The notes beneath the pieces are model-generated. The model made no database searches, was not told the origin of the DNA, and saw nothing but the letters and a program-made list of their open reading frames with translations. Below are positions 1 to 64,000 of a stretch of 64,000 nt of DNA, in pieces (position 1 is the stretch's first letter; the number at the start of each line of letters is the position of its first letter). The stretch comes from Halothiobacillus neapolitanus c2 (GTDB lineage: Bacteria > Pseudomonadota > Gammaproteobacteria > Halothiobacillales > Halothiobacillaceae), in assembly GCF_000024765.1 (NCBI RefSeq), contig NC_013422.1, positions 577,501 to 641,500 of the forward strand, read 5' to 3'. The position numbers were made by a program, and so were the translations under genes.

Positions 1-1421
<1,421 letters not shown>

Positions 1422-1525
1422 ATAACGCCAAAACAGCTTGTCGACTGACAACAAACAAGATCAGTGTACTTGTAACCGCATTCACTTCACGCAGACAGAG
1501 CAATGACTCTGTTTGCAAACCCCTT

Positions 1526-1643
1526 TGCCTGGTGTCCATAGAGCGGTGGAACCACCTGTTCCCATCCCGAACACAGAAGTGAAACGCCGCATCGCCGATG
1601 ATAGTGTGGGGTCTCCCCATGTGAAAGTAGGTCAACGCCAGGC
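1526..1643 (+). rRNA. rrf: 5S ribosomal RNA
   Basis: The sequence begins TGCCTGG and ends with the complementary GCCAGGC, giving helix I. It contains the conserved CCCATCCCGAACACAGAAG and GATGATAGTGTGG blocks of bacterial 5S rRNA. Its length of about 118 nt is normal. It follows 23S rRNA after an approximately 100-nt spacer and is followed by an intrinsic terminator. End positions are good to a few bases. Confidence 0.97.
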
Positions 1644-1652
1644 TCCCCATTC

Positions 1653-1694
1653 AAAGCCCCCCGTACATATCCTGTGCGGGGGGCTTTCTTTTTT
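1653..1694 (+). terminator. rRNA operon terminator
   Basis: An 11-bp perfect stem (AAAGCCCCCCG at 1653-1663 with CGGGGGGCTTT at 1677-1687) closes a 13-nt loop and is followed by a T-rich run to 1694. It lies 10 bp after the 5S gene, so it should end the rRNA operon. Confidence 0.93.
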
Positions 1695-1723
1695 AGGCCT
1701 TAATGATAGAGTCTGTGGCCTAA

Positions 1724-2059
1724 GGAACCTCTGATTGAATCCTTCGTGGCCGAGACGGGCTTTTGAGGGATGAGTCGCAAGGCGCGGCGCGAAACGGGCT
1801 TGCGCCAGCTTCGCGTTAATGGTTATTCCATTCGTGAGCGGCGCAACACAGCGGGCTTACGCCAGTTTAATGCGAAGCAGGCGCAAGCCCGCGTAAAATC
1901 GCCCTCAAAAGCCCGTCCTATGCGGGTTGCCGCCCAAAAGACACAACACTTCGTTATCGGCCTTGGCATCGTAGCGTAAACTACGACCTTCGGCCTCTGC
2001 CTCGTTTTGCGGCTTTTGGATCAGCAACTCGGCTCACGAGGGATTCAATCAGAGGTTCC
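1724..2059. mobile_element. MITE-like element, copy 1 (336 bp), CTAA target duplication
   Basis: The element is bounded by 19-bp terminal inverted repeats reading GGAACCTCTGATTGAATCC inward from each end, and flanked by the direct repeat CTAA at 1720-1723 and 2060-2063. It has no credible coding frame; a 69-codon open frame inside has no ribosome site. An inner inverted repeat (GACGGGCTTTTGAG near 1754, complement near 1904) flanks a central hairpin. A second copy in inverted orientation lies at 56249-56520 and lacks two internal segments present here (1797-1817 and 1854-1896). A CTAA duplication fits the YTAR target preference of the IS5 group, so an IS5-type transposase encoded elsewhere probably moved it (inference). 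Confidence 0.88.
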
Positions 2060-2077
2060 CTAAAGTGAGGTCTGAAT

Positions 2078-2569
2078 ATGTCGATGAATCAAGCCCGCTG
2101 GCTTGTTGCCACGTTTGTCGCTCTTGCTGTTTTGAGTTTTATTTGGGGCCATAACCCTGCTGAAGTTCGCCCCAAGGATACGGCTTCGGGCCCTGTTATT
2201 CCGGTGGTTATTCCTAATGACTGCACGATGAAGGGGACTGGTTGCGACTTGGCATTAGGTCACATTGGCCACGTGCTTGTACGGGCACCTATCGTGATCA
2301 AGCCTCTGGAGAAGTTTTCACTTGTCGTTGAACCGCAAGGTGAGGCCTCGAAATCAATGGGCGCGGTTTCTGTGGATTTTCAGATGGTGGGGATGGATAT
2401 GGGCATCAACCGTTATCCACTGACCCGTACCAATAATGGGAATTATGCTCAGAATATCATTCTGCCTGTGTGCACAACGACACGAACGGATTGGGTGGCT
2501 GATCTTAGCTTTACGACGACGGCAGGTACTTTCGTAGCCAAAATACCTTTCGTTGTCGATCACCGGTAA
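2078..2569 (+). CDS. Hypothetical membrane-anchored periplasmic protein (FixH/YtkA-like?)
   Basis: A 163-residue protein with one N-terminal hydrophobic segment (about residues 7-24, lacking a clear cleavage site), then a soluble domain presumably facing the periplasm. The soluble part is beta-rich, has three cysteines (two in DCTMKGTGC) and a Met-rich patch, MVGMDMG. The arrangement and the motif resemble small FixH/YtkA-like proteins that accompany respiratory or copper proteins, but this is only a loose resemblance and I do not firmly recognise it. The start is supported by GAGG at 2067-2070, seven bases upstream. The MITE ends so close that it separates this ribosome site from whatever promoter lay upstream. 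A cytochrome c gene lies convergently downstream. Confidence 0.72.
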   Translation: MSMNQARWLVATFVALAVLSFIWGHNPAEVRPKDTASGPVIPVVIPNDCTMKGTGCDLALGHIGHVLVRAPIVIKPLEKFSLVVEPQGEASKSMGAVSVDFQMVGMDMGINRYPLTRTNNGNYAQNIILPVCTTTRTDWVADLSFTTTAGTFVAKIPFVVDHR

Positions 2570-2589
2570 TCTGTTAATTTCTTCGCACT

Positions 2590-3216
2590 CTATTGCAGAG
2601 CATGCGCTAGTAAAGAAATTTCCTGCACAGTTAATGATTTCGCAATGACGCCCATCGGGTTGCCCTCTGTGACCGGGCGAGCATTAAATCGCCACGCGTT
2701 CATTTGGTGGATAAAGTAGATAGCGGGTTGCCCAGCAATGGGTGCGATTCCATCCGCATCACCTTGTCCGTTGTCTCCATGGCAGCTGAAGCAACTAGGT
2801 ATACCCCGATTCGGCGCACCCACTTGCAATAATTTCGCCGCCTGAGGTGGGAGGCTCTGCAGATCGATGTGTGGTGAATGCGCGGTCTGATTCGCGTAGT
2901 ACTCCGATACAGCCCGTCGCTGCGCGATACTCAGCTTTTGTGCATATTCCTGCATGATTCGGTTTGTTCGCTCTTCTTGTGCATACAACGTCATTTGCTG
3001 ATCTAGATATTCTGCATTCATGCCAGCCAATCTCGGGTAGCCAGCTTTTAGATTTCCTTCGCCGTGGTCGCCGTGGCATATCGCACAGGCTGGAACGTCA
3101 CCTGTTCCTTTTCTGGCTATTTTTTCGCCAATTGTATTGGTCGATGTCCCTGCAATAGCCAGAGGAGCGGCAGACAACATGAATAGGGCAGCGATAACCC
3201 ACTTTCGATTGTTCAT
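2590..3216 (-). CDS. Dihaem cytochrome c, c4-like, periplasmic
   Basis: About 208 residues with a Sec signal peptide (cleavage after the AIAG region) and two haem-binding motifs, CAICH and CFSCH, about 100 residues apart, each beginning a cytochrome c fold. Two tandem class I domains are typical of cytochrome c4, which carries electrons in the periplasm to terminal oxidases. The start is set at the ATG ending at 3216 because AAGGAA stands about six bases upstream; an in-frame ATG at 3240 lacks such a site and would put eight odd residues before the signal. It is convergent with the gene at 2078. The exact electron donor and acceptor cannot be told from sequence. Confidence 0.9.
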   Translation of the reverse strand: MNNRKWVIAALFMLSAAPLAIAGTSTNTIGEKIARKGTGDVPACAICHGDHGEGNLKAGYPRLAGMNAEYLDQQMTLYAQEERTNRIMQEYAQKLSIAQRRAVSEYYANQTAHSPHIDLQSLPPQAAKLLQVGAPNRGIPSCFSCHGDNGQGDADGIAPIAGQPAIYFIHQMNAWRFNARPVTEGNPMGVIAKSLTVQEISLLAHALQ

Positions 3217-3252
3217 TGATAAGTTCCTTGTAACTGTCAACTGGATAGTGTT

Positions 3253-3855
3253 TTATTTGCTTGCCAGTTGAAGACGCTCGAGATGCTTCAAAGTTTCACC
3301 CAGCGCTACACTCAGATGATCGGTGGCCATATTGAGCGCCTCTGGCCAATCCCGTGCGGCCTGACCGTCCGCTCCATCGGTAATAAACTTCAGCGCGATG
3401 AACTCCGTGTTGTGATGCAGGCATGTTTTCGCCAGCGAATAGGCTTCCATATCGATGACTTCAAAGCTCAGTTCAGGGTGCCGTTCGCTGACAAAGCTAT
3501 CTCCGGTGAAGCAAGTCGCCTGCTTCATCCCCGGTATGGCAAGGCTGCCTGTTAGGTGTGTTTCTTTTTCGAAGGGCGTTTGACCCAGATCAAAACCCAG
3601 CGCCGTTGCATTCATGTCATGTTGAAAGAACCGGGTGATACACACTGTTTCACCGGCTGGATACTGGTGTGATCCTGCCGAGCCCAAATTGATCACGATG
3701 GTATGTTCATTCGTCGTCGATAGGATTTCGCCCAACTTTATAGCCGCATTGATCTTGCCAACGCCAGTGTAAAGGATGGGTAGGCCGAACTGATCCAGAC
3801 GGTTCCCAACATTCTCCTGTGGGAGTGCCATGACGAGGAGTATGTTTTTCTTCAT
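3253..3855 (-). CDS. 5'-methylthioadenosine/S-adenosylhomocysteine nucleosidase-like protein
   Basis: A 200-residue member of the PNP/UDP phosphorylase fold. Family landmarks are the early glycine motif YTGVGKINA, NLGSAGS, the substrate-contacting VIDMEAYSLA and the catalytic-acid region KFITDGADG. MTA/SAH nucleosidases remove adenine from methylthioadenosine and S-adenosylhomocysteine, recycling by-products of methylation and polyamine synthesis. The neighbour apt, 15 bp upstream on the same strand, converts released adenine to AMP, which supports this role. It is somewhat shorter than the 230 residues usual for Pfs, so another nucleosidase or phosphorylase of the same fold is possible. Confidence 0.82.
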   Translation of the reverse strand: MKKNILLVMALPQENVGNRLDQFGLPILYTGVGKINAAIKLGEILSTTNEHTIVINLGSAGSHQYPAGETVCITRFFQHDMNATALGFDLGQTPFEKETHLTGSLAIPGMKQATCFTGDSFVSERHPELSFEVIDMEAYSLAKTCLHHNTEFIALKFITDGADGQAARDWPEALNMATDHLSVALGETLKHLERLQLASK

Positions 3856-3870
3856 CGTATTGTTCGCTGT

Positions 3871-4389
3871 TCAGTAGGTGAATAGGCTGCGAACCGGTGT
3901 GTTTGGCCAGGCGAATTGATTGAGGCCCGGGAGGTTGATCAAGGTGCCGATGCCTTTGATCTCGTGTCCGCACTGCGTACAGAGTTCGCACGTGCCCAGA
4001 AGCGTGCCGCCCGTGGCTAGTACGTCATCGATGATCAATACGCGCTGTGGATTCAGATTTGTAGCCATTTGCAGTTCGTCTTCACCGTATTCAAGTGTGT
4101 AGCGCACGCTGTGTCTGGGCGGCGGCAGCTTCCCCGGCTTGCGGACGATCATGAGCCCCTTGTTTTGGGCATAGGACATTCCGGAAGCCAGAATGAACCC
4201 ACGGGATTCAATCCCCACGATGGCATCGATTTCTGCCCATTCTTCTGGTGAGAACTGGGCGGACAACATATCGATTGTCTCGCGGAAATGATGGTTCAGT
4301 AGCGGCGAGATGTCTCTAAAGATGACGCCGGGTTTGGGGAAATCGGGGATGGCTCGTACGGCCTGAGCAAGAGAGTTCGTTATTGGCAT
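3871..4389 (-). CDS. apt: Adenine phosphoribosyltransferase
   Basis: 172 residues, normal for Apt. It contains the PRPP-binding motif VLIIDDVLATGGTL, the flexible-loop region after GKLPPPRHSV, and the N-terminal IPDFPKPGVIFRDISPLL block that is characteristic of the enzyme. It makes AMP from adenine and PRPP in the cytoplasm. It is immediately upstream of the MTA/SAH nucleosidase gene, forming a two-gene adenine salvage unit. A 152-bp repeat element lies just upstream (4412-4563), so the apt promoter must lie within or beyond that element. Confidence 0.96.
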   Translation of the reverse strand: MPITNSLAQAVRAIPDFPKPGVIFRDISPLLNHHFRETIDMLSAQFSPEEWAEIDAIVGIESRGFILASGMSYAQNKGLMIVRKPGKLPPPRHSVRYTLEYGEDELQMATNLNPQRVLIIDDVLATGGTLLGTCELCTQCGHEIKGIGTLINLPGLNQFAWPNTPVRSLFTY

Positions 4390-4411
4390 TTGGTCTGACT
4401 TTCTGGGTTAA

Positions 4412-4563
4412 CAGGATGTTGAAAAAGGCCTTTCCTGCCCTTTTTCAACGCGCCACGCCCGGCACATGTCCGTGCGTGGCTTCGTCAAATCAAATATTTG
4501 CATATTTGATTTGCGCGTGAGGCATCCATGCCTCGCTCTAACAGCCCGTTTTTCAACGGCCTG
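4412..4563. mobile_element. Short inverted-repeat element, 152 bp, TTAA flanks, copy 1
   Basis: This non-coding element begins CAGGATGTTGAAAAAG and ends with the near complement CGTTTTTCAACGGCCTG. It is bordered on both sides by TTAA (4408-4411, 4564-4567), a likely target duplication. An internal AT-rich palindrome (AAATCAAATATTTGC and its partner, about 4485-4513) can form a hairpin. A related copy in the same orientation is at 60241-60383. The right-hand TTAA supplies the stop codon of the Smr-domain gene. No transposase gene for it is visible in the window. Confidence 0.8.
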
Positions 4564-5124
4564 TTAAGACTTCCGTAACAATACGTAAATTGCGCCTGTG
4601 CCGCCATCATGCGGCGGTGCTGAGCAAAAAGCGATGACATCATCCCTCTGAGGCAGCCAGTGGTTCACCATGCGTTTGAGTACGGGTACTTGCCCAATCG
4701 ATCGGTTGCCTTTGCCGTGAACGATACGGACACAGCAGCGCACGTCCCGGCGTTGCTCAAGGAAAAACCGAGCGATGCTGTTTCTGGCTTCATCGATGCT
4801 CATGCCATGCAAATCGAGACTGGCCGCAACGCTGAATTGGCCGCGCCTTAACTTTCTCAACAACGGAGGAGGGCTGTCTGGTCGAAGATAACTCAGGGTC
4901 TCGCCATGTTCGATGGGCTCTTCCAGCGCGAATCCATCGGATAGGTGCTGATCGATGTAATCGCTGAGCCGCTCTGGAATCGCCTTCCTGCGACTGGGTT
5001 TTGGCGGTGCGTCATCAACCACAACACAAGCATTCGAAACCGGCTCAACCGAGCCTACTGCCTCGTGAAACAAGGCGATATCCTCGGGGGCGAGTGGTGC
5101 TGTTTTTTTGCTGCTTTTCGCCAT
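4564..5124 (-). CDS. Smr-domain protein
   Basis: A 186-residue cytoplasmic protein. The C-terminal 85 residues form a Smr domain with the signature LDLHGMSIDEA and the downstream IVHGKGN motif (HGxG); the N-terminal 100 residues are basic and probably disordered. Stand-alone Smr proteins of this size (YdaL/SmrA-SmrB type) bind nucleic acid, and E. coli SmrB cleaves mRNA between collided ribosomes; whether this protein does so is not shown. The stop codon lies inside the TTAA duplication at the edge of the 152-bp repeat. It is divergent from surE. Confidence 0.88.
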   Translation of the reverse strand: MAKSSKKTAPLAPEDIALFHEAVGSVEPVSNACVVVDDAPPKPSRRKAIPERLSDYIDQHLSDGFALEEPIEHGETLSYLRPDSPPPLLRKLRRGQFSVAASLDLHGMSIDEARNSIARFFLEQRRDVRCCVRIVHGKGNRSIGQVPVLKRMVNHWLPQRDDVIAFCSAPPHDGGTGAIYVLLRKS

Positions 5125-5231
5125 TGCTCATGCCATGAAATAACTTTGTTTGATTTTAGTTCAAGTGCGAGGTGTAAAGCAGCCGCCGCACCGGTATCCT
5201 TATGCCCTCGTTATCGTTTGGATGCAAATTC

Positions 5232-5996
5232 ATGAATATTCTGGTCAGTAATGACGATGGTTACCTGTCGCCGGGTATACGGGTTTTGGCTGAACGACTC
5301 AAAGCGCTGGGGCATGTCACGATTGTGGCACCGGATCGAGACCGTAGTGGCGCCTCCAATAGCCTGACGTTGAGCCGCCCGCTGCGTCCCCGACTGGTCG
5401 AGCCGGATGTTTGGGCGGTAGATGGCACGCCGACGGATTGTGTTCATCTGGCGATACAAGGTTTGCTTTCCGTGGTGCCGGACATTGTTGTTTCCGGCAT
5501 CAACCACGGTTCGAACCTGGGTGATGATGTGTTGTACTCGGGTACGGTTGCCGCGGCTACAGAGGGCCGTTCGCTTGGGTTGCCGGCAATTGCCGTTTCC
5601 AACGCGGCACATCACCCGGAGCATTTGGGTGTCGCCGCCGATGCGGTCGTAGATTTGGTCTGCCGCCTGGTAAATCATCCCCTGCCCGCGTTCACTTTGC
5701 TGAATGTCAACGTTCCGGATTTGCCGGCTGATCGAATCAAACCCATGCTCGCCACCCGTTTGGGTCGTCGCCATCCTTCATCGGGGATCGTTCGCGATCG
5801 GGATCCTCGTGATCGGGAAATCTTCTGGATTGGTGCCGCTGGCGAAGGTGCGGATGCAAGCGAAGGTACGGACTTTGCCGCGGTCGCCGCCGGACACATT
5901 TCGGTTACCCCAGTACAATTCGATATGACGCGGCACAGTGCGATACACAATGTCGCCGATTGGTTGGCTGAACCCGTGTGTGCCTTGCCCAAATGA
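5232..5996 (+). CDS. surE: 5'/3'-nucleotidase SurE
   Basis: 254 residues with the family start MNILVSNDDGY, whose two aspartates hold the metal, followed by PDRDRSGASNSLT, VDGTPTDCVHLA and VSGINHGSNLGDDVLYSGTVAAA. SurE removes phosphate from nucleoside monophosphates and short polyphosphates. The start is the ATG directly before NILVSNDDG, since an upstream in-frame ATG at 5202 would add ten residues with no family counterpart. It is the first gene of a coupled surE-pcm-yqaA-nlpD set; its stop overlaps the start of pcm as ATGA. Confidence 0.97.
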   Translation: MNILVSNDDGYLSPGIRVLAERLKALGHVTIVAPDRDRSGASNSLTLSRPLRPRLVEPDVWAVDGTPTDCVHLAIQGLLSVVPDIVVSGINHGSNLGDDVLYSGTVAAATEGRSLGLPAIAVSNAAHHPEHLGVAADAVVDLVCRLVNHPLPAFTLLNVNVPDLPADRIKPMLATRLGRRHPSSGIVRDRDPRDREIFWIGAAGEGADASEGTDFAAVAAGHISVTPVQFDMTRHSAIHNVADWLAEPVCALPK

Positions 5997-6772
5997 CATC
6001 ATCCGATTTTCCACGTCTGAAGAAGATACTGTCTTCCTCAGACAAGCCAGAATTGCGTGTGCCCGAGAAGACGCTAAAGAAAACAGCGCGTCGTGTTGAA
6101 GACGAGCTTCCCTCTTTTTCCAAGCAAGGCCCAGACTACACTTGGGCACGCGGAGCCATGGTTGAACGATTGCGGCAGCAGGGTGTATCCAACGCGAAGG
6201 TGTTGGCGGCGATGAATACGCTGGCACGCGAGGCATTTGTCGATGAGGCCCTGCGTATGCGGGTATATGACGATTGCTCATTGCCCATCGGGCAGGGACA
6301 GACACTATCTCAGCCTTATATCGTGGGGCGGATGTCCGAGTTGCTTCTGGGGGCGAGTATCCCAGTGAAACGGGTGCTGGAGATCGGCACCGGTTCGGGG
6401 TATCAGGCCGCCGTGCTTGCTCAATGTGGTTGTGCGGTGTTTACGATCGAAAGGATCGGGACCTTTCTGGAGGTCGCCAAGGCTCGGCATCGTCGTCTGG
6501 GGCTACTGAACATTCGTTATTTGCATCGGGATGGTTTCAAGGGGTGGCCTTCGCAAGCCCCATTTGATGGGATCATCGTGACGGCCGCGCCATCGAACAT
6601 ACCCGATGAGCTCAAAGCACAACTGGTCGATGGCGGGCGGCTTATTGTACCCGTTGGCTCGCAAGGTGAGGCTCAGAGACTCACCGTGATTACCCGTACC
6701 GAAAATGACTTTAGAAGTCAGTTTTTTGATGCGGTCAGTTTTGTCCCCATGCTTCCTGGAGAACAGTCTTGA
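5993..6772 (+). CDS. pcm: Protein-L-isoaspartate O-methyltransferase
   Basis: 259 residues. The SAM-binding motif VLEIGTGSGYQAAVLAQ (motif I) and the Pcm signature regions around LPIGQGQTLSQPYIV and PFDGIIVTAA are clear. The enzyme methylates L-isoaspartyl residues in aged proteins to start their repair. An N-terminal extension of about 45 charged residues precedes the catalytic core, making it longer than the usual 208-220 residues. ATG at 5993 overlaps the surE stop (ATGA), indicating translational coupling. Its stop in turn overlaps the next start as TTGA. Confidence 0.96.
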   Translation: MTSSDFPRLKKILSSSDKPELRVPEKTLKKTARRVEDELPSFSKQGPDYTWARGAMVERLRQQGVSNAKVLAAMNTLAREAFVDEALRMRVYDDCSLPIGQGQTLSQPYIVGRMSELLLGASIPVKRVLEIGTGSGYQAAVLAQCGCAVFTIERIGTFLEVAKARHRRLGLLNIRYLHRDGFKGWPSQAPFDGIIVTAAPSNIPDELKAQLVDGGRLIVPVGSQGEAQRLTVITRTENDFRSQFFDAVSFVPMLPGEQS

Positions 6773-7356
6773 GACTATTCGGCGCTCTTTACGATCGAGT
6801 TTTATCCTGGTCTGCGCATCGACATGCGCCGGTGGCACTGGGCGGGTTAAGTTTCGCTGAAGCTTCGTTTTTCCCGATTCCACCCGATGTCATGCTGCTT
6901 CCAATGGCCATGGCCCGCCCGCGCTGTTGGTGGCAATTTGCAACCATTGCAACCGTCTTTTCTGCCTTGGGCGGCCTGTTCGGGTATTTGATCGGCTGGC
7001 TGGCAATTGATTGGCTGATGCCCTATATCCAGCAATGGGGCTATGGTTCGGTTTTTGAAAAAGCCAAACTGTGGTTTCAGGAATGGGGATTCTGGGCGAT
7101 CATCGTGGCGGGGTTTTCGCCCATTCCCTACAAGGCGTTCACGATTACGGCCGGGGCATTAACCATGAATCCAGCCTTGTTTTTTGTCGCTTCTTTGGTC
7201 GGTCGCGGCGGGCGGCTTTATCTGGTCGCCGGGTTGATCGCCTGGGCCGGACCGAAGATTGCCCCTAAACTTCGTCACTATATTGAGTGGCTGGGTTGGT
7301 TGACGGTCGCTTTACTGGTCATCGCCGTGATTCTATGGCGATGGATGAAACACTGA
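6769..7356 (+). CDS. YqaA/DedA-family inner-membrane protein
   Basis: 195 residues with about four hydrophobic segments. The pattern FAEASFFPIPPDVMLLPMAMA followed later by GFSPIPYKAFTITAGA is the VTT/DedA fold signature, of the small YqaA subtype. Such proteins are proposed lipid scramblases or transporters; the substrate here is unknown. Translation most likely begins at TTG 6769, which overlaps the pcm stop (TTGA). A YqaA-like gene between pcm and nlpD is seen in other gammaproteobacteria (from memory). Confidence 0.87.
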   Translation: MRLFGALYDRVLSWSAHRHAPVALGGLSFAEASFFPIPPDVMLLPMAMARPRCWWQFATIATVFSALGGLFGYLIGWLAIDWLMPYIQQWGYGSVFEKAKLWFQEWGFWAIIVAGFSPIPYKAFTITAGALTMNPALFFVASLVGRGGRLYLVAGLIAWAGPKIAPKLRHYIEWLGWLTVALLVIAVILWRWMKH

Positions 7357-7365
7357 ACGGATGGA

Positions 7366-8166
7366 GTGCATTATCCCATCGTGAATCAGTTATCGTGTCT
7401 TGCTGCCCATGTAAGGCCCCTGTACCGTTTGGCATGGGTCGGGTTGCTGCTTGGCGTGATGACCTTGTCCGGCTGTGCCACAGGGTCTCATTTTGACCGA
7501 TGGGCAGGGCACGATGCTTCGGCCATACGCGTTCGACCGGGCGACACGCTGTATTCCATTGCTGTTGCGAATGATCTGGATTGGCGTGACGTTGCACGTT
7601 GGAACGGCATCCGCAATCCGCGTGATTTGCGAGCGGGGCAAATATTGCGACTGACCCCACCGGGGCAAACTGCGCGTGCCGCCACGAGGGTGACGACGAG
7701 AGCCGTTCCGCGTAAACCTCCGGCCGCGAAACCGGCCTCGCGATCAGCCTCAACCCAATCCAATACCACCGTTTCGGCGCAAGGCGTGATCTGGAAGTGG
7801 CCGGTTAACGGACGTGTTCTTAGTCATTTCATCGACCAGAGTAACCAGCAAAAAGGCTTGATCCTGGGGGGTGCGATTGGCGAACCCGTTCGTGCCAGTG
7901 CAGCCGGAGAAGTGGTTTATGCGGGCAATGGTCTGCCTGGATACGGCAATCTATTGATTATCAAGCACAATTCGACCTGGCTATCGGCATACGGTTACAA
8001 CCGCAGTCTTCTGGTCAAAGAGGGGCAGACCGTTCGGGCAGGTCAAGTCGTGGCGACCATGGGGCGGCGAGATGGCCGCGCAAAGGATAAAACCGGCAGT
8101 TTGCTGTTTCAGATACGTCGGGATGGTAAACCAGTCGATCCCATGGCCTACTTGCCCAGTCGCTAG
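7366..8166 (+). CDS. nlpD: NlpD-like LysM/LytM lipoprotein
   Basis: 266 residues. A lipoprotein signal ends at LSGC (about residue 37), then a LysM domain (VRPGDTLYSIAVANDLDWRDVA), a Pro/Ala-rich linker, and a C-terminal M23 LytM domain (about residues 150-266). The metal ligands of active LytM enzymes are missing: the usual HxH region reads LLFQIRR. This is therefore a degenerate regulatory domain like that of NlpD/EnvC, which activate cell-wall amidases at division. The start is taken as GTG 7366; GTG 7381 is an alternative. In many gammaproteobacteria rpoS follows nlpD, but here a convergent regulator gene does. Confidence 0.92.
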   Translation: MHYPIVNQLSCLAAHVRPLYRLAWVGLLLGVMTLSGCATGSHFDRWAGHDASAIRVRPGDTLYSIAVANDLDWRDVARWNGIRNPRDLRAGQILRLTPPGQTARAATRVTTRAVPRKPPAAKPASRSASTQSNTTVSAQGVIWKWPVNGRVLSHFIDQSNQQKGLILGGAIGEPVRASAAGEVVYAGNGLPGYGNLLIIKHNSTWLSAYGYNRSLLVKEGQTVRAGQVVATMGRRDGRAKDKTGSLLFQIRRDGKPVDPMAYLPSR

Positions 8167-8199
8167 CACCCGCCCGAATTAACGCTCATTTTCTGTAGG

Positions 8200-9078
8200 C
8201 TAATTGTTACGCCACAAAAACGGTTGAACCTGTTCCGGGTTTTTCAGGATGATCTGCTGGATTTTTGGGTCGGGGTGTTGTCGTTCGGGTTCAATTTGCA
8301 TCAACCGCAAGAAGTAGGGCAGCAAGGCCTGACGAACGGGCTCGCAACGTGTTCCATCGATCATTCCGTAGTCTTCGGCGAGAATCTTTCGCTGACTTTC
8401 CGGCAAGCCCGGATGCGGCTCGATGATAACGTCAATAGTTTGATGCCATGCCTCATCGTGATCACCCGAGATCGCAGTTTCATTCAGCAATTGGGGTGGC
8501 TCTCCCCTGAATCGTGCCAATACGAAATCACGGTATGCCTGATGCGTGTCACTGAATGCGCGTACATGCCAGCGAAAACCACTGAACACCAAATGATGCG
8601 GTGAGAGCGTCAACTCGGTTGGTTCATTGCGATTCATGGACTGGTACGCCGCCTTGAGTTTTCGTTTTTGGTAGATGGCCTGACTCACTACCCTTAAAAC
8701 CGACCAATCCAATTGCCGATCCAGTGGCTGTACCACCTGTATGGCTGGCAGTGCGGCAGACAGGGTAACCACGGGTGTTTGTTGTGGATTGACCACCTGC
8801 AGGGCATTGAGTACATCCGTGGCCGAACCGGTGAGCAATAGCGGGGTGAACGCGTCTCCTGCTTCATAATATTTCAGCGATTTGTTGTACTTGAGGTTAT
8901 CGGGGCGAAGGCTCATGTACACCGCGAAATCTTTGGATGCCTGAGCTCGACTGATGCTGAACGTCTCGACGAGTGCCTGCGTGCGTACCCAACCCGTGAG
9001 CAACAGCGTGCTTTCCAAGAGCGTGAGGCGTTGTCGTACATCCCATTTCAGAGCCGCGATTTCAGCGTGATTGACCAT
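8200..9078 (-). CDS. WYL-domain transcriptional regulator (winged helix N-terminus)
   Basis: About 292 residues. The N-terminal 80 residues look like a winged helix (RLTLLESTLLLTGWVRTQALVETFSISRAQASKDFAVY), the middle part (LSPHHLVFSGFRWHVRAFSD) is a WYL domain, and a C-terminal extension follows. The layout resembles the BrxR/CapW group, which repress defence or stress genes and respond to a ligand, often linked to DNA damage. No defence genes are adjacent. ATG at 9078 is preferred; an in-frame ATG at 9135 would add 19 odd residues. It is divergent from a 110-aa gene with an operator-like repeat over its promoter, which this protein may control (inference). Confidence 0.82.
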   Translation of the reverse strand: MVNHAEIAALKWDVRQRLTLLESTLLLTGWVRTQALVETFSISRAQASKDFAVYMSLRPDNLKYNKSLKYYEAGDAFTPLLLTGSATDVLNALQVVNPQQTPVVTLSAALPAIQVVQPLDRQLDWSVLRVVSQAIYQKRKLKAAYQSMNRNEPTELTLSPHHLVFSGFRWHVRAFSDTHQAYRDFVLARFRGEPPQLLNETAISGDHDEAWHQTIDVIIEPHPGLPESQRKILAEDYGMIDGTRCEPVRQALLPYFLRLMQIEPERQHPDPKIQQIILKNPEQVQPFLWRNN

Positions 9079-9161
9079 AGTCTTATGTGTGTGCCTTAAG
9101 GTGATTTGCGCGTCATTGTGCCGTAAACGCAACATGTGTCAATAAACTTGACTAAATAATG

Positions 9162-9190
9162 TTGACGCACCTTGATAAAGTGTCTACTAT
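9162..9190 (+). promoter_or_regulatory. Sigma-70 type promoter for the 110-aa gene
   Basis: A -35 hexamer TTGACG (9162-9167) and a -10 hexamer TACTAT (9185-9190) are separated by exactly 17 bp. The next gene starts at 9232 with GGAGA at 9221-9225. The -10 is overlapped by the left arm of an inverted repeat, the geometry expected for repression. Confidence 0.68.
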
Positions 9191-9214
9191 CTATTCGTGT
9201 AAATTAAGTAGACA
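9181..9214. promoter_or_regulatory. Operator-like inverted repeat TGTCTACT-N18-AGTAGACA
   Basis: Perfect 8-bp arms lie at 9181-9188 and 9207-9214, covering the -10 hexamer and transcription start region of the 110-aa gene. A second, smaller inverted repeat (GTCAA-N5-TTGAC, 9138-9152) lies closer to the divergent WYL regulator gene. The likely ligand is that regulator, by position only. Confidence 0.55.
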
Positions 9215-9231
9215 TAATTTGGAGATTGATC

Positions 9232-9564
9232 ATGAATCACGTACTTGATACCACTGCACGTACCACTTCGATTGACTGGGCAGCAGTTTATGAAGCTTGT
9301 CGTCTGCATCTTGTCGGCATTCCTTATGTGCATTTTATTGAGGCACCAGAAGAAACCTTGAATCGTTTGGGGATGCATGACGCATTGGAAATTATGGCGG
9401 CCGGGTTTCTGCCGTTGTTGCCCGCCCAAGCGAAGGTTCGGCAGGAAATCGATGCCCCAAAGCCTGTTCCTAAGGTTTCGATGGCCCGTTTTGATAATAA
9501 AAAAATCACGCTACGAGCCCCTGGTGTTCGGGGGTTTTCCAAGTGGGTGCCCCGTGCCTCTTGA
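9232..9564 (+). CDS. Unknown small protein, 110 aa, next to WYL regulator
   Basis: I do not recognise this protein. It has no signal peptide or membrane segment. The first 70 residues look helical and globular (IDWAAVYEACRLHLVGIPYVHFI; LNRLGMHDALEIMAAGFLPLLP), and the last 40 are basic with Pro and Gly (KKITLRAPGVRGFSKWVPR), which could bind nucleic acid. The ATG at 9232 is chosen because GGAGA ends six bases before it. A good promoter with an overlapping inverted repeat precedes it, and a WYL regulator is transcribed divergently, so it is probably a regulated single gene. Confidence 0.75.
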   Translation: MNHVLDTTARTTSIDWAAVYEACRLHLVGIPYVHFIEAPEETLNRLGMHDALEIMAAGFLPLLPAQAKVRQEIDAPKPVPKVSMARFDNKKITLRAPGVRGFSKWVPRAS

Positions 9565-9586
9565 GTTGAGCGAGCGGCGTGAGCGG

Positions 9587-10552
9587 TCAGAACAATCGAG
9601 CGCGCTTGAACAGGTAGATGAGAACGGCAGCCAGTGAAACCAGAAACAGGGTGAAGATACTAAAGGCCCACGGATGCCCATCATTCCCGGGAATGCCATC
9701 AATATTGACTCCGAACAGGCCGGTAATGAATGTCAATGGCAGGAAAATAGCTGACAGTGCAGTCAGAAAGGTCAGTTGTTTGTTCAGTTCATTGTTAGAG
9801 CGGGTCTGCAATTGTTCCTGAATAATCCGCATTTGGTCGCGGGAGGCGTCCAGTACCTCAAGATAGCGAGTCAGTCTGTTTTCCGCCTCTCGAAGGCGCT
9901 GGATAGGCCCTTTCTTCATCCAGATCAGGTGGCTGCCGATAACGGAAAGCAGGGCGTCCCTTTGCGGGCCAAGGTAGCGACGTAACGTGAGAATCATGGT
10001 GCGAAGGTCAGCCAAGTCACGGTCGGATACCGGTTCGACATCCTCACTGATCAGCATGATTTTTTCGTAATTGTCGGTGAGTTCGTCAATTTCCTCGATC
10101 GTATCCAGCATGTCCTCGTTCAACAATTCAACAAGCCGCGTGACAAATTGACCGGCATCTTTGGGCGCATTGTTGGTTTCCATATCGCGCTGCAAGGTAT
10201 TGACTGCCCGCAAGCTGCGTAAATGAGTACTGATGATCAGTTTCGGCGTGATCCAGAGCCGGATGCCGATCATATCGTCTGGTTCTTGCCCCGGGTTGTG
10301 ATTGATGCTGCGCAGCGTCAGCAGCAGTCCTTGATCGAGAATCAGGGCGCGTGGCCGAGTCACTTCTGCCAACAGGGTGTCCTGAACCGTACTGTCCAAA
10401 TCGATTCGGCTGCGTATCCATTCCTGGGTTTCTGGCCGTGTGTAGTTCAGGTGAATCCAGACAGGCCCCGCGCATGGTGTTTCATCTGAGAGGGTAAGCA
10501 AGCGCGCTGTGCCGTCGCCCTGCAAATGCCAGGTATAGAAATCGGTAGTCAC
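9587..10552 (-). CDS. zntB: ZntB-type CorA-family zinc/metal transporter
   Basis: About 321 residues. A long cytoplasmic alpha/beta and coiled-coil region precedes two C-terminal transmembrane helices (LTFLTALSAIFLPLTFITGLF and AFSIFTLFLVSLAAVLIYLF). Between them is GVNIDGIPG, the GxN motif variant typical of ZntB rather than the GMNF of magnesium-type CorA. ZntB moves zinc across the inner membrane as a pentamer. GTG at 10552 has a GAGAG site eight bases upstream; TTG 10567 is another possible start but has none. A zur gene lies 0.7 kb upstream, consistent with zinc handling. Confidence 0.88.
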   Translation of the reverse strand: MTTDFYTWHLQGDGTARLLTLSDETPCAGPVWIHLNYTRPETQEWIRSRIDLDSTVQDTLLAEVTRPRALILDQGLLLTLRSINHNPGQEPDDMIGIRLWITPKLIISTHLRSLRAVNTLQRDMETNNAPKDAGQFVTRLVELLNEDMLDTIEEIDELTDNYEKIMLISEDVEPVSDRDLADLRTMILTLRRYLGPQRDALLSVIGSHLIWMKKGPIQRLREAENRLTRYLEVLDASRDQMRIIQEQLQTRSNNELNKQLTFLTALSAIFLPLTFITGLFGVNIDGIPGNDGHPWAFSIFTLFLVSLAAVLIYLFKRARLF

Positions 10553-10621
10553 TAGGAATGCTCTCAATCGGGTGATGAATGGCAGTTAGAAGCCAAGGTA
10601 CGGGCTATAAACCCGGGAAAG

Positions 10622-11212
10622 CTAAGATTTGACTGCCCTGTGAATGGTGTAGTTCTGGCCTTGCTTTATTTTTTCGTAGTTGCCGAACTGTTCCTTGAAA
10701 GTTCGCTTGAAGTAGTCGCGAAGCCCATTGATGCTCACAAACCAGATATCTCCACCAGGGTTGAGCGCCTCGGCAGCATCCCAGAGCATGATTGACCACA
10801 TTTCCTTGCCCACCTTGGCGGGTACGTTCGATACGATGCGATCCACGTGTTGACCGCGCAGGGCATCAAGGCCGTTGCTGGGTTTGACGACAACGTTGTT
10901 CAGTTGATTGCGTTTGGCATTGCTTGCCGCAAACTCGCAGGCGACGAAATCTTTGTCGAGCAAAATCACGTCAGCCTTGGGTTGGGCCTTCGCGAGGGCC
11001 AGCCCGATCGGGCCATAGCCACAACCTAAGTCCACAATAGTCTGGCCGGGTTCCGGCGCATCCAGAAACCCCATCAGTAAGCGCGTGCCCTCATCAATTT
11101 CACGCGGAGAGAATAAACCCCAGGTGGAATGCAGCGTGAGCGATTTATCCATCAGCGTGGTGGTTTGAACCAGATCGGCACGAAGTTGGGCTATTTCTTG
11201 GGACGTAAGCAT
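10622..11212 (-). CDS. RsmC/MTS-type SAM-dependent methyltransferase
   Basis: 196 residues forming a single class I methyltransferase domain. Motif I is VDLGCGYGPIGLALA and the catalytic-site position, usually NPPF/Y in this family, reads SNVPAK. That places it with the small-domain MTS proteins related to the C-terminal half of RsmC/RsmD, which methylate guanine in rRNA. It lacks the N-terminal duplicate domain of RsmC, and the altered NPP motif makes the substrate uncertain. It lies between zur and zntB on the same strand with gaps of about 70 bp. Confidence 0.82.
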   Translation of the reverse strand: MLTSQEIAQLRADLVQTTTLMDKSLTLHSTWGLFSPREIDEGTRLLMGFLDAPEPGQTIVDLGCGYGPIGLALAKAQPKADVILLDKDFVACEFAASNAKRNQLNNVVVKPSNGLDALRGQHVDRIVSNVPAKVGKEMWSIMLWDAAEALNPGGDIWFVSINGLRDYFKRTFKEQFGNYEKIKQGQNYTIHRAVKS

Positions 11213-11282
11213 GACAAGACCAGATGTGGCGGGAATTACGGTGTCTATTTTAGCTTGAAGTCACCCGTGATGCGGACTTCTT

Positions 11283-11744
11283 TCATGCAAGCTTTTGGCA
11301 GGAAGCGCACAGACCATGCAGTTCGATGGACTGGTGTGTCACTGTGAATTTCTCCGCATGCGTGAGCGCGCTCAGGATACCATTGAGGGCCTCGCTGGCG
11401 GCTTCGTTAATTGTGCCGCAACGGTCGCAGATCATTAGAATGGCTTGATGTTGCGTGTCCGGATGATGACAGCCAATGAATGCATTCAAACTCTCGATGC
11501 GGTGAATCAACCCGTGTGCCAGCAAAAAATCAAGTGCGCGATAAACGGTGGGCGGCTTGATCAGACTGCCTTCGCTTGAGAGCCGTGCAATCAAGTCATA
11601 GGCTTTTGTCGCCTCGTGATTCGCCCAGATTTCCATCAGCACGGCGCGCCGAATAGGTGTTAGTCGCGCACCCCGCGCAAGACATACCGCTTCAGCGTGA
11701 GCAAGTGCGGAGGTGGCGCAGACGTGATGATTTTGACAAATCAT
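11283..11744 (-). CDS. zur: Zinc uptake regulator Zur (Fur family)
   Basis: 153 residues. The DNA-binding half contains RLTPIRRAVLMEIW and KPPTVYRALDFLLAHGLIHRIES, which match Zur rather than Fur, whose equivalent usually reads TVYRVLNQF. The structural zinc site has both CxxC pairs, CDRC and CASC. Zur represses zinc-uptake genes when zinc is bound. The regulator is the most upstream of three minus-strand genes including zntB. The upstream region to 11990 was read for an inverted repeat that would be its own operator, and none stood out. Confidence 0.92.
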   Translation of the reverse strand: MICQNHHVCATSALAHAEAVCLARGARLTPIRRAVLMEIWANHEATKAYDLIARLSSEGSLIKPPTVYRALDFLLAHGLIHRIESLNAFIGCHHPDTQHQAILMICDRCGTINEAASEALNGILSALTHAEKFTVTHQSIELHGLCASCQKLA

Positions 11745-11990
11745 GGAGACCAGTCGTGTCCTTCGTGTGAAGCGGCAGTGACTCAGCCCTGAGAGGGTAG
11801 AGTACTGACGGTGGCATCAGGATTGTTGCAAACAGATAAGCAAATCCAGGGCGTTATTCAAAGAAATAATGATCATGGTATTGAAGTTTTTCATTCCACT
11901 CACCAAGATCATAGCAGGAGTCATGGTCTGTCATAGGACCCAATTGCTTTCTTATACAAGAGAGAGCGCAAAATAAAGAGATTAGTAAAG

Positions 11991-13013
11991 ATGAAATCAA
12001 ATACAGAACGTATGCCCCGTCGACGCTTTTTGCAATCCGTAGGTTTCGTGGCCGGAGCGACCATGTTGCCAGCTGCTTTTTCCGCACGTGTTTTTGCAGA
12101 GGAGAATCTGGTTATTGCCGGTCCGAAAGTGCCTGATATCAAGCCTACTCCGTTATCTGAGAACGTATTCTGCATTGTCTCGCCATGGGGTTTTCCCTCT
12201 GTTGAGAATCAGGGGATGATGAGTAACGTGACTTTTGTGAACACGAAAAAAGGCGTGGTCATTATCGATAGCGGCGCTTCCCGACAAATTGGCGAGATGG
12301 CATTGCGTCAGATCCGTCAGTTGACCGAGGCCCCCGTGGTGGCGGTCATCAATACGCATTATCATGGCGATCACTGGTTGGGTAATCATGCCTTCGTGGC
12401 CGATAATCCTGACGTATCGCTCTATGCGCACGAGAAAACCATTTCGGCCATCAAGACCGGGCAAGGTGAGTTCTGGCGCAACCTGATGGAACGCTCGACC
12501 GACAACGCCACCATTGGTACGGCAGTCACTCCGCCGACACTGGCATTGAGCCATGGCGACGTACTCGATTTCGGCGATACAAAAATCAAGGTGCATTTCT
12601 ACGGTACGGCACATACGCCCTCCGACATCAGCCTAGAGATCGTGGGGCAGAATCTCGTTCATGTCGGTGATGTCGCGATGGATAATCGAATCGCATTCAT
12701 GGACGATGGCAGTTTCCGCGGGACATTCAAAAATTACGATGCGCTGGAAGCAGCGGTGCCAGATGCATTGTGGATTCCTGCGCACGGGCATCCCGGCAAG
12801 CAGGTTCTTGAACACAACCGGGAATTGTTCGAGGGAATTTACCAGTCCGCTGAAAAGGCTGTCGAGCAGATGGGCGGGCAGGAATTGGCCAAATCTTTGG
12901 CACTTGAAGATCCCCGTGTGAAAAAATACGCACCGGTAACCAAAGGCTTCGACGAAAACATAGGGAAGTACACTTCACTTGCTTACCTGGAAGCTGAGTC
13001 GGCATCATTCTGA
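11991..13013 (+). CDS. Tat-exported metallo-beta-lactamase-fold hydrolase, SoxH-like
   Basis: 340 residues. The N-terminus MPRRRFLQSVGF is a twin-arginine signal, cleaved near AFSARVFA, so a folded metalloprotein is exported to the periplasm. The MBL motif THYHGDHW (HxHxDH) is complete, and later metal ligands appear in GTAHTPSD, HVGDVAMD and WIPAHGHPG. The architecture matches SoxH and quinoprotein-relay metallohydrolases, whose substrates are poorly known. It is followed 137 bp later by sulfur-transport genes on the same strand, supporting a sulfur role (inference). A direct persulfide dioxygenase role is possible but not shown. Confidence 0.88.
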   Translation: MKSNTERMPRRRFLQSVGFVAGATMLPAAFSARVFAEENLVIAGPKVPDIKPTPLSENVFCIVSPWGFPSVENQGMMSNVTFVNTKKGVVIIDSGASRQIGEMALRQIRQLTEAPVVAVINTHYHGDHWLGNHAFVADNPDVSLYAHEKTISAIKTGQGEFWRNLMERSTDNATIGTAVTPPTLALSHGDVLDFGDTKIKVHFYGTAHTPSDISLEIVGQNLVHVGDVAMDNRIAFMDDGSFRGTFKNYDALEAAVPDALWIPAHGHPGKQVLEHNRELFEGIYQSAEKAVEQMGGQELAKSLALEDPRVKKYAPVTKGFDENIGKYTSLAYLEAESASF

Positions 13014-13150
13014 AATGCCATTGAATGATAAGACCTTTGGCGCATGAATAGAGGGGGCGAATGCTTCAATCAAACATATCGATTGGGCGTTTCCCCTTTA
13101 CTTAGGCTAAAAGGTCTAATGGCATAAATAGTTGAGAAAAGGAGTGATAC

Positions 13151-13675
13151 ATGTCTGATGGTACGTTGGTGCGCCCGCTGTGGCCGCCCTTGGTTGCCGG
13201 GTTGGTGCTCGGATTGGTCCTTATCCTTACCTTTGTCCTTGTCGGGAATGGCGTGGGTGCATCGGGCACGTTCGCTAGTATTGCAGCCTGGTTGGGGATG
13301 CAGATTGCACCGGCGGCAACGGAATCCAATGGCTATCTCGGCGGCATGGTTGCGAATGGTGCCAATCCGTTCGCGAGCTGGATCGTCGTGGAAGTTGTCG
13401 GGGTGGCCATCGGCGCGCTTCTGGCGGCTGTCAGCGCAGGTCGGTTCAAACTGAAAGTCGATACGGGCGCCGGCAAAATCGGGGTTTGGCCGCGTCTTGC
13501 CCTCGCCTTGATCGGTGGCGCGCTGGCTGGTTTCGGTTCACGTCTGGCCGCGGGGTGCACCAGTGGTGTGGGTTTGTCCGGTACTACGATGCTGGGAATA
13601 GGTGGCTTCATATTCCTTGTGGTTTTCTTTTTTGTCGGCCTTGGTTTGAGCGCACTGCTGCGGAGGGTCTGGTAA
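13151..13675 (+). CDS. YeeE/YedE sulfur-transport half, N-terminal type (PmpA-like)
   Basis: 174 residues, an integral membrane protein with about four to five helices. The family motif GSRLAAGCTSGVGLSG with its conserved cysteine is present at about residues 125-140. YeeE/YedE proteins move thiosulfate or other sulfur species (TsuA); split versions occur as pairs in sulfur oxidisers. An AGGAG site lies seven bases before ATG. Its stop overlaps the next gene's start as TAATG, so the two halves should be made together. Confidence 0.9.
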   Translation: MSDGTLVRPLWPPLVAGLVLGLVLILTFVLVGNGVGASGTFASIAAWLGMQIAPAATESNGYLGGMVANGANPFASWIVVEVVGVAIGALLAAVSAGRFKLKVDTGAGKIGVWPRLALALIGGALAGFGSRLAAGCTSGVGLSGTTMLGIGGFIFLVVFFFVGLGLSALLRRVW

Positions 13676-14331
13676 TGGATTATGGGGTAGCGGGTACTGC
13701 ATTGGCCTCCGGGATTTTGTTTGGCTATGTATTAGAACAGGCGGGCTTTGGATCGCCGTGCAAGTTGACGGCCCAGTTCCGTCTGACTGACTGGTCTGTT
13801 TTCAAAGTCATGTTTACGGCCATCATCGTGGCTTCTCTGGGTATTCTTCTCCTGCAAACCGGAAATTACTTCGGTTCCAAGGGATTCTTCGTGCCAACCA
13901 CGTTCCTCTGGGCAACGGCTTCCGGCGCTGCTCTGATCGGTGCCGGTTTCGCAATCGGGGGCTACTGCCCTGGCACGTCGGTTGTCGGTTTCATGTCGGG
14001 CCGTATCGATGGTCTGGTCTTTATGGCGGGTATGGTGCTGGGGATTTTCGGCTTTGCTTATGTCTACGATAGTGCACTTATTCAGTTTATCCTGCATTCG
14101 GCGCAATTCACTGCAAAAACGTTGCCGCAGTATCTCGGTGTTTCGCCTTGGTTAATCTGGGTCGTTATGGTGTTGGTCGCCGTGGGTGGTTTCGCGTTGG
14201 GTCGAGTGCTTGAGCGGCGCGCTCATGGCGTAATTACTGCCGAAGATATCGTGGATGGTACTGATCCGACTCTTTCCTCTGATGAGCAGGGAAGCGCGGT
14301 ACAAGGTAATCTCGGTTCGCGTGCGGCTTAA
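13675..14331 (+). CDS. YeeE/YedE sulfur-transport half, C-terminal type (PmpB-like)
   Basis: 218 residues with about five hydrophobic segments. The conserved cysteine motif appears as AIGGYCPGTSVVGFMSGRIDG, and an earlier cysteine is in GFGSPCKLTAQF. This completes the transporter begun by the preceding gene. ATG 13675 overlaps the previous stop (TAATG). A hydrophilic C-terminal tail of about 40 residues faces the cytoplasm or periplasm. The next gene, encoding the NPCAP-repeat protein, starts 77 bp later on the same strand. Confidence 0.9.
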   Translation: MDYGVAGTALASGILFGYVLEQAGFGSPCKLTAQFRLTDWSVFKVMFTAIIVASLGILLLQTGNYFGSKGFFVPTTFLWATASGAALIGAGFAIGGYCPGTSVVGFMSGRIDGLVFMAGMVLGIFGFAYVYDSALIQFILHSAQFTAKTLPQYLGVSPWLIWVVMVLVAVGGFALGRVLERRAHGVITAEDIVDGTDPTLSSDEQGSAVQGNLGSRAA

Positions 14332-14408
14332 GCATCCACCGATCGTGCTCAAGCTTAGTGGATTGAACTCATTGTATTTGAACAATAATTTAAGAGGGGA
14401 TTTGGATA

Positions 14409-14921
14409 ATGACTCAACAGGATAAAAAAATGACGCGTTCAAAATCACGACGTTTTCTGTCCGCTTCTGTTCCAGCGCTGGCAGTAGCTATTACCGCGGC
14501 TGCTGTGGCGCCTTCACCGGTGAGTATGCTGTCTGTTATTCCCGCAGCTCAGGCCCGAGGTGAAAATCCGTGCGCACCAGCCAGCCGTGGTGGCAACCCT
14601 TGTGCGCCTGCCAGTCGCGGTGGGAATCCCTGCGCACCGGCAAGCCGTGGTGGCAACCCTTGTGCGCCAGCCAGTCGGGGTGGGAATCCGTGCGCACCAG
14701 CGAGCCGTGGTGGCAACCCTTGTGCACCAGCCAGTCGCGGTGGGAATCCGTGCGCACCAGCGAGCCGTGGTGGCAACCCTTGTGCACCAGCCAGTCGCGG
14801 TGGGAATCCCTGTGCACCAGCGAGCCGAGGCGGCAACCCCTGCGCCCCTGCGAGTCGTGGTGGCAATCCCTGTGCGCCGGCAAGCCGTGGCGGGAATCCT
14901 TGCGCCCCCGGTGGCCGATAA
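14409..14921 (+). CDS. Exported protein of twelve NPCAP decapeptide repeats
   Basis: 170 residues. Residues 1-49 are a basic then hydrophobic export signal (SKSRRFLSAS, then an Ala/Val-rich stretch) with a probable cut after AQA. Everything after residue 50 is twelve 10-residue units: GENPCAPASR, ten of GGNPCAPASR, and GGNPCAPGGR. Each unit has one cysteine and one arginine, so the mature protein carries twelve evenly spaced thiols and no tryptophan or other large hydrophobic residue. I know no function for it. Regularly spaced cysteines outside the cytoplasm, in a row of sulfur genes, suggest binding of sulfane sulfur, a metal, or a cross-linked coat. Sulfur globule proteins are also repetitive and exported, but differ in composition. 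Confidence 0.85.
   Translation: MTQQDKKMTRSKSRRFLSASVPALAVAITAAAVAPSPVSMLSVIPAAQARGENPCAPASRGGNPCAPASRGGNPCAPASRGGNPCAPASRGGNPCAPASRGGNPCAPASRGGNPCAPASRGGNPCAPASRGGNPCAPASRGGNPCAPASRGGNPCAPASRGGNPCAPGGR
14559..14918 (+). repeat. Tandem array, twelve 30-bp units with a 60-bp higher-order period
   Basis: Twelve in-frame 30-bp units encode the NPCAP decapeptide. Synonymous choices alternate: units with GGTGGCAACCC(T) and CCAGTCGC alternate with units with GGTGGGAATCC and AGCCGT across most of the array. The array therefore probably grew by duplicating a 60-bp dimer. Because 30 is a multiple of three, all frames stay open, producing long false ORFs on both strands. Confidence 0.95.
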
Positions 14922-14987
14922 TTCGGATTGAATCCGAGCGACTCATATGAGTGCTAGATCGGTACATGCTCGAGGGCGCTCCGTGTC

Positions 14988-15695
14988 ATGAACTCTACCC
15001 TGAGCAGTCTGGACGATTATCAAGCTTGGATGACTCAGCTTTCTGAGCCTGATTTCGATGAGCTCGTATCGGTTGCCCAGGAGTTTTTCGATATCAATCG
15101 GTCGCTGAGTAATGATCACCAAACGATTCTAGATGAATTGCTCAAATATGAGGACGACTCGCCTGTAATTCGCTGGCAGCACTACCCAGCGGATGATGTT
15201 CAAGATCCGGATACAGGGGCGATGTATTACTATCATGCCCATGCCGCTGACGAGCGCCCGCAGGATGAGCATGGCCATTTTCATTTGTTCATTCGCCCTG
15301 AGCCGAGTGCCCAATTCAGCCATGTCGTAGGTGTTTCAATCGATGCGCGTGGTGCCGTGCGCTCCCTGTTCACAACCAATCGTTGGGTGACGGACGAGTA
15401 CATTCGACCTGCGGTTGATTTGGTTTCAATGCTGCCTGACGCCTTTGTCGTTAATCGTGCACGCCCATCCTGGTTGGTTTCCCGTTGGTTGATGATGTTG
15501 GTTCGATTGTGCGAGCCACAGATTCGACGGTTACTCAACGCTCGGGATGAGTCTCTGGGCTGGACGGGCGATGGCGAACTGCCCGTCGATGTTGCCGAAG
15601 ATCGCTCGAAGAACGTTTTGAGCGAAGAATTTATTGATATCTATGCGGTATTAACGTTGGTGCAACAGGTTGGACTGCAGCGTTATTCGGCATAA
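14988..15695 (+). CDS. Conserved hypothetical protein, 235 aa, cytoplasmic
   Basis: I do not recognise a function. The protein has no signal peptide. The central motifs WQHYPADDVQDPDTGAMYYY and EHGHFHLFIRP are rich in His, Asp and Tyr and look like a conserved family core (possibly the DUF6969 family, from memory, unverified). Nearby HAHAADE and HGHFH could bind a metal. A C-terminal amphipathic part follows (WLVSRWLMMLVRLCEPQIRRLL). The gene lies 66 bp after the NPCAP-repeat gene and 135 bp before a periplasmic rhodanese, in the same direction, so it may belong to the same sulfur-related unit. Confidence 0.8.
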   Translation: MNSTLSSLDDYQAWMTQLSEPDFDELVSVAQEFFDINRSLSNDHQTILDELLKYEDDSPVIRWQHYPADDVQDPDTGAMYYYHAHAADERPQDEHGHFHLFIRPEPSAQFSHVVGVSIDARGAVRSLFTTNRWVTDEYIRPAVDLVSMLPDAFVVNRARPSWLVSRWLMMLVRLCEPQIRRLLNARDESLGWTGDGELPVDVAEDRSKNVLSEEFIDIYAVLTLVQQVGLQRYSA

Positions 15696-15830
15696 AAAAA
15701 CGCGCATTGTCACTATCGGGTCAATGTGTTTTGATAGGTGATGCAACTTTCTGGTTTGCATCTCACAGGGTAGTTGGATGCGCCGTAGGCTATCTGACAG
15801 TTAATTGTTGTAAAGAAGGAGTTTAGACGA

Positions 15831-16820
15831 ATGAATTTCAAGAAGTTTGTGTTTGTGCCTGCCGTGATCGCGGCATCTTTTGCGGCGCAAGCTGCATACG
15901 CAGTAACTGTGCCGGGACCGCTCGTTGATCCGGCTTGGCTAAACGCCCATTTAAAAGATGTGAAGGTATTGCAGGTCAGTGGAACGATGAAGTCGTTCAC
16001 TACCGCACCTGAAATGAAAGAAATCAAAGGCAAGAATGTTGCTGTTACGGTGAGCGGCCACGTGCCGGGCGCATCGTTCGTCGATTTCAAGACGGTTCGA
16101 GTCAGTCGTGATATTGATGGCAAGATGGTCAAAGGTGTAATCCCCGATAAAGCAGCATTCGAGAAGCTGGTTCAATCTTGGGGTGTTAACAAAGGCCAGC
16201 CGATTGTCATCGTGCCCAAGGGGCTTTCCACCCCCGATGTTGACGAAGCGACACGTTTGTACTGGCAATTGAAGTACTACGGTCAGGACAATATGGCCAT
16301 TCTGAACGGTGGTATGGCTCAATGGCTGGCTGATGGCATGCCTGCTGCCACGGATGCGCCCGCTGTTTCGGCTGGTAACTGGGTTGCATCAGCGGAACGA
16401 AAAAACATTCTGGCAACCTATCAGGAAGTCAAAAAGGCTGTTGAGCACCCAGGCGCAGTCGAGTTTGCTGATGCCCGTCCAACTAACCAGTATATGGGGG
16501 TTTTTACCAAGCCAAAAGAGCTACCTGGACACTTGCCTGGCGCAAAAAATGTACCACCTGATTTGTTGACAACGGCGGATGGCGCCTCTGCCCGCTTTTT
16601 GCCTAAAGCCAGTTATGAATCCATGTTTAAAACGGTTGGATTAAATTCAGGTAAAGAAATCATCGACTATTGCAACACAGGTCACTTGGCATCTGGTCTC
16701 TGGTTTGTGACCCATGAAATCGTTGGTGATAAGAAAGCCCGTCTTTATGACGGCTCTATCGTTGAGTACAGCATGTACGATGGCGCCAAGATGAATGACC
16801 CAGCTATGCTGGGAAAATAA
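15831..16820 (+). CDS. Periplasmic tandem-domain rhodanese
   Basis: 329 residues. A Sec signal peptide ends near AAYA. Two rhodanese domains follow: the first (residues about 30-165) lacks an active cysteine (its loop reads PKGLSTPD), while the second (about 190-320) has YCNTGHLAS, an active-site cysteine loop. Such thiosulfate or 3-mercaptopyruvate sulfurtransferases move sulfane sulfur to acceptors such as cyanide, thiols or proteins. AAGGAG stands upstream of the ATG. A terminator follows at 16857. It is the last gene of the sulfur-themed block. Confidence 0.92.
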   Translation: MNFKKFVFVPAVIAASFAAQAAYAVTVPGPLVDPAWLNAHLKDVKVLQVSGTMKSFTTAPEMKEIKGKNVAVTVSGHVPGASFVDFKTVRVSRDIDGKMVKGVIPDKAAFEKLVQSWGVNKGQPIVIVPKGLSTPDVDEATRLYWQLKYYGQDNMAILNGGMAQWLADGMPAATDAPAVSAGNWVASAERKNILATYQEVKKAVEHPGAVEFADARPTNQYMGVFTKPKELPGHLPGAKNVPPDLLTTADGASARFLPKASYESMFKTVGLNSGKEIIDYCNTGHLASGLWFVTHEIVGDKKARLYDGSIVEYSMYDGAKMNDPAMLGK

Positions 16821-16856
16821 TCACCAGATAACTCGGTATTTTTGTCGAGACACTAA

Positions 16857-16886
16857 AAAAGCGCCTTTTCCGGGCGCTTTTCTTTT
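16857..16886 (+). terminator. Terminator after rhodanese gene
   Basis: AAAAGCGCC pairs with GGGCGCTTTT around a short TTTTCC loop, followed by CTTTT. It is 37 bp past the rhodanese stop and should end rightward transcription of the sulfur block. Confidence 0.85.
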
Positions 16887-16914
16887 GCTGCAAATTCGCC
16901 AATGAGTTGAGTAA

Positions 16915-16947
16915 TAAAAAACCCGCTGAGCATAGCGGGTTTTTAGT
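16915..16947 (-). terminator. Terminator after phosphoribulokinase gene
   Basis: AAAAACCCGCT and AGCGGGTTTTT pair around GAGCAT. Read on the minus strand the stem is followed by a T run, placing it 26 bp after the phosphoribulokinase stop. The near-symmetric A and T runs may make it bidirectional. Confidence 0.85.
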
Positions 16948-16972
16948 TTCTTATCGACGGCAGGCTGACTTG

Positions 16973-17866
16973 TCAGGCGTTACGTCTTTCAATCATGTTG
17001 TGGATGATTGGAGTAAGAATCAAATCCATTGCGTAGCTCATTTTGCCGCCGGGCACGACGATGGTGTTGTAGCGCGACATAAACGAATTTGGGATCATCG
17101 ACAGCAAGTACGGGAAATCGGCACCGGCTTTTTTAGGATTACTGAAGTGGATGATGACCAAGCTTTCATCGGGCGTTGGAATGTCACGCGTGATGAACGG
17201 GTTTGAAGTATCGACAGTCGGCACGCGCTGGAAATTGATATCCGTGCGCGAGAACTGCGGCGTGATGTGGTTTACATAGTCCGGCATCCGGCGAAGAATG
17301 GTATCCACCGTCGCTTCCGCAGAATAGCCACGTTCAGCGTTGTCACGGAAGATCTTCTGGATCCATTCCAGGTTAATGATGGGGACAACGCCCACACCCA
17401 GGTCCACATGTGCCGAGGCATCGATCGAGTCGGTTTTGACCAGACCGTGCAAACCTTCATAGAAAAGCAAATCCGAGCCAGCTGGGATATCTTCCCAAGG
17501 GGTAAACTCCCCGGGTTTAAGATTGGTATTCAAGCGAGCATTGTGTTCGGCGGCTTCTTGATCACTGTGGATGTAGTAGCGCTTTTTGCCCGTGCCTGAC
17601 TCGCCGTAGGTTTTGAACAGCTCACCCAATTTGTCGAAATGGTTGGCTTCCGGGCCGAAGTGGGAGAAGGAGAAATTGCCAGCGGCTTCCGCTTTTTTGA
17701 CTGCTTCTCTGAATTCCATCCGTGACAAGCTGTGGAAGCTATCGCCTTCGATCACCACAGGCGAGAGCGATTCGCGACGAAATACGTGCTCAAAAGCACG
17801 CTTAACAGTGGTGGTGCCAGCGCCGGACGAACCGGTGACAGCCACAACGGGATGCTTAACAGACAT
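16973..17866 (-). CDS. prk: Phosphoribulokinase (Calvin cycle)
   Basis: 297 residues, typical of the proteobacterial octameric form. The P-loop GSSGAGTTTVKRAF, the substrate-binding VVIEGDSFHSLSR, the RYYIHS block and LLFYEGLHGLV are all present. It makes ribulose 1,5-bisphosphate from ribulose 5-phosphate and ATP, the step that commits the cell to CO2 fixation. It stands alone here: no RuBisCO, carboxysome or cbbR gene is in the window. A long inverted repeat lies 29-90 bp upstream of the start and may be regulatory. AAGGAG precedes the ATG by about six bases. Confidence 0.97.
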   Translation of the reverse strand: MSVKHPVVAVTGSSGAGTTTVKRAFEHVFRRESLSPVVIEGDSFHSLSRMEFREAVKKAEAAGNFSFSHFGPEANHFDKLGELFKTYGESGTGKKRYYIHSDQEAAEHNARLNTNLKPGEFTPWEDIPAGSDLLFYEGLHGLVKTDSIDASAHVDLGVGVVPIINLEWIQKIFRDNAERGYSAEATVDTILRRMPDYVNHITPQFSRTDINFQRVPTVDTSNPFITRDIPTPDESLVIIHFSNPKKAGADFPYLLSMIPNSFMSRYNTIVVPGGKMSYAMDLILTPIIHNMIERRNA

Positions 17867-17894
17867 GGCTTCTCCTTAATAAAACAAATTGAAA

Positions 17895-17956
17895 ATCTTA
17901 TTGAATCAAAGCTAGCCCACTGGCCTTGCAGCATGCCAACTTTGATTGAATAAGAT
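17895..17956. promoter_or_regulatory. Long inverted repeat upstream of prk
   Basis: ATCTTATTGAATCAAAG (17895-17911) and CTTTGATTGAATAAGAT (17940-17956) are complementary except at one central position, separated by 28 bp. A third related half-site, TGATTCAA, lies at 17960-17967. It could be a multi-site operator or a 5'-leader hairpin for prk. I cannot assign it to a known regulator; it is not a clear CbbR site. Confidence 0.6.
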
Positions 17957-17967
17957 CCCTGATTCAA

Positions 17968-18483
17968 CAAAAACCAAGCCAGTAATTCTAGGCTTTTATC
18001 ACTTGTCTCACAAGCCACCGTTGAACTTAGCGTCAACGCGAAGTAGAAATGTCCCTTTTTCCTGTTTCGTTTCCGTTACCGGATCGCATTGTTCCCATCA
18101 GTAGCGGACTTGCCGATGGGCGCCTTTTCAAGAGTGATTCGCTGCTGTTGCATGTCCTCTGATTGGCTTGATCTGTTTTGCAAGCGCCATTTAAACCCGT
18201 GCATTAACCGCCTGCCTTCGTGCTTTTTGTCATGACTGTAAAAGCCATTTTCCGTTTGCGCCAGAATAAGTCCTAGTGACCATCAAAATGCTGGTTAATC
18301 GATTTCATCCGCCGTCAGCAGCGCCATCACCTGTGCTCTTAGCGCTTTCTTTTGATTCATCATGCCCATCCAAAAACATCCGTCTCTTTTATACACAGAC
18401 GCTGAGCTTACTCACTCAGGGAGTATTTATATTTGGGACAAAGGGGACATTACTACTTTGCGCTGACACTACGTCCAATATTC
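17968..18483. other. Gene-free stretch between prk and tRNA-Ala
   Basis: About 515 bp with no convincing gene. An open frame of 84 codons starting near 18276 has no ribosome site, is compositionally odd and runs into the tRNA promoter, so it is not called. The prk promoter should lie near the left end. No RNA family was recognised. Confidence 0.6.
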
Positions 18484-18511
18484 TTGACAAAAAAAAACTG
18501 AAAGGTATTAT
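18484..18511 (+). promoter_or_regulatory. tRNA-Ala promoter
   Basis: TTGACA (18484-18489) and TATTAT (18506-18511) are separated by 16 bp, followed by a GC-rich ACCCGCCACCC discriminator before the tRNA start at 18532. A GC-rich discriminator is typical of stable-RNA promoters under stringent control. Confidence 0.8.
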
Positions 18512-18531
18512 ACCCGCCACCCGTAAATAAC

Positions 18532-18607
18532 GGGGCTATAGCTCAGCTGGGAGAGCGCCTGCATGGCATGCAGGAGGTCAGCGGTTCGATCCCGCTTAGC
18601 TCCACCA
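18532..18607 (+). tRNA. tRNA-Ala (GGC)
   Basis: A 76-nt cloverleaf including encoded CCA. The acceptor stem GGGGCTA pairs with TAGCTCC, the D arm is GCTCAGCTGGGAGAGC, the anticodon loop ATGGCAT gives GGC, and the T arm carries GGTTCGATCCC. A terminator follows at 18652. Confidence 0.98.
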
Positions 18608-18651
18608 ATCGAAGATTTTAAAACGTCCAGCAGAGTTCTAAAATCTTAACT

Positions 18652-18687
18652 AAACCCGCATTGAACCCTAGGTTTGCGGGTTTTTTT
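18652..18687 (+). terminator. Terminator after tRNA-Ala
   Basis: AAACCCGCA (18652-18660) pairs with TGCGGGTTT (18675-18683), followed by a T run. The remaining bases to the tRNA-Ser gene hold nothing that I can identify. Confidence 0.88.
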
Positions 18688-18912
18688 ACGCCTGTAGTGT
18701 TTCAAGTCATCCCATTGCAGCCCAGTCATTCTGGGGATATCAACGGGCTAACTCTGATCTTGGATGTTTTGTCGTCGAAGAAAATCAGAAGAATTCAGGT
18801 GGTCATGTAACCGCACTTTCCTACCAAGCATCAAAGTGTAGGCATAGTTGTGGGCATGAACATTTTGTTTGTTTGAAATTCGCTTTAGAATCAAGCGGAT
18901 ATCACTGAATAG

Positions 18913-19002
18913 TGGCGGAGGATCAGGGATTCGAACCCTGGAAGGGGATAAACCCTTGCCGGTTTTCAAGACCGGTGCATTCAACCGCTCTGCCAACCCT
19001 CC
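18913..19002 (-). tRNA. tRNA-Ser (TGA)
   Basis: A 90-nt class II tRNA on the minus strand with encoded CCA (TGG at 18913-18915 on the plus strand). The acceptor GGAGGGT pairs with ATCCTCC, the anticodon loop CTTGAAA reads TGA, and a long variable arm (GGGTTTATCCCC region) identifies serine. A false ORF beginning MAERLNAPVLKTGKG reads through it and is not a gene. Confidence 0.98.
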
Positions 19003-19214
19003 GCGAGGGGGCGAATTTTGTATAAATCTGGTCTAGATGTCAATTCTTTTGTTGGAGTAAGGGTAGAGTTGGGCTTCGCCGAAGCTATGATATCCATGGT
19101 TGCTGACTGTGTTGTTTTCATGATACTGATGAGCATTCATTCTTCCAACAGTTAAAAAATACTTTATGGTAGATTGAGCTTGTGTTTTTGGTGTTTATGA
19201 TTGAGGTACATTTC

Positions 19215-19724
19215 ATGCGTGCGTTTGTCGCTGTTTCTATGGGTGTTTTGGCATTATCTTTGTCTGCGTGCAGCTCTACGCCAACTAAGCCTGCGGGCGC
19301 GGGCCAAGCGGGTGGAGCAACGGGTGCGGAGTCTTCGGGCATGAACGGTTCCGGTACGGATGAATCTGTACTGTATGCGAGTGCCCCGAAGGGCGACGCT
19401 GCAACTGTGTACTTCGGTTTCGATAAGTACAATGTTGACCCTTCTTATCGTCCGATGCTGCAACAGAACGCTGCTTTCCTTAAAGAAAACACACAGCGTC
19501 ATGTTTTGGTAGAAGGCAATACTGATAACCGCGGCAGCCGTGAATACAATATCGCGTTGGGTGAGAAGCGTGCGGTAGCGGTGCGTGATACTTTGCTGGC
19601 TGATGGTGTTGCGCCCTCTCAGGTGGACGTCGTGAGCTATGGCGAAGAGCGTCCGGCTGTCGAAGGGAATAACGAAGCGGCCTGGGCGAAAAACCGTCGC
19701 GCTGATCTGGCTTACGGCAAGTAA
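19215..19724 (+). CDS. Pal-like OmpA-family lipoprotein
   Basis: 169 residues. A lipoprotein signal ends at LSAC (about residue 19); a flexible Gly/Ala/Ser linker of about 45 residues follows; the C-terminal 110 residues are an OmpA-like peptidoglycan-binding domain with VYFGFDKYNV, VEGNTDNRGSREYNIALGEKRA and NRRADL, close to Pal. Pal anchors the outer membrane to the cell wall within the Tol-Pal system. No tol genes are adjacent, so whether it is the partner of TolB is unknown. TGAGGT seven bases upstream supports ATG 19215 over an earlier in-frame ATG. A terminator follows. Confidence 0.9.
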   Translation: MRAFVAVSMGVLALSLSACSSTPTKPAGAGQAGGATGAESSGMNGSGTDESVLYASAPKGDAATVYFGFDKYNVDPSYRPMLQQNAAFLKENTQRHVLVEGNTDNRGSREYNIALGEKRAVAVRDTLLADGVAPSQVDVVSYGEERPAVEGNNEAAWAKNRRADLAYGK

Positions 19725-19765
19725 GAAGTTCCGTTTCGTCGATTGACGGACTGACGTTTGAAATG

Positions 19766-19790
19766 AGCCGCCTTTACGGGCGGCTTTTTT
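19766..19790 (+). terminator. Terminator between pal-like gene and recC
   Basis: AGCCGCC (19766-19772) pairs with GGCGGCT (19779-19785), followed by TTTTT. It separates the rightward lipoprotein gene from the converging recC gene, whose stop is 33 bp away. Confidence 0.85.
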
Positions 19791-19822
19791 GTGTCCGCTC
19801 GAATCGGAAGATGTGAAATGCG

Positions 19823-22800
19823 CTAACGGGCTTCGATGGCATCTTTGATGGGCGCGTAGATGATCTGGCTCAATTCGGTAAATTGTTTTTTGGCAAAGCT
19901 TTGGCCGTTGATGAGCGTCGAAAAGTCCGGCCAGAGCCGGGCGAGTGCTGGGCTGTTCGTGACTTCTCCCGGAACTTTCATGTTGCCCTCAAAGCATTCT
20001 CTGGCTTTTTTGAGCGCGGAATCTGTATTTTCCGGAGTCATTTCTTGAGCCAGCAAGCAGAACGCAGTTTTGCAGGCCAGCGGATAGGGGGCCTGCACGG
20101 CATCAAACCAGGCGTCGAGCAAGGTCAATAGATGCTGTTTTGCCATCTCTTTTTCAATGGGGGTGAAGCACAAGGTGCCAGTTTCGCCGATGAGATAGGT
20201 TTCCACTGATCCGTGCGTGAGCTGGGCGAGCAGATGAGCCGGCCACTGGGCAACGCATTTGTGCCATTCGATATCCTGACCTCGATGGAGTTTGCCTTCA
20301 ATGAAAATCAGTCGCGCCAGGGTGTCGTTCGGGATTGATGACTCGGTGGAATATACATCTGGTACTGATGCTTCAAGCATGATACCTCGATCACTTCGGA
20401 TGCTCAGTACCGGTGATTTAGCTGCGGTTTGATGGAATCGCAGGTTTAATTCAAGCCAGCGTTGCCATTGGTCGATCAACGGCAGAAGTTCGCTGTACTC
20501 GAATGCGGGGCTGACAATGGGTAATCGCCCACCGAGGCGTGCCTGACCATATTGTGTCGAGATGAGCGCGCTGATGTGTTCGATTGTGGGCGTCGTCATT
20601 TGGCTTGTAGCGTGCGCTTGTATGGCGAGTTGGTGACGCACACGGTCGTTGATCTCTTTTTTGAGTTGCCAACGTTGCAGGCCATCCAATTCGAAGGGTT
20701 CGTGATCTTCCAGTTCGGTCGCGGTGGGTCTTAGATAGACGCCAAACCGTTTTGTGAGCAGCGTGTGCGCGGGCGTGCGCAGGAAATCGCTTAAAGTATT
20801 CAGGGTGAGGGGTTCTTTGGGGAGCCAGATTGGTAGCTCGGTCTTTGAAGTGCCTTGAGTGCTGTCGTGCACGGCTCGCCAGTCGTTGGCGAAGGTGAAC
20901 AGATCAGTATTGTCTGCCGAAAAATAACGGCGGCTGAATGGGTGCAGCGGGTGCTCTGTGGTCTGAATCTCGCTGCAGGAATGTGGCTCTGGCACTGCCC
21001 AGAATTGATCGAGATAGTCGCGCAGCTGGCTGACGAGCACGGAAGCCGGGCGAATCTTGTTGTTGTTGATGTTGCGGCCGACCCAGCTGATGGATAACCG
21101 TTCCCGAGCGGCCAGCAAGGCTTCGAGGAATAGGTATCGGTCGTCCTCGCGCCGTGCGCGATCACCCGGGCGGTAGCGGCCGTTCATGAGATCGAAATCG
21201 TTGGGTGTTTGACGCCGTGGGTAGTTCGCGTCGTCCATGCCTAGAAGGTAGATGTGTCGATAGGGAATGGCGCGCATCGGCATCAGGGTGGCAAAGTTAA
21301 CGCCGCCGACAATGAACCGTTGATGCAGGCGATGTGGTTCAAGGCGATTGAGCCAGGCATGACGAACGGTTTCGATGTCGATTTCATTTTCGAACCCAGC
21401 CACGCTGCAGTCGGCGAGCCACCGTTCGAGCTCATTGTGCAAACGCGCCAGCGTATCCATTTCAATCTGGATTTCGGGTGAGTCCAGATGATTTTGAGTA
21501 TCGGAAAGAGAGAAAAAATCGGTCATCAGTCGGCGTAAGCGCGCAACCCATTCCGTTGGTGTGCATTTTTCAGACAGGCGTTGGGTGTACTTGTCGAGTT
21601 GCTGGACCAATTGTGCCAGTTTGCCGACCAGTTCCGCGCTGATGCCATCCATGACGGGATGGGGTTCTATTTCATCCCAAATCGCGTTTTCGTCGCCACT
21701 CAAATAGCCGAGCAGGAGCCGATTCAGCCCGAATGCCCAGGTGTTTTGCTCCATGCCCGGTGGCACGCCAAACGCTTCACGATGCTGGGCATTTAGCCCC
21801 CAGCGAATACCTGCCGAATCGATCCAGTCATGCAGGGTGGTTAAATCCGTTTCTGAAATTCCGAATCGGGCAAGAAGCAGGGGGCTGCCCAGCAGATCAA
21901 GCAGCTCGCTTCTCAGCAGACGTGATGTCGGCAAGTTCAGTATCTGTTCGAGTGCATTGATCAGAGCGACCTGACCCGAAGCTGCTTGATCGGAAATGCT
22001 GAACGGTATGTGTTGCGGATCATCGCGGCCAAAGCGCCCGAAAATGGCGGAAATGGCCGGAGCGTATAGGCTCATGTCCGGCACCATCACGATGATGTCC
22101 GTCGGTTTGAGCGACGTATCGGCTTCGAATGCAGCGAGTAACTGGTCGTGCAGAATCTCGACCTCTCGCAATGGGCTGTGCGCAATGTGGAAATGCAGCG
22201 AGTGATCTTGGTCGGGCTCAAGGCGACGGTTTAGTGCGCGCAGTTCATCTGGGGTGCGCAGCTTGAGGATGTCATCTTGAATGAGCGTCAGCAGCGAGGA
22301 TTTTGCAGAGTCGACAACCGTTGATTCGAAGGGCGTGAGTGTCAATGGATTGGCGGCGAGCTGAGCATTTTCCTCGAATTGATCCAGCAGGCGCATCAGA
22401 TCGCGCCCCTGTCGGCCCCAGGCGGCCAGCAAGGGATGTGCATGTGCTGTTTCGTTTGGCGCGGATTTGTAGGGTCTTCGGCCTTGATAGCGTTGTGCGA
22501 ACAACTGGTGTCCGTCGATGATATCGCCCCAATAATATTCACAGGGATTCAGAAAGCAGACAATCACCTGTGACCAACGCGATGCGACTGCCAGAACGTC
22601 CAAAACCTGAGGCGCAATCGACGACAGTCCAAACACGACAATCCGCCGGGGCAGGCCTTCCGGGCGCGCCTTTTGCTCCGATGCGGCTTTTCGAAAGGCG
22701 GTGTGCAGGTCTGCGCGTCCTGCCGCGAATTCGATGCCGTCTCGATCGTCCTGCCGTTCGCGAATGTCTGCCAGCAATGCGCGCCACAGCGGCGGCTGCC

Positions 22801-23374
22801 AGCGTTGTTCGTCCGGTAGGCGCGTTTCGTGCGCGGGGAGGTCATCATGGCCTTCCTGCCAATGGCGCAGCCAATCCGCTCGGTACACCTGATACTGGTC
22901 GAACTGATCGGCAACGCGCAGTGCCAATTGATACAGGCGACGGTCGTCGGGCCGCTGATCGGTGACTATGTAGTGGCGCAACGGCAGGAAGGAGGGCGTA
23001 TGGATGAGATTCGGCAGTAACCGCATCAGGCGCCATACCAGCTTGTCCTTATCCAGCGGTGCTTCGGCGGGGACGAAGTCGGTACCCAGTACCGCTCGAT
23101 AACATTGCCACTGCAAGCGGGCAGGCAGAATCATTTCGATGCCGGTCGCTATGCCCAATCCACCATCTTGGGCCGAGCGCGGGCGTGCCAAACCAAGGCG
23201 CAGCCATTGAGCCATGCCGTTGCTCTGTACCAGAAAGGTTTCGTTCTCCAGCGGGGCCAGCGGATGCCTTTTGAGCCAGTCGATCAGAACCTGCTGCAAC
23301 AGCTCCAGCCGGTTGCCCTGAATCAGCAGGAAACCGGGGGTAATCTCATCCGTGATGGGTGTGGTCGGGGGCAT
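19823..23374 (-). CDS. recC: Exodeoxyribonuclease V subunit gamma (RecC)
   Basis: 1183 residues, close to the usual size of 1120. The N-terminal FLVQSNGMAQWLRLGLA (after NETF), VVFGLSSIAPQVLDVLAVA, DIIVMVPDMSLYAPAISAIFG and LPMRAIPYRHIYLLGMDDANYPRR are classic RecC blocks. RecC holds the Chi-recognition site of the RecBCD helicase-nuclease, which processes double-strand breaks for recombination. Usually recB and recD follow; here recC ends next to a converging lipoprotein gene, so its partners must be encoded elsewhere. Translation from ATG 23374 gives a good match to the family start. Confidence 0.96.
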   Translation of the reverse strand: MPPTTPITDEITPGFLLIQGNRLELLQQVLIDWLKRHPLAPLENETFLVQSNGMAQWLRLGLARPRSAQDGGLGIATGIEMILPARLQWQCYRAVLGTDFVPAEAPLDKDKLVWRLMRLLPNLIHTPSFLPLRHYIVTDQRPDDRRLYQLALRVADQFDQYQVYRADWLRHWQEGHDDLPAHETRLPDEQRWQPPLWRALLADIRERQDDRDGIEFAAGRADLHTAFRKAASEQKARPEGLPRRIVVFGLSSIAPQVLDVLAVASRWSQVIVCFLNPCEYYWGDIIDGHQLFAQRYQGRRPYKSAPNETAHAHPLLAAWGRQGRDLMRLLDQFEENAQLAANPLTLTPFESTVVDSAKSSLLTLIQDDILKLRTPDELRALNRRLEPDQDHSLHFHIAHSPLREVEILHDQLLAAFEADTSLKPTDIIVMVPDMSLYAPAISAIFGRFGRDDPQHIPFSISDQAASGQVALINALEQILNLPTSRLLRSELLDLLGSPLLLARFGISETDLTTLHDWIDSAGIRWGLNAQHREAFGVPPGMEQNTWAFGLNRLLLGYLSGDENAIWDEIEPHPVMDGISAELVGKLAQLVQQLDKYTQRLSEKCTPTEWVARLRRLMTDFFSLSDTQNHLDSPEIQIEMDTLARLHNELERWLADCSVAGFENEIDIETVRHAWLNRLEPHRLHQRFIVGGVNFATLMPMRAIPYRHIYLLGMDDANYPRRQTPNDFDLMNGRYRPGDRARREDDRYLFLEALLAARERLSISWVGRNINNNKIRPASVLVSQLRDYLDQFWAVPEPHSCSEIQTTEHPLHPFSRRYFSADNTDLFTFANDWRAVHDSTQGTSKTELPIWLPKEPLTLNTLSDFLRTPAHTLLTKRFGVYLRPTATELEDHEPFELDGLQRWQLKKEINDRVRHQLAIQAHATSQMTTPTIEHISALISTQYGQARLGGRLPIVSPAFEYSELLPLIDQWQRWLELNLRFHQTAAKSPVLSIRSDRGIMLEASVPDVYSTESSIPNDTLARLIFIEGKLHRGQDIEWHKCVAQWPAHLLAQLTHGSVETYLIGETGTLCFTPIEKEMAKQHLLTLLDAWFDAVQAPYPLACKTAFCLLAQEMTPENTDSALKKARECFEGNMKVPGEVTNSPALARLWPDFSTLINGQSFAKKQFTELSQIIYAPIKDAIEAR

Positions 23375-23467
23375 GGCGCACCGCTGGGAAACGACAAAGC
23401 ATCATTCTAACCTGTCGTCTCAGCGCGTGTCGGGCATCTCGTCCGTGAATTATCCGGGTTGTTTCGT

Positions 23468-24496
23468 TTAGAAATCCGGTTGTGGCGGGGCTGAGAATAC
23501 CGCGCAGTTGCCACCCGCACGTTTGGCCTGATACATGGCCGAGTCGGCGGCGCACATCAAGGTATTCTGGTTGCGTGTTTCCTTCGGATGGATCTCGCAG
23601 ACGCCGATGCTGCCGGAAATGCGCACATATTCGCCATCCCGCCCAATGCGAAGATAGAGCGCTTGCGATAAACGGCGAACGATATCCTGAAGATCTTTGA
23701 GGTGTCGCGCCGACTCGATCAGTATGGCGATTTCATCACCGCCCAAACGGGCAATCTTGTCTTCGCGGTGCAAGGCTTCTGCCAGTCGGCTGCTTATTTC
23801 CATCAGCAGGCGGTCGCCGAACTCGTGACCCAGCGTGTCGTTGACGGTCTTGAAGTGATCGATGTCGATGATGGCTAGTGCCACATGCCGATCTCCGTCC
23901 TGAGCCCGAAGTATCGCTTGATCCAGTAAGGGATAAAAACCGGCGCGATTCGGCAGGCCGGTAAGTGGATCACTGTGCGCCAACCGATTGAGATGCTGCT
24001 CGATCTTGTCGCGATACAGGGCGGTCCCGATAAAATCACCGAAGAGCGTTGCCAGGCTGAGTTGGCGCATGGACATTGATTGTCCGACAGGCTTGAACCA
24101 AGACAGTGCAAGCACTGCTTCAATTTGGTCGCTAATGCGAATAGGAATACTCAAGCTGGCCTTCAAGCCGGATTCGACAAAATGGGGTAAGGCCAGGTCG
24201 CTATTGGGATAGTCTTCGATAAAAAGCGGGTGGTTTTGGGCCAAAGCGGCTCCAGCGACGCCCGTGCTGCGATCAAACGCGTGTTGAGATAGTGCAACAA
24301 ATTGCGGCGGTAAGCCCTCGAAAAAGCGATACTTTAATTTTTCTCCTTCAGGAAGAATAAGGCCGGCACCATCGGCGCCGACGATTTTTGCTGCCGCGTT
24401 GGCCGCGATATGGAAAAAGCGGGGCAGGTTAGTTTCCCGTGCCAGAATGGACAGCAGGACAATATCGGAATCGCGTAGATCGAGTGGCTCTTGCAT
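23468..24496 (-). CDS. GAF-GGDEF diguanylate cyclase candidate
   Basis: 342 residues. Residues about 20-165 form a GAF sensor domain and about 170-335 a GGDEF domain with SDPLTGLPNRAGF, DIDHFKTVNDTLGHEFGD and the active-site loop RLGGDEI. The GGDEI variant keeps the glycines and acids needed to make cyclic di-GMP, so activity is plausible. The inhibitory RxxD site upstream reads HRED, with the arginine replaced, so product feedback may be absent. There is no membrane segment, so it is cytosolic. It lies downstream of efp, past that gene's terminator. Confidence 0.9.
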   Translation of the reverse strand: MQEPLDLRDSDIVLLSILARETNLPRFFHIAANAAAKIVGADGAGLILPEGEKLKYRFFEGLPPQFVALSQHAFDRSTGVAGAALAQNHPLFIEDYPNSDLALPHFVESGLKASLSIPIRISDQIEAVLALSWFKPVGQSMSMRQLSLATLFGDFIGTALYRDKIEQHLNRLAHSDPLTGLPNRAGFYPLLDQAILRAQDGDRHVALAIIDIDHFKTVNDTLGHEFGDRLLMEISSRLAEALHREDKIARLGGDEIAILIESARHLKDLQDIVRRLSQALYLRIGRDGEYVRISGSIGVCEIHPKETRNQNTLMCAADSAMYQAKRAGGNCAVFSAPPQPDF

Positions 24497-24556
24497 GGTT
24501 GAGGGTTCCTCCTCCGCAAACCCAATGAGTTCTAAGCAAAATTGAAGCCATAAAAA

Positions 24557-24586
24557 AACCGCAGCACGTTGGCTGCGGTTTTTTCT
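24557..24586 (-). terminator. Terminator after efp
   Basis: AACCGCAGC (24557-24565) and GCTGCGGTT (24572-24580) pair; A and T runs flank both sides. Read leftward it lies about 40 bp past the efp stop, separating efp from the GGDEF gene. Confidence 0.85.
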
Positions 24587-24624
24587 TGCGGCCCACCCTG
24601 AAAAGGCGGGTTACGAGTCTGAAA

Positions 24625-25194
24625 TCAGGCGGCTGAAGCGCGACGACGGAATTCGCCGGTCCGTGTGTCGATTTCCACGTTCTCGCCGATCTCGATGAAC
24701 GAGGCGACCTGGATTTCATGACCGTTGGTCAGTTTGGCGTCCTTCATGACCTTGCCGGAGGTGTCGCCACGTGCAGCCGGTTCGGTATAGGCGATTTCAC
24801 GAACGATGATGGTCGGCAATTCAACGGAAATCGGCTTGTCGTTGTAGAACACCACTTCGCAGGGATCGGTCATGCCGTCAACGATGTAGTTGATGGTGTC
24901 GCCCATGTTTTCCGCTTCGATTTCGTATGAGTTGAATTCGGAATCCATGAAGACATACAGTGGATCGGCGAAGTAGCTGTAGGTGCATTCTTTCTTGTCG
25001 AGAATGACCTGGTCGAACTTGTCATCGGCCTTGAACACCGATTCGGTGCTGCTGCCAGTGAGCAGGTTTTTCATCTTCATTTTGACAACAGCCGAGTTGC
25101 GGCCGGATTTGTTGAATTCGGCTTTCAAAATGACCATAGGATCTTTGCCGACCATAATGACGTTGCCGGCGCGAAATTCTTGTGCGGTTTTCAT
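24625..25194 (-). CDS. efp: Translation elongation factor P
   Basis: 189 residues, three-domain EF-P. The tip of the first domain reads [10 protein letters not shown], placing arginine at position 32, where enterobacterial EF-P has a lysine. Arg-32 EF-P is rhamnosylated by EarP, whose gene is the next one upstream on the same strand. EF-P prevents ribosome stalling at proline runs, relevant here because TonB and other proteins in the window are proline-rich. A terminator follows. Confidence 0.98.
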
Positions 25195-25266
25195 GGAAAC
25201 TACCCAGTGTGCTTGTAAATTTGGTTGAAAATTAATTGAAAAAAGCCTGAAAAACCAAGCCTTACA

Positions 25267-26415
25267 TTAAATGGTGCGGCATTGTAACCGCTCATATGCG
25301 GTTTTGACCAGCCAGTTGGAGAGTTCTGTTTGACTGGCGAGCGTGAGCCGGTTTTTTTCGGCGGCCGAGGCCAGAAGGGCGTGGTGCTCGATGAAGTTCT
25401 GCCAGCTTTCGGGTGCGAGTTGCTGCCGGTTCCAGTCATGCGTCAAGGTCCGCCAGGCGTCAAACGCAGGCGCAGGGAGGTCGCCGCGGCAAGTATCCAG
25501 CAAGGCATCCAGTTTTTCCCAGTGCGCCTGATCGTCGGTGGGGTAAATCTGCCAGATGAACGGCTTGCCTGCCCAGAGCGCGCGTACGAGCGAATCTTCC
25601 CCGCGCACGAACAGAATGTCGCACATCCACAGCAGACGATCGAATTGCGCCTGTGGCAGAAATGGCAACACATGCAAGGTCACCGCTCCCCGTTGAAACT
25701 GGTCGCCTGCCATGAGTTCGGGGTAGCGGAGGTGTTCGCGTGCGCTGCTCAGCAGGCGACCTTCCGGTAGGTAGATGGTGACGGCCTCGGTGGTGGTTTG
25801 AGCGAGATCGTCGATCAGCTCGCCAATCGCCCGGTTTTCATAGCCAAACAAAAGCAGCGATAAACCGTTTGGCAGCGGAATTTGCCAATCATGCGCCCAT
25901 TTCGTTTGTTCCAAATGAAGAAAGCGATCACGCGCCAGAAACAGATGCGCCTCGCGTAACAATCCGCCGGAATCGGGGCGCGTGCTCGGGAACACGAATT
26001 GCTTCTGCAAGCCATTGGGTTGTGGCGAGAACCGGCCGTGATAATCACTGATCCAGCTCTCGGCGCTGAAGTATTCCAGGTTGAACCATGCAACGGTCTG
26101 TTCGTGCATGCGCTGCTGATAGCCCTCCGGGAGGGTGCAGCCAAACGCTTCAATCACGAAACGGGCGGGCCTTGGGGTTGCGGATGCATCGGTCCAGTGA
26201 ATGATCGTGATTCCGTGGTGGCTCTGTTGCTCCTCTGTCGCGTCGATTTCCGGTATCAGATGCACGAGTGCGCTCAGATCATCGACCCACAGCCGGACGA
26301 CTTGCCGGTGATCTTCCGTCAAAATCCGCGCCAGCCGCCAACTGACGGCAATATCGCCGTAGTTGTCGATGACGCGGCAAAAAATATCCCAATCGATTCG
26401 CTCTGTTGTCAGCAT
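25267..26415 (-). CDS. earP: EF-P arginine-32 rhamnosyltransferase EarP
   Basis: 382 residues. The N-terminal VIDNYGDIAVSWRLAR holds the catalytic aspartates of the family, and the C-terminal block FVRGEDSLVRALWAGKPFIWQIY is the dTDP-rhamnose binding region. EarP transfers rhamnose from dTDP-rhamnose to Arg-32 of EF-P. The gene is immediately upstream of efp (72 bp gap), which carries the matching arginine. Its ATG directly abuts the stop of the thioredoxin-NHL gene, so those two are probably co-translated. Confidence 0.96.
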   Translation of the reverse strand: MLTTERIDWDIFCRVIDNYGDIAVSWRLARILTEDHRQVVRLWVDDLSALVHLIPEIDATEEQQSHHGITIIHWTDASATPRPARFVIEAFGCTLPEGYQQRMHEQTVAWFNLEYFSAESWISDYHGRFSPQPNGLQKQFVFPSTRPDSGGLLREAHLFLARDRFLHLEQTKWAHDWQIPLPNGLSLLLFGYENRAIGELIDDLAQTTTEAVTIYLPEGRLLSSAREHLRYPELMAGDQFQRGAVTLHVLPFLPQAQFDRLLWMCDILFVRGEDSLVRALWAGKPFIWQIYPTDDQAHWEKLDALLDTCRGDLPAPAFDAWRTLTHDWNRQQLAPESWQNFIEHHALLASAAEKNRLTLASQTELSNWLVKTAYERLQCRTI

Positions 26416-27912
26416 TTACTTTTTGGGCGGCCAGGCTGTGGTTTCGCCATTGATGATATTCAAGGCAACGATGCGATCACGGTACGTATCGGCAATCAAT
26501 AGCGTGTGATCGTTCAATACCGCCAGTCCGTTCGGTTGCGCCAGATTTTTAGCCACGGTGCTGACTTGCAAGGTGTCGAGGTTGAGCTTGCGAATGGCAT
26601 TGTTGAAGGTATCGGCGATATACAGCGCACCGTTGAGATAAGCCAAGCCCTGCGGATGCTGCAAGAGGGCCTGATCGGCCGCGCCATCGCGATCACCGAA
26701 ACTGAACAAGCCCTTGCCAACCAGTGTGATCGTCAAGCTGGTTTGCATGTTGATTTGTCGAATGGATGAGGATTCAGGATCGGCCACATACAAGTTGTGA
26801 TCGTGATAGGCCAAGCCGCTTGATTGGGCGAATTGGGCCAGCAGGCGCTCACCATCGTGCAGCCCTTCGTCCCCTGTGCCCGCGTATACGTCGAGCTTTC
26901 GCGTTTTGGGATCGTAGCGCCAGACTGCATGATCGCCTGCCATGGCAATAAAGAGATCGCCATCCACCGCTTCAAGCCCCCAGGGTGAATTGAGGGGCGT
27001 GTCCTTTGCCGCTGCAGTCACTTCATTGAGGAAAACGCGTTGCCCATTGCCAACCACGGTGGATACCGTCTGGCTGGCAAAATCGATCCGGCGAATACGC
27101 TGATTATCCGTATCGGCCACATACAAATCATTGCCCAGCCAGGCGATACCTTGCGGGCGATTAAATTCGGCCGTGGCAAAACTGCCATCGGCAAAGCCCG
27201 CTTTGCCATCGCCGATGGTGGCCAACAGCTTGCCTTCGTGATCGAAAATGCGGACCTGGTCATGGCCGGTATCGCTGATCGCCACGCGGTTGTCGTTGAC
27301 GGCGATTTTCGTCGGCAGAACCATGAAATGATTATCGGCGCTCAAAGGTTTGAGCGGCAGCTTCGGGTGCGTCAGCGTGTTCGCAGCACGCGCGCTTTCG
27401 ACCGCCGATTGAATGACCGCTGCCATATCCGTGTAGCTGCGTTCGCCGACAAAGCTATGGATAACCTTGCCTTCTGGGTTGAGCAGCAGCATCGTCGGCC
27501 AAGCGAACACGCCATAATGTTGCCACCACGTCATGCCGGAATCGATAAACACCGGCTCATCAACATGATAACGACGCAAAAACGGCGTCATGTTGTCCGC
27601 TTGCTGCGATGCGGTGAATTTAGGTGAGGTAACGCCCACTACCAATAAATCATCGCCGAATTTTTGCTTGAGCTGCTGTTGAATCGGAATCATGTGGATG
27701 CAATTGATGCAGCCGGGCGTAAAGAAATCGAGCAGAACCACCCGGCCTTGCAGTTGGGCGCCCGTCAGCGGTTTACTCACATTGAACCACTGCGTCTGCG
27801 CCGGGAAGGGCGGATAACCCGACGCATTGGCAGCCGGTGGCATAAACCAAAGCATCAGGGCGATGACGGGCAAGGCAAGCAGCGGCAAAAAAAGCGGGCG
27901 AATTCGGGGCAT
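26416..27912 (-). CDS. Exported thioredoxin-NHL repeat protein (NHLRC2-like)
   Basis: 498 residues. A signal peptide (MPRIRPLFLPLLALPVIALML) is followed by a thioredoxin-like domain (about residues 40-175) with the pair CINC in FFTPGCINCIHMIP, then five to six NHL repeats forming a beta-propeller (NRPQGIAW, DNQRIRRI, FNNAIRKL, and similar). This domain order is that of NHLRC2-type proteins of unknown role, probably a periplasmic redox or binding protein. The open frame extends to 28086, but that part (for example FPRKREPRKSRRW) is the translation of a 104-bp repeat. The true start is ATG 27912. Its stop adjoins the earP start. Confidence 0.9.
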   Translation of the reverse strand: MPRIRPLFLPLLALPVIALMLWFMPPAANASGYPPFPAQTQWFNVSKPLTGAQLQGRVVLLDFFTPGCINCIHMIPIQQQLKQKFGDDLLVVGVTSPKFTASQQADNMTPFLRRYHVDEPVFIDSGMTWWQHYGVFAWPTMLLLNPEGKVIHSFVGERSYTDMAAVIQSAVESARAANTLTHPKLPLKPLSADNHFMVLPTKIAVNDNRVAISDTGHDQVRIFDHEGKLLATIGDGKAGFADGSFATAEFNRPQGIAWLGNDLYVADTDNQRIRRIDFASQTVSTVVGNGQRVFLNEVTAAAKDTPLNSPWGLEAVDGDLFIAMAGDHAVWRYDPKTRKLDVYAGTGDEGLHDGERLLAQFAQSSGLAYHDHNLYVADPESSSIRQINMQTSLTITLVGKGLFSFGDRDGAADQALLQHPQGLAYLNGALYIADTFNNAIRKLNLDTLQVSTVAKNLAQPNGLAVLNDHTLLIADTYRDRIVALNIINGETTAWPPKK

Positions 27913-27944
27913 GGTTTTTCCTCGATTGGCAATGATTTGAGGGC

Positions 27945-28048
27945 AGCTCGAAAAACTCGTCATTCCCGCGTAGGCGGGAATCCAGCGCCTTGATTTTCTG
28001 GGTTCCCGCTTTCGTGGGAACGACGAATCACAGGTATTTCGATGTGCC
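27945..28048. repeat. 104-bp dispersed repeat with inverted arms, copy 1
   Basis: AGCTCGAAAAACTCGTCATT begins it and GGTATTTCGATGTGCC ends it. Inside are two small hairpins: CATTCCCGCG with CGGGAATCC, and GGGTTCCCGC with the GTGGGAACGAC arm. A near-identical copy in the same direction is at 57579-57683. The CATTCCCGC...GCGGGAATCC motif is a common intergenic repeat of proteobacteria. Here it lies between the divergent thioredoxin-NHL and uup genes. Confidence 0.85.
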
Positions 28049-28168
28049 GTTGAATCATAGACCGAAATAAAGCTAATTATTTCCAAAGGCTTTCATTCAT
28101 GCAGAACGGCAAGGCGGTGCAAAACCCCTTACACTATGCGCCCATTCTCCTGAAAGTCTGATTGTTCC

Positions 28169-30067
28169 ATGCCCTTACTTACCGTTGATCGTTTGCATTT
28201 TGCCTTGGGTACCCGCGTTTTACTGGATCATGTGGGGCTCACGGTCGAACCCGGAGAGCGCATCGCCTTGATCGGGCGCAACGGCATGGGCAAATCGACC
28301 TTTATGAAAATATTGGCCGGCCTAACGCGTGCCGATGAGGGCGAAGTGCGCCTTGAGCCCGGCGCGCGCATTGCGTATTTGCAGCAAGACCCGCAAATGG
28401 ATTCGACTGCGAGCGTGTATGCCACGGTGGCCGAAGCCTTGGGCGGCATTGAAGCCACATTGACGGCCTACCATGCCTGTATCGAAAAGCTGGGCGCGGG
28501 CGATGATTCGGTGATGGATGAAATGGCGCGTCTGCAACAGCAAATCGAGGCGGTCGATGGCTGGTCGGTGGCGCAGCGGATCGACGAGGTGATCACAAGG
28601 CTCGATCTGGACCCCGATGCCTCGGTCAAATCGTTATCTGGCGGGGCGAAACGCCGAGTGCTGCTTGCCCAAGCGCTGGTGGTGCAGCCCGATGTGCTGC
28701 TGCTAGACGAACCCACCAACCATCTGGACATCGCCAGCATCGAATGGCTGGAAGGCTTGATTCGCGGCTTTTCCGGCGCGGTCATCTTCATCACCCACGA
28801 CCGATCCTTCCTGCAAAATCTGGCCAACCGTATTCTGGAGTTGGATCGCGGCCAGCTTACGTCTTGGCCGGGTGATTACCAGAATTATCTGCGTCGCGTT
28901 GAAGAGCGTGAGCACGCCGAACAAATCCAGAATGCCGAATTCGACAAGTTTCTGGCCGAGGAAGAGGTGTGGATACGCCAAGGCGTAAAAGCCCGCCGCA
29001 CGCGGAACGAAGGCCGGGTTCGACGCCTGGAGGCCCTGCGAGAAGAGCGGGCTGCTCGCGTGAACAAGCAGGGCAAGGTGGAGGTCGCTGTCGCCAGTTC
29101 GCGCACCTCGGGGAAAATCGTGTTCGATGGTGAGCACATAGACAAAACCTACAACGGCAAGACCATTCTCAAAGATTTTGCCTTGCGCATCCTGCGCGGC
29201 GACAGGATCGGTTTGGTCGGCCCGAACGGCGTGGGCAAAAGCACGCTGATCAAACTGATTCTCGGCGAAATTCAACCGGATAGCGGCACCGCCCGACAGG
29301 GTAGTCAGTTACAAGTCGCGTACTTCGACCAGCATCGCGCGCAACTGCGCCCCGATTGGACGGCCTTGCAGAATATCTGTGACGGCGGCGACCGCATCGA
29401 CGTTCACGGCCAAAACATGCATGGCATCGGATATTTGCAAAAATTCCTGTTCACGCCGGAGCGGGCGCGCACCAAGGTTGAATCCCTGTCCGGCGGGGAG
29501 CGCAATCGCCTGCTGTTGGCGCGGTTGTTCGCTCAGTCGGCCAACTTGCTGGTGCTCGATGAACCCACCAACGATCTCGATCTTGAAACACTGGAAGTGC
29601 TGGAACAGGTGCTGCTGGATTTTGACGGCACGCTATTGGTTGTCAGCCACGACCGAGCGTTTCTTGATAATGTCGTCACCAGCCTGCTGGTGTTTGAAGG
29701 CGAAGGGCGTGTACGCGAAGTGGTCGGAACCTACGAGGATTGGTTGGCTATCCGAGATCGGGAGAATGCTCAGCAAAGCACCTCAACACCGAAACCCGTT
29801 GCAAAAACCGCGCCCGTAGCAAATAGCCCCGCTAAAAAAGACAGCTTGAGCTTCAAGGAGCGCCACGAGCTGGCGGCCTTGCCGGAAAAAATCGCCGAAC
29901 TGGAAGACGAACAGGCCCAACTGACCGTGCAGATGAGTGATCCGGCTTTTTATGCACAGCCTGATGACAAAACCGCGCCCGTTCTATCGCGCATGGCTGC
30001 TATTGACGAAGAGCTTCTTGAATTGATGGCGCGCTGGGGCGATCTGGAGGCGCGGGCCACACAATGA
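28169..30067 (+). CDS. uup: ABC-F ATPase Uup
   Basis: 632 residues with two ABC cassettes and no membrane domain. The first has GRNGMGKS, LSGGAKRR and LLLDEPTNHLD; the second GPNGVGKS, LSGGERNR and LVLDEPTNDLD. A charged linker joins them, and a C-terminal coiled-coil (about residues 560-632) matches Uup. ABC-F proteins act on ribosomes rather than as transporters; Uup also affects transposon excision and branched-DNA handling. The gene is divergent from the thioredoxin-NHL gene, and a DUF167 gene follows 24 bp later. Confidence 0.94.
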   Translation: MPLLTVDRLHFALGTRVLLDHVGLTVEPGERIALIGRNGMGKSTFMKILAGLTRADEGEVRLEPGARIAYLQQDPQMDSTASVYATVAEALGGIEATLTAYHACIEKLGAGDDSVMDEMARLQQQIEAVDGWSVAQRIDEVITRLDLDPDASVKSLSGGAKRRVLLAQALVVQPDVLLLDEPTNHLDIASIEWLEGLIRGFSGAVIFITHDRSFLQNLANRILELDRGQLTSWPGDYQNYLRRVEEREHAEQIQNAEFDKFLAEEEVWIRQGVKARRTRNEGRVRRLEALREERAARVNKQGKVEVAVASSRTSGKIVFDGEHIDKTYNGKTILKDFALRILRGDRIGLVGPNGVGKSTLIKLILGEIQPDSGTARQGSQLQVAYFDQHRAQLRPDWTALQNICDGGDRIDVHGQNMHGIGYLQKFLFTPERARTKVESLSGGERNRLLLARLFAQSANLLVLDEPTNDLDLETLEVLEQVLLDFDGTLLVVSHDRAFLDNVVTSLLVFEGEGRVREVVGTYEDWLAIRDRENAQQSTSTPKPVAKTAPVANSPAKKDSLSFKERHELAALPEKIAELEDEQAQLTVQMSDPAFYAQPDDKTAPVLSRMAAIDEELLELMARWGDLEARATQ

Positions 30068-30091
30068 TCCACAAAGCGAGCGTCAAAAGGC

Positions 30092-30460
30092 ATGAATGAT
30101 TCGGTGGAATCAGATTTTTTCCACTGGCAGGATGACCGTCTGATCCTCAAGCTCAAGGTGCAGCCCAGAGCCAGTCGTACTGCCTGGGGTGAGGTCATCG
30201 GTGGGCGAATCAAACTGTATCTGACCACCCCACCTATTGATGGCAAGGCCAATCAGGCGGTGATCGACTTTATTGCCAAAACCTTTTCGGTTGCGAAAAA
30301 CCGGGTTGAGATTCGGCGAGGGGAGACCAGTCGAAGCAAAGACATTGCCTTGGCGTGGCTCACGGTGCCGAAGGCTAGCTCATCAGAGGCGGAACGGCTG
30401 CTGCTACAGGCTCTGTCGAGCAAGGCAATAGCTGATTCTTCCGAGGCTAGATTGCGCTGA
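30092..30460 (+). CDS. DUF167/YggU-family protein
   Basis: 122 residues. The family core LKVQPRASRTAWGEVIGGRIKLYLTTPPIDGKANQAVIDFIAK and RVEIRRGETSRSKDIAL is complete, followed by a 30-residue tail. The function of YggU proteins is unknown. It is close behind uup on the same strand. Confidence 0.92.
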   Translation: MNDSVESDFFHWQDDRLILKLKVQPRASRTAWGEVIGGRIKLYLTTPPIDGKANQAVIDFIAKTFSVAKNRVEIRRGETSRSKDIALAWLTVPKASSSEAERLLLQALSSKAIADSSEARLR

Positions 30461-30561
30461 TTCTTTAAGTGAACTTTCCAGTTGGCTTTCGGTCGAATGC
30501 TGATGATAAAATCAAGTTTATTTGAAAAAATACGTTTTCCACATTTGAGGTACGCATCCTA

Positions 30562-31437
30562 ATGAATACCGCCCAACATCCTGTTATGCCCCGCACCCTG
30601 CCGGTGGTTGGGGATTCGTTGCAGCAGTATCTGGCGGAAGTGCGCCGCATTCCGCTTCTGACTGCCGACGAAGAGCAAAAACTGGCCGAACAGCTGAAAT
30701 CCACCGGGGATATCGATGCTGCGCAAAAGCTGATCATGTCCCATCTTCGTTTTGTGGTGCACATTGCCCGCGGTTATCGTGGTTATGGCTTGCCGCTGGC
30801 CGATCTGATTCAGGAAGGAAATATCGGCCTGATGAAGGCCGTCAAGCGATTTGAGCCGGAGCAGAAGGTTCGTCTGGTCACATTTGCCGTTCACTGGATT
30901 CGCGCAGAAATTCACGAATACATCCTGAAAAACTGGCGCATCGTCAAAATTGCGACCACCAAGGCGCAGCGCAAACTCTTCTTCAAGATGCGTCAGATGA
31001 AGAGCGGTCTGGGCTGGTTGACCGCGGATGAAACACGCGCCATTGCGGCCGAGTTGAACGTGCCGGAACGTGAAGTCGTGACCATGGAATCGCGCTTGTA
31101 TAGCCATGACATCGCCATTGATGCGCCAGTTTACGACAGTGAGCAGGAAGGCAGCGGGCCGTCCTACGAGCAAATTCTGGTTGACCAGCATCAGGTGTCG
31201 GTCGAGGACATGACTGCGCAGCGCGATGAAGATGATCGCGTCACCGCCATGACGCATGCGTTGCACGATCTCGACGCGCGAAGCCGCGATATTCTTGAAC
31301 GTCGTTGGCTGCAAGAGCCCAAAGCGACGTTGCAAACGTTGGCAGACGAGTATCAGGTATCGGCAGAGCGGGTGCGCCAGATCGAAAATGCGGCGTTGAA
31401 GAAACTCCGCCTGGCCTTGCCGGCACCCAGTCATTAA
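30562..31437 (+). CDS. rpoH: RNA polymerase sigma factor RpoH (heat shock sigma-32)
   Basis: 291 residues with sigma regions 2 (FVVHIARGYRGYGLPLADLIQEGNIGLMKAVKRFEP) and 4 (LADEYQVSAERVRQIE). The RpoH box just after region 2.4 reads QRKLFFKMRQMK, which identifies it as RpoH rather than RpoS or RpoD. It directs transcription of chaperones and proteases. A stem-loop terminator follows. The 5' leader is short in this window (about 100 bp past the DUF167 gene), and no thermosensor fold was worked out. Confidence 0.96.
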   Translation: MNTAQHPVMPRTLPVVGDSLQQYLAEVRRIPLLTADEEQKLAEQLKSTGDIDAAQKLIMSHLRFVVHIARGYRGYGLPLADLIQEGNIGLMKAVKRFEPEQKVRLVTFAVHWIRAEIHEYILKNWRIVKIATTKAQRKLFFKMRQMKSGLGWLTADETRAIAAELNVPEREVVTMESRLYSHDIAIDAPVYDSEQEGSGPSYEQILVDQHQVSVEDMTAQRDEDDRVTAMTHALHDLDARSRDILERRWLQEPKATLQTLADEYQVSAERVRQIENAALKKLRLALPAPSH

Positions 31438-31456
31438 GCGGGGCGTTAGATCGAAG

Positions 31457-31484
31457 AACCGGAGATAAATGTCTCCGGTTTTTT
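31457..31484. terminator. Terminator between rpoH and marC-like gene
   Basis: AACCGGAGA (31457-31465) pairs with TCTCCGGTT (31472-31480) followed by TTTT. It lies right after rpoH and right at the end of the converging MarC gene, so it serves rightward transcription and possibly both. Confidence 0.88.
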
Positions 31485-31485
31485 A

Positions 31486-32118
31486 TTAACCGAAAACGCC
31501 TGATTGATGAAGGCCATCCAGTAGCATCTGCACACCGATCACCGCCAGAATCAAACCCATCAGACGCGTGATGACGGCAACACCGCCACGACCAATGCGT
31601 GCCAGAATCCGTTCCGAGAAAACAAAGGCATAAAAAGTCAGGGCGCAAATGAGGGTGAACATCAAAATCGTTGCACCCGTTTGCATCCAGTGCCCGCTCG
31701 GGGAATAGCTCATGGCGGTGGCAATGGTGCCGGGTCCGGCCAGCACAGGGATGGCCAGCGGCGTGATGGCAATGTCATTCTGCGAGCTGTCGACCTCACT
31801 ACCGGATTCCGATGGAATTTGCTTGGGATGCGACACGCGAGAATTTTCCCCGTGCAGCATTCGAAAGCCCACCAAGGCAATCAACACGCCCCCAGCCACT
31901 CTTAACGCGGGTAGAGTAATGCCGAACAAAGAAAACACCAGCGGGCCGAACAGGGCGAATGTCAGCACGATGAAAAATGCCGTTCGCACCGCGCGCCAAG
32001 CGACATGGCGCGTCGTCGCCAAGCCCATATCAGCCGTGAGCCCCAGAAAGATAACGGCGTTGGCGACTGGGTTCATCATGGCAAGAAACGCCATGAATGC
32101 CGTCAGGGCATGGTGCAT
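31486..32118 (-). CDS. MarC-family membrane protein
   Basis: About 210 residues with six hydrophobic segments. The starting block FMAFLAMMNPVANAVIFLGLT, the ITPLAIPVLAGPGTIATAM motif and the end GVQMLLDGL are typical of MarC (UPF0056). Despite the name, MarC has no proven role in antibiotic resistance. ATG 32118 is chosen as the start; an in-frame upstream ATG at 32172 would add 18 polar residues without a good ribosome site. Confidence 0.88.
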   Translation of the reverse strand: MHHALTAFMAFLAMMNPVANAVIFLGLTADMGLATTRHVAWRAVRTAFFIVLTFALFGPLVFSLFGITLPALRVAGGVLIALVGFRMLHGENSRVSHPKQIPSESGSEVDSSQNDIAITPLAIPVLAGPGTIATAMSYSPSGHWMQTGATILMFTLICALTFYAFVFSERILARIGRGGVAVITRLMGLILAVIGVQMLLDGLHQSGVFG

Positions 32119-32264
32119 CAAATCGGGCAAGGGGGAGTTCCTGTTGGCTGGGTTGAATTGATTTTCGCACAATAAACGTGCATTAATATGACGTTTCGGC
32201 GCGGACGGGTAAAGTCTGTGCCGAATGACACAGTATTTACGGCACCGCGTTTGTCTGAGGTTTT

Positions 32265-32828
32265 ATGATCCGTACCCGTGAGTGGTTGAATTTTGCGCGT
32301 GAATTCGTCAAGAACCCGCGTCACACAGGCGCACTGTGTCCCAGTTCGGTTTATCTTGCACGGCAAATGGCTGCACTTGTGCCCGATGGTGAAGGCAAAG
32401 TCATCGAACTCGGACCCGGTAGTGGCCCGATGACGCGGGCACTTCTGAAACGGGGTATCAAGCCGGATGATCTGATTCTGGTGGAGCGAACCGATTCCTT
32501 CGCGCAGCTTCTGCGGCAGCGTTTCCCTGGACTCAACATCATTCACGGTGATGCCTGCGGGTTATCCCAACTCCTGAGTGGAATCGAGGCCCCCATCCGA
32601 GCCATCGTCTCCAGCCTGCCTTTACGAAGCATGCCCTCATCCGTCGTGCAGCAGATCAGTCAGGAAATCAATCAGATTTCCCAACCGGGCACGCGCTATA
32701 TCCAGTTCACCTACCATCTGCACGATAACAAGCTGCCGTTTACCGGCCCCTTTTCCGGCAGCGAATGCCATATCGTATGGCGAAACTTCCCCCCCGCACG
32801 GGTTGATGCCTTCGATTGGAAAAGTTGA
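32265..32828 (+). CDS. PmtA-like SAM-dependent methyltransferase
   Basis: 187 residues. It begins FAREFVKNPRHTGALCPSS, typical of phosphatidylethanolamine/rRNA-dimethyltransferase-like PmtA proteins, and carries the SAM motif VIELGPGSGPMTRALL. A later segment IRAIVSSLPLRSMP matches the family acceptor-site region (SxxPL). Members methylate membrane lipids or remain uncharacterised. It is divergent from the MarC gene and converges on the exbD-exbB-tonB cluster. Confidence 0.85.
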   Translation: MIRTREWLNFAREFVKNPRHTGALCPSSVYLARQMAALVPDGEGKVIELGPGSGPMTRALLKRGIKPDDLILVERTDSFAQLLRQRFPGLNIIHGDACGLSQLLSGIEAPIRAIVSSLPLRSMPSSVVQQISQEINQISQPGTRYIQFTYHLHDNKLPFTGPFSGSECHIVWRNFPPARVDAFDWKS

Positions 32829-32896
32829 ACCCATCCAAATTGCGCCAGAATCTGAGTGTCGATACTAGCGCAGCTGCTCCGTGTCGATTACATAAC

Positions 32897-33316
32897 TTAC
32901 TTTTGTGGCATTGGCTCAGTGACAAATCCAATATTGGTGATGCCCGCTTCTTTGGCGCTGGCCAGTACGTTCATGACTTTCCCATAGGGTACTGCTGCGT
33001 CACCATATAGTCTGATAACTGGTTGTGGCTGCTCCTTAGCCGCGATTACCAACCTCTTTGTAACTGCTTCGTCGCTTAAATTTTCTTGATTCCATTGCAA
33101 ACTGCCATCGGCTCGAATTGCAAGGTCGATGGGATCTTTAGGCGCTGTGACTGGCGTTTGGCTTGTGGTTTTGGGTAGTGTGACTCGAATTTCTTGAGTC
33201 AGTACCGGCATAGTCACCATAAATAAAATTAGCAAGACGAGCATAACATCCACTAACGGGGTCATGTTGATTTCGCTCATTTCATCCGAATTTTCTTTGG
33301 CTGTTTGAAAACCCAT
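32897..33316 (-). CDS. exbD: ExbD, TonB energising complex
   Basis: 139 residues. One transmembrane helix (LVDVMLVLLILFMVTMPVL) near the N-terminus carries the essential aspartate (PLVDVM), and the rest is periplasmic. With ExbB it uses the proton gradient to energise TonB. AGGAG lies eight bases before ATG 33316. The gene follows exbB with a 5-bp gap. Confidence 0.95.
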   Translation of the reverse strand: MGFQTAKENSDEMSEINMTPLVDVMLVLLILFMVTMPVLTQEIRVTLPKTTSQTPVTAPKDPIDLAIRADGSLQWNQENLSDEAVTKRLVIAAKEQPQPVIRLYGDAAVPYGKVMNVLASAKEAGITNIGFVTEPMPQK

Positions 33317-33321
33317 GTTGA

Positions 33322-34035
33322 TTACTCCTGCCACTGTTGCACGTTAGCTTTGGCACGAGCAGTGGGTGCGATGCCACTGACATGATAAGTGTGTAATTGT
33401 TGAGCAAAGCGCTGCACGCGCGCAATGAGTTGTCGATTTTGCCTATTGATTGCGTTGTAGGCGAGCACAGCAGGAATGGCGACTGCCAGCCCGAATGCGG
33501 TCATTACCAAGGCTTCTCCGACAGGCCCCGCTATGGTGGCTAAATTGGCCGATCCGGTTTGGCCAATATTTTCCAATGCGTGATAAATCCCCCAAACGGT
33601 GCCGAATAATCCAATGAAAGGGGCCACAGCGCCAATCGATGCTAGCGCGCTCATTCCTTGACGGAAAAACTCCTGAATGTCATCAATTTTGCTCGTCAGC
33701 GATAATGAGAGCCACTCGCTCAAGGGAAGTTGGCTGTGCAAATCTGTTGAGTGGCTGTAGTAATGTTCTACCGCTTCAACCGCGCTATCCGCAAGCGTGC
33801 GAAACGGATTGATGTGACCGGGTTTCCCCAATAGTGCCAAGCCTTCCGAATATCCTTGAGTGTGCCAGAACTGTTCGAATCGGCGACTGACGCCACGCAG
33901 ACGCAACATGAATGATAGTCGTTGTAGAACATAGAACCAGGTCAAGACAGACATGGCCAACAGAAGTAGCGCAACGCTGCGGATGATGAGATCACTTTGT
34001 TGCCAGAGTGAGGCAAGATCAAATGAGTGGGGCAT
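33322..34035 (-). CDS. exbB: ExbB, TonB energising complex
   Basis: 237 residues with three membrane segments: one near residue 20-40 and two around the signature ALASIGAVAPFIGLFGTVWGIYHAL and AGPVGEALVMTAFGLAVAIPAVLAYN. This is the MotA/TolQ/ExbB family. ATG 34035 has GAGGA six bases upstream. Context with exbD and tonB, opposite a siderophore receptor gene, identifies it as ExbB rather than TolQ. Confidence 0.94.
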   Translation of the reverse strand: MPHSFDLASLWQQSDLIIRSVALLLLAMSVLTWFYVLQRLSFMLRLRGVSRRFEQFWHTQGYSEGLALLGKPGHINPFRTLADSAVEAVEHYYSHSTDLHSQLPLSEWLSLSLTSKIDDIQEFFRQGMSALASIGAVAPFIGLFGTVWGIYHALENIGQTGSANLATIAGPVGEALVMTAFGLAVAIPAVLAYNAINRQNRQLIARVQRFAQQLHTYHVSGIAPTARAKANVQQWQE

Positions 34036-34054
34036 GGTCAATCCTCAAAAGTAC

Positions 34055-34867
34055 TTAATCGGTGAGAGAAAACTTGATGGGCTGTAAGTAGTTCCAGCTG
34101 ATGGCTTTACCCCCTTGGGTTGCCGGATGAAAGTGCCAGCGCCGTATGGCTTTAACGGCCGACTGATCCAAAAGCGGGTAACCGCTGGAGCGCTTCACGC
34201 TGACATCCTGCACACTGCCGTCTGCCCCAATCACAAGAGATAACACGACCGTACCCTCCTGGCCCCGCTTGCGGGCAGCACGAGGATAATCCGGCGGCGG
34301 GTTGTTGCCTGCGCGCGCATCCAATCTTGGTTGAACAACGGGCGGCGGTGTTTGCACCGGAACGGGATTCGTTGCGATTGTTGGGGCTTTCTCCGCTTGG
34401 GACGAATCCGATAAAGAATGTTGAACCGTCGCTAACGACTCCACTGCTTTATTGGTCGGACGAGCCTTGGTTTGAGGTGGACTTTTTTTCACCGTTGGGC
34501 GTGGAAGGGGTTTTGCCTCTGGTTTTGCTTTTGGTTCAGTGATAGCTGGCTTGGGAGCCGGTTTCGGTTCAGGTTCTGGAGCAGGAGCAGGAGCTGGTTC
34601 AGGAGTTGGTTCAGGAGTTGGTTCAGGAGTTGGTTCAGGAGTTGGTTCAGGCTCTATCACCGGCGAAGGTTGCGTCAACAATGTACCCAGCATCACTGCT
34701 TCCGGCGCACTGACTTGCGCAGGTTGCGATATCGATTCGCTCCGCAATAGGGCATAGAGCACAACTCCGTGCAGTCCAATAACAAGGCCAAGCAAGAGAA
34801 TGCTGTTGCCCCTTGAAAGACCAGGTAGTCGCGAAGGATCCGTATGTTGATGTAAGTGCGCTTTCAT
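34055..34867 (-). CDS. tonB: TonB energy transducer
   Basis: 270 residues. A single N-terminal helix (ILLLGLVIGLHGVVLYALLR, with the conserved histidine) is followed by a long Pro/Glu/Lys-rich spacer containing PEPTPEPTPEPTPEP, and a C-terminal TonB domain with DYPRAARKRGQEGTVVLSLVIGADGSV and the conserved SSGYPLLDQSAVKAIRRW. It transmits energy to outer-membrane receptors. The 5' ends of tonB and the receptor gene face each other around a Fur-box candidate. Confidence 0.95.
   Translation of the reverse strand: MKAHLHQHTDPSRLPGLSRGNSILLLGLVIGLHGVVLYALLRSESISQPAQVSAPEAVMLGTLLTQPSPVIEPEPTPEPTPEPTPEPTPEPAPAPAPEPEPKPAPKPAITEPKAKPEAKPLPRPTVKKSPPQTKARPTNKAVESLATVQHSLSDSSQAEKAPTIATNPVPVQTPPPVVQPRLDARAGNNPPPDYPRAARKRGQEGTVVLSLVIGADGSVQDVSVKRSSGYPLLDQSAVKAIRRWHFHPATQGGKAISWNYLQPIKFSLTD
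34596..34643 (-). repeat. Four tandem 12-bp units in tonB
   Basis: The unit GGTTCAGGAGTT (plus strand) repeats four times without change and encodes the PEPT steps of the TonB spacer. Such arrays are prone to length change, which would alter spacer length. Confidence 0.85.
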
Positions 34868-35030
34868 ATAACGGGTTCTTGTTGATAAGTCAGTTGCTTC
34901 ATGCCTTTACCAAAACGGAAGGTTCTTCGCTGGGCGTTTTTTGGTGAAGGCGCCATAAAAATACAAAAACAATCCAAGTCGAATTATTGGAGGCGAGAAT
35001 AGCACAAACATCGCTAAGCGTAAAAAACAT

Positions 35031-35049
35031 GCGAATGATTGTAGTTCTC
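35031..35049. promoter_or_regulatory. Fur-box candidate between tonB and the receptor gene
   Basis: The 19-mer GCGAATGATTGTAGTTCTC matches the Fur consensus at about 12 of 19 positions, by hand count. It lies in the 270-bp gap between divergent tonB and siderophore-receptor starts, where iron control would be expected. Confidence 0.55.
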
Positions 35050-35137
35050 ATTTACATACTATAGAATCCGCCGGGCATGTCGTTGAGCGACTCGTCCTCG
35101 GCATGTGTGGTTCATTCAACTTGAGGAAAAGACAAGC

Positions 35138-37402
35138 ATGATTCGCAGTAAAAAACATGAGGCAGCCGTCGTGTTTCTGGCTCTGGGGAGTGCACCATTG
35201 GGTGTCGCTCATGCCGATAATGTGGCATTGCCAACAGTGAATGTCTCTGGGAAATCTGAGCGCAACGACATCAAAGTCGATCAATTGTCTTCCCCGAAAT
35301 TTAGTCAACCATTGGTCGATACGCCCCAAACAATCACGATCATCGATCAAGCACTCATAAAGCAGCAGGGCGCAACAACGCTGACTGAGGCTTTACGCAA
35401 TACTCCGGGTGTTTCTACTTTTTATTTAGGTGAAAACGGTAATACCACGACCGGGGACTCGGTTTATATGCGCGGTTACGATGCATCGAGCAGCATTTAT
35501 GTAGATGGTGTGCAAGATTTGGGCGCAATTTCCCGCGATATGTTCAACATTGAGCAGGTAGAGGTGATTAAGGGTGCCTCCGGTACAGATTATGGTGTGA
35601 GCAGTCCGTCCGGCTCGATTAACCTTGTGACCAAGCAAGCGAATATGCGCGATAGCACGGCGGGCAGCCTTGAGCTAGGCCAGTCTTATGCGCGCGCCAC
35701 CGCCGATGTGAATCGCGCGTTAGATGGGGTTAAAGGTGGAGCTGTTCGCATCAATGTAATGGGCCAAAAGGCCGATGTGGCGGGGCGCGATTCCATCGAA
35801 AATAATCGCGGTGGGGTTGCTGCATCCGTCGCTTTAGGTTTGGGCACGGCCAATCGTCTGTGGTTTGATGCCATGTATTTGAAGCAAAACAATGTGCCAG
35901 ATGGCGGGGTGCCCACCATTGGTTTGCCGGGTTATACCTCACCGGATTCCAAGCGGCCTTTTTTAGCCAATGCACCGGCAGTCGATCCGTCCAATTTTTA
36001 CGGCACAGATTCAGATTATCAGAAGGTTACATCCAGCCGTTATACGCTGACGCTTGAGCACGATTTCAATCCCAACACCACCTTACGCAATGTCACACGT
36101 TGGGCACAAACACAAAACGATTATTTGCTGACCGCGTTCATGGGGTCGGCTGCCAATTGGTTGACACCGGATCCGTCTAACCCTTCGACGTGGACGATTG
36201 CCCGGAGTTTGCCCACCTTCTTGAATCAGCAAAACACGATTCTTACCAACCAAACCAGTCTGAAAACCAATCTGCAAACCGGATCGATTCAGCACGATGC
36301 CTTGGTGGGTGTGGAATTTACCCGATCCAAGCAAAATAACTTGAGTTATGCCACCCAAGGCGCATGGCCGGCGGCGAATCTGTATGCACCCGATCCCGAT
36401 GTCACGGGATTAACCTGGGATTTGAATGGTGGCCATGCCGAAGGGCTTTCCAATACGGCTGCAATTTATGCCTTTGATACCGCCCATTTGACGGATCGTT
36501 GGTTGGTGACAGGCGGCGTGCGGTTAGATCATTACCGCACCAGTTATAACTCGGTACAAGCGTGCGGGGTTGGCCGCGGCGCGCCTGCCTGCACGGGGGG
36601 CGCAGCCACCGGCACTTTAGTGAATGCCGCTGATTTATCAACTTCCGGTAACGCCGTGAGTTGGAAACTGGGTACGGTTTATAAAATTACGCCTGATAGC
36701 AGTGTGTATGTGAACTATGCCAACGCCCAGTTGCCACCGGGCAGTGCTAATTTCCAGTTATCCAGTAACGCCAATTCGGCGAACAACCCTGATTATGCGC
36801 CACAGAAAACCAAAACGATCGAAGCCGGTGCCAAATGGGATGCGCTGGATGGTCGGCTTGGTTTGGCCGCAGCGGTGTACCAAACCGAGGTACTCAATGG
36901 GATCGTGCAAGATCCGGTCAGCCTGCAGTATTACCAAACAGGCAAACAACGGGTTCAAGGCGTTGAATTATCGGCCGTGGGCAACATCACGCCAGATTGG
37001 CAGATCAATGCGGGTTGGACTCTGATGGATACCAAGGTCACCAGTGGCTCTGCTGTGGGTAACGATCCTGATGATTATCAGCTCAATTACACACCGCGCA
37101 CGGCATTTACCTCGTGGACGAGTTATCGCGTCACGCCGAAATTAACCATCGGTGGCGGGCCACGATACACGAGCATGTTGCAGCGCGGTAAGGATGGCGC
37201 AGTCGGCACCCCGCAATATGCCGATTCCTATTGGGTGGTGGATGCGATGGCGTCGTACCAGCTCACCAAGGCGATGTCGTTGCAGTTGAATGTCTACAAC
37301 CTGTTCAACAAAGAGTATGTCGCTGCCATAAATAAAAGCGGCTATCGCTATACGCCCGGCGCACCGCGCACGGTGCGTTTGACGGCGGCGGTGAAGTTCT
37401 AA
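35138..37402 (+). CDS. TonB-dependent siderophore receptor
   Basis: 754 residues. A signal peptide (cut near GVAHA) precedes a plug domain (about residues 45-160) with DTPQTITIIDQALIK, TLTEALRNTPGV and IEQVEVIKGASGTDYG, then a 22-strand barrel ending in the aromatic-terminated VRLTAAVKF. It imports a ferric siderophore across the outer membrane. Sequence blocks resemble FhuE/FpvA/Fiu-type receptors; the ligand cannot be told. No siderophore synthesis genes are present. GAGG lies upstream of ATG 35138. PiuC and PepSY genes follow, as they do with Fiu/PiuA-type catecholate receptors. Confidence 0.94.
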   Translation: MIRSKKHEAAVVFLALGSAPLGVAHADNVALPTVNVSGKSERNDIKVDQLSSPKFSQPLVDTPQTITIIDQALIKQQGATTLTEALRNTPGVSTFYLGENGNTTTGDSVYMRGYDASSSIYVDGVQDLGAISRDMFNIEQVEVIKGASGTDYGVSSPSGSINLVTKQANMRDSTAGSLELGQSYARATADVNRALDGVKGGAVRINVMGQKADVAGRDSIENNRGGVAASVALGLGTANRLWFDAMYLKQNNVPDGGVPTIGLPGYTSPDSKRPFLANAPAVDPSNFYGTDSDYQKVTSSRYTLTLEHDFNPNTTLRNVTRWAQTQNDYLLTAFMGSAANWLTPDPSNPSTWTIARSLPTFLNQQNTILTNQTSLKTNLQTGSIQHDALVGVEFTRSKQNNLSYATQGAWPAANLYAPDPDVTGLTWDLNGGHAEGLSNTAAIYAFDTAHLTDRWLVTGGVRLDHYRTSYNSVQACGVGRGAPACTGGAATGTLVNAADLSTSGNAVSWKLGTVYKITPDSSVYVNYANAQLPPGSANFQLSSNANSANNPDYAPQKTKTIEAGAKWDALDGRLGLAAAVYQTEVLNGIVQDPVSLQYYQTGKQRVQGVELSAVGNITPDWQINAGWTLMDTKVTSGSAVGNDPDDYQLNYTPRTAFTSWTSYRVTPKLTIGGGPRYTSMLQRGKDGAVGTPQYADSYWVVDAMASYQLTKAMSLQLNVYNLFNKEYVAAINKSGYRYTPGAPRTVRLTAAVKF

Positions 37403-37490
37403 CCCGATTAATTCGGCAGGCAGGGACGCTTGACCAATTTATTCAGGGAATGAAACAAATTTTGTATTAAGGGTACCTCTGAGGAGACGC

Positions 37491-38171
37491 GTGATGATGA
37501 TGCATTTGGCCGAGGTGCTGGATAAAGCAACCGTCGCCGATTTTCGGGCGCAATTGGAAGCAGCAGACTGGGTTGATGGACGGCAGACGGTGGGCGCTCA
37601 GGGCGCGCGCGTGAAGCAAAATCAACAATTAGATGTGCGCTCACCCATCGCAATGGCGTTGGGGCAACGGGTGCTTTCTGCCTTGGCTCAGCATCCCCTC
37701 TATTTCTCTGCTGCCTTGCCCAAGCGTGTTGTGCCGCCGTTGTTTAACCGATATGAAGGCGGTGAACAATACGGTTTTCATGTTGATGGTTCCGTTCGCC
37801 ATGAGGCTGATGGTGCCTTGCTGCGCACTGACCTCTCCTGCACCTTGTTTTTGGCGGAACCAAATGAGTACGAAGGCGGCGAGTTAGTGGTGCACGATAC
37901 CTATGGTCAGCACGAGGTCAAACTACCCGCAGGCGATTTGATTTTATATCCTTCATCTAGCGTTCATGCGGTGATGCCGGTGACTCGGGGTGCCCGAGTG
38001 GCGTCGTTTTTTTGGCTGCAAAGCATGATTCGTGACGATGCCCGTCGAGTTCAGTTATTTGAATTGGATCAGACCATTCAACGCCTGCGCACACGCATCG
38101 GCGATGACGCCGAGGTGCTTCATTTAACCAATCTTTATCACAACCTGCTGCGGCAATGGGCGGAAGTATGA
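37491..38171 (+). CDS. piuC: PKHD-type Fe(II)/2-oxoglutarate hydroxylase (PiuC/YbiX)
   Basis: 226 residues. The metal and 2-oxoglutarate site is seen as [10 protein letters not shown] (HxD), then [21 protein letters not shown] (distal His and Arg). PiuC/YbiX genes sit beside catecholate siderophore receptors and are iron-repressed; the hydroxylated substrate is unknown. Its stop overlaps the start of the next gene (ATGA at 38168), linking translation of the two. Confidence 0.94.
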
Positions 38172-40705
38172 TGGTTTCGCGCACGCGCTTGAATCCATCC
38201 CTCTTCATGAGTCCCCGCACCTTATTTCGCTGGCTTCACCGGTGGCTTGGCTTGTTCGCCGGTCTGATCTTGGCCATTGTGGGCGGAACAGGCGCCATCA
38301 TGTCCTTTCAGGACGACCTATTACGCTGGATGAACGCCGGAATAATGCAGGTTACTGTCCCCGAAGGTGCGACCGTACTGCCGTTGCCCGATTTGCTGGC
38401 ACGAATTCAGGCACAAAAAGCCAGCCCACCGATTGCCACCCTACGGGTATCGACTGAGCCGGGTGAGAGCGCTTGGGTTGGTTTTCGTGCACGAGGCAAA
38501 CCGGCAGGAGAATTCGTGAACCCTTATACGGGGGATTTGCTGGGCAAGGCGCGCGGTGAGGCATTTTTTCACACGGTGGAAAATGTGCACCGTCGTTTAT
38601 TGGCAGGCAACACCGGCAAAGCAATTACCGGGGCTTCTGCCCTTGTTTTTTTAGCGATTATGATCTCAGGTGTAATCATTCGATTGCGCCGAGCCGGGCT
38701 CAAATATTGGTTTAAACCAATCGGGCACGGCGCTCTGGCTGCGCGAACGCAGTCATGGCATTCCGTTGTGGGCGTGTGGCTGCTGGTACCATTTTTACTC
38801 GTCACCTCGACTGGCCTTTTTTGGTCGTACGATTGGTCTCGCAACCTATGGCTCGCAGCGACAAGTACGCCCAAGGGCAAACCGGCGCCGTACAAAATGG
38901 CTGAAGTCAGTCATTCTGCGCCAGATTTACAAGCGATTGCGGATCGTCTGGCCACCTTATCGGCCAACCGCGTGCAAATCTTTTGGCCCAATAAGCCGGA
39001 TGAGGCCATGCGCGTGCTGTGGCAAAACAGCGCAACGCCCCATCAGCGGGCGTTCAATACCCTGCAATTGCAACCGACAACCGCAGAAATCCTTGCCGAT
39101 CAGCCGTTTGTCAGCCTGCCATTCGGCACGCAAATCATCCGCAGCATGTTCGCTCTGCATTCGGGCGAATATTTCGGCCTGGTCGGCATGTGGATGATGT
39201 TTTTGGTGAGCTTGTCGCTGCCCTTGTTTTTCATCAGTGGGCTGTGGTTGTATCTGCGTCGTCGCGTTCGACCCCGGTCGAAATTGGTTAAATTCTCAGG
39301 AATAACACCTGATACGGCACCGGTGTTGGTCGTTTATGCCAGCCAAACCGGCACAGCGCAAACGCTGGCGCAGATGACTGCACAACGGCTGGAGGCAGCC
39401 GCGCAACCGGTGCTGTTCCGGTCATTGGATGAGTTAACCCACGCGGAATTGAGCGCTGCCTCGATGGCCCTGTTCATCGTGAGCACCTATGGAGACGGCG
39501 AGGCGCCGGATCAGGCTCAGGGTGTGATTAAGTCCCTGCTCGGTAAGCAACAAGCGCTGCCCACATTGAGTTTTGCCATTCTGGCGCTGGGCGATCGGCA
39601 GTATCGTCAATTTTGTGGATTCGGCATCGAATTGCGTCAATCGTTATTAGCGGCACAGGCGACCGAATGGTTTCCGATGCTGATGGCCGATCAAGCCGAT
39701 CCGGTCGTGCTCGATGAGTGGGTCTCGCAACTCGCGTCGGTTTGGGGCGATGAAACTCTGACCGCTGCGGCGCCAAGCCCGGCATGGATACTCAGTAAAA
39801 GGCAACACCTGAATCCTGCAGGCATGGGATTCCCGACCTTTGAAATTGAGCTAACCGCGACGCACACCATGCGCGATGAATGGCAGGCGGGCGCGCTCAT
39901 CGATATTGTTCCGCTGCAACCGACTGAGCGTGTCGCGCAATGGCTGCACGCTGCGGGTTTAGAGGGTTCTCAGCGTGTGCTATTAGATGGTGTTGAACAG
40001 CCCTTGGCCGAGGCGCTCCGACACCATGAATTACCGGCAATTTCCGCCGGCAAACCCGGCCATGATATTCCCACTTGGATTAACACACTGCGCCGATTGG
40101 GCGCGCGAAGTTACTCCATTGCCTCGTTGCCCACCGACGGCGTAGTGCGTTTACTGGTTCGACAAGTGCAGACACCAGCGGGCGAACTCGGCATTGCCTC
40201 CGGTTGGCTTACCGCGCACGCACCGCTGGGCGAGAAACTCACCGCTCAACTCCGGCAAAATCCTTCGTTTTTACCGATGGTCGATCCCACTGTACCCTGC
40301 CTCTTCATCGCCAATGGCACGGGCATGGCCGGTATTAGGGCACAGCTTGAAGCGCGCATTGCCGTGGGTGCCAAACGCAATTGGGTGATTTTGGGCGAAC
40401 GCAGTCCGCAGGATGCCTACTGGCTGGCGCAATGGCACTTGTGGGAATCAGAAGTATTCATCGAGCGCTTAGACTGGGTGTTTTCGCAACTGCCGACATC
40501 GGGCGCCATTCGATATGTGCAGCATCGACTGGGGGAAGCGCATGACTCTTTGAAGGAATACCTTGACGAGAATGCCGTGGTATATGTCTGTGGTAGTGCC
40601 ACCGGTATGGCACCGGCGGTTGAGTCGGTACTATCAAACCTGTTGGGCACGGAAGTTTGGCAGGCGTTTCGGCGCTCGGGGCGTTATCGACGAGATGTCT
40701 ATTGA
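38168..40705 (+). CDS. PepSY-flavodoxin-ferredoxin reductase fusion, putative siderophore reductase
   Basis: 845 residues in three parts. The N-terminal 380 residues are a PepSY-type membrane domain with four helices ([45 protein letters not shown]). Residues about 390-530 form a flavodoxin domain ([27 protein letters not shown]). The C-terminal 300 residues are a FAD/NADPH reductase ([35 protein letters not shown]). Together they could carry electrons from NADPH across the inner membrane to ferric siderophore (inference, by analogy with PepSY reductases such as FoxB). ATG 38168 overlaps the PiuC stop. Confidence 0.92.
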
Positions 40706-40775
40706 TAAAATGGAGATCAGGTTAGTGATGACTCCATTTTATTAAACTGTTCATGACTTTAATTGCTTGGAACAA

Positions 40776-42530
40776 TCACGCCATCATTTGAACGAAGCTC
40801 TGGCGGTGGAATTGATAGAGCCATGTTTCGCTGATGACCTCGCCGTTCAGGGTCAGCACGCCATTGAGTTCCACTGGCGTATCACTGTCGACGAACAGGT
40901 CGAACTGAGTCAGCCAGCGGGGCGTGCCCGCTACCCAGTCGATTTGGACGTTGTCGGTTTTTCCGGCTGAGCTGGTGATAGTGAACACAGCATCTTTGGG
41001 CTGATGCCCTTGGAACAGCTGGCTATCCCATTCAATCACGAGCTTGACGGTGTTGGCCGGGCGAGAGCCACCAAAGTTGCCGCCAGGACCGGCGCGCAAT
41101 GCGACGGCGCGTGCCAGTTGATCGCGCGGGAAAAAAGGCTCGTGCTCGGTCCAGTACAGGCGGTATTTGAACTGCAGGGCGGTACCTGCAAGTGCCGGGC
41201 CCTTGATTTGCCAGAAGGCGACCATGTTATCGAAGGTTTCGTCGTTGGTCGGGATTTCGATCAAGGTAACCGAACCCTTGCCCCAATTGTTGTTGCCTTT
41301 GCTGTCGACGATGGGTTCTACCCAGACGGACGGACGCTTTTCGTAACCAACCCCATCAAGGTAATGCGAGGGATCGCGGTCGCGTTGCAGCAAACCATAA
41401 CCACGCGGATGCTCGTCGACGAATGCAGAGTAGGCCAGACTGGGCGGATTGGTCAGGGGGCGGCAGAAGTGTTCGTTGTCGCTACGCCAACCGACCAGCG
41501 TGTCTGAATCGTGCACTTCGGGCCGCCATCCGCGCAAGTGGCTGTTGGGTGTTTCGCTGTACCAGAACATGGATGTCAATGGGGCGATACCAAGTTGATC
41601 GATGGTTTTGCGGATAAACAGGTGTTTTTCGATCACCATTTCCGTATCGCCATCGAACCGCAGTTCAAAGCGATAGGCGCCGGTGATCGACGGGCCATCC
41701 AGCAGGGCGTAAACCACGACCGGGTCGCCTTCGTTGGCTGCCGGTTCAAACCAGAACGCGCGGAAATCGGGGAACTCCTCGCCTTGCGGCAAGCCGGTGT
41801 TGATGGCGATGCCACGCGCCGACATGCCCACTTGACCTTGTCGCGATATGGCGCGGAAATAACTGGCTCCCTGGAAGGTGGCCCACGGCTCGCTTTTCGT
41901 CCAGTCGCCGATACGCCGGGAACGCTGCACCCAGAAGCCGGAAATACCGGATTGCCCAGCCGGTACCTGACGCAACGGGCTGTCTTCCGGCATGGTGAAG
42001 TAATCGGGGCGGTATTCGATCATGCGTGCCTGATCGCCCTCGACCACGTTCATGGCAACTGATTTGGGAAAGTATTCACCCAAGGGACGGAACGTGATGG
42101 GATAAACCGACCCTGACTTGCCCCACAAGGCATCTTTCGGGTTGAATTTGATCTTGCCCGATGCATCGTAATTGATGGTCTTGATCGCGTCGGCAGCCGG
42201 AGAGGGCGGCGCCTGATACGGATTCTTGGCCATTTCTTGGGCGCGGGCGATCAAGGATTTATAAGAGAATGGCTTGGCCGCTGCAAACTTAAGCCCGTTT
42301 TCGGGCGCGACCGCTGCCGGTGCGGGCGTTTTGGGCGTGGTCGGCTCATTAACGGGCGTAGCCGTTGATTCTTGTGCGGCTTGTGCGTTACCAAATCCCA
42401 GTGCGACCAGTCCACTGATATTCGCGAGCGTGAACAGAAAAGACCGTCGGGTATATTCCTGAGTGGTCAGGATGGACGGTGCTTGTTCTGACGGCTGTTG
42501 TTCGGTTTGTTTTTTAGTCGGTTTGCTCAT
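40776..42530 (-). CDS. opgD: Osmoregulated glucan biosynthesis protein OpgD-like (Tat)
   Basis: 584 residues. A Tat signal (YTRRSFLFTLANISGLVALGF) precedes an OpgG/D (MdoG) glucan domain of about 500 residues, including AMNVVEGDQARMIEYRPDYF, GISGFWVQR and MFWYSETPNSHLRGWRPEVHDSD. OpgG and OpgD act on beta-1,2-glucan chains in the periplasm; the Tat signal matches OpgD rather than OpgG. It is the last gene of an opgG-orf97-opgH-opgD operon, 31 bp after opgH. Confidence 0.92.
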   Translation of the reverse strand: MSKPTKKQTEQQPSEQAPSILTTQEYTRRSFLFTLANISGLVALGFGNAQAAQESTATPVNEPTTPKTPAPAAVAPENGLKFAAAKPFSYKSLIARAQEMAKNPYQAPPSPAADAIKTINYDASGKIKFNPKDALWGKSGSVYPITFRPLGEYFPKSVAMNVVEGDQARMIEYRPDYFTMPEDSPLRQVPAGQSGISGFWVQRSRRIGDWTKSEPWATFQGASYFRAISRQGQVGMSARGIAINTGLPQGEEFPDFRAFWFEPAANEGDPVVVYALLDGPSITGAYRFELRFDGDTEMVIEKHLFIRKTIDQLGIAPLTSMFWYSETPNSHLRGWRPEVHDSDTLVGWRSDNEHFCRPLTNPPSLAYSAFVDEHPRGYGLLQRDRDPSHYLDGVGYEKRPSVWVEPIVDSKGNNNWGKGSVTLIEIPTNDETFDNMVAFWQIKGPALAGTALQFKYRLYWTEHEPFFPRDQLARAVALRAGPGGNFGGSRPANTVKLVIEWDSQLFQGHQPKDAVFTITSSAGKTDNVQIDWVAGTPRWLTQFDLFVDSDTPVELNGVLTLNGEVISETWLYQFHRQSFVQMMA

Positions 42531-42561
42531 GTCTCACATTCTCGGTAAAGATCGGACGAAA

Positions 42562-44676
42562 TTATTTAATACAAATCAGACGGGTCAGGTGATCGACCTG
42601 ACGTCCCCAGGGATCGTCGGGCGGCGCCATCCACGCATGTTGGTGCAGTTGCATGACGGCATCGGCATCATCCAGAATTCGGGCGGCCTTGCGGCTCGGG
42701 AGCGCATGCAAGCCTTCTACCATGAGCTTTTCTTTCAACTCTGTCGATGCCTGCTTCGCCGCCCCGCTGCGATGTGGCGCAAGGGCTGCGGCGATCCGCG
42801 CTTGATTGGGGTGCAAGATCGTCCAGTTCAACCAGTTTGGCGCATTTTGAGGCTTGAGTGGCGGCATATCCAGTTCTGCAAAATCGACCAGCACCTGATC
42901 GCCCAGATTCTGCTCCGGCGGCGTGCGCCAGATGCCCTGCGTGCGCCAGTGGTCACCCAGGGAAAATCGCGAGAGCCACACGGTAATCGGTGCGGCCAAG
43001 AGCAAAGACAAGCTGATCGGGATCGTCCAGTAAAAGAAGTTGGCATCCAGATATAGAGCGATACCCGACCAGGTAATCGCCAGAATCATGCCCGGCGCGT
43101 GCCGAATCAGTGCTTGCAGCCAGCCGATTTCCGAACTGCGGTTCTGTCCGGCCCAGCGCACAGTGACGTTCAGGATCGCCTGCACCACGTAGGCCGAATG
43201 GGCGAGCATCCGAATGGGTGCGAGCAGAATGGAAAACAGATTCTCCAGAAAGAACCCTTGTAGAAGTTTGGCCGTGGAACCGAATCCCTGACGCCGGCCG
43301 GTATCGAAGACCAGCAAGTCGAACAAGGCCAGTACCTTCGGCAAAAACAACGTGACCAGTGTGCTGGTGACCAGAATGATGGCCCACTGCGGATGCCATT
43401 GCGGCCAGTTGGGGTAGAGGCTGCGGGTGTCTGGGAAATAATTGATGTCGCCCGCCGCGAATTGGGCGACTTCGATGGTGGAAAACAGCAGGAACAGGAA
43501 CCAGACCGGTGAGGCCATGTACGCAAAAATCCCGTTCATAAAGGCCATGCGGTGCGCGGTGGCAATACCCCGCTCATAACCGAAAAATCGCAGATGTTGC
43601 AGGTTGCCTTTCGACCAGCGTTTGTCCCGAATTAATTCGTCGTCCAGAGAAGGGGGCGATTCTTCGAAACTGCCTTCGATGGCGGTTTCCAGCCAAACCT
43701 CATAACCCGCGCGCCGGATGAACGCCGCCTCGACAAAATCGTGACTGAGCACGGTGCCGCGCCACAATCCAAAACCGCGCATGCTTTTAAGCCCGCAGTG
43801 GGCCATGAATGCTTCGGTTCGAATAATGGCATTATGGCCCCAGAACACCGCTTCGTTCAGTTGCAGCGCGGCCAGCCCCTCACTGAACAGCGGGCCATAG
43901 AGATGGGTGACGAATTGCTGCATCCGCGCGAAGGCCGAGCGGGCGTTGAACAGGCGGGGCACGGTCTGGATCATCCCTGCCTTGGGTTCGCATTCCATCA
44001 AGCGGACAAGCGTGACCAATGCCTCGCCAGACATCACGCTGTCAGCATCGAACACAATGAAATATTTGAAGTTTCTACCCCATCGGCGCAGAAAATCCGA
44101 TACGTTGCCGGTTTTGGCCTTCAGGTTCACCCGGCGACGACGGTAATGCACACGGCCATGCAGATCAAGGTCGTTGCACAGCGCGAGCCAGGCGGCACGT
44201 TCTTCCAGCCAGATTTCAGGATCGCGGCTGTCCGAGAGTATGAAAAATTCGAACATCTCGCCTTGACCGGTTGCCAATACCGACTGGATGCTGGCGCGCA
44301 GGCCGCGAAAGACGCGCTCGACGTCTTCGTGATAAATCGGCAGGGCGACGGCGGTTTTGACGAGCTTGGTTGTGGGTAATCGGTCGGCAAAGCGGCTCAT
44401 GAGGCTGTGTGCGTCGCCCCGATTTTTATACCGCCGCCGCAGATAAAAACCGAACAGCGCCATCCACGAGCCCGCGGCCACGAAGGCGTACAGCGGAATG
44501 AACGTAATCAGAATGGTTTTTTCGATGGCCGTTGAGCCGTGGTACGGCAAGACGAGGATCATCCCCCAGATGCCAAGCGCAGTCTGTAGCAACACAAACG
44601 CGGTAAAAATCCATCGGCGCAGCAGCGCGATTCCGCGGAAGGCATCTTTTGTCGAAGGCATGGCGGAATCGGTCAT
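42562..44676 (-). CDS. opgH: Membrane glucosyltransferase OpgH
   Basis: 704 residues, shorter than the roughly 850 of E. coli OpgH because the N-terminal cytoplasmic extension is mostly missing. The family-2 glycosyltransferase core is intact: LPIYHEDVERVFRGLRA, VFDADSVMSGEAL (DxD), the Q(Q/R)xxRW-type region DELIRDKRWSKGN, and GHNAIIRTEAF. About seven hydrophobic segments are present. It makes and exports the beta-1,2-glucan backbone of osmoregulated periplasmic glucans. ATG 44676 overlaps the orf97 stop as ATGA; an in-frame start at 44751 would overlap orf97 by 79 bp. Confidence 0.94.
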   Translation of the reverse strand: MTDSAMPSTKDAFRGIALLRRWIFTAFVLLQTALGIWGMILVLPYHGSTAIEKTILITFIPLYAFVAAGSWMALFGFYLRRRYKNRGDAHSLMSRFADRLPTTKLVKTAVALPIYHEDVERVFRGLRASIQSVLATGQGEMFEFFILSDSRDPEIWLEERAAWLALCNDLDLHGRVHYRRRRVNLKAKTGNVSDFLRRWGRNFKYFIVFDADSVMSGEALVTLVRLMECEPKAGMIQTVPRLFNARSAFARMQQFVTHLYGPLFSEGLAALQLNEAVFWGHNAIIRTEAFMAHCGLKSMRGFGLWRGTVLSHDFVEAAFIRRAGYEVWLETAIEGSFEESPPSLDDELIRDKRWSKGNLQHLRFFGYERGIATAHRMAFMNGIFAYMASPVWFLFLLFSTIEVAQFAAGDINYFPDTRSLYPNWPQWHPQWAIILVTSTLVTLFLPKVLALFDLLVFDTGRRQGFGSTAKLLQGFFLENLFSILLAPIRMLAHSAYVVQAILNVTVRWAGQNRSSEIGWLQALIRHAPGMILAITWSGIALYLDANFFYWTIPISLSLLLAAPITVWLSRFSLGDHWRTQGIWRTPPEQNLGDQVLVDFAELDMPPLKPQNAPNWLNWTILHPNQARIAAALAPHRSGAAKQASTELKEKLMVEGLHALPSRKAARILDDADAVMQLHQHAWMAPPDDPWGRQVDHLTRLICIK

Positions 44677-44966
44677 GACGGCTTTCGGTTGTGTTTGGCG
44701 TGGGGCTGGGCGTGTTTGACGCTGCCCCGCAGGATCGGTGGCATGGCGCACAGTTGCGGAATCGGGATGGCCAGGCGTTGCTGTAGATCGGCCTGATTGT
44801 CACTAATGTCCAGATTTGCTTGCAGGTCAATCGTCGGGCAGCCAGTTTGCAAAAACTGATAGAACACACGCCGCTGCAACCAGCGCAACTGGCCACAGAT
44901 GGCGACCGGGTATTCGCATTGCGTGTTGCCGGGTGCCGGGTTGACTTCAGGTGATGTATCGTTCAT
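44673..44966 (-). CDS. Small unknown gene coupled between opgG and opgH (orf97)
   Basis: 97 residues, no signal peptide. It reads MNDTSPEVNPAPGN, then CEYPVAICGQLRWLQRRVFYQFLQTGCPTIDLQ, then a helical part ending in basic residues. I do not recognise it. Evidence that it is real: its ATG (44966-44964) overlaps the opgG stop as ATGA and its stop overlaps the opgH start as ATGA. Both overlaps suggest coupled translation. It may stand in for the N-terminal regulatory extension that is lacking from this OpgH (inference). Confidence 0.72.
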   Translation of the reverse strand: MNDTSPEVNPAPGNTQCEYPVAICGQLRWLQRRVFYQFLQTGCPTIDLQANLDISDNQADLQQRLAIPIPQLCAMPPILRGSVKHAQPHAKHNRKPS

Positions 44967-46570
44967 TTCATCTGTCCGAAGCGCGTCAAGTCGGAAGGGA
45001 GATCATACCGCCATGTTTCGGAGATGACTTTCTTCTTCAACGCCAAGGATGCGTCGATGGTGACTACAGATTTGCCTGTGGGAACCAGCAGCATGGATAA
45101 ACGCCAGTGCCCCGCTTCGGGCAACGGGATGACAGCCTGTTCCTGAACAGTCGCAGTGCCCTTTGTCTCGATGTTCGCGATAACCGGTTCATTATCCGCT
45201 AGTGTACTGAGTCGCCCACCTGAAAAATCAAGATTAACGCGATAGGCTTTTTCGGTTTTGTCGTCGGCAGCGAGCTTAACAGTACCAATCAAAGGGCGGC
45301 GAACCTGTGCCAGCGGTTCTTGAGCCACATCGCTGTTACCTGCGGTCAACGTATAGGCAAAGGAGACCGGATGGGCTGAATCAACAACCTCGGCTGGCTG
45401 GAAAAAAGCGATCTGATTCTCGTGGAGATCGCTGTTTGTCGGGATCTGAACCAGAACGATTTTTCCCTTGCCAAAGCCCGCTTCCGTGGTAACCCACAAT
45501 GAGGGGCGGCGCTCAAATCGGGAAATGGCATCCTCGAACTGACAGAAACGGGTTTGGCGCTGCATAAAGCCGAATCCGCGAATACCATCCGCAGCAAATT
45601 CGCTCACCCGCAAAGTTGCAGGATTTTGCAATGAGCGAAATACCCAGTCGCCTTCACCGGTGTGCATCAGCAAACCATCGGATTCATAGGCGGCCGGTCG
45701 CCATTGCCCTGCCGGTCGCTGGCCGGTTTGGCCGTAGAAATACATGGTCGATAGCGGCGCCAGACCCAAGCGGCTGATGCCCGTTCGAGGGAACAGGGAC
45801 GCCGTGACATGAACGTCCACACGAGAGCCGTTCGGGCGAATCACGAACTCGTAGGCACCGGTGAGGGATTTTCCATCGAGCAACGCGTAAATGGTGAGTT
45901 GCAGATCGCTCGGGTTCGGGCGGACCAGCCAGAACTTGGTGAAACGAGGAAATTGCTCACCCTGCGGCAAACCGGTATCGATGGCCACGCCGCGTGCATG
46001 GGCGCCGGGCACCTGATTTGCCGCGACTACGCTGAATTGTGCCCCGCCAAGAAAGGTCAGCATCACATCGCGTGCATCTTGCCCCGAGAGCGGGTAGTGA
46101 ACGGAAAATCCGGCGAATCCGAGATTGGCCGGTACCGTCTGAGCAAAGGCCTGGCTGGGCCAGTCGAATTTGGTCTTGTCGAACACGATCGGCGCGACGG
46201 AGTCGGGCGTAACTTCATACAGATCGACCGGTTGATCATAGATGTACCCGGCAGAAATCGGATCAATGCCGAAACGGGCGGTTTGCCACAGGGACGCGCT
46301 GGGTTTGATGGCAATGCGCTCAAACGTGTTCTGATCGATCTGACTCAACGCTTCTGGGATTTGCGGATCAGGTGAATAGGATTGGCTAGCGAGTTGTTTG
46401 GCCTGAATGACTGCATCCTGAAAACCAAAGGCTAAAGCCTCATGCGTCGCTATCGTTAATGACGCAATGAACAGACCCAACACCATTTTCCAGCGCAAGG
46501 GCCAAGTGGATGATGGGGCCGGGCGGACAGAAAAAGGGGAAACGGGGGGAACTGTGTTTCGGCGAAACAT
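44963..46570 (-). CDS. opgG: Osmoregulated glucan biosynthesis protein OpgG
   Basis: 535 residues. A signal region (WKMVLGLFIASLTIATHEALA) is followed by the OpgG glucan domain: FARIAIKP-like start, GFAGFSVHYPL, RGVAIDTGLPQGEQFPRFTKFW, STMYFYGQTGQR, GFGFMQRQTRF and FGKGKIVLVQIPT. It needs OpgH for periplasmic glucan synthesis. An in-frame GTG at 46576 just before ATG 46570 would add two residues. It is the first gene of the operon; the upstream 492 bp are shared with dnaE. Confidence 0.93.
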   Translation of the reverse strand: MFRRNTVPPVSPFSVRPAPSSTWPLRWKMVLGLFIASLTIATHEALAFGFQDAVIQAKQLASQSYSPDPQIPEALSQIDQNTFERIAIKPSASLWQTARFGIDPISAGYIYDQPVDLYEVTPDSVAPIVFDKTKFDWPSQAFAQTVPANLGFAGFSVHYPLSGQDARDVMLTFLGGAQFSVVAANQVPGAHARGVAIDTGLPQGEQFPRFTKFWLVRPNPSDLQLTIYALLDGKSLTGAYEFVIRPNGSRVDVHVTASLFPRTGISRLGLAPLSTMYFYGQTGQRPAGQWRPAAYESDGLLMHTGEGDWVFRSLQNPATLRVSEFAADGIRGFGFMQRQTRFCQFEDAISRFERRPSLWVTTEAGFGKGKIVLVQIPTNSDLHENQIAFFQPAEVVDSAHPVSFAYTLTAGNSDVAQEPLAQVRRPLIGTVKLAADDKTEKAYRVNLDFSGGRLSTLADNEPVIANIETKGTATVQEQAVIPLPEAGHWRLSMLLVPTGKSVVTIDASLALKKKVISETWRYDLPSDLTRFGQMK

Positions 46571-47062
46571 CTGCACGCTCTCGAAGATCAGGGGTAAACA
46601 AAAACACGTTCTGGCATGGATTGGCGGCTTTGGGGGCGCCTGATGGAAACTCGATCAGTAGCGCGCGCCGTTCCATTCAATTCGCCGGTGCGCGTGCGAT
46701 TGAAACAGTGATACCCCCGGCATTGTGCCGCACTGAACAGGCACGAGCCCTTCACCATTCTCCAAACCAATCCAAATAAGCATCCAGCATGCACGACAGC
46801 ATACGGTTTTTTTATTATTAATCGAATGGCTGCGTGAAAAAAAACCGGCGCGCCCTGTTGCTGTCATGAAACAATACCGGCTTGAAAACTCGTCTTTGAC
46901 GGCTACTCGTGGTGGTCGAACTGCCCGCTGCGCTGTTTGGGAACCATTTAAGCGTGGTGGATTGTTTTCGGGTATACCGTTTCAACCTTAGACACACTTT
47001 CTTTATGGTTTTGACATTTTAGTCCCCTTGCCTTTTATGACATTTATGGAAAAGTTTGCTGC
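46571..47062. other. Intergenic region between opgG and dnaE
   Basis: 492 bp with no convincing gene; short open frames here lack ribosome sites. It must hold the divergent opgG and dnaE promoters. A TTGACA lies at 47012 (listed separately). No repeat or RNA gene was recognised. Confidence 0.6.
47012..47040 (+). promoter_or_regulatory. Possible dnaE promoter
   Basis: TTGACA (47012-47017) and TTTATG (47035-47040) are 17 bp apart, 23 bp before the dnaE start. The -10 is a poor match, so this is tentative. Confidence 0.35.
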
Positions 47063-50000
47063 ATGAGTTTTGTTCACCTGCACCTGCACACCGAATTCTC
47101 GCTTATCGATGGCACCTTGCGCATCAAACCGATGCTGGCCGCTGCCAAAGAGCGTGGTTTGCCTGCACTCGCGTTGACCGATCAGGCCAATCTGTTTGCG
47201 ATGGTCAAGTTTTATGAGGCGGCACGCAAAAGTGGCATCAAGCCGATTCTTGGGGCGGATTGTTTGGTTGTGGACGAACCGGGCAGTACCCCTTATCGCG
47301 TCGTGCTTCTGGCGCAGAATAACCTGGGATTCCGGCATCTGACCGAGCTGCTTTCTCGTGGCTATTGCGAAGGGCAAATTCAGGATCGCCCCATGTTGCG
47401 GCGCGAATGGCTGACACAGGAACAGTGCGCGGGGCTGATCGCTTTAAGTGGCGGGCATCTGGGCGAAATCGGTCAGCTATTGCTGCATGGCAAGGCGCGT
47501 GAGCGCAAGGCGGCGATTAAATTCTGGACTGAGCGATTTCCTGATCGCTTCTATCTTGAACTGACCCGTTGCGGTCGCCCGGACGAAGAAAAATACCTGC
47601 ACGCTGCCGTCGAGTTGGCCGAACAAGCGCAGTTACCTGTTGTGGCCACCAACGACGTGCGTTTTTTAGATCAGGAAAACTTCGAGGCGCATGAAGTGCG
47701 GGTCTGTATTCAGCAGGGGCGCGTCCTAGATGATCCGCGTCGCCCGCACGATTACACCGCGCTTCAATACTTACGCCCCGCCGATGAGATGCAGGCGCTC
47801 TTTGCCGACATTCCCGAAGCGATTGAGAACAGCCTGGCGGTCGCAGAGCGCTGCAATGTGACGTTGCAGCTCGGCAAGAATTTTTTGCCCAACTTCCCGA
47901 CGCCCAATGGCGAAACGGAAGCCGATTATCTGCGCACACTGAGCGAGCAGGGCTTGGCTCATCGGTTCGAACGTGTGCCCGCCGAACAGCATGAAGCGTA
48001 TCGGGAACGGCTCAATATCGAGCTGGACGTGATTATCCAGATGGGCTTTTCGGGCTATTTTTTGATCGTGGCCGACTTCATCCAGTGGGCAAAGCGACAG
48101 GGCATTCCCGTGGGGCCGGGTCGCGGTTCTGGTGCGGGTTCGCTGGTGGCCTGGGCGCTGCTGATTACCGATATCGACCCGATTCCCTACGATCTGCTGT
48201 TCGAACGGTTTTTGAACCCCGAGCGGGTCTCGATGCCCGATTTTGATATCGACTTTTGCATGGAAGGCCGTGACCGGGTGATCGATTACGTGGCCGAACG
48301 CTATGGCCGTGCAGCGGTATCGCAAATCGCCACGCACGGCACCATGGCGGCCAAAGCGGTGGTGCGGGATGTCGGGCGGGTCATGAGTTATCCCTACGGT
48401 TTTGTCGATCGGATTGCCAAACTCATTCCGATGAAGCCGGGGCTGGATGTGACGCTCGAAGACGCATTGGGTCGCACCGAGCGTTCGCAGAAAGAACAGG
48501 AACGGTTTTCGCAGGAATTCCGTGATCTTTATGAGCGTGACGAAGAAGTCCGTGCCATCGTCGATATGGGTATGGCGCTGGAGGGCTTGTCTCGAAACGT
48601 CGGCAAGCATGCCGGTGGCGTGGTCATCGCGCCGAGCAAGCTGACCGACTTCACGCCGATGTATTGCGAATCGAACGGTGCTTCGGCTGCCTCCCAGCTC
48701 GATAAAGATGACGTCGAAGCCGTAGGCCTCGTCAAGTTCGACTTTCTGGGGCTGCGCAATCTCACCATCATCGACTGGGCTTTGGGCTCAATCAATGCCA
48801 CGCGCCAGAAAGTCGGCAAGGAACCGGTCGATATCACGGTCATCCCACTGGATGACAAGCCCAGCTTCAACCTACTCAAGCGCTGCGAAACCACCGCGGT
48901 ATTCCAGCTTGAATCGCGCGGCATGAAGGATCTGATTCGCCGACTGCAACCGGATACCTTCGAAGACATCATCGCCTTGGTAGCACTGTTCCGACCGGGC
49001 CCATTGCAATCGGGCATGGTGGACGATTTCATCCTGCGCAAAAAAGGCGAGCAGAAGATCGAGTACCTGCATCCCTGGCTCACCGATGTGCTCAAGCCGA
49101 CCTACGGCGTCATTGTCTACCAAGAACAGGTGATGCAGATCGCGCAGATTCTGGCGGGCTACACGCTCGGCGGTGCGGATTTGCTGCGGCGAGCGATGGG
49201 CAAGAAAAAACCCGAGGAGATGGCCAAGCAGCGGGAAATTTTCCTTGAAGGCGCCAAATCCAAGCAAGTGGATCCGACTCAGGCCGGTTACATCTTCGAT
49301 TTGATGGAAAAGTTCGCCGGTTATGGTTTTAACAAATCGCACTCGGCGGCTTACGCACTGGTGGCCTATCAAACCGCTTGGCTCAAGGCGCATTACCCGG
49401 CGCACTTCATGGCCGCCGTGCTTTCGGCCGATATGGATAACACCGATAAAATCGTCGGCTTGATCGGCGAATGCCAGCGCATGGGGCTTAACGTCATCCC
49501 GCCGGATGTAAACCACTGCGCCTACAAGTTCCAGGCACTGGATGAACACACCGTGGTTTATGGTTTGGGCGCCATCAAGGGCGTGGGCGAGGGCGTGATT
49601 CAGAAAATCGTCGAGGAGCGCCAAGCGGGTGCGCCGTTTGTCGACATGAACGACTTCTGTCATCGCGTCGGCAGCCAGGCGTTGAACAAACGCGTGCTCG
49701 AAGCGATGGTGCTGGCAGGCGCGCTGGATACCTTAGGGCCAAACCGCGCGAGTTTGTTTGCTCATATTCCCGATGCCATGAAGGCGGCAAGCCAGATTCA
49801 GGCGGCAGAGGCCGCAGGCATGGGCGATCTGTTCGGAGGCTTCGATGCGCCGGAAACGGCCATTCGCGTGCCGATCCCAGCGCTTGAGCCTTGGCCGGAT
49901 GCCGAGCAGTTGCGCAAGGAAAAAGACACGTTGGGGCTGTATCTCACCGGCCACCCGATTCACGCATTCCGCGACGAACTCAAGAGCTTGGTTTCCGACA

Positions 50001-50569
50001 CGCTATCTGGCCTGCTCGACAAGCTGGATATCCCCGCGCCGGGCACCTTCCCTAAAGGCGTGCCGGTCACGGTGGCAGGGTTGGCCATCGCCGAGCGCAT
50101 CGTGCGCCAGCAAAACGGTGATCGGCAGTTGTTCCTGACGCTCGATGATGGCGAAGGCCGCTGCGAAGTGCGTATCACCGGCGATGAAATCGACCGGATC
50201 AGCGCGCAGGTTGAACGCGATCAACTGGTGATCGTCGAAGGCGATGCGGTATTCGATAACTTCAGCGGCGGCATACGCGTGCGCTGCAAACGTCTGCTTG
50301 TGCTGGAACAGGCGCGACTGGAAAAAGCACGCGGGATTTTTCTAGAGTTCGCCGCAGACTGCAATGCGGCAAAAGCGCAGGCACTCATCGAACGTATGCG
50401 CCCGATGCGCTGCGATGGCGTACCCTTGAGTTGCCGAGTCTATTCGGACATGGCCAAAGCGGTCGTTCGTCTTGGCCCCGAATGGCAAATAGCGCCGACG
50501 GATGACAACATGCAGGCCATCCGTTCCGCGCCCGGGGTGCAGAGCGCGCGTGTTTTATATCAACGTTAA
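47063..50569 (+). CDS. dnaE: DNA polymerase III subunit alpha
   Basis: 1168 residues, full length. In order: PHP domain (HLHLHTEFSLIDGTLR, about residues 5-75), polymerase palm with GPGRGSGAGSLVAWAL and the catalytic PDFDIDFCMEGRD, fingers with LFRPGPLQSGMVDDF and QVMQIAQILAGYTLGGADLLRRAM, tandem helix-hairpin-helix (ALNKRVLEAMVLAGALD), OB fold (VTVAGLAIAERIV) and tail. It is the replicative polymerase. A YdcH-like gene follows 115 bp later. ATG 47063 gives the exact family N-terminus. Confidence 0.98.
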   Translation: MSFVHLHLHTEFSLIDGTLRIKPMLAAAKERGLPALALTDQANLFAMVKFYEAARKSGIKPILGADCLVVDEPGSTPYRVVLLAQNNLGFRHLTELLSRGYCEGQIQDRPMLRREWLTQEQCAGLIALSGGHLGEIGQLLLHGKARERKAAIKFWTERFPDRFYLELTRCGRPDEEKYLHAAVELAEQAQLPVVATNDVRFLDQENFEAHEVRVCIQQGRVLDDPRRPHDYTALQYLRPADEMQALFADIPEAIENSLAVAERCNVTLQLGKNFLPNFPTPNGETEADYLRTLSEQGLAHRFERVPAEQHEAYRERLNIELDVIIQMGFSGYFLIVADFIQWAKRQGIPVGPGRGSGAGSLVAWALLITDIDPIPYDLLFERFLNPERVSMPDFDIDFCMEGRDRVIDYVAERYGRAAVSQIATHGTMAAKAVVRDVGRVMSYPYGFVDRIAKLIPMKPGLDVTLEDALGRTERSQKEQERFSQEFRDLYERDEEVRAIVDMGMALEGLSRNVGKHAGGVVIAPSKLTDFTPMYCESNGASAASQLDKDDVEAVGLVKFDFLGLRNLTIIDWALGSINATRQKVGKEPVDITVIPLDDKPSFNLLKRCETTAVFQLESRGMKDLIRRLQPDTFEDIIALVALFRPGPLQSGMVDDFILRKKGEQKIEYLHPWLTDVLKPTYGVIVYQEQVMQIAQILAGYTLGGADLLRRAMGKKKPEEMAKQREIFLEGAKSKQVDPTQAGYIFDLMEKFAGYGFNKSHSAAYALVAYQTAWLKAHYPAHFMAAVLSADMDNTDKIVGLIGECQRMGLNVIPPDVNHCAYKFQALDEHTVVYGLGAIKGVGEGVIQKIVEERQAGAPFVDMNDFCHRVGSQALNKRVLEAMVLAGALDTLGPNRASLFAHIPDAMKAASQIQAAEAAGMGDLFGGFDAPETAIRVPIPALEPWPDAEQLRKEKDTLGLYLTGHPIHAFRDELKSLVSDTLSGLLDKLDIPAPGTFPKGVPVTVAGLAIAERIVRQQNGDRQLFLTLDDGEGRCEVRITGDEIDRISAQVERDQLVIVEGDAVFDNFSGGIRVRCKRLLVLEQARLEKARGIFLEFAADCNAAKAQALIERMRPMRCDGVPLSCRVYSDMAKAVVRLGPEWQIAPTDDNMQAIRSAPGVQSARVLYQR

Positions 50570-50684
50570 AAACGTGGAATAACCGAACTTTTACAAGGTT
50601 TAACCCTCGGCGCGTTACACTATTCCAATCCAGCCGGACACATTCAGTACGGTTGGCTATTTTCAATCACAGGAGCTTTTTGAC

Positions 50685-50921
50685 ATGCAAATTGACCATC
50701 ATGACCTCGCCCATGAATTCCCGGAACACAAAGATCGTATTCATACGTTGAAAATGGAAAACAAGCATTTCGCAAATTTGTTTAATAAGTACCACACAAT
50801 CAACAACGAAATCGAACAAGCAGAAAAGAACGATTTGCCGATCAGCGATGAGCATGCTGAAACGCTGAAAAAACAGCGCCTTGAGCTTAAAGATCAACTG
50901 TATGCCATGTTGATTTCCTAA
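50685..50921 (+). CDS. YdcH/DUF465-family small protein
   Basis: 78 residues, almost wholly helical coiled coil. The opening DHHDLAHEFPEHKDRIHTLKMENKHFANLFNKYHTINNEIE matches the DUF465 family; the second helix KKQRLELKDQLYAML completes it. Function is unknown. It is preceded by AGGAG about nine bases upstream. A short palindrome CAGGAAT-TC-ATTCCTG (50923-50938) follows the stop. Confidence 0.93.
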   Translation: MQIDHHDLAHEFPEHKDRIHTLKMENKHFANLFNKYHTINNEIEQAEKNDLPISDEHAETLKKQRLELKDQLYAMLIS

Positions 50922-50938
50922 GCAGGAATTCATTCCTG

Positions 50939-51299
50939 AACGCCATTTGCAACCATGCCACTTGATGGTTACTTATTCCTTGAGGAAGCGTTCCTCGGCT
51001 GATCCCCGAAGCTAGGCTTGTGCGGGTTGAGGAATCTGCACAAATTCAGTTTTTTTTGGGGGCATTACCCAACCAAGGATTTTTTCCCGGTGACCGGAAA
51101 CAGCGGCGAGATAAATGTGGATACAGGGATCAAAGAGCGCATCTCACGGACTGAATAGTCATTGGGGTCCTGTCCCATTTTCACAAGCGGTTGTAAAAAA
51201 ACTAAAAATTCTGATCTTGTTTGGTGAGTCTAGGTCGCATCCGTGGATTGTAGAACCGCTCGATATAAAGAGATTTTCTGTTCTGCTGCAAAATAATCG
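50939..51299. other. Gene-free stretch before soxD-like gene end
   Basis: About 360 bp lying downstream of two converging genes. It holds a small hairpin (GAGGAA-GCG-TTCCTC, 50982-50996) and an open frame of 67 codons (51115-51318) that runs into a terminator and has no family features. I see no gene. Confidence 0.6.
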
Positions 51300-51332
51300 A
51301 AAAAAAACCCCGTCTTAAAAGGCGGGGTTTTT
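51300..51332. terminator. Terminator after soxCD (bidirectional)
   Basis: AAACCCCG (51305-51312) pairs with CGGGGTTT (51323-51330) and is flanked by A and T runs on the two sides. It lies 21 bp beyond the soxD-like stop and can end transcription from either side. Confidence 0.88.
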
Positions 51333-51353
51333 GCTCGGCATTCCAGTTATGAA

Positions 51354-52073
51354 TTACTGGGTGTCTTTTGCTTTGACTTTGCCTACGCTGACATTACCAA
51401 TGCTGGCGGCTTTTTCAACGACGAAAGGCGTGCCTTTATAGCAGTCTTTCATGCAGCGTTGGTTGGCCGTGTCTGGACCACTGTTCGTAACATACAGTGG
51501 TTCTCCAGGCATCTTGATCTTTGGTAACGATGTTTTGTCGCAAACAAAATCATCACCCACGCCAGGGATGCTTGCCAGGTTCATGACGTAGCAGGTGACC
51601 GAGTAGGCTTCATCAACAGACAGGGTGCCAGGCGCATAGAAAGGCATATGACGGTGAATCATATCCATCAGCGTTGGTGCATTGCCCCAGTTGTTGTTGA
51701 TACCGCGGTTACTTACCGCATCTACGCCAGCTTTCGCTGAGGCTTCGAACTGGTCAACGGGGTCGCCGACCATTTTTGGATAGCCGTGAGCGCCTTCACC
51801 GAAGTCACCGTGGCACATGGCACACTGTTCGGTGTAGATTTTCTCACCAGCGGTCACCGTTCCCTTGCCATCTGGCAGGTTGGTACCGTCGTAGAAGTAA
51901 GAGATGTCCCAAGGCTTGATGGCTGCGTTGGTGATGTTCATCCCTACGCCTTCTACTTTAGGTGCACCTTTCAGGGCAGAGGCATCGTAGGCGAATGCAT
52001 TTGCACTCAGGGTCAGAGCAACGGCGGTTGTAGCAAGCCCAAGGCTCCAATTAAACGTTTTCGATTTGGACAT
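51354..52073 (-). CDS. soxD: Monohaem cytochrome c, SoxD-like partner of SoxC
   Basis: 239 residues. A signal peptide ends at NAFA; a single haem motif CAMCHGDFGEG lies at about residues 84-94, with a likely axial methionine in MPFYAPG. Four further cysteines (VTCYVMN, DFVCDK, RCMKDC) have no CxxCH and may form disulfides. SoxD of Paracoccus is longer and carries two haems, so this is a shortened, one-haem form. It would take electrons from the molybdenum centre of SoxC in the periplasm. Its start overlaps the soxC end by 23 bp. Confidence 0.88.
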   Translation of the reverse strand: MSKSKTFNWSLGLATTAVALTLSANAFAYDASALKGAPKVEGVGMNITNAAIKPWDISYFYDGTNLPDGKGTVTAGEKIYTEQCAMCHGDFGEGAHGYPKMVGDPVDQFEASAKAGVDAVSNRGINNNWGNAPTLMDMIHRHMPFYAPGTLSVDEAYSVTCYVMNLASIPGVGDDFVCDKTSLPKIKMPGEPLYVTNSGPDTANQRCMKDCYKGTPFVVEKAASIGNVSVGKVKAKDTQ

Positions 52074-53421
52074 TCTTCACCTCGCCAGTCTTCTCAATCT
52101 TCCAGACCTGAATTGAATTCTTGTGATAGATGCTGTTAAAGCCACGAACTTCACGTAACTGTTTCAGCGTAGGTTGAACGTAACCGGTTTCGTCGGTTGC
52201 GCGGCTCATGATCAGCGCTTCTTGACCATCCCATTCGAAAGGGAGAGTGAACTTGGTTACGCACTTGTTGAGCACAGGCTCGACCAAGTTGGCTTGTTTC
52301 CAGTTTTTGCCGCCATCAACGGAGACGTCAACGTGGGCAATTTTGCCGTAACCAGACCATGCAATCCCACGAATCTCGTAGGTGCCTTTGCCATTCATCT
52401 TGAAATCAGGGCAAGGGTAGTTGATGACTGAGTTCGCTTCATTAACCAAGTCGTACTGACGAACCATGCCGTTTGGCAAAACTTCGATGTAGTGTTTGGT
52501 TTCTTGGTACGTTACCAGTGGCTTGTCAACGAACATCAACCGACGAAGGTACTTGGTGGAGATGTTGGCTTCAAAACCTGGGATGAACAGACGGATCGGG
52601 TAACCGTTCTCTGGACGCAGCGCTTCGCCGTTCTGGGCGTAGCACACCATCGCATCGCGGTAATGGTTGGTGTATTCCGGCGGAATTGGACGACCATGTT
52701 GATCGACGGCACCTTCCATGGGAACGGAACGTTGCAGCGCCGAGCCATCGGTGCCTTCGCCATAGAACCAGGTGGCTTTGGGGTCTACGCCAACCATTTC
52801 CATAAGGGTGGTCAACTTAACACCGGTCCATTCTGAGCAGCTCATCATGCCGTGTGTGAATTGCATGGAGTCCATCTGAACACCGCGCCACTCCATTGCA
52901 CCATTTGCAGGGCATTCGAGGAAGTGAATGGCAGTGTGTGAAGGCAGGCGCTTGAGATCATCAACCGTGAAGATCATTGGCTGTTTGACCATGCCATGAA
53001 CTACGAGGTGATGCTTGCTTGGATCAACATCCACCGCACCTGCGTGGTAACGTTCGAAATGCAGGCCGTTCGGGGTGATAATCCCGTGCAGGTCTTGCCA
53101 GGGTGTGAAGCTGATTGATGCGATGGTATCCGCAGTCAGCCAACCGACGTTACGCCGAACCACACCACTTTCGTATTTGGAGGGTAAGCCATAAGGAACG
53201 GAAACAACGCCCCGGCCCAGCATGTGGCGGGTGGGTTCGTTTTTCAACGGTGTGGTCCAAGTTTTCAGACCATCACCTGCATTGGCTGCGCTGGTTGCGG
53301 CGATGGCTGCGCCACCGGCTGCCAAAGCAACGCTCTTTCGCAGGAACTTGCGACGATCGCTCGACGCTTCGCCTGCTTTTTTCGTACCTTCTGGTACGGT
53401 GTTAATCATATTTTCTGACAT
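52051..53421 (-). CDS. soxC: Sulfane dehydrogenase subunit SoxC (molybdenum)
   Basis: 456 residues. A Tat signal (SDRRKFLRKSVALAAGG) exports the folded molybdoprotein. The Mo-pterin domain holds the ligand cysteine in IHFLECPANGAMEWRG and continues through GYPIRLFIPGFEANISTKYLRRL; the dimerisation domain (about residues 330-450) follows. SoxC is the catalytic subunit of SoxCD, which oxidises the protein-bound sulfane sulfur in the Sox cycle, yielding six electrons. AGGAG lies six bases before ATG. Molybdenum-cofactor genes are divergent from it. SoxXYZAB genes are not in the window. Confidence 0.95.
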   Translation of the reverse strand: MSENMINTVPEGTKKAGEASSDRRKFLRKSVALAAGGAAIAATSAANAGDGLKTWTTPLKNEPTRHMLGRGVVSVPYGLPSKYESGVVRRNVGWLTADTIASISFTPWQDLHGIITPNGLHFERYHAGAVDVDPSKHHLVVHGMVKQPMIFTVDDLKRLPSHTAIHFLECPANGAMEWRGVQMDSMQFTHGMMSCSEWTGVKLTTLMEMVGVDPKATWFYGEGTDGSALQRSVPMEGAVDQHGRPIPPEYTNHYRDAMVCYAQNGEALRPENGYPIRLFIPGFEANISTKYLRRLMFVDKPLVTYQETKHYIEVLPNGMVRQYDLVNEANSVINYPCPDFKMNGKGTYEIRGIAWSGYGKIAHVDVSVDGGKNWKQANLVEPVLNKCVTKFTLPFEWDGQEALIMSRATDETGYVQPTLKQLREVRGFNSIYHKNSIQVWKIEKTGEVKNVQIENV

Positions 53422-53782
53422 TGCTCACTCCTGCACTGTAGGCAATTGCAAGGATCTTTTTAAGGGATCCACCCGGCAAAAAACCATTCTCCGACAACGG
53501 TATTTTGCACGCTGTTTTCTAACGTAAGAAATTCACGCTTTCAACGAGACTCGGCATTCTTCATGGTTCTTCATCATTGGTCAATCAATCTGTATTGATT
53601 TACGATCACAAAATTCGATCATGAAATTTTCGAGCCCATAGAATCTACATCAGGTGCCACTAATATACAATGTGAACCTGCCCTTGGTGTTTCTATAGGG
53701 CACTAAAACTTATCAATGGGAGACGCTGGCGTTCGTGCATTGAGCATGTGTTCTGCGGATCTGAAAGAATCAAAGGCAATTT
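53422..53782. promoter_or_regulatory. soxC-moaE divergent intergenic region with palindrome
   Basis: 361 bp without a gene. It must hold the promoters of soxC (leftward) and moaE (rightward). A perfect inverted repeat AATCAAT-CTGT-ATTGATT lies at 53583-53600, close to the middle, and is a candidate shared operator. It has the wrong half-site order for FNR. AAAGG six bases before 53783 supports the moaE start. Confidence 0.5.
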
Positions 53783-54274
53783 ATGAAAATTTCGGTTCAG
53801 ACCGAGGATTTTGATGTGAATTCGGTGCTGGCAGAGCTCCGGGGGCGCTGCGCACACGTGGGGGCGGTGGCCTGCTTTCTGGGTACGGTTCGTGACATGA
53901 ACGATGCGCGTGATGTGGCCGTGCTGACGCTGGAGCACTACCCGGGCATGACGGAGCGCGCGCTTGAGCGTGTGGCCACAGAAGCGAAATCCCGATGGCC
54001 AGTTGCGGGTGTGACGATCGTTCATCGTTATGGCGCTTTGTTTCCGAGTGATCAGATCGTCTTGGTTGCTGTGGCCAGCGCACACCGCCACGATGCGCTT
54101 GATGCCTGCGCTTTCATGATGGATTACCTCAAAACGCATGCTCCTTTCTGGAAGAAGGAAACCGATTCTTCCGGTGCAACCTGTTGGGTGGATGCCCGAG
54201 AGAGCGATGCGGTGGCTCGGGCACGCTGGTTTGCCGATTTCGATCCGCCCGCAGTTGAGCCCTTAGTGGAGTAA
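53783..54274 (+). CDS. moaE: Molybdopterin synthase catalytic subunit MoaE
   Basis: 163 residues with VGAVACFLGTVRDMND, LEHYPGMTERAL, TIVHRYGALFPSDQIVLVAVASAHR and FWKKETDS, all MoaE signatures, including the active-site lysines. It builds molybdopterin with the small sulfur carrier MoaD; no moaD gene is adjacent, so it must lie elsewhere. It heads a moaE-moeA-moaC run divergent from soxC. Confidence 0.96.
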   Translation: MKISVQTEDFDVNSVLAELRGRCAHVGAVACFLGTVRDMNDARDVAVLTLEHYPGMTERALERVATEAKSRWPVAGVTIVHRYGALFPSDQIVLVAVASAHRHDALDACAFMMDYLKTHAPFWKKETDSSGATCWVDARESDAVARARWFADFDPPAVEPLVE

Positions 54275-54332
54275 TTGCCACTGTTTATCGATTCTCTTCC
54301 GGTTGAGCGTTTTTCCTGTGCGAGGACTTATT

Positions 54333-55538
54333 TTGCAAGCCATTGATCGTACGCAGCGTCAATTGATTGAGCAGTTGGCACCGATTACCGAATCTGAACT
54401 GATTCCGCTGGAGACCGCACTGGGGCGGTTTCTTGCGGAAGACGTTTATGCCGAGCAGGATGTACCCGCCAGTGATATTAGCCTGTTTGATGGTTATGCC
54501 TTGAGTGCACCTTCTGCTTGCGGTTCATCGCGCCAAGTGGCAGGGGTGACTTATGCGGGTGATGCGCCAGCCGTTCTGCCGGAAGGAGATTTTGTCTGGC
54601 GGATATTTACCGGGGCGCCGTTACCTGATGGAGCGAATGCCGTCATCGCCCAGGAGTCCGTTACGAGCTCCGATGGCCGCGCCGTGATACTGCACGAGAG
54701 TATGTCTGTGGGCGCGGGTGTGCGGCCAAAAGGTGCCGATAGTCGTCGTGGTCAGCGGGTGCTGTGTGCTGGGACCCGTTTGGATGCGGCCGAGCTTGGT
54801 TTGCTGGCATCCATTGGCTGTGCGCAGATCCTGGTCGTTCGCAAACCGCGAGTCGCCATTTTTACGACGGGCAACGAGTTGGTCGCGCCCGGAGAGCCTC
54901 TGGAGCCGGGCAAGATTTACAACAGTAACCACATTATTCTGGTTTCTGCGTTGACGCGTCTCGGTGTCGAGATTGTTGATCTGGGCGTCTTGCCGGATGA
55001 AGCATCCGCCATCCGCACGGCGCTGTTGGCGGCAGCAAAGCACGTTGATCTGGTGCTGACTTCCGGTGGCGTATCTGTCGGGGATGCTGATCTGGTCCGG
55101 CAGGTGGTCTCCGAGATCGGCACGATCGAGTCGTGGCGCGTTTTCCTCAAGCCAGGCAAACCGTTGGCTTTCGGCCGGATCGGATCGGTGCCGTTCATTG
55201 GTTTGCCCGGTAACCCTGTCTCTACTTTTGTGACCTTTTTCCTGTTCGTTCGTCCGGCATTGCGTGCGCTGGCAGGCGGCGATCCTCAGATCGACCGGCC
55301 GCCGCTCAATCTGCCGCTGGCTCAGGACTGGGTGGCGGGTGATCGCCCGGAGTTCATCCGCGTGCGGCGCGAGCGAGCAGCTTCGGGCGAAACGCGATTA
55401 CAGCCGTTTGGAGACCAGAATTCGGGCCTGTTGAGTTCGATTGCTTGGGCGGATGGCGTGGCCCTGATCCCAGCCGATCGCACACTGATGTGTGGCGACA
55501 TGGTCGATTATTTTCCCTTTGAAGGATGGTATCTGTGA
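54333..55538 (+). CDS. moeA: Molybdopterin molybdenumtransferase MoeA
   Basis: About 401 residues. Motifs include [72 protein letters not shown] and [13 protein letters not shown]. It inserts molybdate into adenylylated molybdopterin. The start is taken as TTG 54333, which has GAGGA six bases upstream; in-frame TTG 54303 and GTG 54318 lack good sites. Its stop overlaps the moaC start as GTGA. Confidence 0.95.
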
Positions 55539-56014
55539 GCAATCAGCAATTAACCCATATCGATGAAACGGGTGCCGCACGTATGGTGGATGTGGGTGAG
55601 AAACCCCATACGGAACGTGTGGCTTTGGCGGAGTCGTTTATCCGCATGCAGCCTGCAACCCTGGCATTGATTCTTTCCGGCGGCCACAAGAAGGGCGATG
55701 TGCTGGCTGTGGCTCGCGTTGCCGGCATTATGGCCGCCAAAAAAACCTGGGATTTGATCCCGATGTGCCACCCACTATTGCTGACCAAGGTTGCGGTTAC
55801 CTTGACGCCCGATGAGCAGAACCACGGTATTCACATCCTCGCGGAGTGCCGCCTGAGCGGGCAAACCGGCGTGGAGATGGAGGCACTCACGGCTGCTTCT
55901 GTGGCGGCGTTGACGCTCTACGACATGTGCAAGGCAGTGGACCGCGGCATGGTGATCGAATACACCCGTTTGCTGGAAAAGCATGGCGGGAAAACCGGCT
56001 CTTGGGTGCGCTGA
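55535..56014 (+). CDS. moaC: Cyclic pyranopterin monophosphate synthase MoaC
   Basis: 159 residues: [76 protein letters not shown] and the ending GGKTGSW are classical. With MoaA it makes the first molybdopterin intermediate. GTG 55535 overlaps the moeA stop and has AGGA eight bases upstream. Usually next to moaA; here a terminator-like hairpin and a MITE separate them. Confidence 0.97.
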
Positions 56015-56054
56015 GAACGATGGGCGCCTGTATTCGTATGGTTTTTTAAGACAT

Positions 56055-56077
56055 AGCGCTTGAATTGCGCTTTTTTT
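56055..56077 (+). terminator. Possible terminator after moaC
   Basis: A short AGCGC/GCGCT stem with a 7-nt loop is followed by seven T. The stem is weak, so this may be only partial, but it suggests that moaA needs its own promoter. Confidence 0.5.
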
Positions 56078-56248
56078 GCAGCTATCGTTATGTCCAATGA
56101 TACCCAGCGAACTCCTGCACGAGTAAGCAAGTCGTTGAACGCTCAGAACTCCGACCTCTGAGCATTCCTACGCATCGGCAGCCAATTTAATGGCGTCGAT
56201 ATCGTTGTCCACTGGTCACGTCTGGTTTGATCGGTGATGGCTGTTTAG

Positions 56249-56520
56249 GGAACCTCTGATTGAATCCCTCGTGAGCCGAGTTGCTGGTCCAAAAGCCGCA
56301 AAACGAGGCAGAGGCCGAAGGTCGTAGTTTACGCTACGATGCCAAGGCCGATAACGACGTGTTGCGTCTTTTGGGCAGCAACCCTCGTGGGACGGGCTTT
56401 TGAGGGCGATTCGCTGTGTTGCGCCGCTCACGAATGGAATAACCATTCGTTTCGCGCCGCGCCTTGCGACTCATCCCTCAAAAGCCCGTCTCGGCCACGA
56501 AGGATTTAATCAGAGGTTCC
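56249..56520. mobile_element. MITE-like element, copy 2 (272 bp), TTAG target duplication
   Basis: The ends are the same 19-bp inverted repeats as in copy 1 (GGAACCTCTGATTGAATCC; the right end has one change, GGATTTAATC). It is flanked by TTAG at 56245-56248 and 56521-56524. It lies in the opposite orientation to copy 1 and lacks that copy's two inserts. No coding frame is convincing. It lies between moaC and moaA and ends 22 bp before the moaA start. The first 230 bp after moaC contain nothing else but the hairpin at 56055. Confidence 0.9.
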
Positions 56521-56542
56521 TTAGGATTCGAAAGGTTTAACT

Positions 56543-57529
56543 ATGTCAAATTTGGTGGACCCATTCGGTCGCACAATCGATTATCTGCGACTGTCGGTTA
56601 CGGACCGTTGCGATTTGCGTTGCTTCTACTGCATGCCAGAAGGGTTTAACGACTTCGAGGTGCCTGAACACTGGTTGACGGCTGATGAAATCGAACGATT
56701 GCTGGGCGTGATGGCCGAGATGGGTCTGCGCCGGGTGCGTATCACCGGTGGCGAGCCGTTGGTGCGCCGCGGGATCGAGGACATCGTTCGTCGTATTGAT
56801 GCGCTGCCCGGTATCCGTGATATTGCGCTTTCCACCAATGCCACCCGTTTGGGCAAAATGGCCGCGCCGTTGAAGGCAGCGGGGGTCGACAGGATCAACG
56901 TGAGCCTCGATACGCTGGATGCCGACCGTTTCAAGCAGATCACCCAAGGCAAACTCAGCAAGGTGATCGACGGTTTGATGGCTGCCAAGGATGCGGGGCT
57001 GTCGCCCATCAAGCTCAACATGGTCGTGATGAAAGGCGTCAATGAGGACGACGTCGAATCGGTGCTGGAATTTTGCATCGAACATGGTTTCGTGCTGCGC
57101 ATGATCGAAACCATGCCGATGGGTGATACCGGACGGGATGCGCTGGATCATTACATCAGTCTGCAAACCATCAAGCAGCGACTTTCCGAGCGTTATCCGT
57201 TGATTCCGGTGATCAATCCGGTCGATGGAGCCGGGCCTGCCCGTTACCTGCAAATAGCGGGTACGGATACCCAGGTCGGGTTCATCACGCCCATGTCCGA
57301 GCATTTCTGCGGTACCTGCAATCGGGTTCGGTTGTCGGTGGATGGCACCATGTATATGTGCCTTGGGCAGGAACACAACTTTTCGTTCCGCCCCCTGCTG
57401 CGCAATGGTATCCCCGATGATGAGCTCAAAGAAGCCATCATTTCGGCCATCGGCCTGAAGCCCGAGCGGCACGAGTTTCAGGACAAGCCGGAAAAAGTCA
57501 TTCGCTTCATGTCAATGACCGGTGGCTGA
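56543..57529 (+). CDS. moaA: GTP 3',8-cyclase MoaA
   Basis: 328 residues, a radical-SAM enzyme. The N-terminal cluster is CDLRCFYCMPEG (CxxxCxxC) and the C-terminal cluster is CGTCNRVRLSVDGTMYMC. The protein ends in the conserved double glycine (SMTGG) needed for activity. It converts GTP to the cyclic precursor used by MoaC. AAAGG seven bases upstream supports ATG 56543. The MITE duplication ends seven bases before that ribosome site. Confidence 0.98.
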   Translation: MSNLVDPFGRTIDYLRLSVTDRCDLRCFYCMPEGFNDFEVPEHWLTADEIERLLGVMAEMGLRRVRITGGEPLVRRGIEDIVRRIDALPGIRDIALSTNATRLGKMAAPLKAAGVDRINVSLDTLDADRFKQITQGKLSKVIDGLMAAKDAGLSPIKLNMVVMKGVNEDDVESVLEFCIEHGFVLRMIETMPMGDTGRDALDHYISLQTIKQRLSERYPLIPVINPVDGAGPARYLQIAGTDTQVGFITPMSEHFCGTCNRVRLSVDGTMYMCLGQEHNFSFRPLLRNGIPDDELKEAIISAIGLKPERHEFQDKPEKVIRFMSMTGG

Positions 57530-57578
57530 TATCCACCCAGGTCCTTCTCACGTCACATCGGAAAGAGCACAAAAGGGA

Positions 57579-57683
57579 AGCTAGAAAAACTCGTCATTCC
57601 CGCGTGGGCGGGAATCCAGCGCCTTGATTTTTCTGGGTTCCTGCTTTCGCGAGAACGACGAATCACGGGTATTTCGAGGTGCC
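57579..57683. repeat. 105-bp dispersed repeat with inverted arms, copy 2
   Basis: Begins AGCTAGAAAAACTCGTCATT and ends GTATTTCGAGGTGCC. It matches the copy at 27945-28048 along its whole length with about ten differences, in the same direction. Here it lies in the convergent gap between moaA and the hemY-type gene. Confidence 0.85.
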
Positions 57684-57691
57684 CAATAATC

Positions 57692-59110
57692 TCAAGATTC
57701 TTCCGTGCGGGTGTTTTCGATCAGGCGTTCTGCCAGCTTATTCCCGTTGTTCAGGCAGTCGCCGACCGCGATGCCGCCCCGCCAATTCCCGTTCAGGCTC
57801 AATCCCGGTAGTGCGGTTAGCCGCTGGGAAATCTTCTCTTGTAATTCAAGATAGCCAATCTCGTATTGCGGAATGGCCTGTTGCCAACGTTTCACGCGCA
57901 AGAATTCAGGCTTGCCCTTGATGCCGAGCAGCGGCGATAGATCACCCAGAACACGATCCAAGAGTTCTTGATCGTCCCCTTGTGCCGCTTCCGGGTGCTT
58001 GCGTCCGCCGATAAAGGCAGAAAGGAGTACTTTGCCCGCCGGCGTGCGATCCGGAAATAGCGTCGAGGAGAACAGAACGCCCAAGGTGCGTTTTTTCTCC
58101 TTGGAAGGCAGCAGCAAGCCAAACCCATCCAGTGGATGCGCTACTTCAGACCGATCGAACCCCATGACGACGGATGTGACGGGCGGGTATTCAATGGCAG
58201 CCAGCGTTTCGGCCAGTGGACCATCGACTTCGCCAAGCAATTGAGCGCTGACATGCGCGGGTGTGCTCAATATGAGTTGTCTGGTATGGAAGGTTTTACC
58301 TTGAACTGTTTTCACGGACCAACCGCCCTCGGGCAGCCGCTGGATGTTGGTGATGGCAGAGTCCAGCTGGATGTTGCCCCGGCCCGAAGACGTGATGGCT
58401 GTTGCCAGTGCGTCGGTGAGTGTTTGTAGCCCTCGCTTGAAACTGAACAGTTTGCCCTTCGCAGGCAGGGTGACCGGAGCCGGGTTGGCTTTGGCTGCTT
58501 TCATTTTTGCTATGCCGCCGCGAATCAGAGAGCCTGACTCTTGTTCAAAAGCATAGATTTTAGGAATAGCTGCCTGCACGGAAAGTCGGTTCGGATCGCC
58601 CGCATACACGCCCGAAACGAAGGGATCGACAGCCCAGTCGAGAAAGCCTTGGCCCAGGCGTCGTCGCACGAATTCGGCTATGGTCTCTTCCTTGTTGACG
58701 GGTTTTATCCAGGCTTCGCGCGCCAGGTGCCACAGATCGCCCATGCTGAAAAGCGGGCTGGTGAGCAGTTCTAAGGGGCTCCCCGGCAACGCCACGGGGT
58801 GGCCGTTTTTGGCTACGAATCGCTTTTTGGCCACCGTGTTGGCTTCGATGATTTCGCTAACCAGATCAAGCGCGCTCATCAGTGCGGCCATTTCCGGTGT
58901 TTGCACCAGGCTGTTGGGCCCGAGTTCGCGTAACCAGCCGTCCTCTTCTATGCTTCCCACGGCGCCGCCTACGCGAGAGGTCGCTTCCAATACAGTGACC
59001 GTTTTGCCCATTCTGGAGAGGTGGTAAGCGGTTGCCAGACCACTGATGCCGCCACCGATGACGAGATAAGGACAATTGATTGGTTCTGAAGCGTTCGAAT
59101 GGGTATTCAC
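57692..59110 (-). CDS. hemY: Protoporphyrinogen oxidase, HemY type
   Basis: 472 residues, a FAD monoamine-oxidase-fold enzyme. The dinucleotide motif VIGGGISGLATAYHLSRMGKTVTVLEA opens it; GGAVGSI, ELGPNSLVQTP and the C-terminal NWRGGIAVGDCLNNG complete the family. HemY oxidises protoporphyrinogen (or coproporphyrinogen) IX in haem synthesis using oxygen. Demand for haem is high here because of the many c-type cytochromes. Many gammaproteobacteria use HemG or HemJ instead, so a HemY type is worth noting. Confidence 0.92.
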   Translation of the reverse strand: MNTHSNASEPINCPYLVIGGGISGLATAYHLSRMGKTVTVLEATSRVGGAVGSIEEDGWLRELGPNSLVQTPEMAALMSALDLVSEIIEANTVAKKRFVAKNGHPVALPGSPLELLTSPLFSMGDLWHLAREAWIKPVNKEETIAEFVRRRLGQGFLDWAVDPFVSGVYAGDPNRLSVQAAIPKIYAFEQESGSLIRGGIAKMKAAKANPAPVTLPAKGKLFSFKRGLQTLTDALATAITSSGRGNIQLDSAITNIQRLPEGGWSVKTVQGKTFHTRQLILSTPAHVSAQLLGEVDGPLAETLAAIEYPPVTSVVMGFDRSEVAHPLDGFGLLLPSKEKKRTLGVLFSSTLFPDRTPAGKVLLSAFIGGRKHPEAAQGDDQELLDRVLGDLSPLLGIKGKPEFLRVKRWQQAIPQYEIGYLELQEKISQRLTALPGLSLNGNWRGGIAVGDCLNNGNKLAERLIENTRTEES

Positions 59111-59234
59111 GAAGCGGACGTCCTATAAGATGGTTATGACCAGAAGTGTTTAAGTTGCCGATACACGGTTTGAGTATATCTTGAGGTCATTGCATTCGAG
59201 TGTTGGTCGATAAACTTTTAAAAGGGTAGGGAAT

Positions 59235-60185
59235 ATGACGACGATAGCGAATCGAGATCAGTCAAAAGAGGTCGTTATCCTGGGCGGTACGGGATTTGTC
59301 GGTCGTGTGCTGGCCTCTTTGTTGAGTCAACAGGGGTATTCGGTGACGATTCCGACCCGACATGCCGCGCGCCATCGTGATATGGCTCTCATGCGCGGGG
59401 TGCGTTTGATCGGCGGTACGCCTGCCGCTGCGGACATGGCCAATGATCGTCGTGAGGAAAACTGGCAAGAGGTTTTGTCTGAAGGTTCGATTCTGATCAA
59501 TCTGATCGGAATTCTCAACGAGCCACGACATAATGGTGAGGGGTTCGAGCAGGCTCATGTCCACACCACACAAGTAGCGCTCAAGGCGGCTGCAAAAGCG
59601 GGCGTCAAACGTTATCTGCACATGAGCGCACTCGGTGCGGATGCGAATAATGGCGGCAGTTTTTATCTGCGAAGCAAGGGAAAAGCCGAGGATTGGGCAC
59701 ATGAGTTTGGCGAACAGCAGGGAATTGCGGTTACGAGTTTTCGGCCGTCGGTTATTTTTGGTCCGCAGGATTCATTTCTCAATCGGTTTGCCCAATTAGC
59801 GCGGCTCATACCCGGCGTATTCCCACTGGCTTGTGCCGATTCGCGGTTTGCCCCCGTGTATGTCGGGGATGTGGCGGATCAGTTCATGGCGGCAATGACG
59901 GATACTTCTACCATTGGTAAGCGCATCGATTTGTGCGGCCCCACCGAATATCGGTTGCGTGAATTGGTCGCTTATGCGGCCAAAACTTCGGGTCATCCCC
60001 GTCTGGTGATCGGCCTGCCGGACTGGGCTGCGCGATTGCAGGCTAGAGTCCTTGAATGGGTGCCGGGGCAGCCGTTTACCCGCGACAACTATGATTCCTT
60101 GCAGACACCGAGTGTGTGTGCCGAAGGTTGCCCGCACCAGACTACTCGACTTGAACGCATTGCGCCGGGGTATCTCGGTAAATAG
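59235..60185 (+). CDS. NDUFA9-like SDR/complex I assembly-type protein
   Basis: 316 residues. An extended short-chain dehydrogenase fold: VVILGGTGFVGRVLASLL (NAD(P) site), ILINLIGILNEP, YLRSKGKAEDWA (YxxxK) and FRPSVIFGPQD. The family includes the mitochondrial complex I accessory subunit NDUFA9 and bacterial relatives; the substrate is unknown. The gene is divergent from hemY. Two in-frame start choices are close; ATG 59235 has AGGG upstream. Confidence 0.86.
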   Translation: MTTIANRDQSKEVVILGGTGFVGRVLASLLSQQGYSVTIPTRHAARHRDMALMRGVRLIGGTPAAADMANDRREENWQEVLSEGSILINLIGILNEPRHNGEGFEQAHVHTTQVALKAAAKAGVKRYLHMSALGADANNGGSFYLRSKGKAEDWAHEFGEQQGIAVTSFRPSVIFGPQDSFLNRFAQLARLIPGVFPLACADSRFAPVYVGDVADQFMAAMTDTSTIGKRIDLCGPTEYRLRELVAYAAKTSGHPRLVIGLPDWAARLQARVLEWVPGQPFTRDNYDSLQTPSVCAEGCPHQTTRLERIAPGYLGK

Positions 60186-60240
60186 ACAGGCGTGGGACGG
60201 GTGAAAATGAATTTTGCTTACTCAGGTTCACCTTAATTTG

Positions 60241-60383
60241 CAGGATGTTGAAAAAGTCCGTTCCTGCCCTTTTTCAAGGCGTCACGCCCGACACATTTCC
60301 GTGCGTAGCTTAGCTAAATCAGGTACTTGCGTATTTTATTTGAGCGTGAGGCAACCCCTGATCACCCGTTTTTCAACGGCCTG
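60241..60383. mobile_element. Short inverted-repeat element, 143 bp, copy 2
   Basis: Related to 4412-4563 and in the same orientation. Begins CAGGATGTTGAAAAAG, ends TTTTTCAACGGCCTG. Flanks are TTTG on the left and TTAG on the right, so the target duplication is imperfect. It lies between the NDUFA9-like gene and the UPF0114 gene. Confidence 0.8.
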
Positions 60384-60442
60384 TTAGCGGTAATGATATG
60401 ATTCCGCCATTGGTGATCAATTAATTTGTTGAGGGTGTTGTC

Positions 60443-60985
60443 ATGTCTAATGATTCGGTGGCGAAACCGCGAGGCGCGGTAAAACATTTCGAGAGCGGGT
60501 TCGAGCATTTCCTGTTCGCCAGCAGGTGGTTGATGGCACCGATTTATCTCGGACTTGTCGTGGCGATGGGTGTCCTGCTGATGAAGTTTGGCAAGGAGAT
60601 ATGGCATCTGGTTACCCATGTGACCTCTATGGACGAAGGTCAGGTGATTGTCGGCGTCTTGACGCTGGTGGATGTATCCCTGTTGATGAACCTGTTGATC
60701 ATTATCATGTTCTCCGGTTACGAAAACTTTGTCTCCAAGATGGAAGATCTTCATGCGCATGCAGATCGGCCGGACTGGATGGGCTCGATCGGTTTCAGTG
60801 ACCTCAAGATCAAGTTGATCGGCTCGATGGTGGCGATTTCGGGGATCGAGCTGCTTAAGGCGTTCATGAACGTTGATATATTGACCGACCGCCATCTGGC
60901 TTGGTTGGTGGGTATCCATGTCACGTTCCTTCTCTCCGGTCTGATTTTCGCCATTATGGAAAAACTCCAGGGCGGAGAGCACTGA
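60443..60985 (+). CDS. UPF0114 (YqhA) family membrane protein
   Basis: 180 residues with about four hydrophobic segments. The start FASRWLMAPIYLGLV and the block MFSGYENFVSKMEDL are typical of UPF0114/TIGR00645. Function is unknown. A repeat element lies immediately upstream. Confidence 0.9.
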   Translation: MSNDSVAKPRGAVKHFESGFEHFLFASRWLMAPIYLGLVVAMGVLLMKFGKEIWHLVTHVTSMDEGQVIVGVLTLVDVSLLMNLLIIIMFSGYENFVSKMEDLHAHADRPDWMGSIGFSDLKIKLIGSMVAISGIELLKAFMNVDILTDRHLAWLVGIHVTFLLSGLIFAIMEKLQGGEH

Positions 60986-61037
60986 ACTTGCGGTAAGGTT
61001 TTTCAGCGATGCTTTTGGCAATCCAGCAGGCTGCCTA

Positions 61038-62321
61038 TTGAACATGACGCTCAACGATCCCTTGATGTTGCTGCAAAGCTTGGGCGTGGCCCTCGGGATT
61101 GGCCTGTTGATCGGGCTTGAGCGTGGTTGGCATGAGCGCAGTGCCGAGGATGGGCGACGGATTGCCGGGGTGCGTACGTTCGGTTTGATCGGACTGACCG
61201 GTGGGTTGGCGGGCATACTGTCCACGCATTTCGGCGTCTGGGTGTTGGTGGCCGCATTGTTGGGTTTGTCGGCCATTCTGGTTGCCAGCTATTGGGCCGC
61301 AAACCGGCAAGATAACGGGGTCGGGATCACGACGGAAGTCGCCAGTCTGCTCACCTTTATTTTGGGTGCTGCTGCCGTAGCCGGTTATACCTACACCGCC
61401 GTGGTGTCTGCCGTGGTTATCACCATTCTTTTGGGTATGAAAGCGATTTTGCATCGCGGCCTACTCAAACTTTCCGAAGCCGAGCTGTTTGCGATCTTCA
61501 AGCTCCTGTTGATTGCACTGGTCATCCTGCCGGTGCTGCCCAATGGCGATTTCGGGCCATGGGACGCGCTAAATCCTTTTGTTATCGGCTGGATGATTCT
61601 GTTATTGGCCGGGCTGTCGTTTATCGGTTACTTCGCCATGCGCATTCTGGGACCGCAACGGGGTTTGCTTCTGACCAGCGTGTTCGGTGGGCTCGTTTCT
61701 TCTACCGCGTTGACGCTGGTATTCTCCCGCTTGGCCCGAAATGGTAGCGGAGTGACGGCGGTCCTTTCGATTGGAATCGTGATTGCATCCGTGACCTTGT
61801 TTCCGCGGGTGGTCATTGAGGTTGGTTTAGTCAACCAGGCGCTGGCCATCAAATTGATTCCCGCACTGGGTGGCATGCTGTTGGTCGGGCTCGGTGGTGT
61901 CTTGTTATGGTGGCGGTATGGCATCCGCCAGCAAAATAAAGGCATGGATGTGGAGCCTGTTCTGAAAAACCCGCTTGAACTGACGGCTGCGCTGCGTTTC
62001 GGTTTGCTGCTGGTGACCATCATGGTGTTTGCACGCGCGATGCAACAAGTGGCAGGGGATGCGGGGATTTATGTACTGGCCGCCATTTCCGGTTTGGCGG
62101 ATGTAGATGCCTTATCGTTATCCTTGGCCAAAATGGCCGCGGATGCTCAAGTAGCGCCTTCCGTCGCCACTCAGGCGATTGTCTTGGCGATTCTGGTAAA
62201 CACGACGGTCAAGGCCGCGCTTGCCTATGTGATTGGCGGCAAAGTATTGGGGCTTAGAGTCGCCAGTGTGTTGCTGCCCGCAGTGGCTGTGGGTGGGTTG
62301 CTCACTTTGTTTTCGTTTTAA
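61038..62321 (+). CDS. MgtC/SapB-DUF4010 membrane protein
   Basis: 427 residues with about 12 hydrophobic segments. The first 130 residues have the MgtC signature (LGVALGIGLLIGLERGWHER, RTFGLIGLTGGLAG), and the rest is the DUF4010 domain (EAELFAIFKLLLIALVILPVLPN; RGLLLTSVFGGLVSSTALTLVFS). Function is unknown, possibly ion or magnesium related. TTG 61038 has AGG seven bases upstream; ATG 61044 is the alternative. A shared terminator follows. Confidence 0.88.
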   Translation: MNMTLNDPLMLLQSLGVALGIGLLIGLERGWHERSAEDGRRIAGVRTFGLIGLTGGLAGILSTHFGVWVLVAALLGLSAILVASYWAANRQDNGVGITTEVASLLTFILGAAAVAGYTYTAVVSAVVITILLGMKAILHRGLLKLSEAELFAIFKLLLIALVILPVLPNGDFGPWDALNPFVIGWMILLLAGLSFIGYFAMRILGPQRGLLLTSVFGGLVSSTALTLVFSRLARNGSGVTAVLSIGIVIASVTLFPRVVIEVGLVNQALAIKLIPALGGMLLVGLGGVLLWWRYGIRQQNKGMDVEPVLKNPLELTAALRFGLLLVTIMVFARAMQQVAGDAGIYVLAAISGLADVDALSLSLAKMAADAQVAPSVATQAIVLAILVNTTVKAALAYVIGGKVLGLRVASVLLPAVAVGGLLTLFSF

Positions 62322-62411
62322 TCGCAAAGACGCTGCCGCATCAGTCCATCAAATTTCTTTCAGGCGTCGATGGTGGAAAAAATCCACGTTGACTCTGGAG
62401 TGATGCCCAAT

Positions 62412-62439
62412 AAAAAACCTGCCAGTCGGCAGGTTTTTT
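62412..62439. terminator. Bidirectional terminator between MgtC-like gene and SQR
   Basis: AAAAAACCTGCC pairs with GGCAGGTTTTTT around a 4-nt loop. It serves both converging genes. Confidence 0.93.
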
Positions 62440-62458
62440 GGTCTAAGCGGGATGTCGC

Positions 62459-63736
62459 TTATTTTTCGAGGCGGTTGATCCCGATGGCTCGCATCATGTA
62501 CTTCTCGTACAGCGGTTCGGACGTGCCTTTCTTCATCTTGCGAATGAAGTATTTCTCGAAGGCGATCTTAGCCAGATGCACCCATTTGCCGGCAGCAAAC
62601 CAGTTGACATTGCGTGGCGGGATTTGCGGAAGGGCGATGAATGCCGCACCGCGGTCACCGAAGTCAGCCAAACAAATGGCTTGCCAGGTGCCTTTGGAGT
62701 CGGGTTCGCCGTGTCCAGTCAACTCGGCTTTGATGTTATGCACAATCGCGGTGACCATGGATTCGATCATGTAGCCGGTTTTCGGCGCGCCAACGGGTAC
62801 CGGGGTCGGCTCGACCGGAGGTATGGCCACACAAACGCCAGCGGCGAAGATATTTTTGTATTCCGGATTGCGCTGGTATTCGTCGATCTTGACGAAACCT
62901 TTAGGGTTGCACATCTCGGTGACGCCCGCCACGCAGTCCACGCCCGCAAAAGAGGGCAACATCATCGAGTGATTAAAGGGCAGTTCGTGTTGTTTGATGA
63001 CTTCGCCATTGCGGTCAAGCTCGTCGACGAACATCTTGCCGTCTTCAACTTTCGTTGTTTTGGCGTTGGTAATCCATTTGATGTCGTGGGCGCGCAGCTC
63101 GGATTCGAGCATGCCGTTGGAATCACCTACGCCGCCCAAACCCAGATGACCGATGTACGGCTCGGCCGTAACAAAGGTGATTGGCACTTTGTTACGGATT
63201 TTCTTTTTGCGCAACGCCGTATCAAGAATAAAAACATACTCGTAAGCAGGACCGTAGCAACTGGCTCCGGGCATGGCACCAACGATCACAGGTCCGGGTT
63301 TATCGAGCAATTGCTTGAAATTTTCATAACAATGCTCAGCGTGATCAACCGTGCAAATAGACTGAGTGTAGCCGCCATGTGGGCCTGAACCCTCAATGGC
63401 AGAGAACATCAACTTCGCGCCGGTAGTGATGATGAGGTAGTCGTAGGTAACGGTTTCACCGTTGGCGAGTTCGAGCCGATTTTCTGTCGGTACTATTTTA
63501 TCGACGCGTTGGGAAATCAGGTCGATGCCTTTGCGCTCAAGATACGGTGCAAGCGGGAAGGTGATGTCATCGCGGTTACGCCAACCGACAGCAACCCAAG
63601 GGTTGGACGGAATGAATTGAAAGTAGGTATCGGCTGTCACAACAGTGACTTTGTGCTCTTTACCCAACTCTTGTCGCACTTCATACGCGGCTGGCATGCC
63701 GCCAATGCCCGCGCCAAGAATAACGATATGTGCCAT
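62459..63736 (-). CDS. sqr: Sulfide:quinone oxidoreductase
   Basis: 425 residues, a flavoprotein of the FCSD/SQR family. The FAD motif HIVILGAGIGGMPAAYEV opens it; YFQFIPSNPWVAVGWR, DYLIITTGAKL, FAGV and AAGVCVAIPPVEPTPVPVGAPKTGYMIESM follow. Several cysteines (GASCYGP, GVDCVAG, EMCNP, GVCVAI) include candidates for the redox pair that handles sulfide. The C-terminal KWVHLAKIAFEKYFIRKMKKG is an amphipathic membrane-binding helix. It oxidises sulfide to polysulfide and reduces quinone. ATG 63736 has AAGGAG eight bases upstream. The subtype is unclear; it may be type V or VI. Confidence 0.94.
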   Translation of the reverse strand: MAHIVILGAGIGGMPAAYEVRQELGKEHKVTVVTADTYFQFIPSNPWVAVGWRNRDDITFPLAPYLERKGIDLISQRVDKIVPTENRLELANGETVTYDYLIITTGAKLMFSAIEGSGPHGGYTQSICTVDHAEHCYENFKQLLDKPGPVIVGAMPGASCYGPAYEYVFILDTALRKKKIRNKVPITFVTAEPYIGHLGLGGVGDSNGMLESELRAHDIKWITNAKTTKVEDGKMFVDELDRNGEVIKQHELPFNHSMMLPSFAGVDCVAGVTEMCNPKGFVKIDEYQRNPEYKNIFAAGVCVAIPPVEPTPVPVGAPKTGYMIESMVTAIVHNIKAELTGHGEPDSKGTWQAICLADFGDRGAAFIALPQIPPRNVNWFAAGKWVHLAKIAFEKYFIRKMKKGTSEPLYEKYMMRAIGINRLEK

Positions 63737-64000
63737 GGTGCTAACTCCTTCGGTGGTGCCTTGGGCCAATCGCCAAGACCAAACTGTCAATTACTTCAGT
63801 ATCGCGGTGGCTATTGGACGGGCAATGGGGTTTCCATCGGGTGTCCAGCTTTTCTGTTGTTCATTTCTTTTGAGCGCATAGCCAACCAAACGATAGTCGA
63901 TTCTTGCGCGATTGCCAGTGGTTGGCAAGAAAATTCGGGTCAATTTTTCAATACAACCTGAGTGTGTATTTCTAACACAATGTTATATATGTGTTTTATT

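What the first reader, a model, noticed from the sequence alone, without database searches (positions are those of the whole stretch)
14559..14918. Protein made of twelve near-identical NPCAP decapeptides with a 60-bp DNA period
Eleven of twelve units keep the NPCAPASR core and nearly all GGNPCAPASR exactly, yet synonymous positions differ and alternate in a two-unit pattern. This means strong selection on the peptide plus growth by duplicating a 60-bp pair. One Cys and one Arg per ten residues, and no large hydrophobic residue, is an unusual composition.
Basis: seen in the sequence. Interest (0 to 1): 0.66.

Follow-up and report, generated by a model that had tools for sequence, protein, structure and literature searches.

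The report
Cysteine-repeat protein with dedicated partner
A sulfur-oxidising bacterium encodes an export-type, floppy protein made of twelve copies of one cysteine-bearing ten-residue unit, and proteins of this sort repeatedly sit beside one uncharacterised gene and near sulfur-handling genes, which suggests an undescribed cysteine-based carrier system.

Summary
Twelve 10-residue units fill 14559-14918 inside an intact 170-aa gene (14409-14921) with a secretion-type leader. Units 2-11 differ only synonymously (pS 0.71, pN 0); alternate units are most alike.

The gene lies in a same-strand cluster: MBL hydrolase, split YeeE transporter, repeat gene, DUF6969, signal-bearing rhodanese.

The main result lies next door. 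At 49 DUF6969 loci, a Cys-repeat ORF was flagged within 1.5 kb at 33, against one ORF in 594,677 farther bases and 0 of 980 shuffles; reading by eye raises this to 42 of 49. The partners vary (NPCAPASR, NPCAAK, SPCGL, CGAK), yet DUF6969 keeps H83, H85, E94, H97, H99 and H112 in 58 of 59 rows, the other being gapped. Its confident model matched no solved structure.

Two contexts point to sulfane sulfur: YeeE plus rhodanese at 17 of 49 loci, and a SoxA/TsdA-type haem domain in 11 of 11 monohaem fusions scanned.

Best reading: a disordered periplasmic poly-cysteine sulfur carrier prepared by DUF6969. The pairing is well supported; the chemistry is inferred. Five NPC-bearing genomes lack DUF6969.

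The parts
11991..13013 (+). Metallo-beta-lactamase-fold hydrolase, related to SoxH-like quinoprotein relay hydrolases, with an RRRFLQ leader that looks Tat-type; upstream member of the cluster in Halothiobacillus and Guyparkeria
   Evidence: PF00753 77.3 bits; TIGR04559 134.8 bits, below its cut-off of 280; next to YeeE in L002-L005, L009, L010 and L137-L139
13151..13675 (+). First half-gene of a YeeE/YedE-type sulfur transporter
   Evidence: PF04143 Sulf_transp 72.1 bits, profile positions 172-307 of 310; holds a GCTSG cysteine
13675..14331 (+). Second half-gene of the YeeE/YedE-type transporter; its ATG overlaps the stop of the first
   Evidence: PF04143 50.5 bits, profile positions 3-150 of 310; cysteines in GSPC and GGYCPG
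14409..14558 (+). Leader of the repeat protein: positive start, hydrophobic stretch, ...AAQARG; secretion-type by eye, no signal-peptide predictor was run
   Evidence: sequence; R14, L17, S20, P22, A47, Q48, R50, G51 invariant in 7 rows
14559..14918 (+). Twelve GGNPCAPASR units with 12 Cys; predicted disordered; stop codon 14919-14921
   Evidence: model mean pLDDT 41.7
14988..15695 (+). DUF6969 protein, 235 aa, no N-terminal hydrophobic stretch, His-rich conserved core; the conserved partner of Cys-repeat proteins
   Evidence: PF22308 198.8 bits against a cut-off of 27
15831..16820 (+). Two-domain rhodanese with a signal-like N-terminus and a YCNTGH active-site cysteine
   Evidence: PF00581 58.4 bits, 2 stretches
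16857..16944 (+). Two terminator-like hairpins (16857-16881 and 16917-16944) after the rhodanese gene, the strongest in the region
   Evidence: 12 found against 6.3 expected, so single sites are weak evidence

Best explanation
The repeat gene encodes an intrinsically disordered, export-type protein that works as a multi-site cysteine carrier in the periplasm. It is one member of a wider class of cysteine-motif repeat proteins (most often with PC[A/G/S]) that form a two-gene module with DUF6969. DUF6969 is most likely a cytoplasmic metal-dependent protein that prepares the cysteines or escorts the precursor before export. In this bacterium the likely cycle is: the exported rhodanese moves sulfane sulfur (for example from thiosulfate) onto the repeat cysteines as persulfides; the flexible array presents it at the membrane; the YeeE-type transporter takes the sulfur into the cell for oxidation. 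In other bacteria a SoxA/TsdA-type cytochrome fused to the repeats would do the loading. Shown by computation: the array, purifying selection on it, the gene cluster, the DUF6969 pairing, the invariant histidines, the sulfur-type neighbours and fusions. Inferred: export, persulfide chemistry, direction of transfer, metal binding and catalysis by DUF6969.
For: Array and selection. Pairing: Cys-repeat ORF within 1.5 kb at 33 of 49 DUF6969 loci, one flagged ORF (spurious, L131) in 594,677 farther bases, 0 of 980 shuffled stretches; 42 of 49 with shorter arrays read by eye. Genome level: of 14 genomes judged by eye to hold NPC arrays, 9 have DUF6969, against 20 of 398 overall, Fisher p 4.7e-10. 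DUF6969: H83, H85, E94, G96, H97, H99, H112 in 58 of 59 rows (one gapped) and N131 in 59 of 59, no hydrophobic N-terminus. Sulfur context: YeeE and rhodanese both within 4 kb at 17 of 49 loci, YeeE at 19, rhodanese at 18; rhodaneses have signal-like starts and YCN[ST]G[HN] sites in the 6 examined. YeeE, a long NPC array and rhodanese also sit together in L088-L090, where no DUF6969 was called among the neighbours and the genome's DUF6969 stands by a second NPC gene. The haem domain of 11 of 11 monohaem NPC fusions scanned passes the PF21342 SoxA-TsdA_cyt-c cut-off. Published background: SoxT, a YeeE-like protein, is proposed to take sulfur from persulfidated periplasmic SoxYZ into the cytoplasm (PMC11582611, passages seen).
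Against: No experiment or expression datum. Five genomes with NPC arrays lack DUF6969, two of them 99% complete, so DUF6969 is not always needed. 7 of 49 DUF6969 loci have no Cys-repeat neighbour in view (L034, L041, L044, L049, L131, L132, L151), though L041 and L132 are cut short by contig ends. At 29 of 49 loci neither YeeE nor rhodanese was found within 4 kb. The PF21342 scores are modest (27.6 to 46.7 bits against 27); in 5 of the 11 fusions CCP_MauG (PF03150) also passes its cut-off, and in 2 it has the better E-value, over about 35 residues. One haem fusion (L035) is P460-like, below cut-off. MNIO bufferin operons near three of the loci would fit a metal role instead. No metal was modelled in DUF6969.
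Confidence: 0.45

Rival explanations
1. RiPP-like metal buffer: DUF6969 modifies the PC[A/G/S] cysteines in the cytoplasm and the exported product binds copper or another soft metal, as bufferins do.
For: Same plan as bufferins: leader, repeated Cys motif, dedicated cytosolic partner (plan from PMC12452194). MNIO, DUF2063 and DoxX genes lie near DUF6969 in L048 and L042, and MNIO and DUF2063 in L127, where two NPC genes, DUF6969, a DUF2282 precursor and MNIO follow one another. ECF sigma factor genes lie near in several loci.
Against: Where MNIO is present it has its own DUF2282 precursor (Pfam-tested in L048 and L127; by eye in L042). DUF6969 shows no profile similarity to MNIO or DUF2063 (hhalign probability 0.13% and 0.08%). 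At the window locus MNIO is about 290 kb away with its own repeat precursor. YeeE and rhodanese suggest sulfur.
Confidence: 0.3
2. DUF6969 is no enzyme but a chaperone or export escort that keeps the cysteine-rich disordered chain reduced and soluble; the repeat protein may do any thiol task.
For: The partners share little besides cysteine repeats, and the repeat is predicted disordered.
Against: The strict HxH...E..HxH...H pattern looks like a metal site rather than a binding groove; this is an inference.
Confidence: 0.2
3. A structural or stress-protective envelope protein, cross-linked through disulfides, kept near sulfur genes by chance of operon history.
For: Low-complexity G, P, A, C, R, N, S composition; repeat number varies from 4 to 14 among relatives.
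Against: Does not explain the DUF6969 pairing at 42 of 49 loci or the repeated YeeE, rhodanese and SoxA-type contexts.
Confidence: 0.05

Closest known systems
Bufferins / oxazolins (MNIO-modified, Sec-exported Cys-motif RiPPs; PMC12452194)
   Same: Export-type leader, repeated Cys motif, dedicated cytosolic partner gene next door, Pseudomonadota
   Different: Partner is DUF6969, unrelated by profile to MNIO or DUF2063; motif is PC[A/G/S], not EGKCG; contexts are YeeE/rhodanese or SoxA/TsdA-type cytochrome. In sections 15 and 17 of that paper, which I read, neither NPC repeats nor DUF6969 are named
SoxYZ sulfur carrier (SoxY carrier cysteine near the C-terminus; recalled)
   Same: Proposed job: periplasmic cysteine carrying sulfane sulfur between an oxidant or transferase and YeeE/SoxT
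   Different: Disordered repeat with 12 cysteines, no Pfam match at all; partner DUF6969
YeeE/TsuA/SoxT transporters with YeeD/TsuB or TusA-like partners
   Same: Same transporter family, same substrate class
   Different: Here the transporter is split into two genes and the neighbours are an exported rhodanese and a Cys-repeat protein

Membership tests
DUF6969 (PF22308) | Profile match over the curated cut-off | tested here: met
   198.8 bits against 27
MNIO bufferin / oxazolin | Leader plus repeated Cys motif | tested here: met
   Sequence, read by eye; no signal-peptide predictor
MNIO bufferin / oxazolin | MNIO (PF05114) gene in the same cluster | tested here: not met
   The only genome match is at G000:C1:299984-300766, about 290 kb away
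MNIO bufferin / oxazolin | Partner protein with DUF2063 | tested here: not met
   The neighbour is DUF6969; profile comparison with DUF2063 gives probability 0.08%
MNIO bufferin / oxazolin | Thiooxazole or other modified cysteine | not testable with these tools
   Needs mass spectrometry
SoxY carrier | SoxY domain | tested here: not met
   0 Pfam families at E up to 0.1
SoxY carrier | C-terminal GGCGG-type arm (recalled) | tested here: not met
   Protein ends NPCAPGGR
Formylglycine-generating enzyme substrate | CxPxR motif (recalled) | tested here: not met
   Unit reads CAPASR, that is CxPxxR
Sulf_transp / YeeE | PF04143 over cut-off and conserved Cys | tested here: met
   72.1 and 50.5 bits against 27 for the two half-genes; cysteines seen by eye
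Rhodanese | PF00581 and active-site Cys | tested here: met
   58.4 bits against 22.2; YCNTGH
Any solved fold for DUF6969 | Structural match in the PDB | tested here: inconclusive
   0 Foldseek matches at E up to 0.001, best E 0.75; best VIA Z 3.4 at rmsd 13.2 over 100 residues

The most novel reading that the evidence does not exclude
DUF6969 founds a new family of metal-dependent enzymes that modify repeated PC[A/G/S] cysteines before export, making a new class of RiPP-like products whose job is to relay sulfane sulfur between rhodaneses or SoxA-type cytochromes and YeeE/SoxT transporters.
Probability: 0.3. Interest if true: 0.88.

Novelty: new variant of a known kind. Interest (0 to 1): 0.72.

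Why it matters
How sulfane sulfur gets from periplasmic enzymes into the cytoplasm of sulfur oxidisers is poorly understood (abstract of PMC11582611). A disordered poly-cysteine carrier would be a new answer and is directly testable. Separately, a function-less protein family (DUF6969) now has a likely job: it pairs with a varied class of exported cysteine-repeat proteins. I found neither DUF6969 nor PF22308 in print in the searched library.

Tried and rejected
Rejected: a chance repeat or decayed array. A real gene on the other strand or in another frame: those ORFs mirror the repeat. NPC repeats as MNIO substrates at three mixed loci: MNIO there has its own DUF2282-type precursor. DUF6969 as a remote MNIO or DUF2063: profile comparison negative. 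Formylglycine formation: motif off by one residue, although an FGE-domain gene stands beside DUF6969 in L036, L037 and L039 and a shorter match in L124.

Led nowhere: structure of the repeat protein (mean pLDDT 41.7); PDB sequence search with DUF6969 (best E 1.2); Foldseek and VIA (a missing match does not show a new fold); NPCAP word search (135 papers; the 20 listed are off topic by title); NPCAAK-type words (1 paper, off topic); DUF6969 (0 papers); PF22308, Hneap_05 and NPC words (24 papers, 20 listed, those with hits only for 'NPC motif'); Halothiobacillus with YeeE (0); a broad Cys-repeat search; a proteomics listing (nothing followed up). No sigma-70-type promoter was found on the + strand of the cluster (1 found in all, on the - strand, against 4.0 expected).

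Rows dropped before counts: of 28 genomes matched by the NPCAAK query at E up to 0.01 I kept 14 after reading the ORFs and dropped 14 without a PC-repeat frame; the window's own genome is not among the 28. The extra 9 loci in '42 of 49' were added by eye (6, 3), L141 and L143 with only two PC motifs each. Group labels on the tree were set by hand and one truncated row (L132) was left out; L124 was labelled with the haem group although YeeE is 1.2 kb away. L012 and L129 carry the same DUF6969 sequence.

Full report
Observation. The window holds an intact 170-codon gene at 14409-14921 on the + strand. After a 50-residue leader come twelve 10-residue units at 14559-14918. The DNA repeats with period 30 (74% matches) and better with period 60 (89%). 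Among units 2-11, pairwise comparison gives 258 synonymous and 0 nonsynonymous differences (pS 0.71, pN 0), and alternate units are the closest (0.908 against 0.748).

Relatives of the gene. One scan of genome contigs gave 11 loci, most of them in Halothiobacillus or Guyparkeria by record title. Their ORFs hold 4 to 14 NPC motifs and stay open; several are cut by contig ends. The core RGGNPCAP is kept while the next two residues vary (S, A, D). The window genome is 2,582,886 bases in one contig, which I recall as the size of Halothiobacillus neapolitanus c2; no tool named it.

Neighbourhood. On the same strand lie an MBL-fold hydrolase, two half-genes of a Sulf_transp (YeeE) transporter, the repeat gene, a DUF6969 gene and a rhodanese. 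Two terminator-like hairpins follow the rhodanese gene (12 such sites found against 6.3 expected). In L002-L005, L009 and L010 the MBL-to-repeat part is kept, and in the loci that reach that far DUF6969 and rhodanese follow.

DUF6969 and Cys repeats. PF22308 was found in 20 of 398 genomes drawn from the phylum and 30 of 369 from the class, the window genome being in both; 0 of 14 control genomes rang. That gives 49 places besides the window (one genome has two). I fetched flanks and flagged any ORF of 40 codons or more with one Cys-containing tripeptide at least four times in 80 residues. 33 of 49 places have such an ORF within 1.5 kb; the 594,677 bases farther out hold one (L131, a spurious frame); 0 of 980 shuffled stretches do. 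Reading shorter arrays by eye adds L051, L135, L142, L145, L147, L149 and L141, L143, L150: 42 of 49. The rest are L034, L041, L044, L049, L131, L132 and L151; L041 begins at a contig start and the same genome has an NPC gene at the end of another contig.

Kinds of partner. (a) Leader plus NPCAPASR, NPCAPSAR, NPCAAK or similar. (b) A hydrophobic N-terminal segment ending ...IDHTRH, then SPCGL or NPCSLD units. (c) Repeats without the PC motif: CGAK (L048), GCCAAE (L046), CAAG (L047), CAAT (L135), GCC (L136). (d) NPC arrays beside or around a haem domain. On a DUF6969 tree the partner labels, set by hand, are clustered more than in shuffles (14 changes against a shuffled mean of 27.0, as low in 0 of 200), which relatedness alone could give.

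Genome-level association. A typed NPCAAK query matched 28 of 398 phylum genomes; I judged 14 real by eye, and 9 of these have DUF6969, against 20 of 398 (Fisher p 4.7e-10). Against the rule: G052, G022, G269, G254 and G195 have NPC arrays but no DUF6969, also with my own profile; G052 and G022 are 99% complete. One search held no positive control, as the tool notes.

DUF6969 itself. In 59 aligned rows H83, H85, E94, G96, H97, H99 and H112 stand in 58 (one row is gapped there) and N131 and V134 in 59; the N-termini lack a hydrophobic stretch (one of 59 exceeds the threshold slightly). So it is probably cytoplasmic and probably binds a metal; both are inferences. AlphaFold2 gives pLDDT 93.7 and pTM 0.92. 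Foldseek finds nothing at E up to 0.001 in the PDB (best 0.75), VIA-align at most Z 3.4, and profile search of PDB sequences at best E 1.2. It is not alignable with MNIO or DUF2063.

Sulfur context. YeeE and rhodanese both lie within 4 kb at 17 of 49 places (YeeE at 19, rhodanese at 18). The order YeeE, repeat, DUF6969, rhodanese is read directly in the window, L002, L050, L092 and L093, and in L051 with the repeat ORF read by eye; for the others only distances were measured. In L088-L090 YeeE, a long NPC array and rhodanese sit together with no DUF6969 called nearby, while the same genomes carry DUF6969 beside a second NPC gene. The six rhodaneses looked at have signal-like starts and a YCN[ST]G[HN] site. 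Independently, all 11 monohaem NPC proteins scanned pass the cut-off for the SoxA/TsdA cytochrome domain PF21342 (27.6-46.7 bits against 27); CCP_MauG also passes in 5 of them and has the better E-value in 2, over a short stretch. L035 is P460-like, below cut-off. SoxA and TsdA act on thiosulfate (recalled).

Mechanism. I think the array is a floppy multi-cysteine carrier (pLDDT 41.7) that is loaded with sulfane sulfur by a rhodanese or SoxA-type cytochrome and unloaded at YeeE, with DUF6969 acting on or escorting the chain before export. YeeE-like SoxT is proposed to take sulfur from a persulfidated periplasmic carrier (PMC11582611, passages). The main rival is a bufferin-like metal buffer: MNIO operons stand near three of the 49 DUF6969 loci (L042 at 6.5 kb, L048, L127), but each has a DUF2282-type precursor of its own (L042 by eye).

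What is known. The MNIO landscape paper (PMC12452194; abstract, passages and sections 15 and 17 seen) describes Sec-exported Cys-motif precursors with dedicated partners, the nearest known plan. Searches for DUF6969, PF22308 and NPC strings found nothing relevant in the listings. The library lacks most subscription journals, so absence there is not proof.

Verdict. Pairing of DUF6969 with Cys-repeat proteins: confidence about 0.9. Poly-cysteine sulfur carrier: 0.45. Cysteine modification by DUF6969: about 0.4. I rate it a new variant of a known kind because the plan resembles bufferins and SoxYZ, while the partner protein and the contexts are different.

Noticed in passing
G000:C1:299984-300766 (L094), outside the window: The genome has one MNIO gene with a DUF2063 partner and its own leader-bearing DSSCGANMKK repeat peptide, with an ECF sigma-like ORF nearby: a separate bufferin-like locus.
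   Followed up: partly
L127:7895-11665: Two NPC genes, DUF6969, a DUF2282 precursor, MNIO and DUF2063 follow one another on one strand, as if the two systems answered one stress.
   Followed up: partly
L036, L037, L039 beside DUF6969: An FGE-sulfatase domain gene lies between or beside DUF6969 and the NPC gene; FGE-type enzymes are known to act on cysteines (recalled).
   Followed up: no
L083:8107-9096 and L048:10291-11436: Radical SAM genes close to Cys-repeat genes; the L048 one carries DUF3641 (Pfam), the L083 one clusters with it. The L083 genome has no DUF6969.
   Followed up: no
L040, L041, L043, L048, L083, L084: ECF sigma factor family member near the NPC or DUF6969 genes, followed by a small zf-HC2-type gene in five of the six (family identified by Pfam on L041 only).
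   Followed up: partly
L046:9682-9975, L047:9388-9816: DUF6969 partners that carry cysteine repeats without the PC motif and an N-terminal AACS or SACS box that looks like a lipoprotein signal.
   Followed up: no
window 34572-34651: A second tandem array, 12-bp unit GGTTCAGGAGCT, 6.7 copies, inside the ORF 34055-34867 on the - strand.
   Followed up: no
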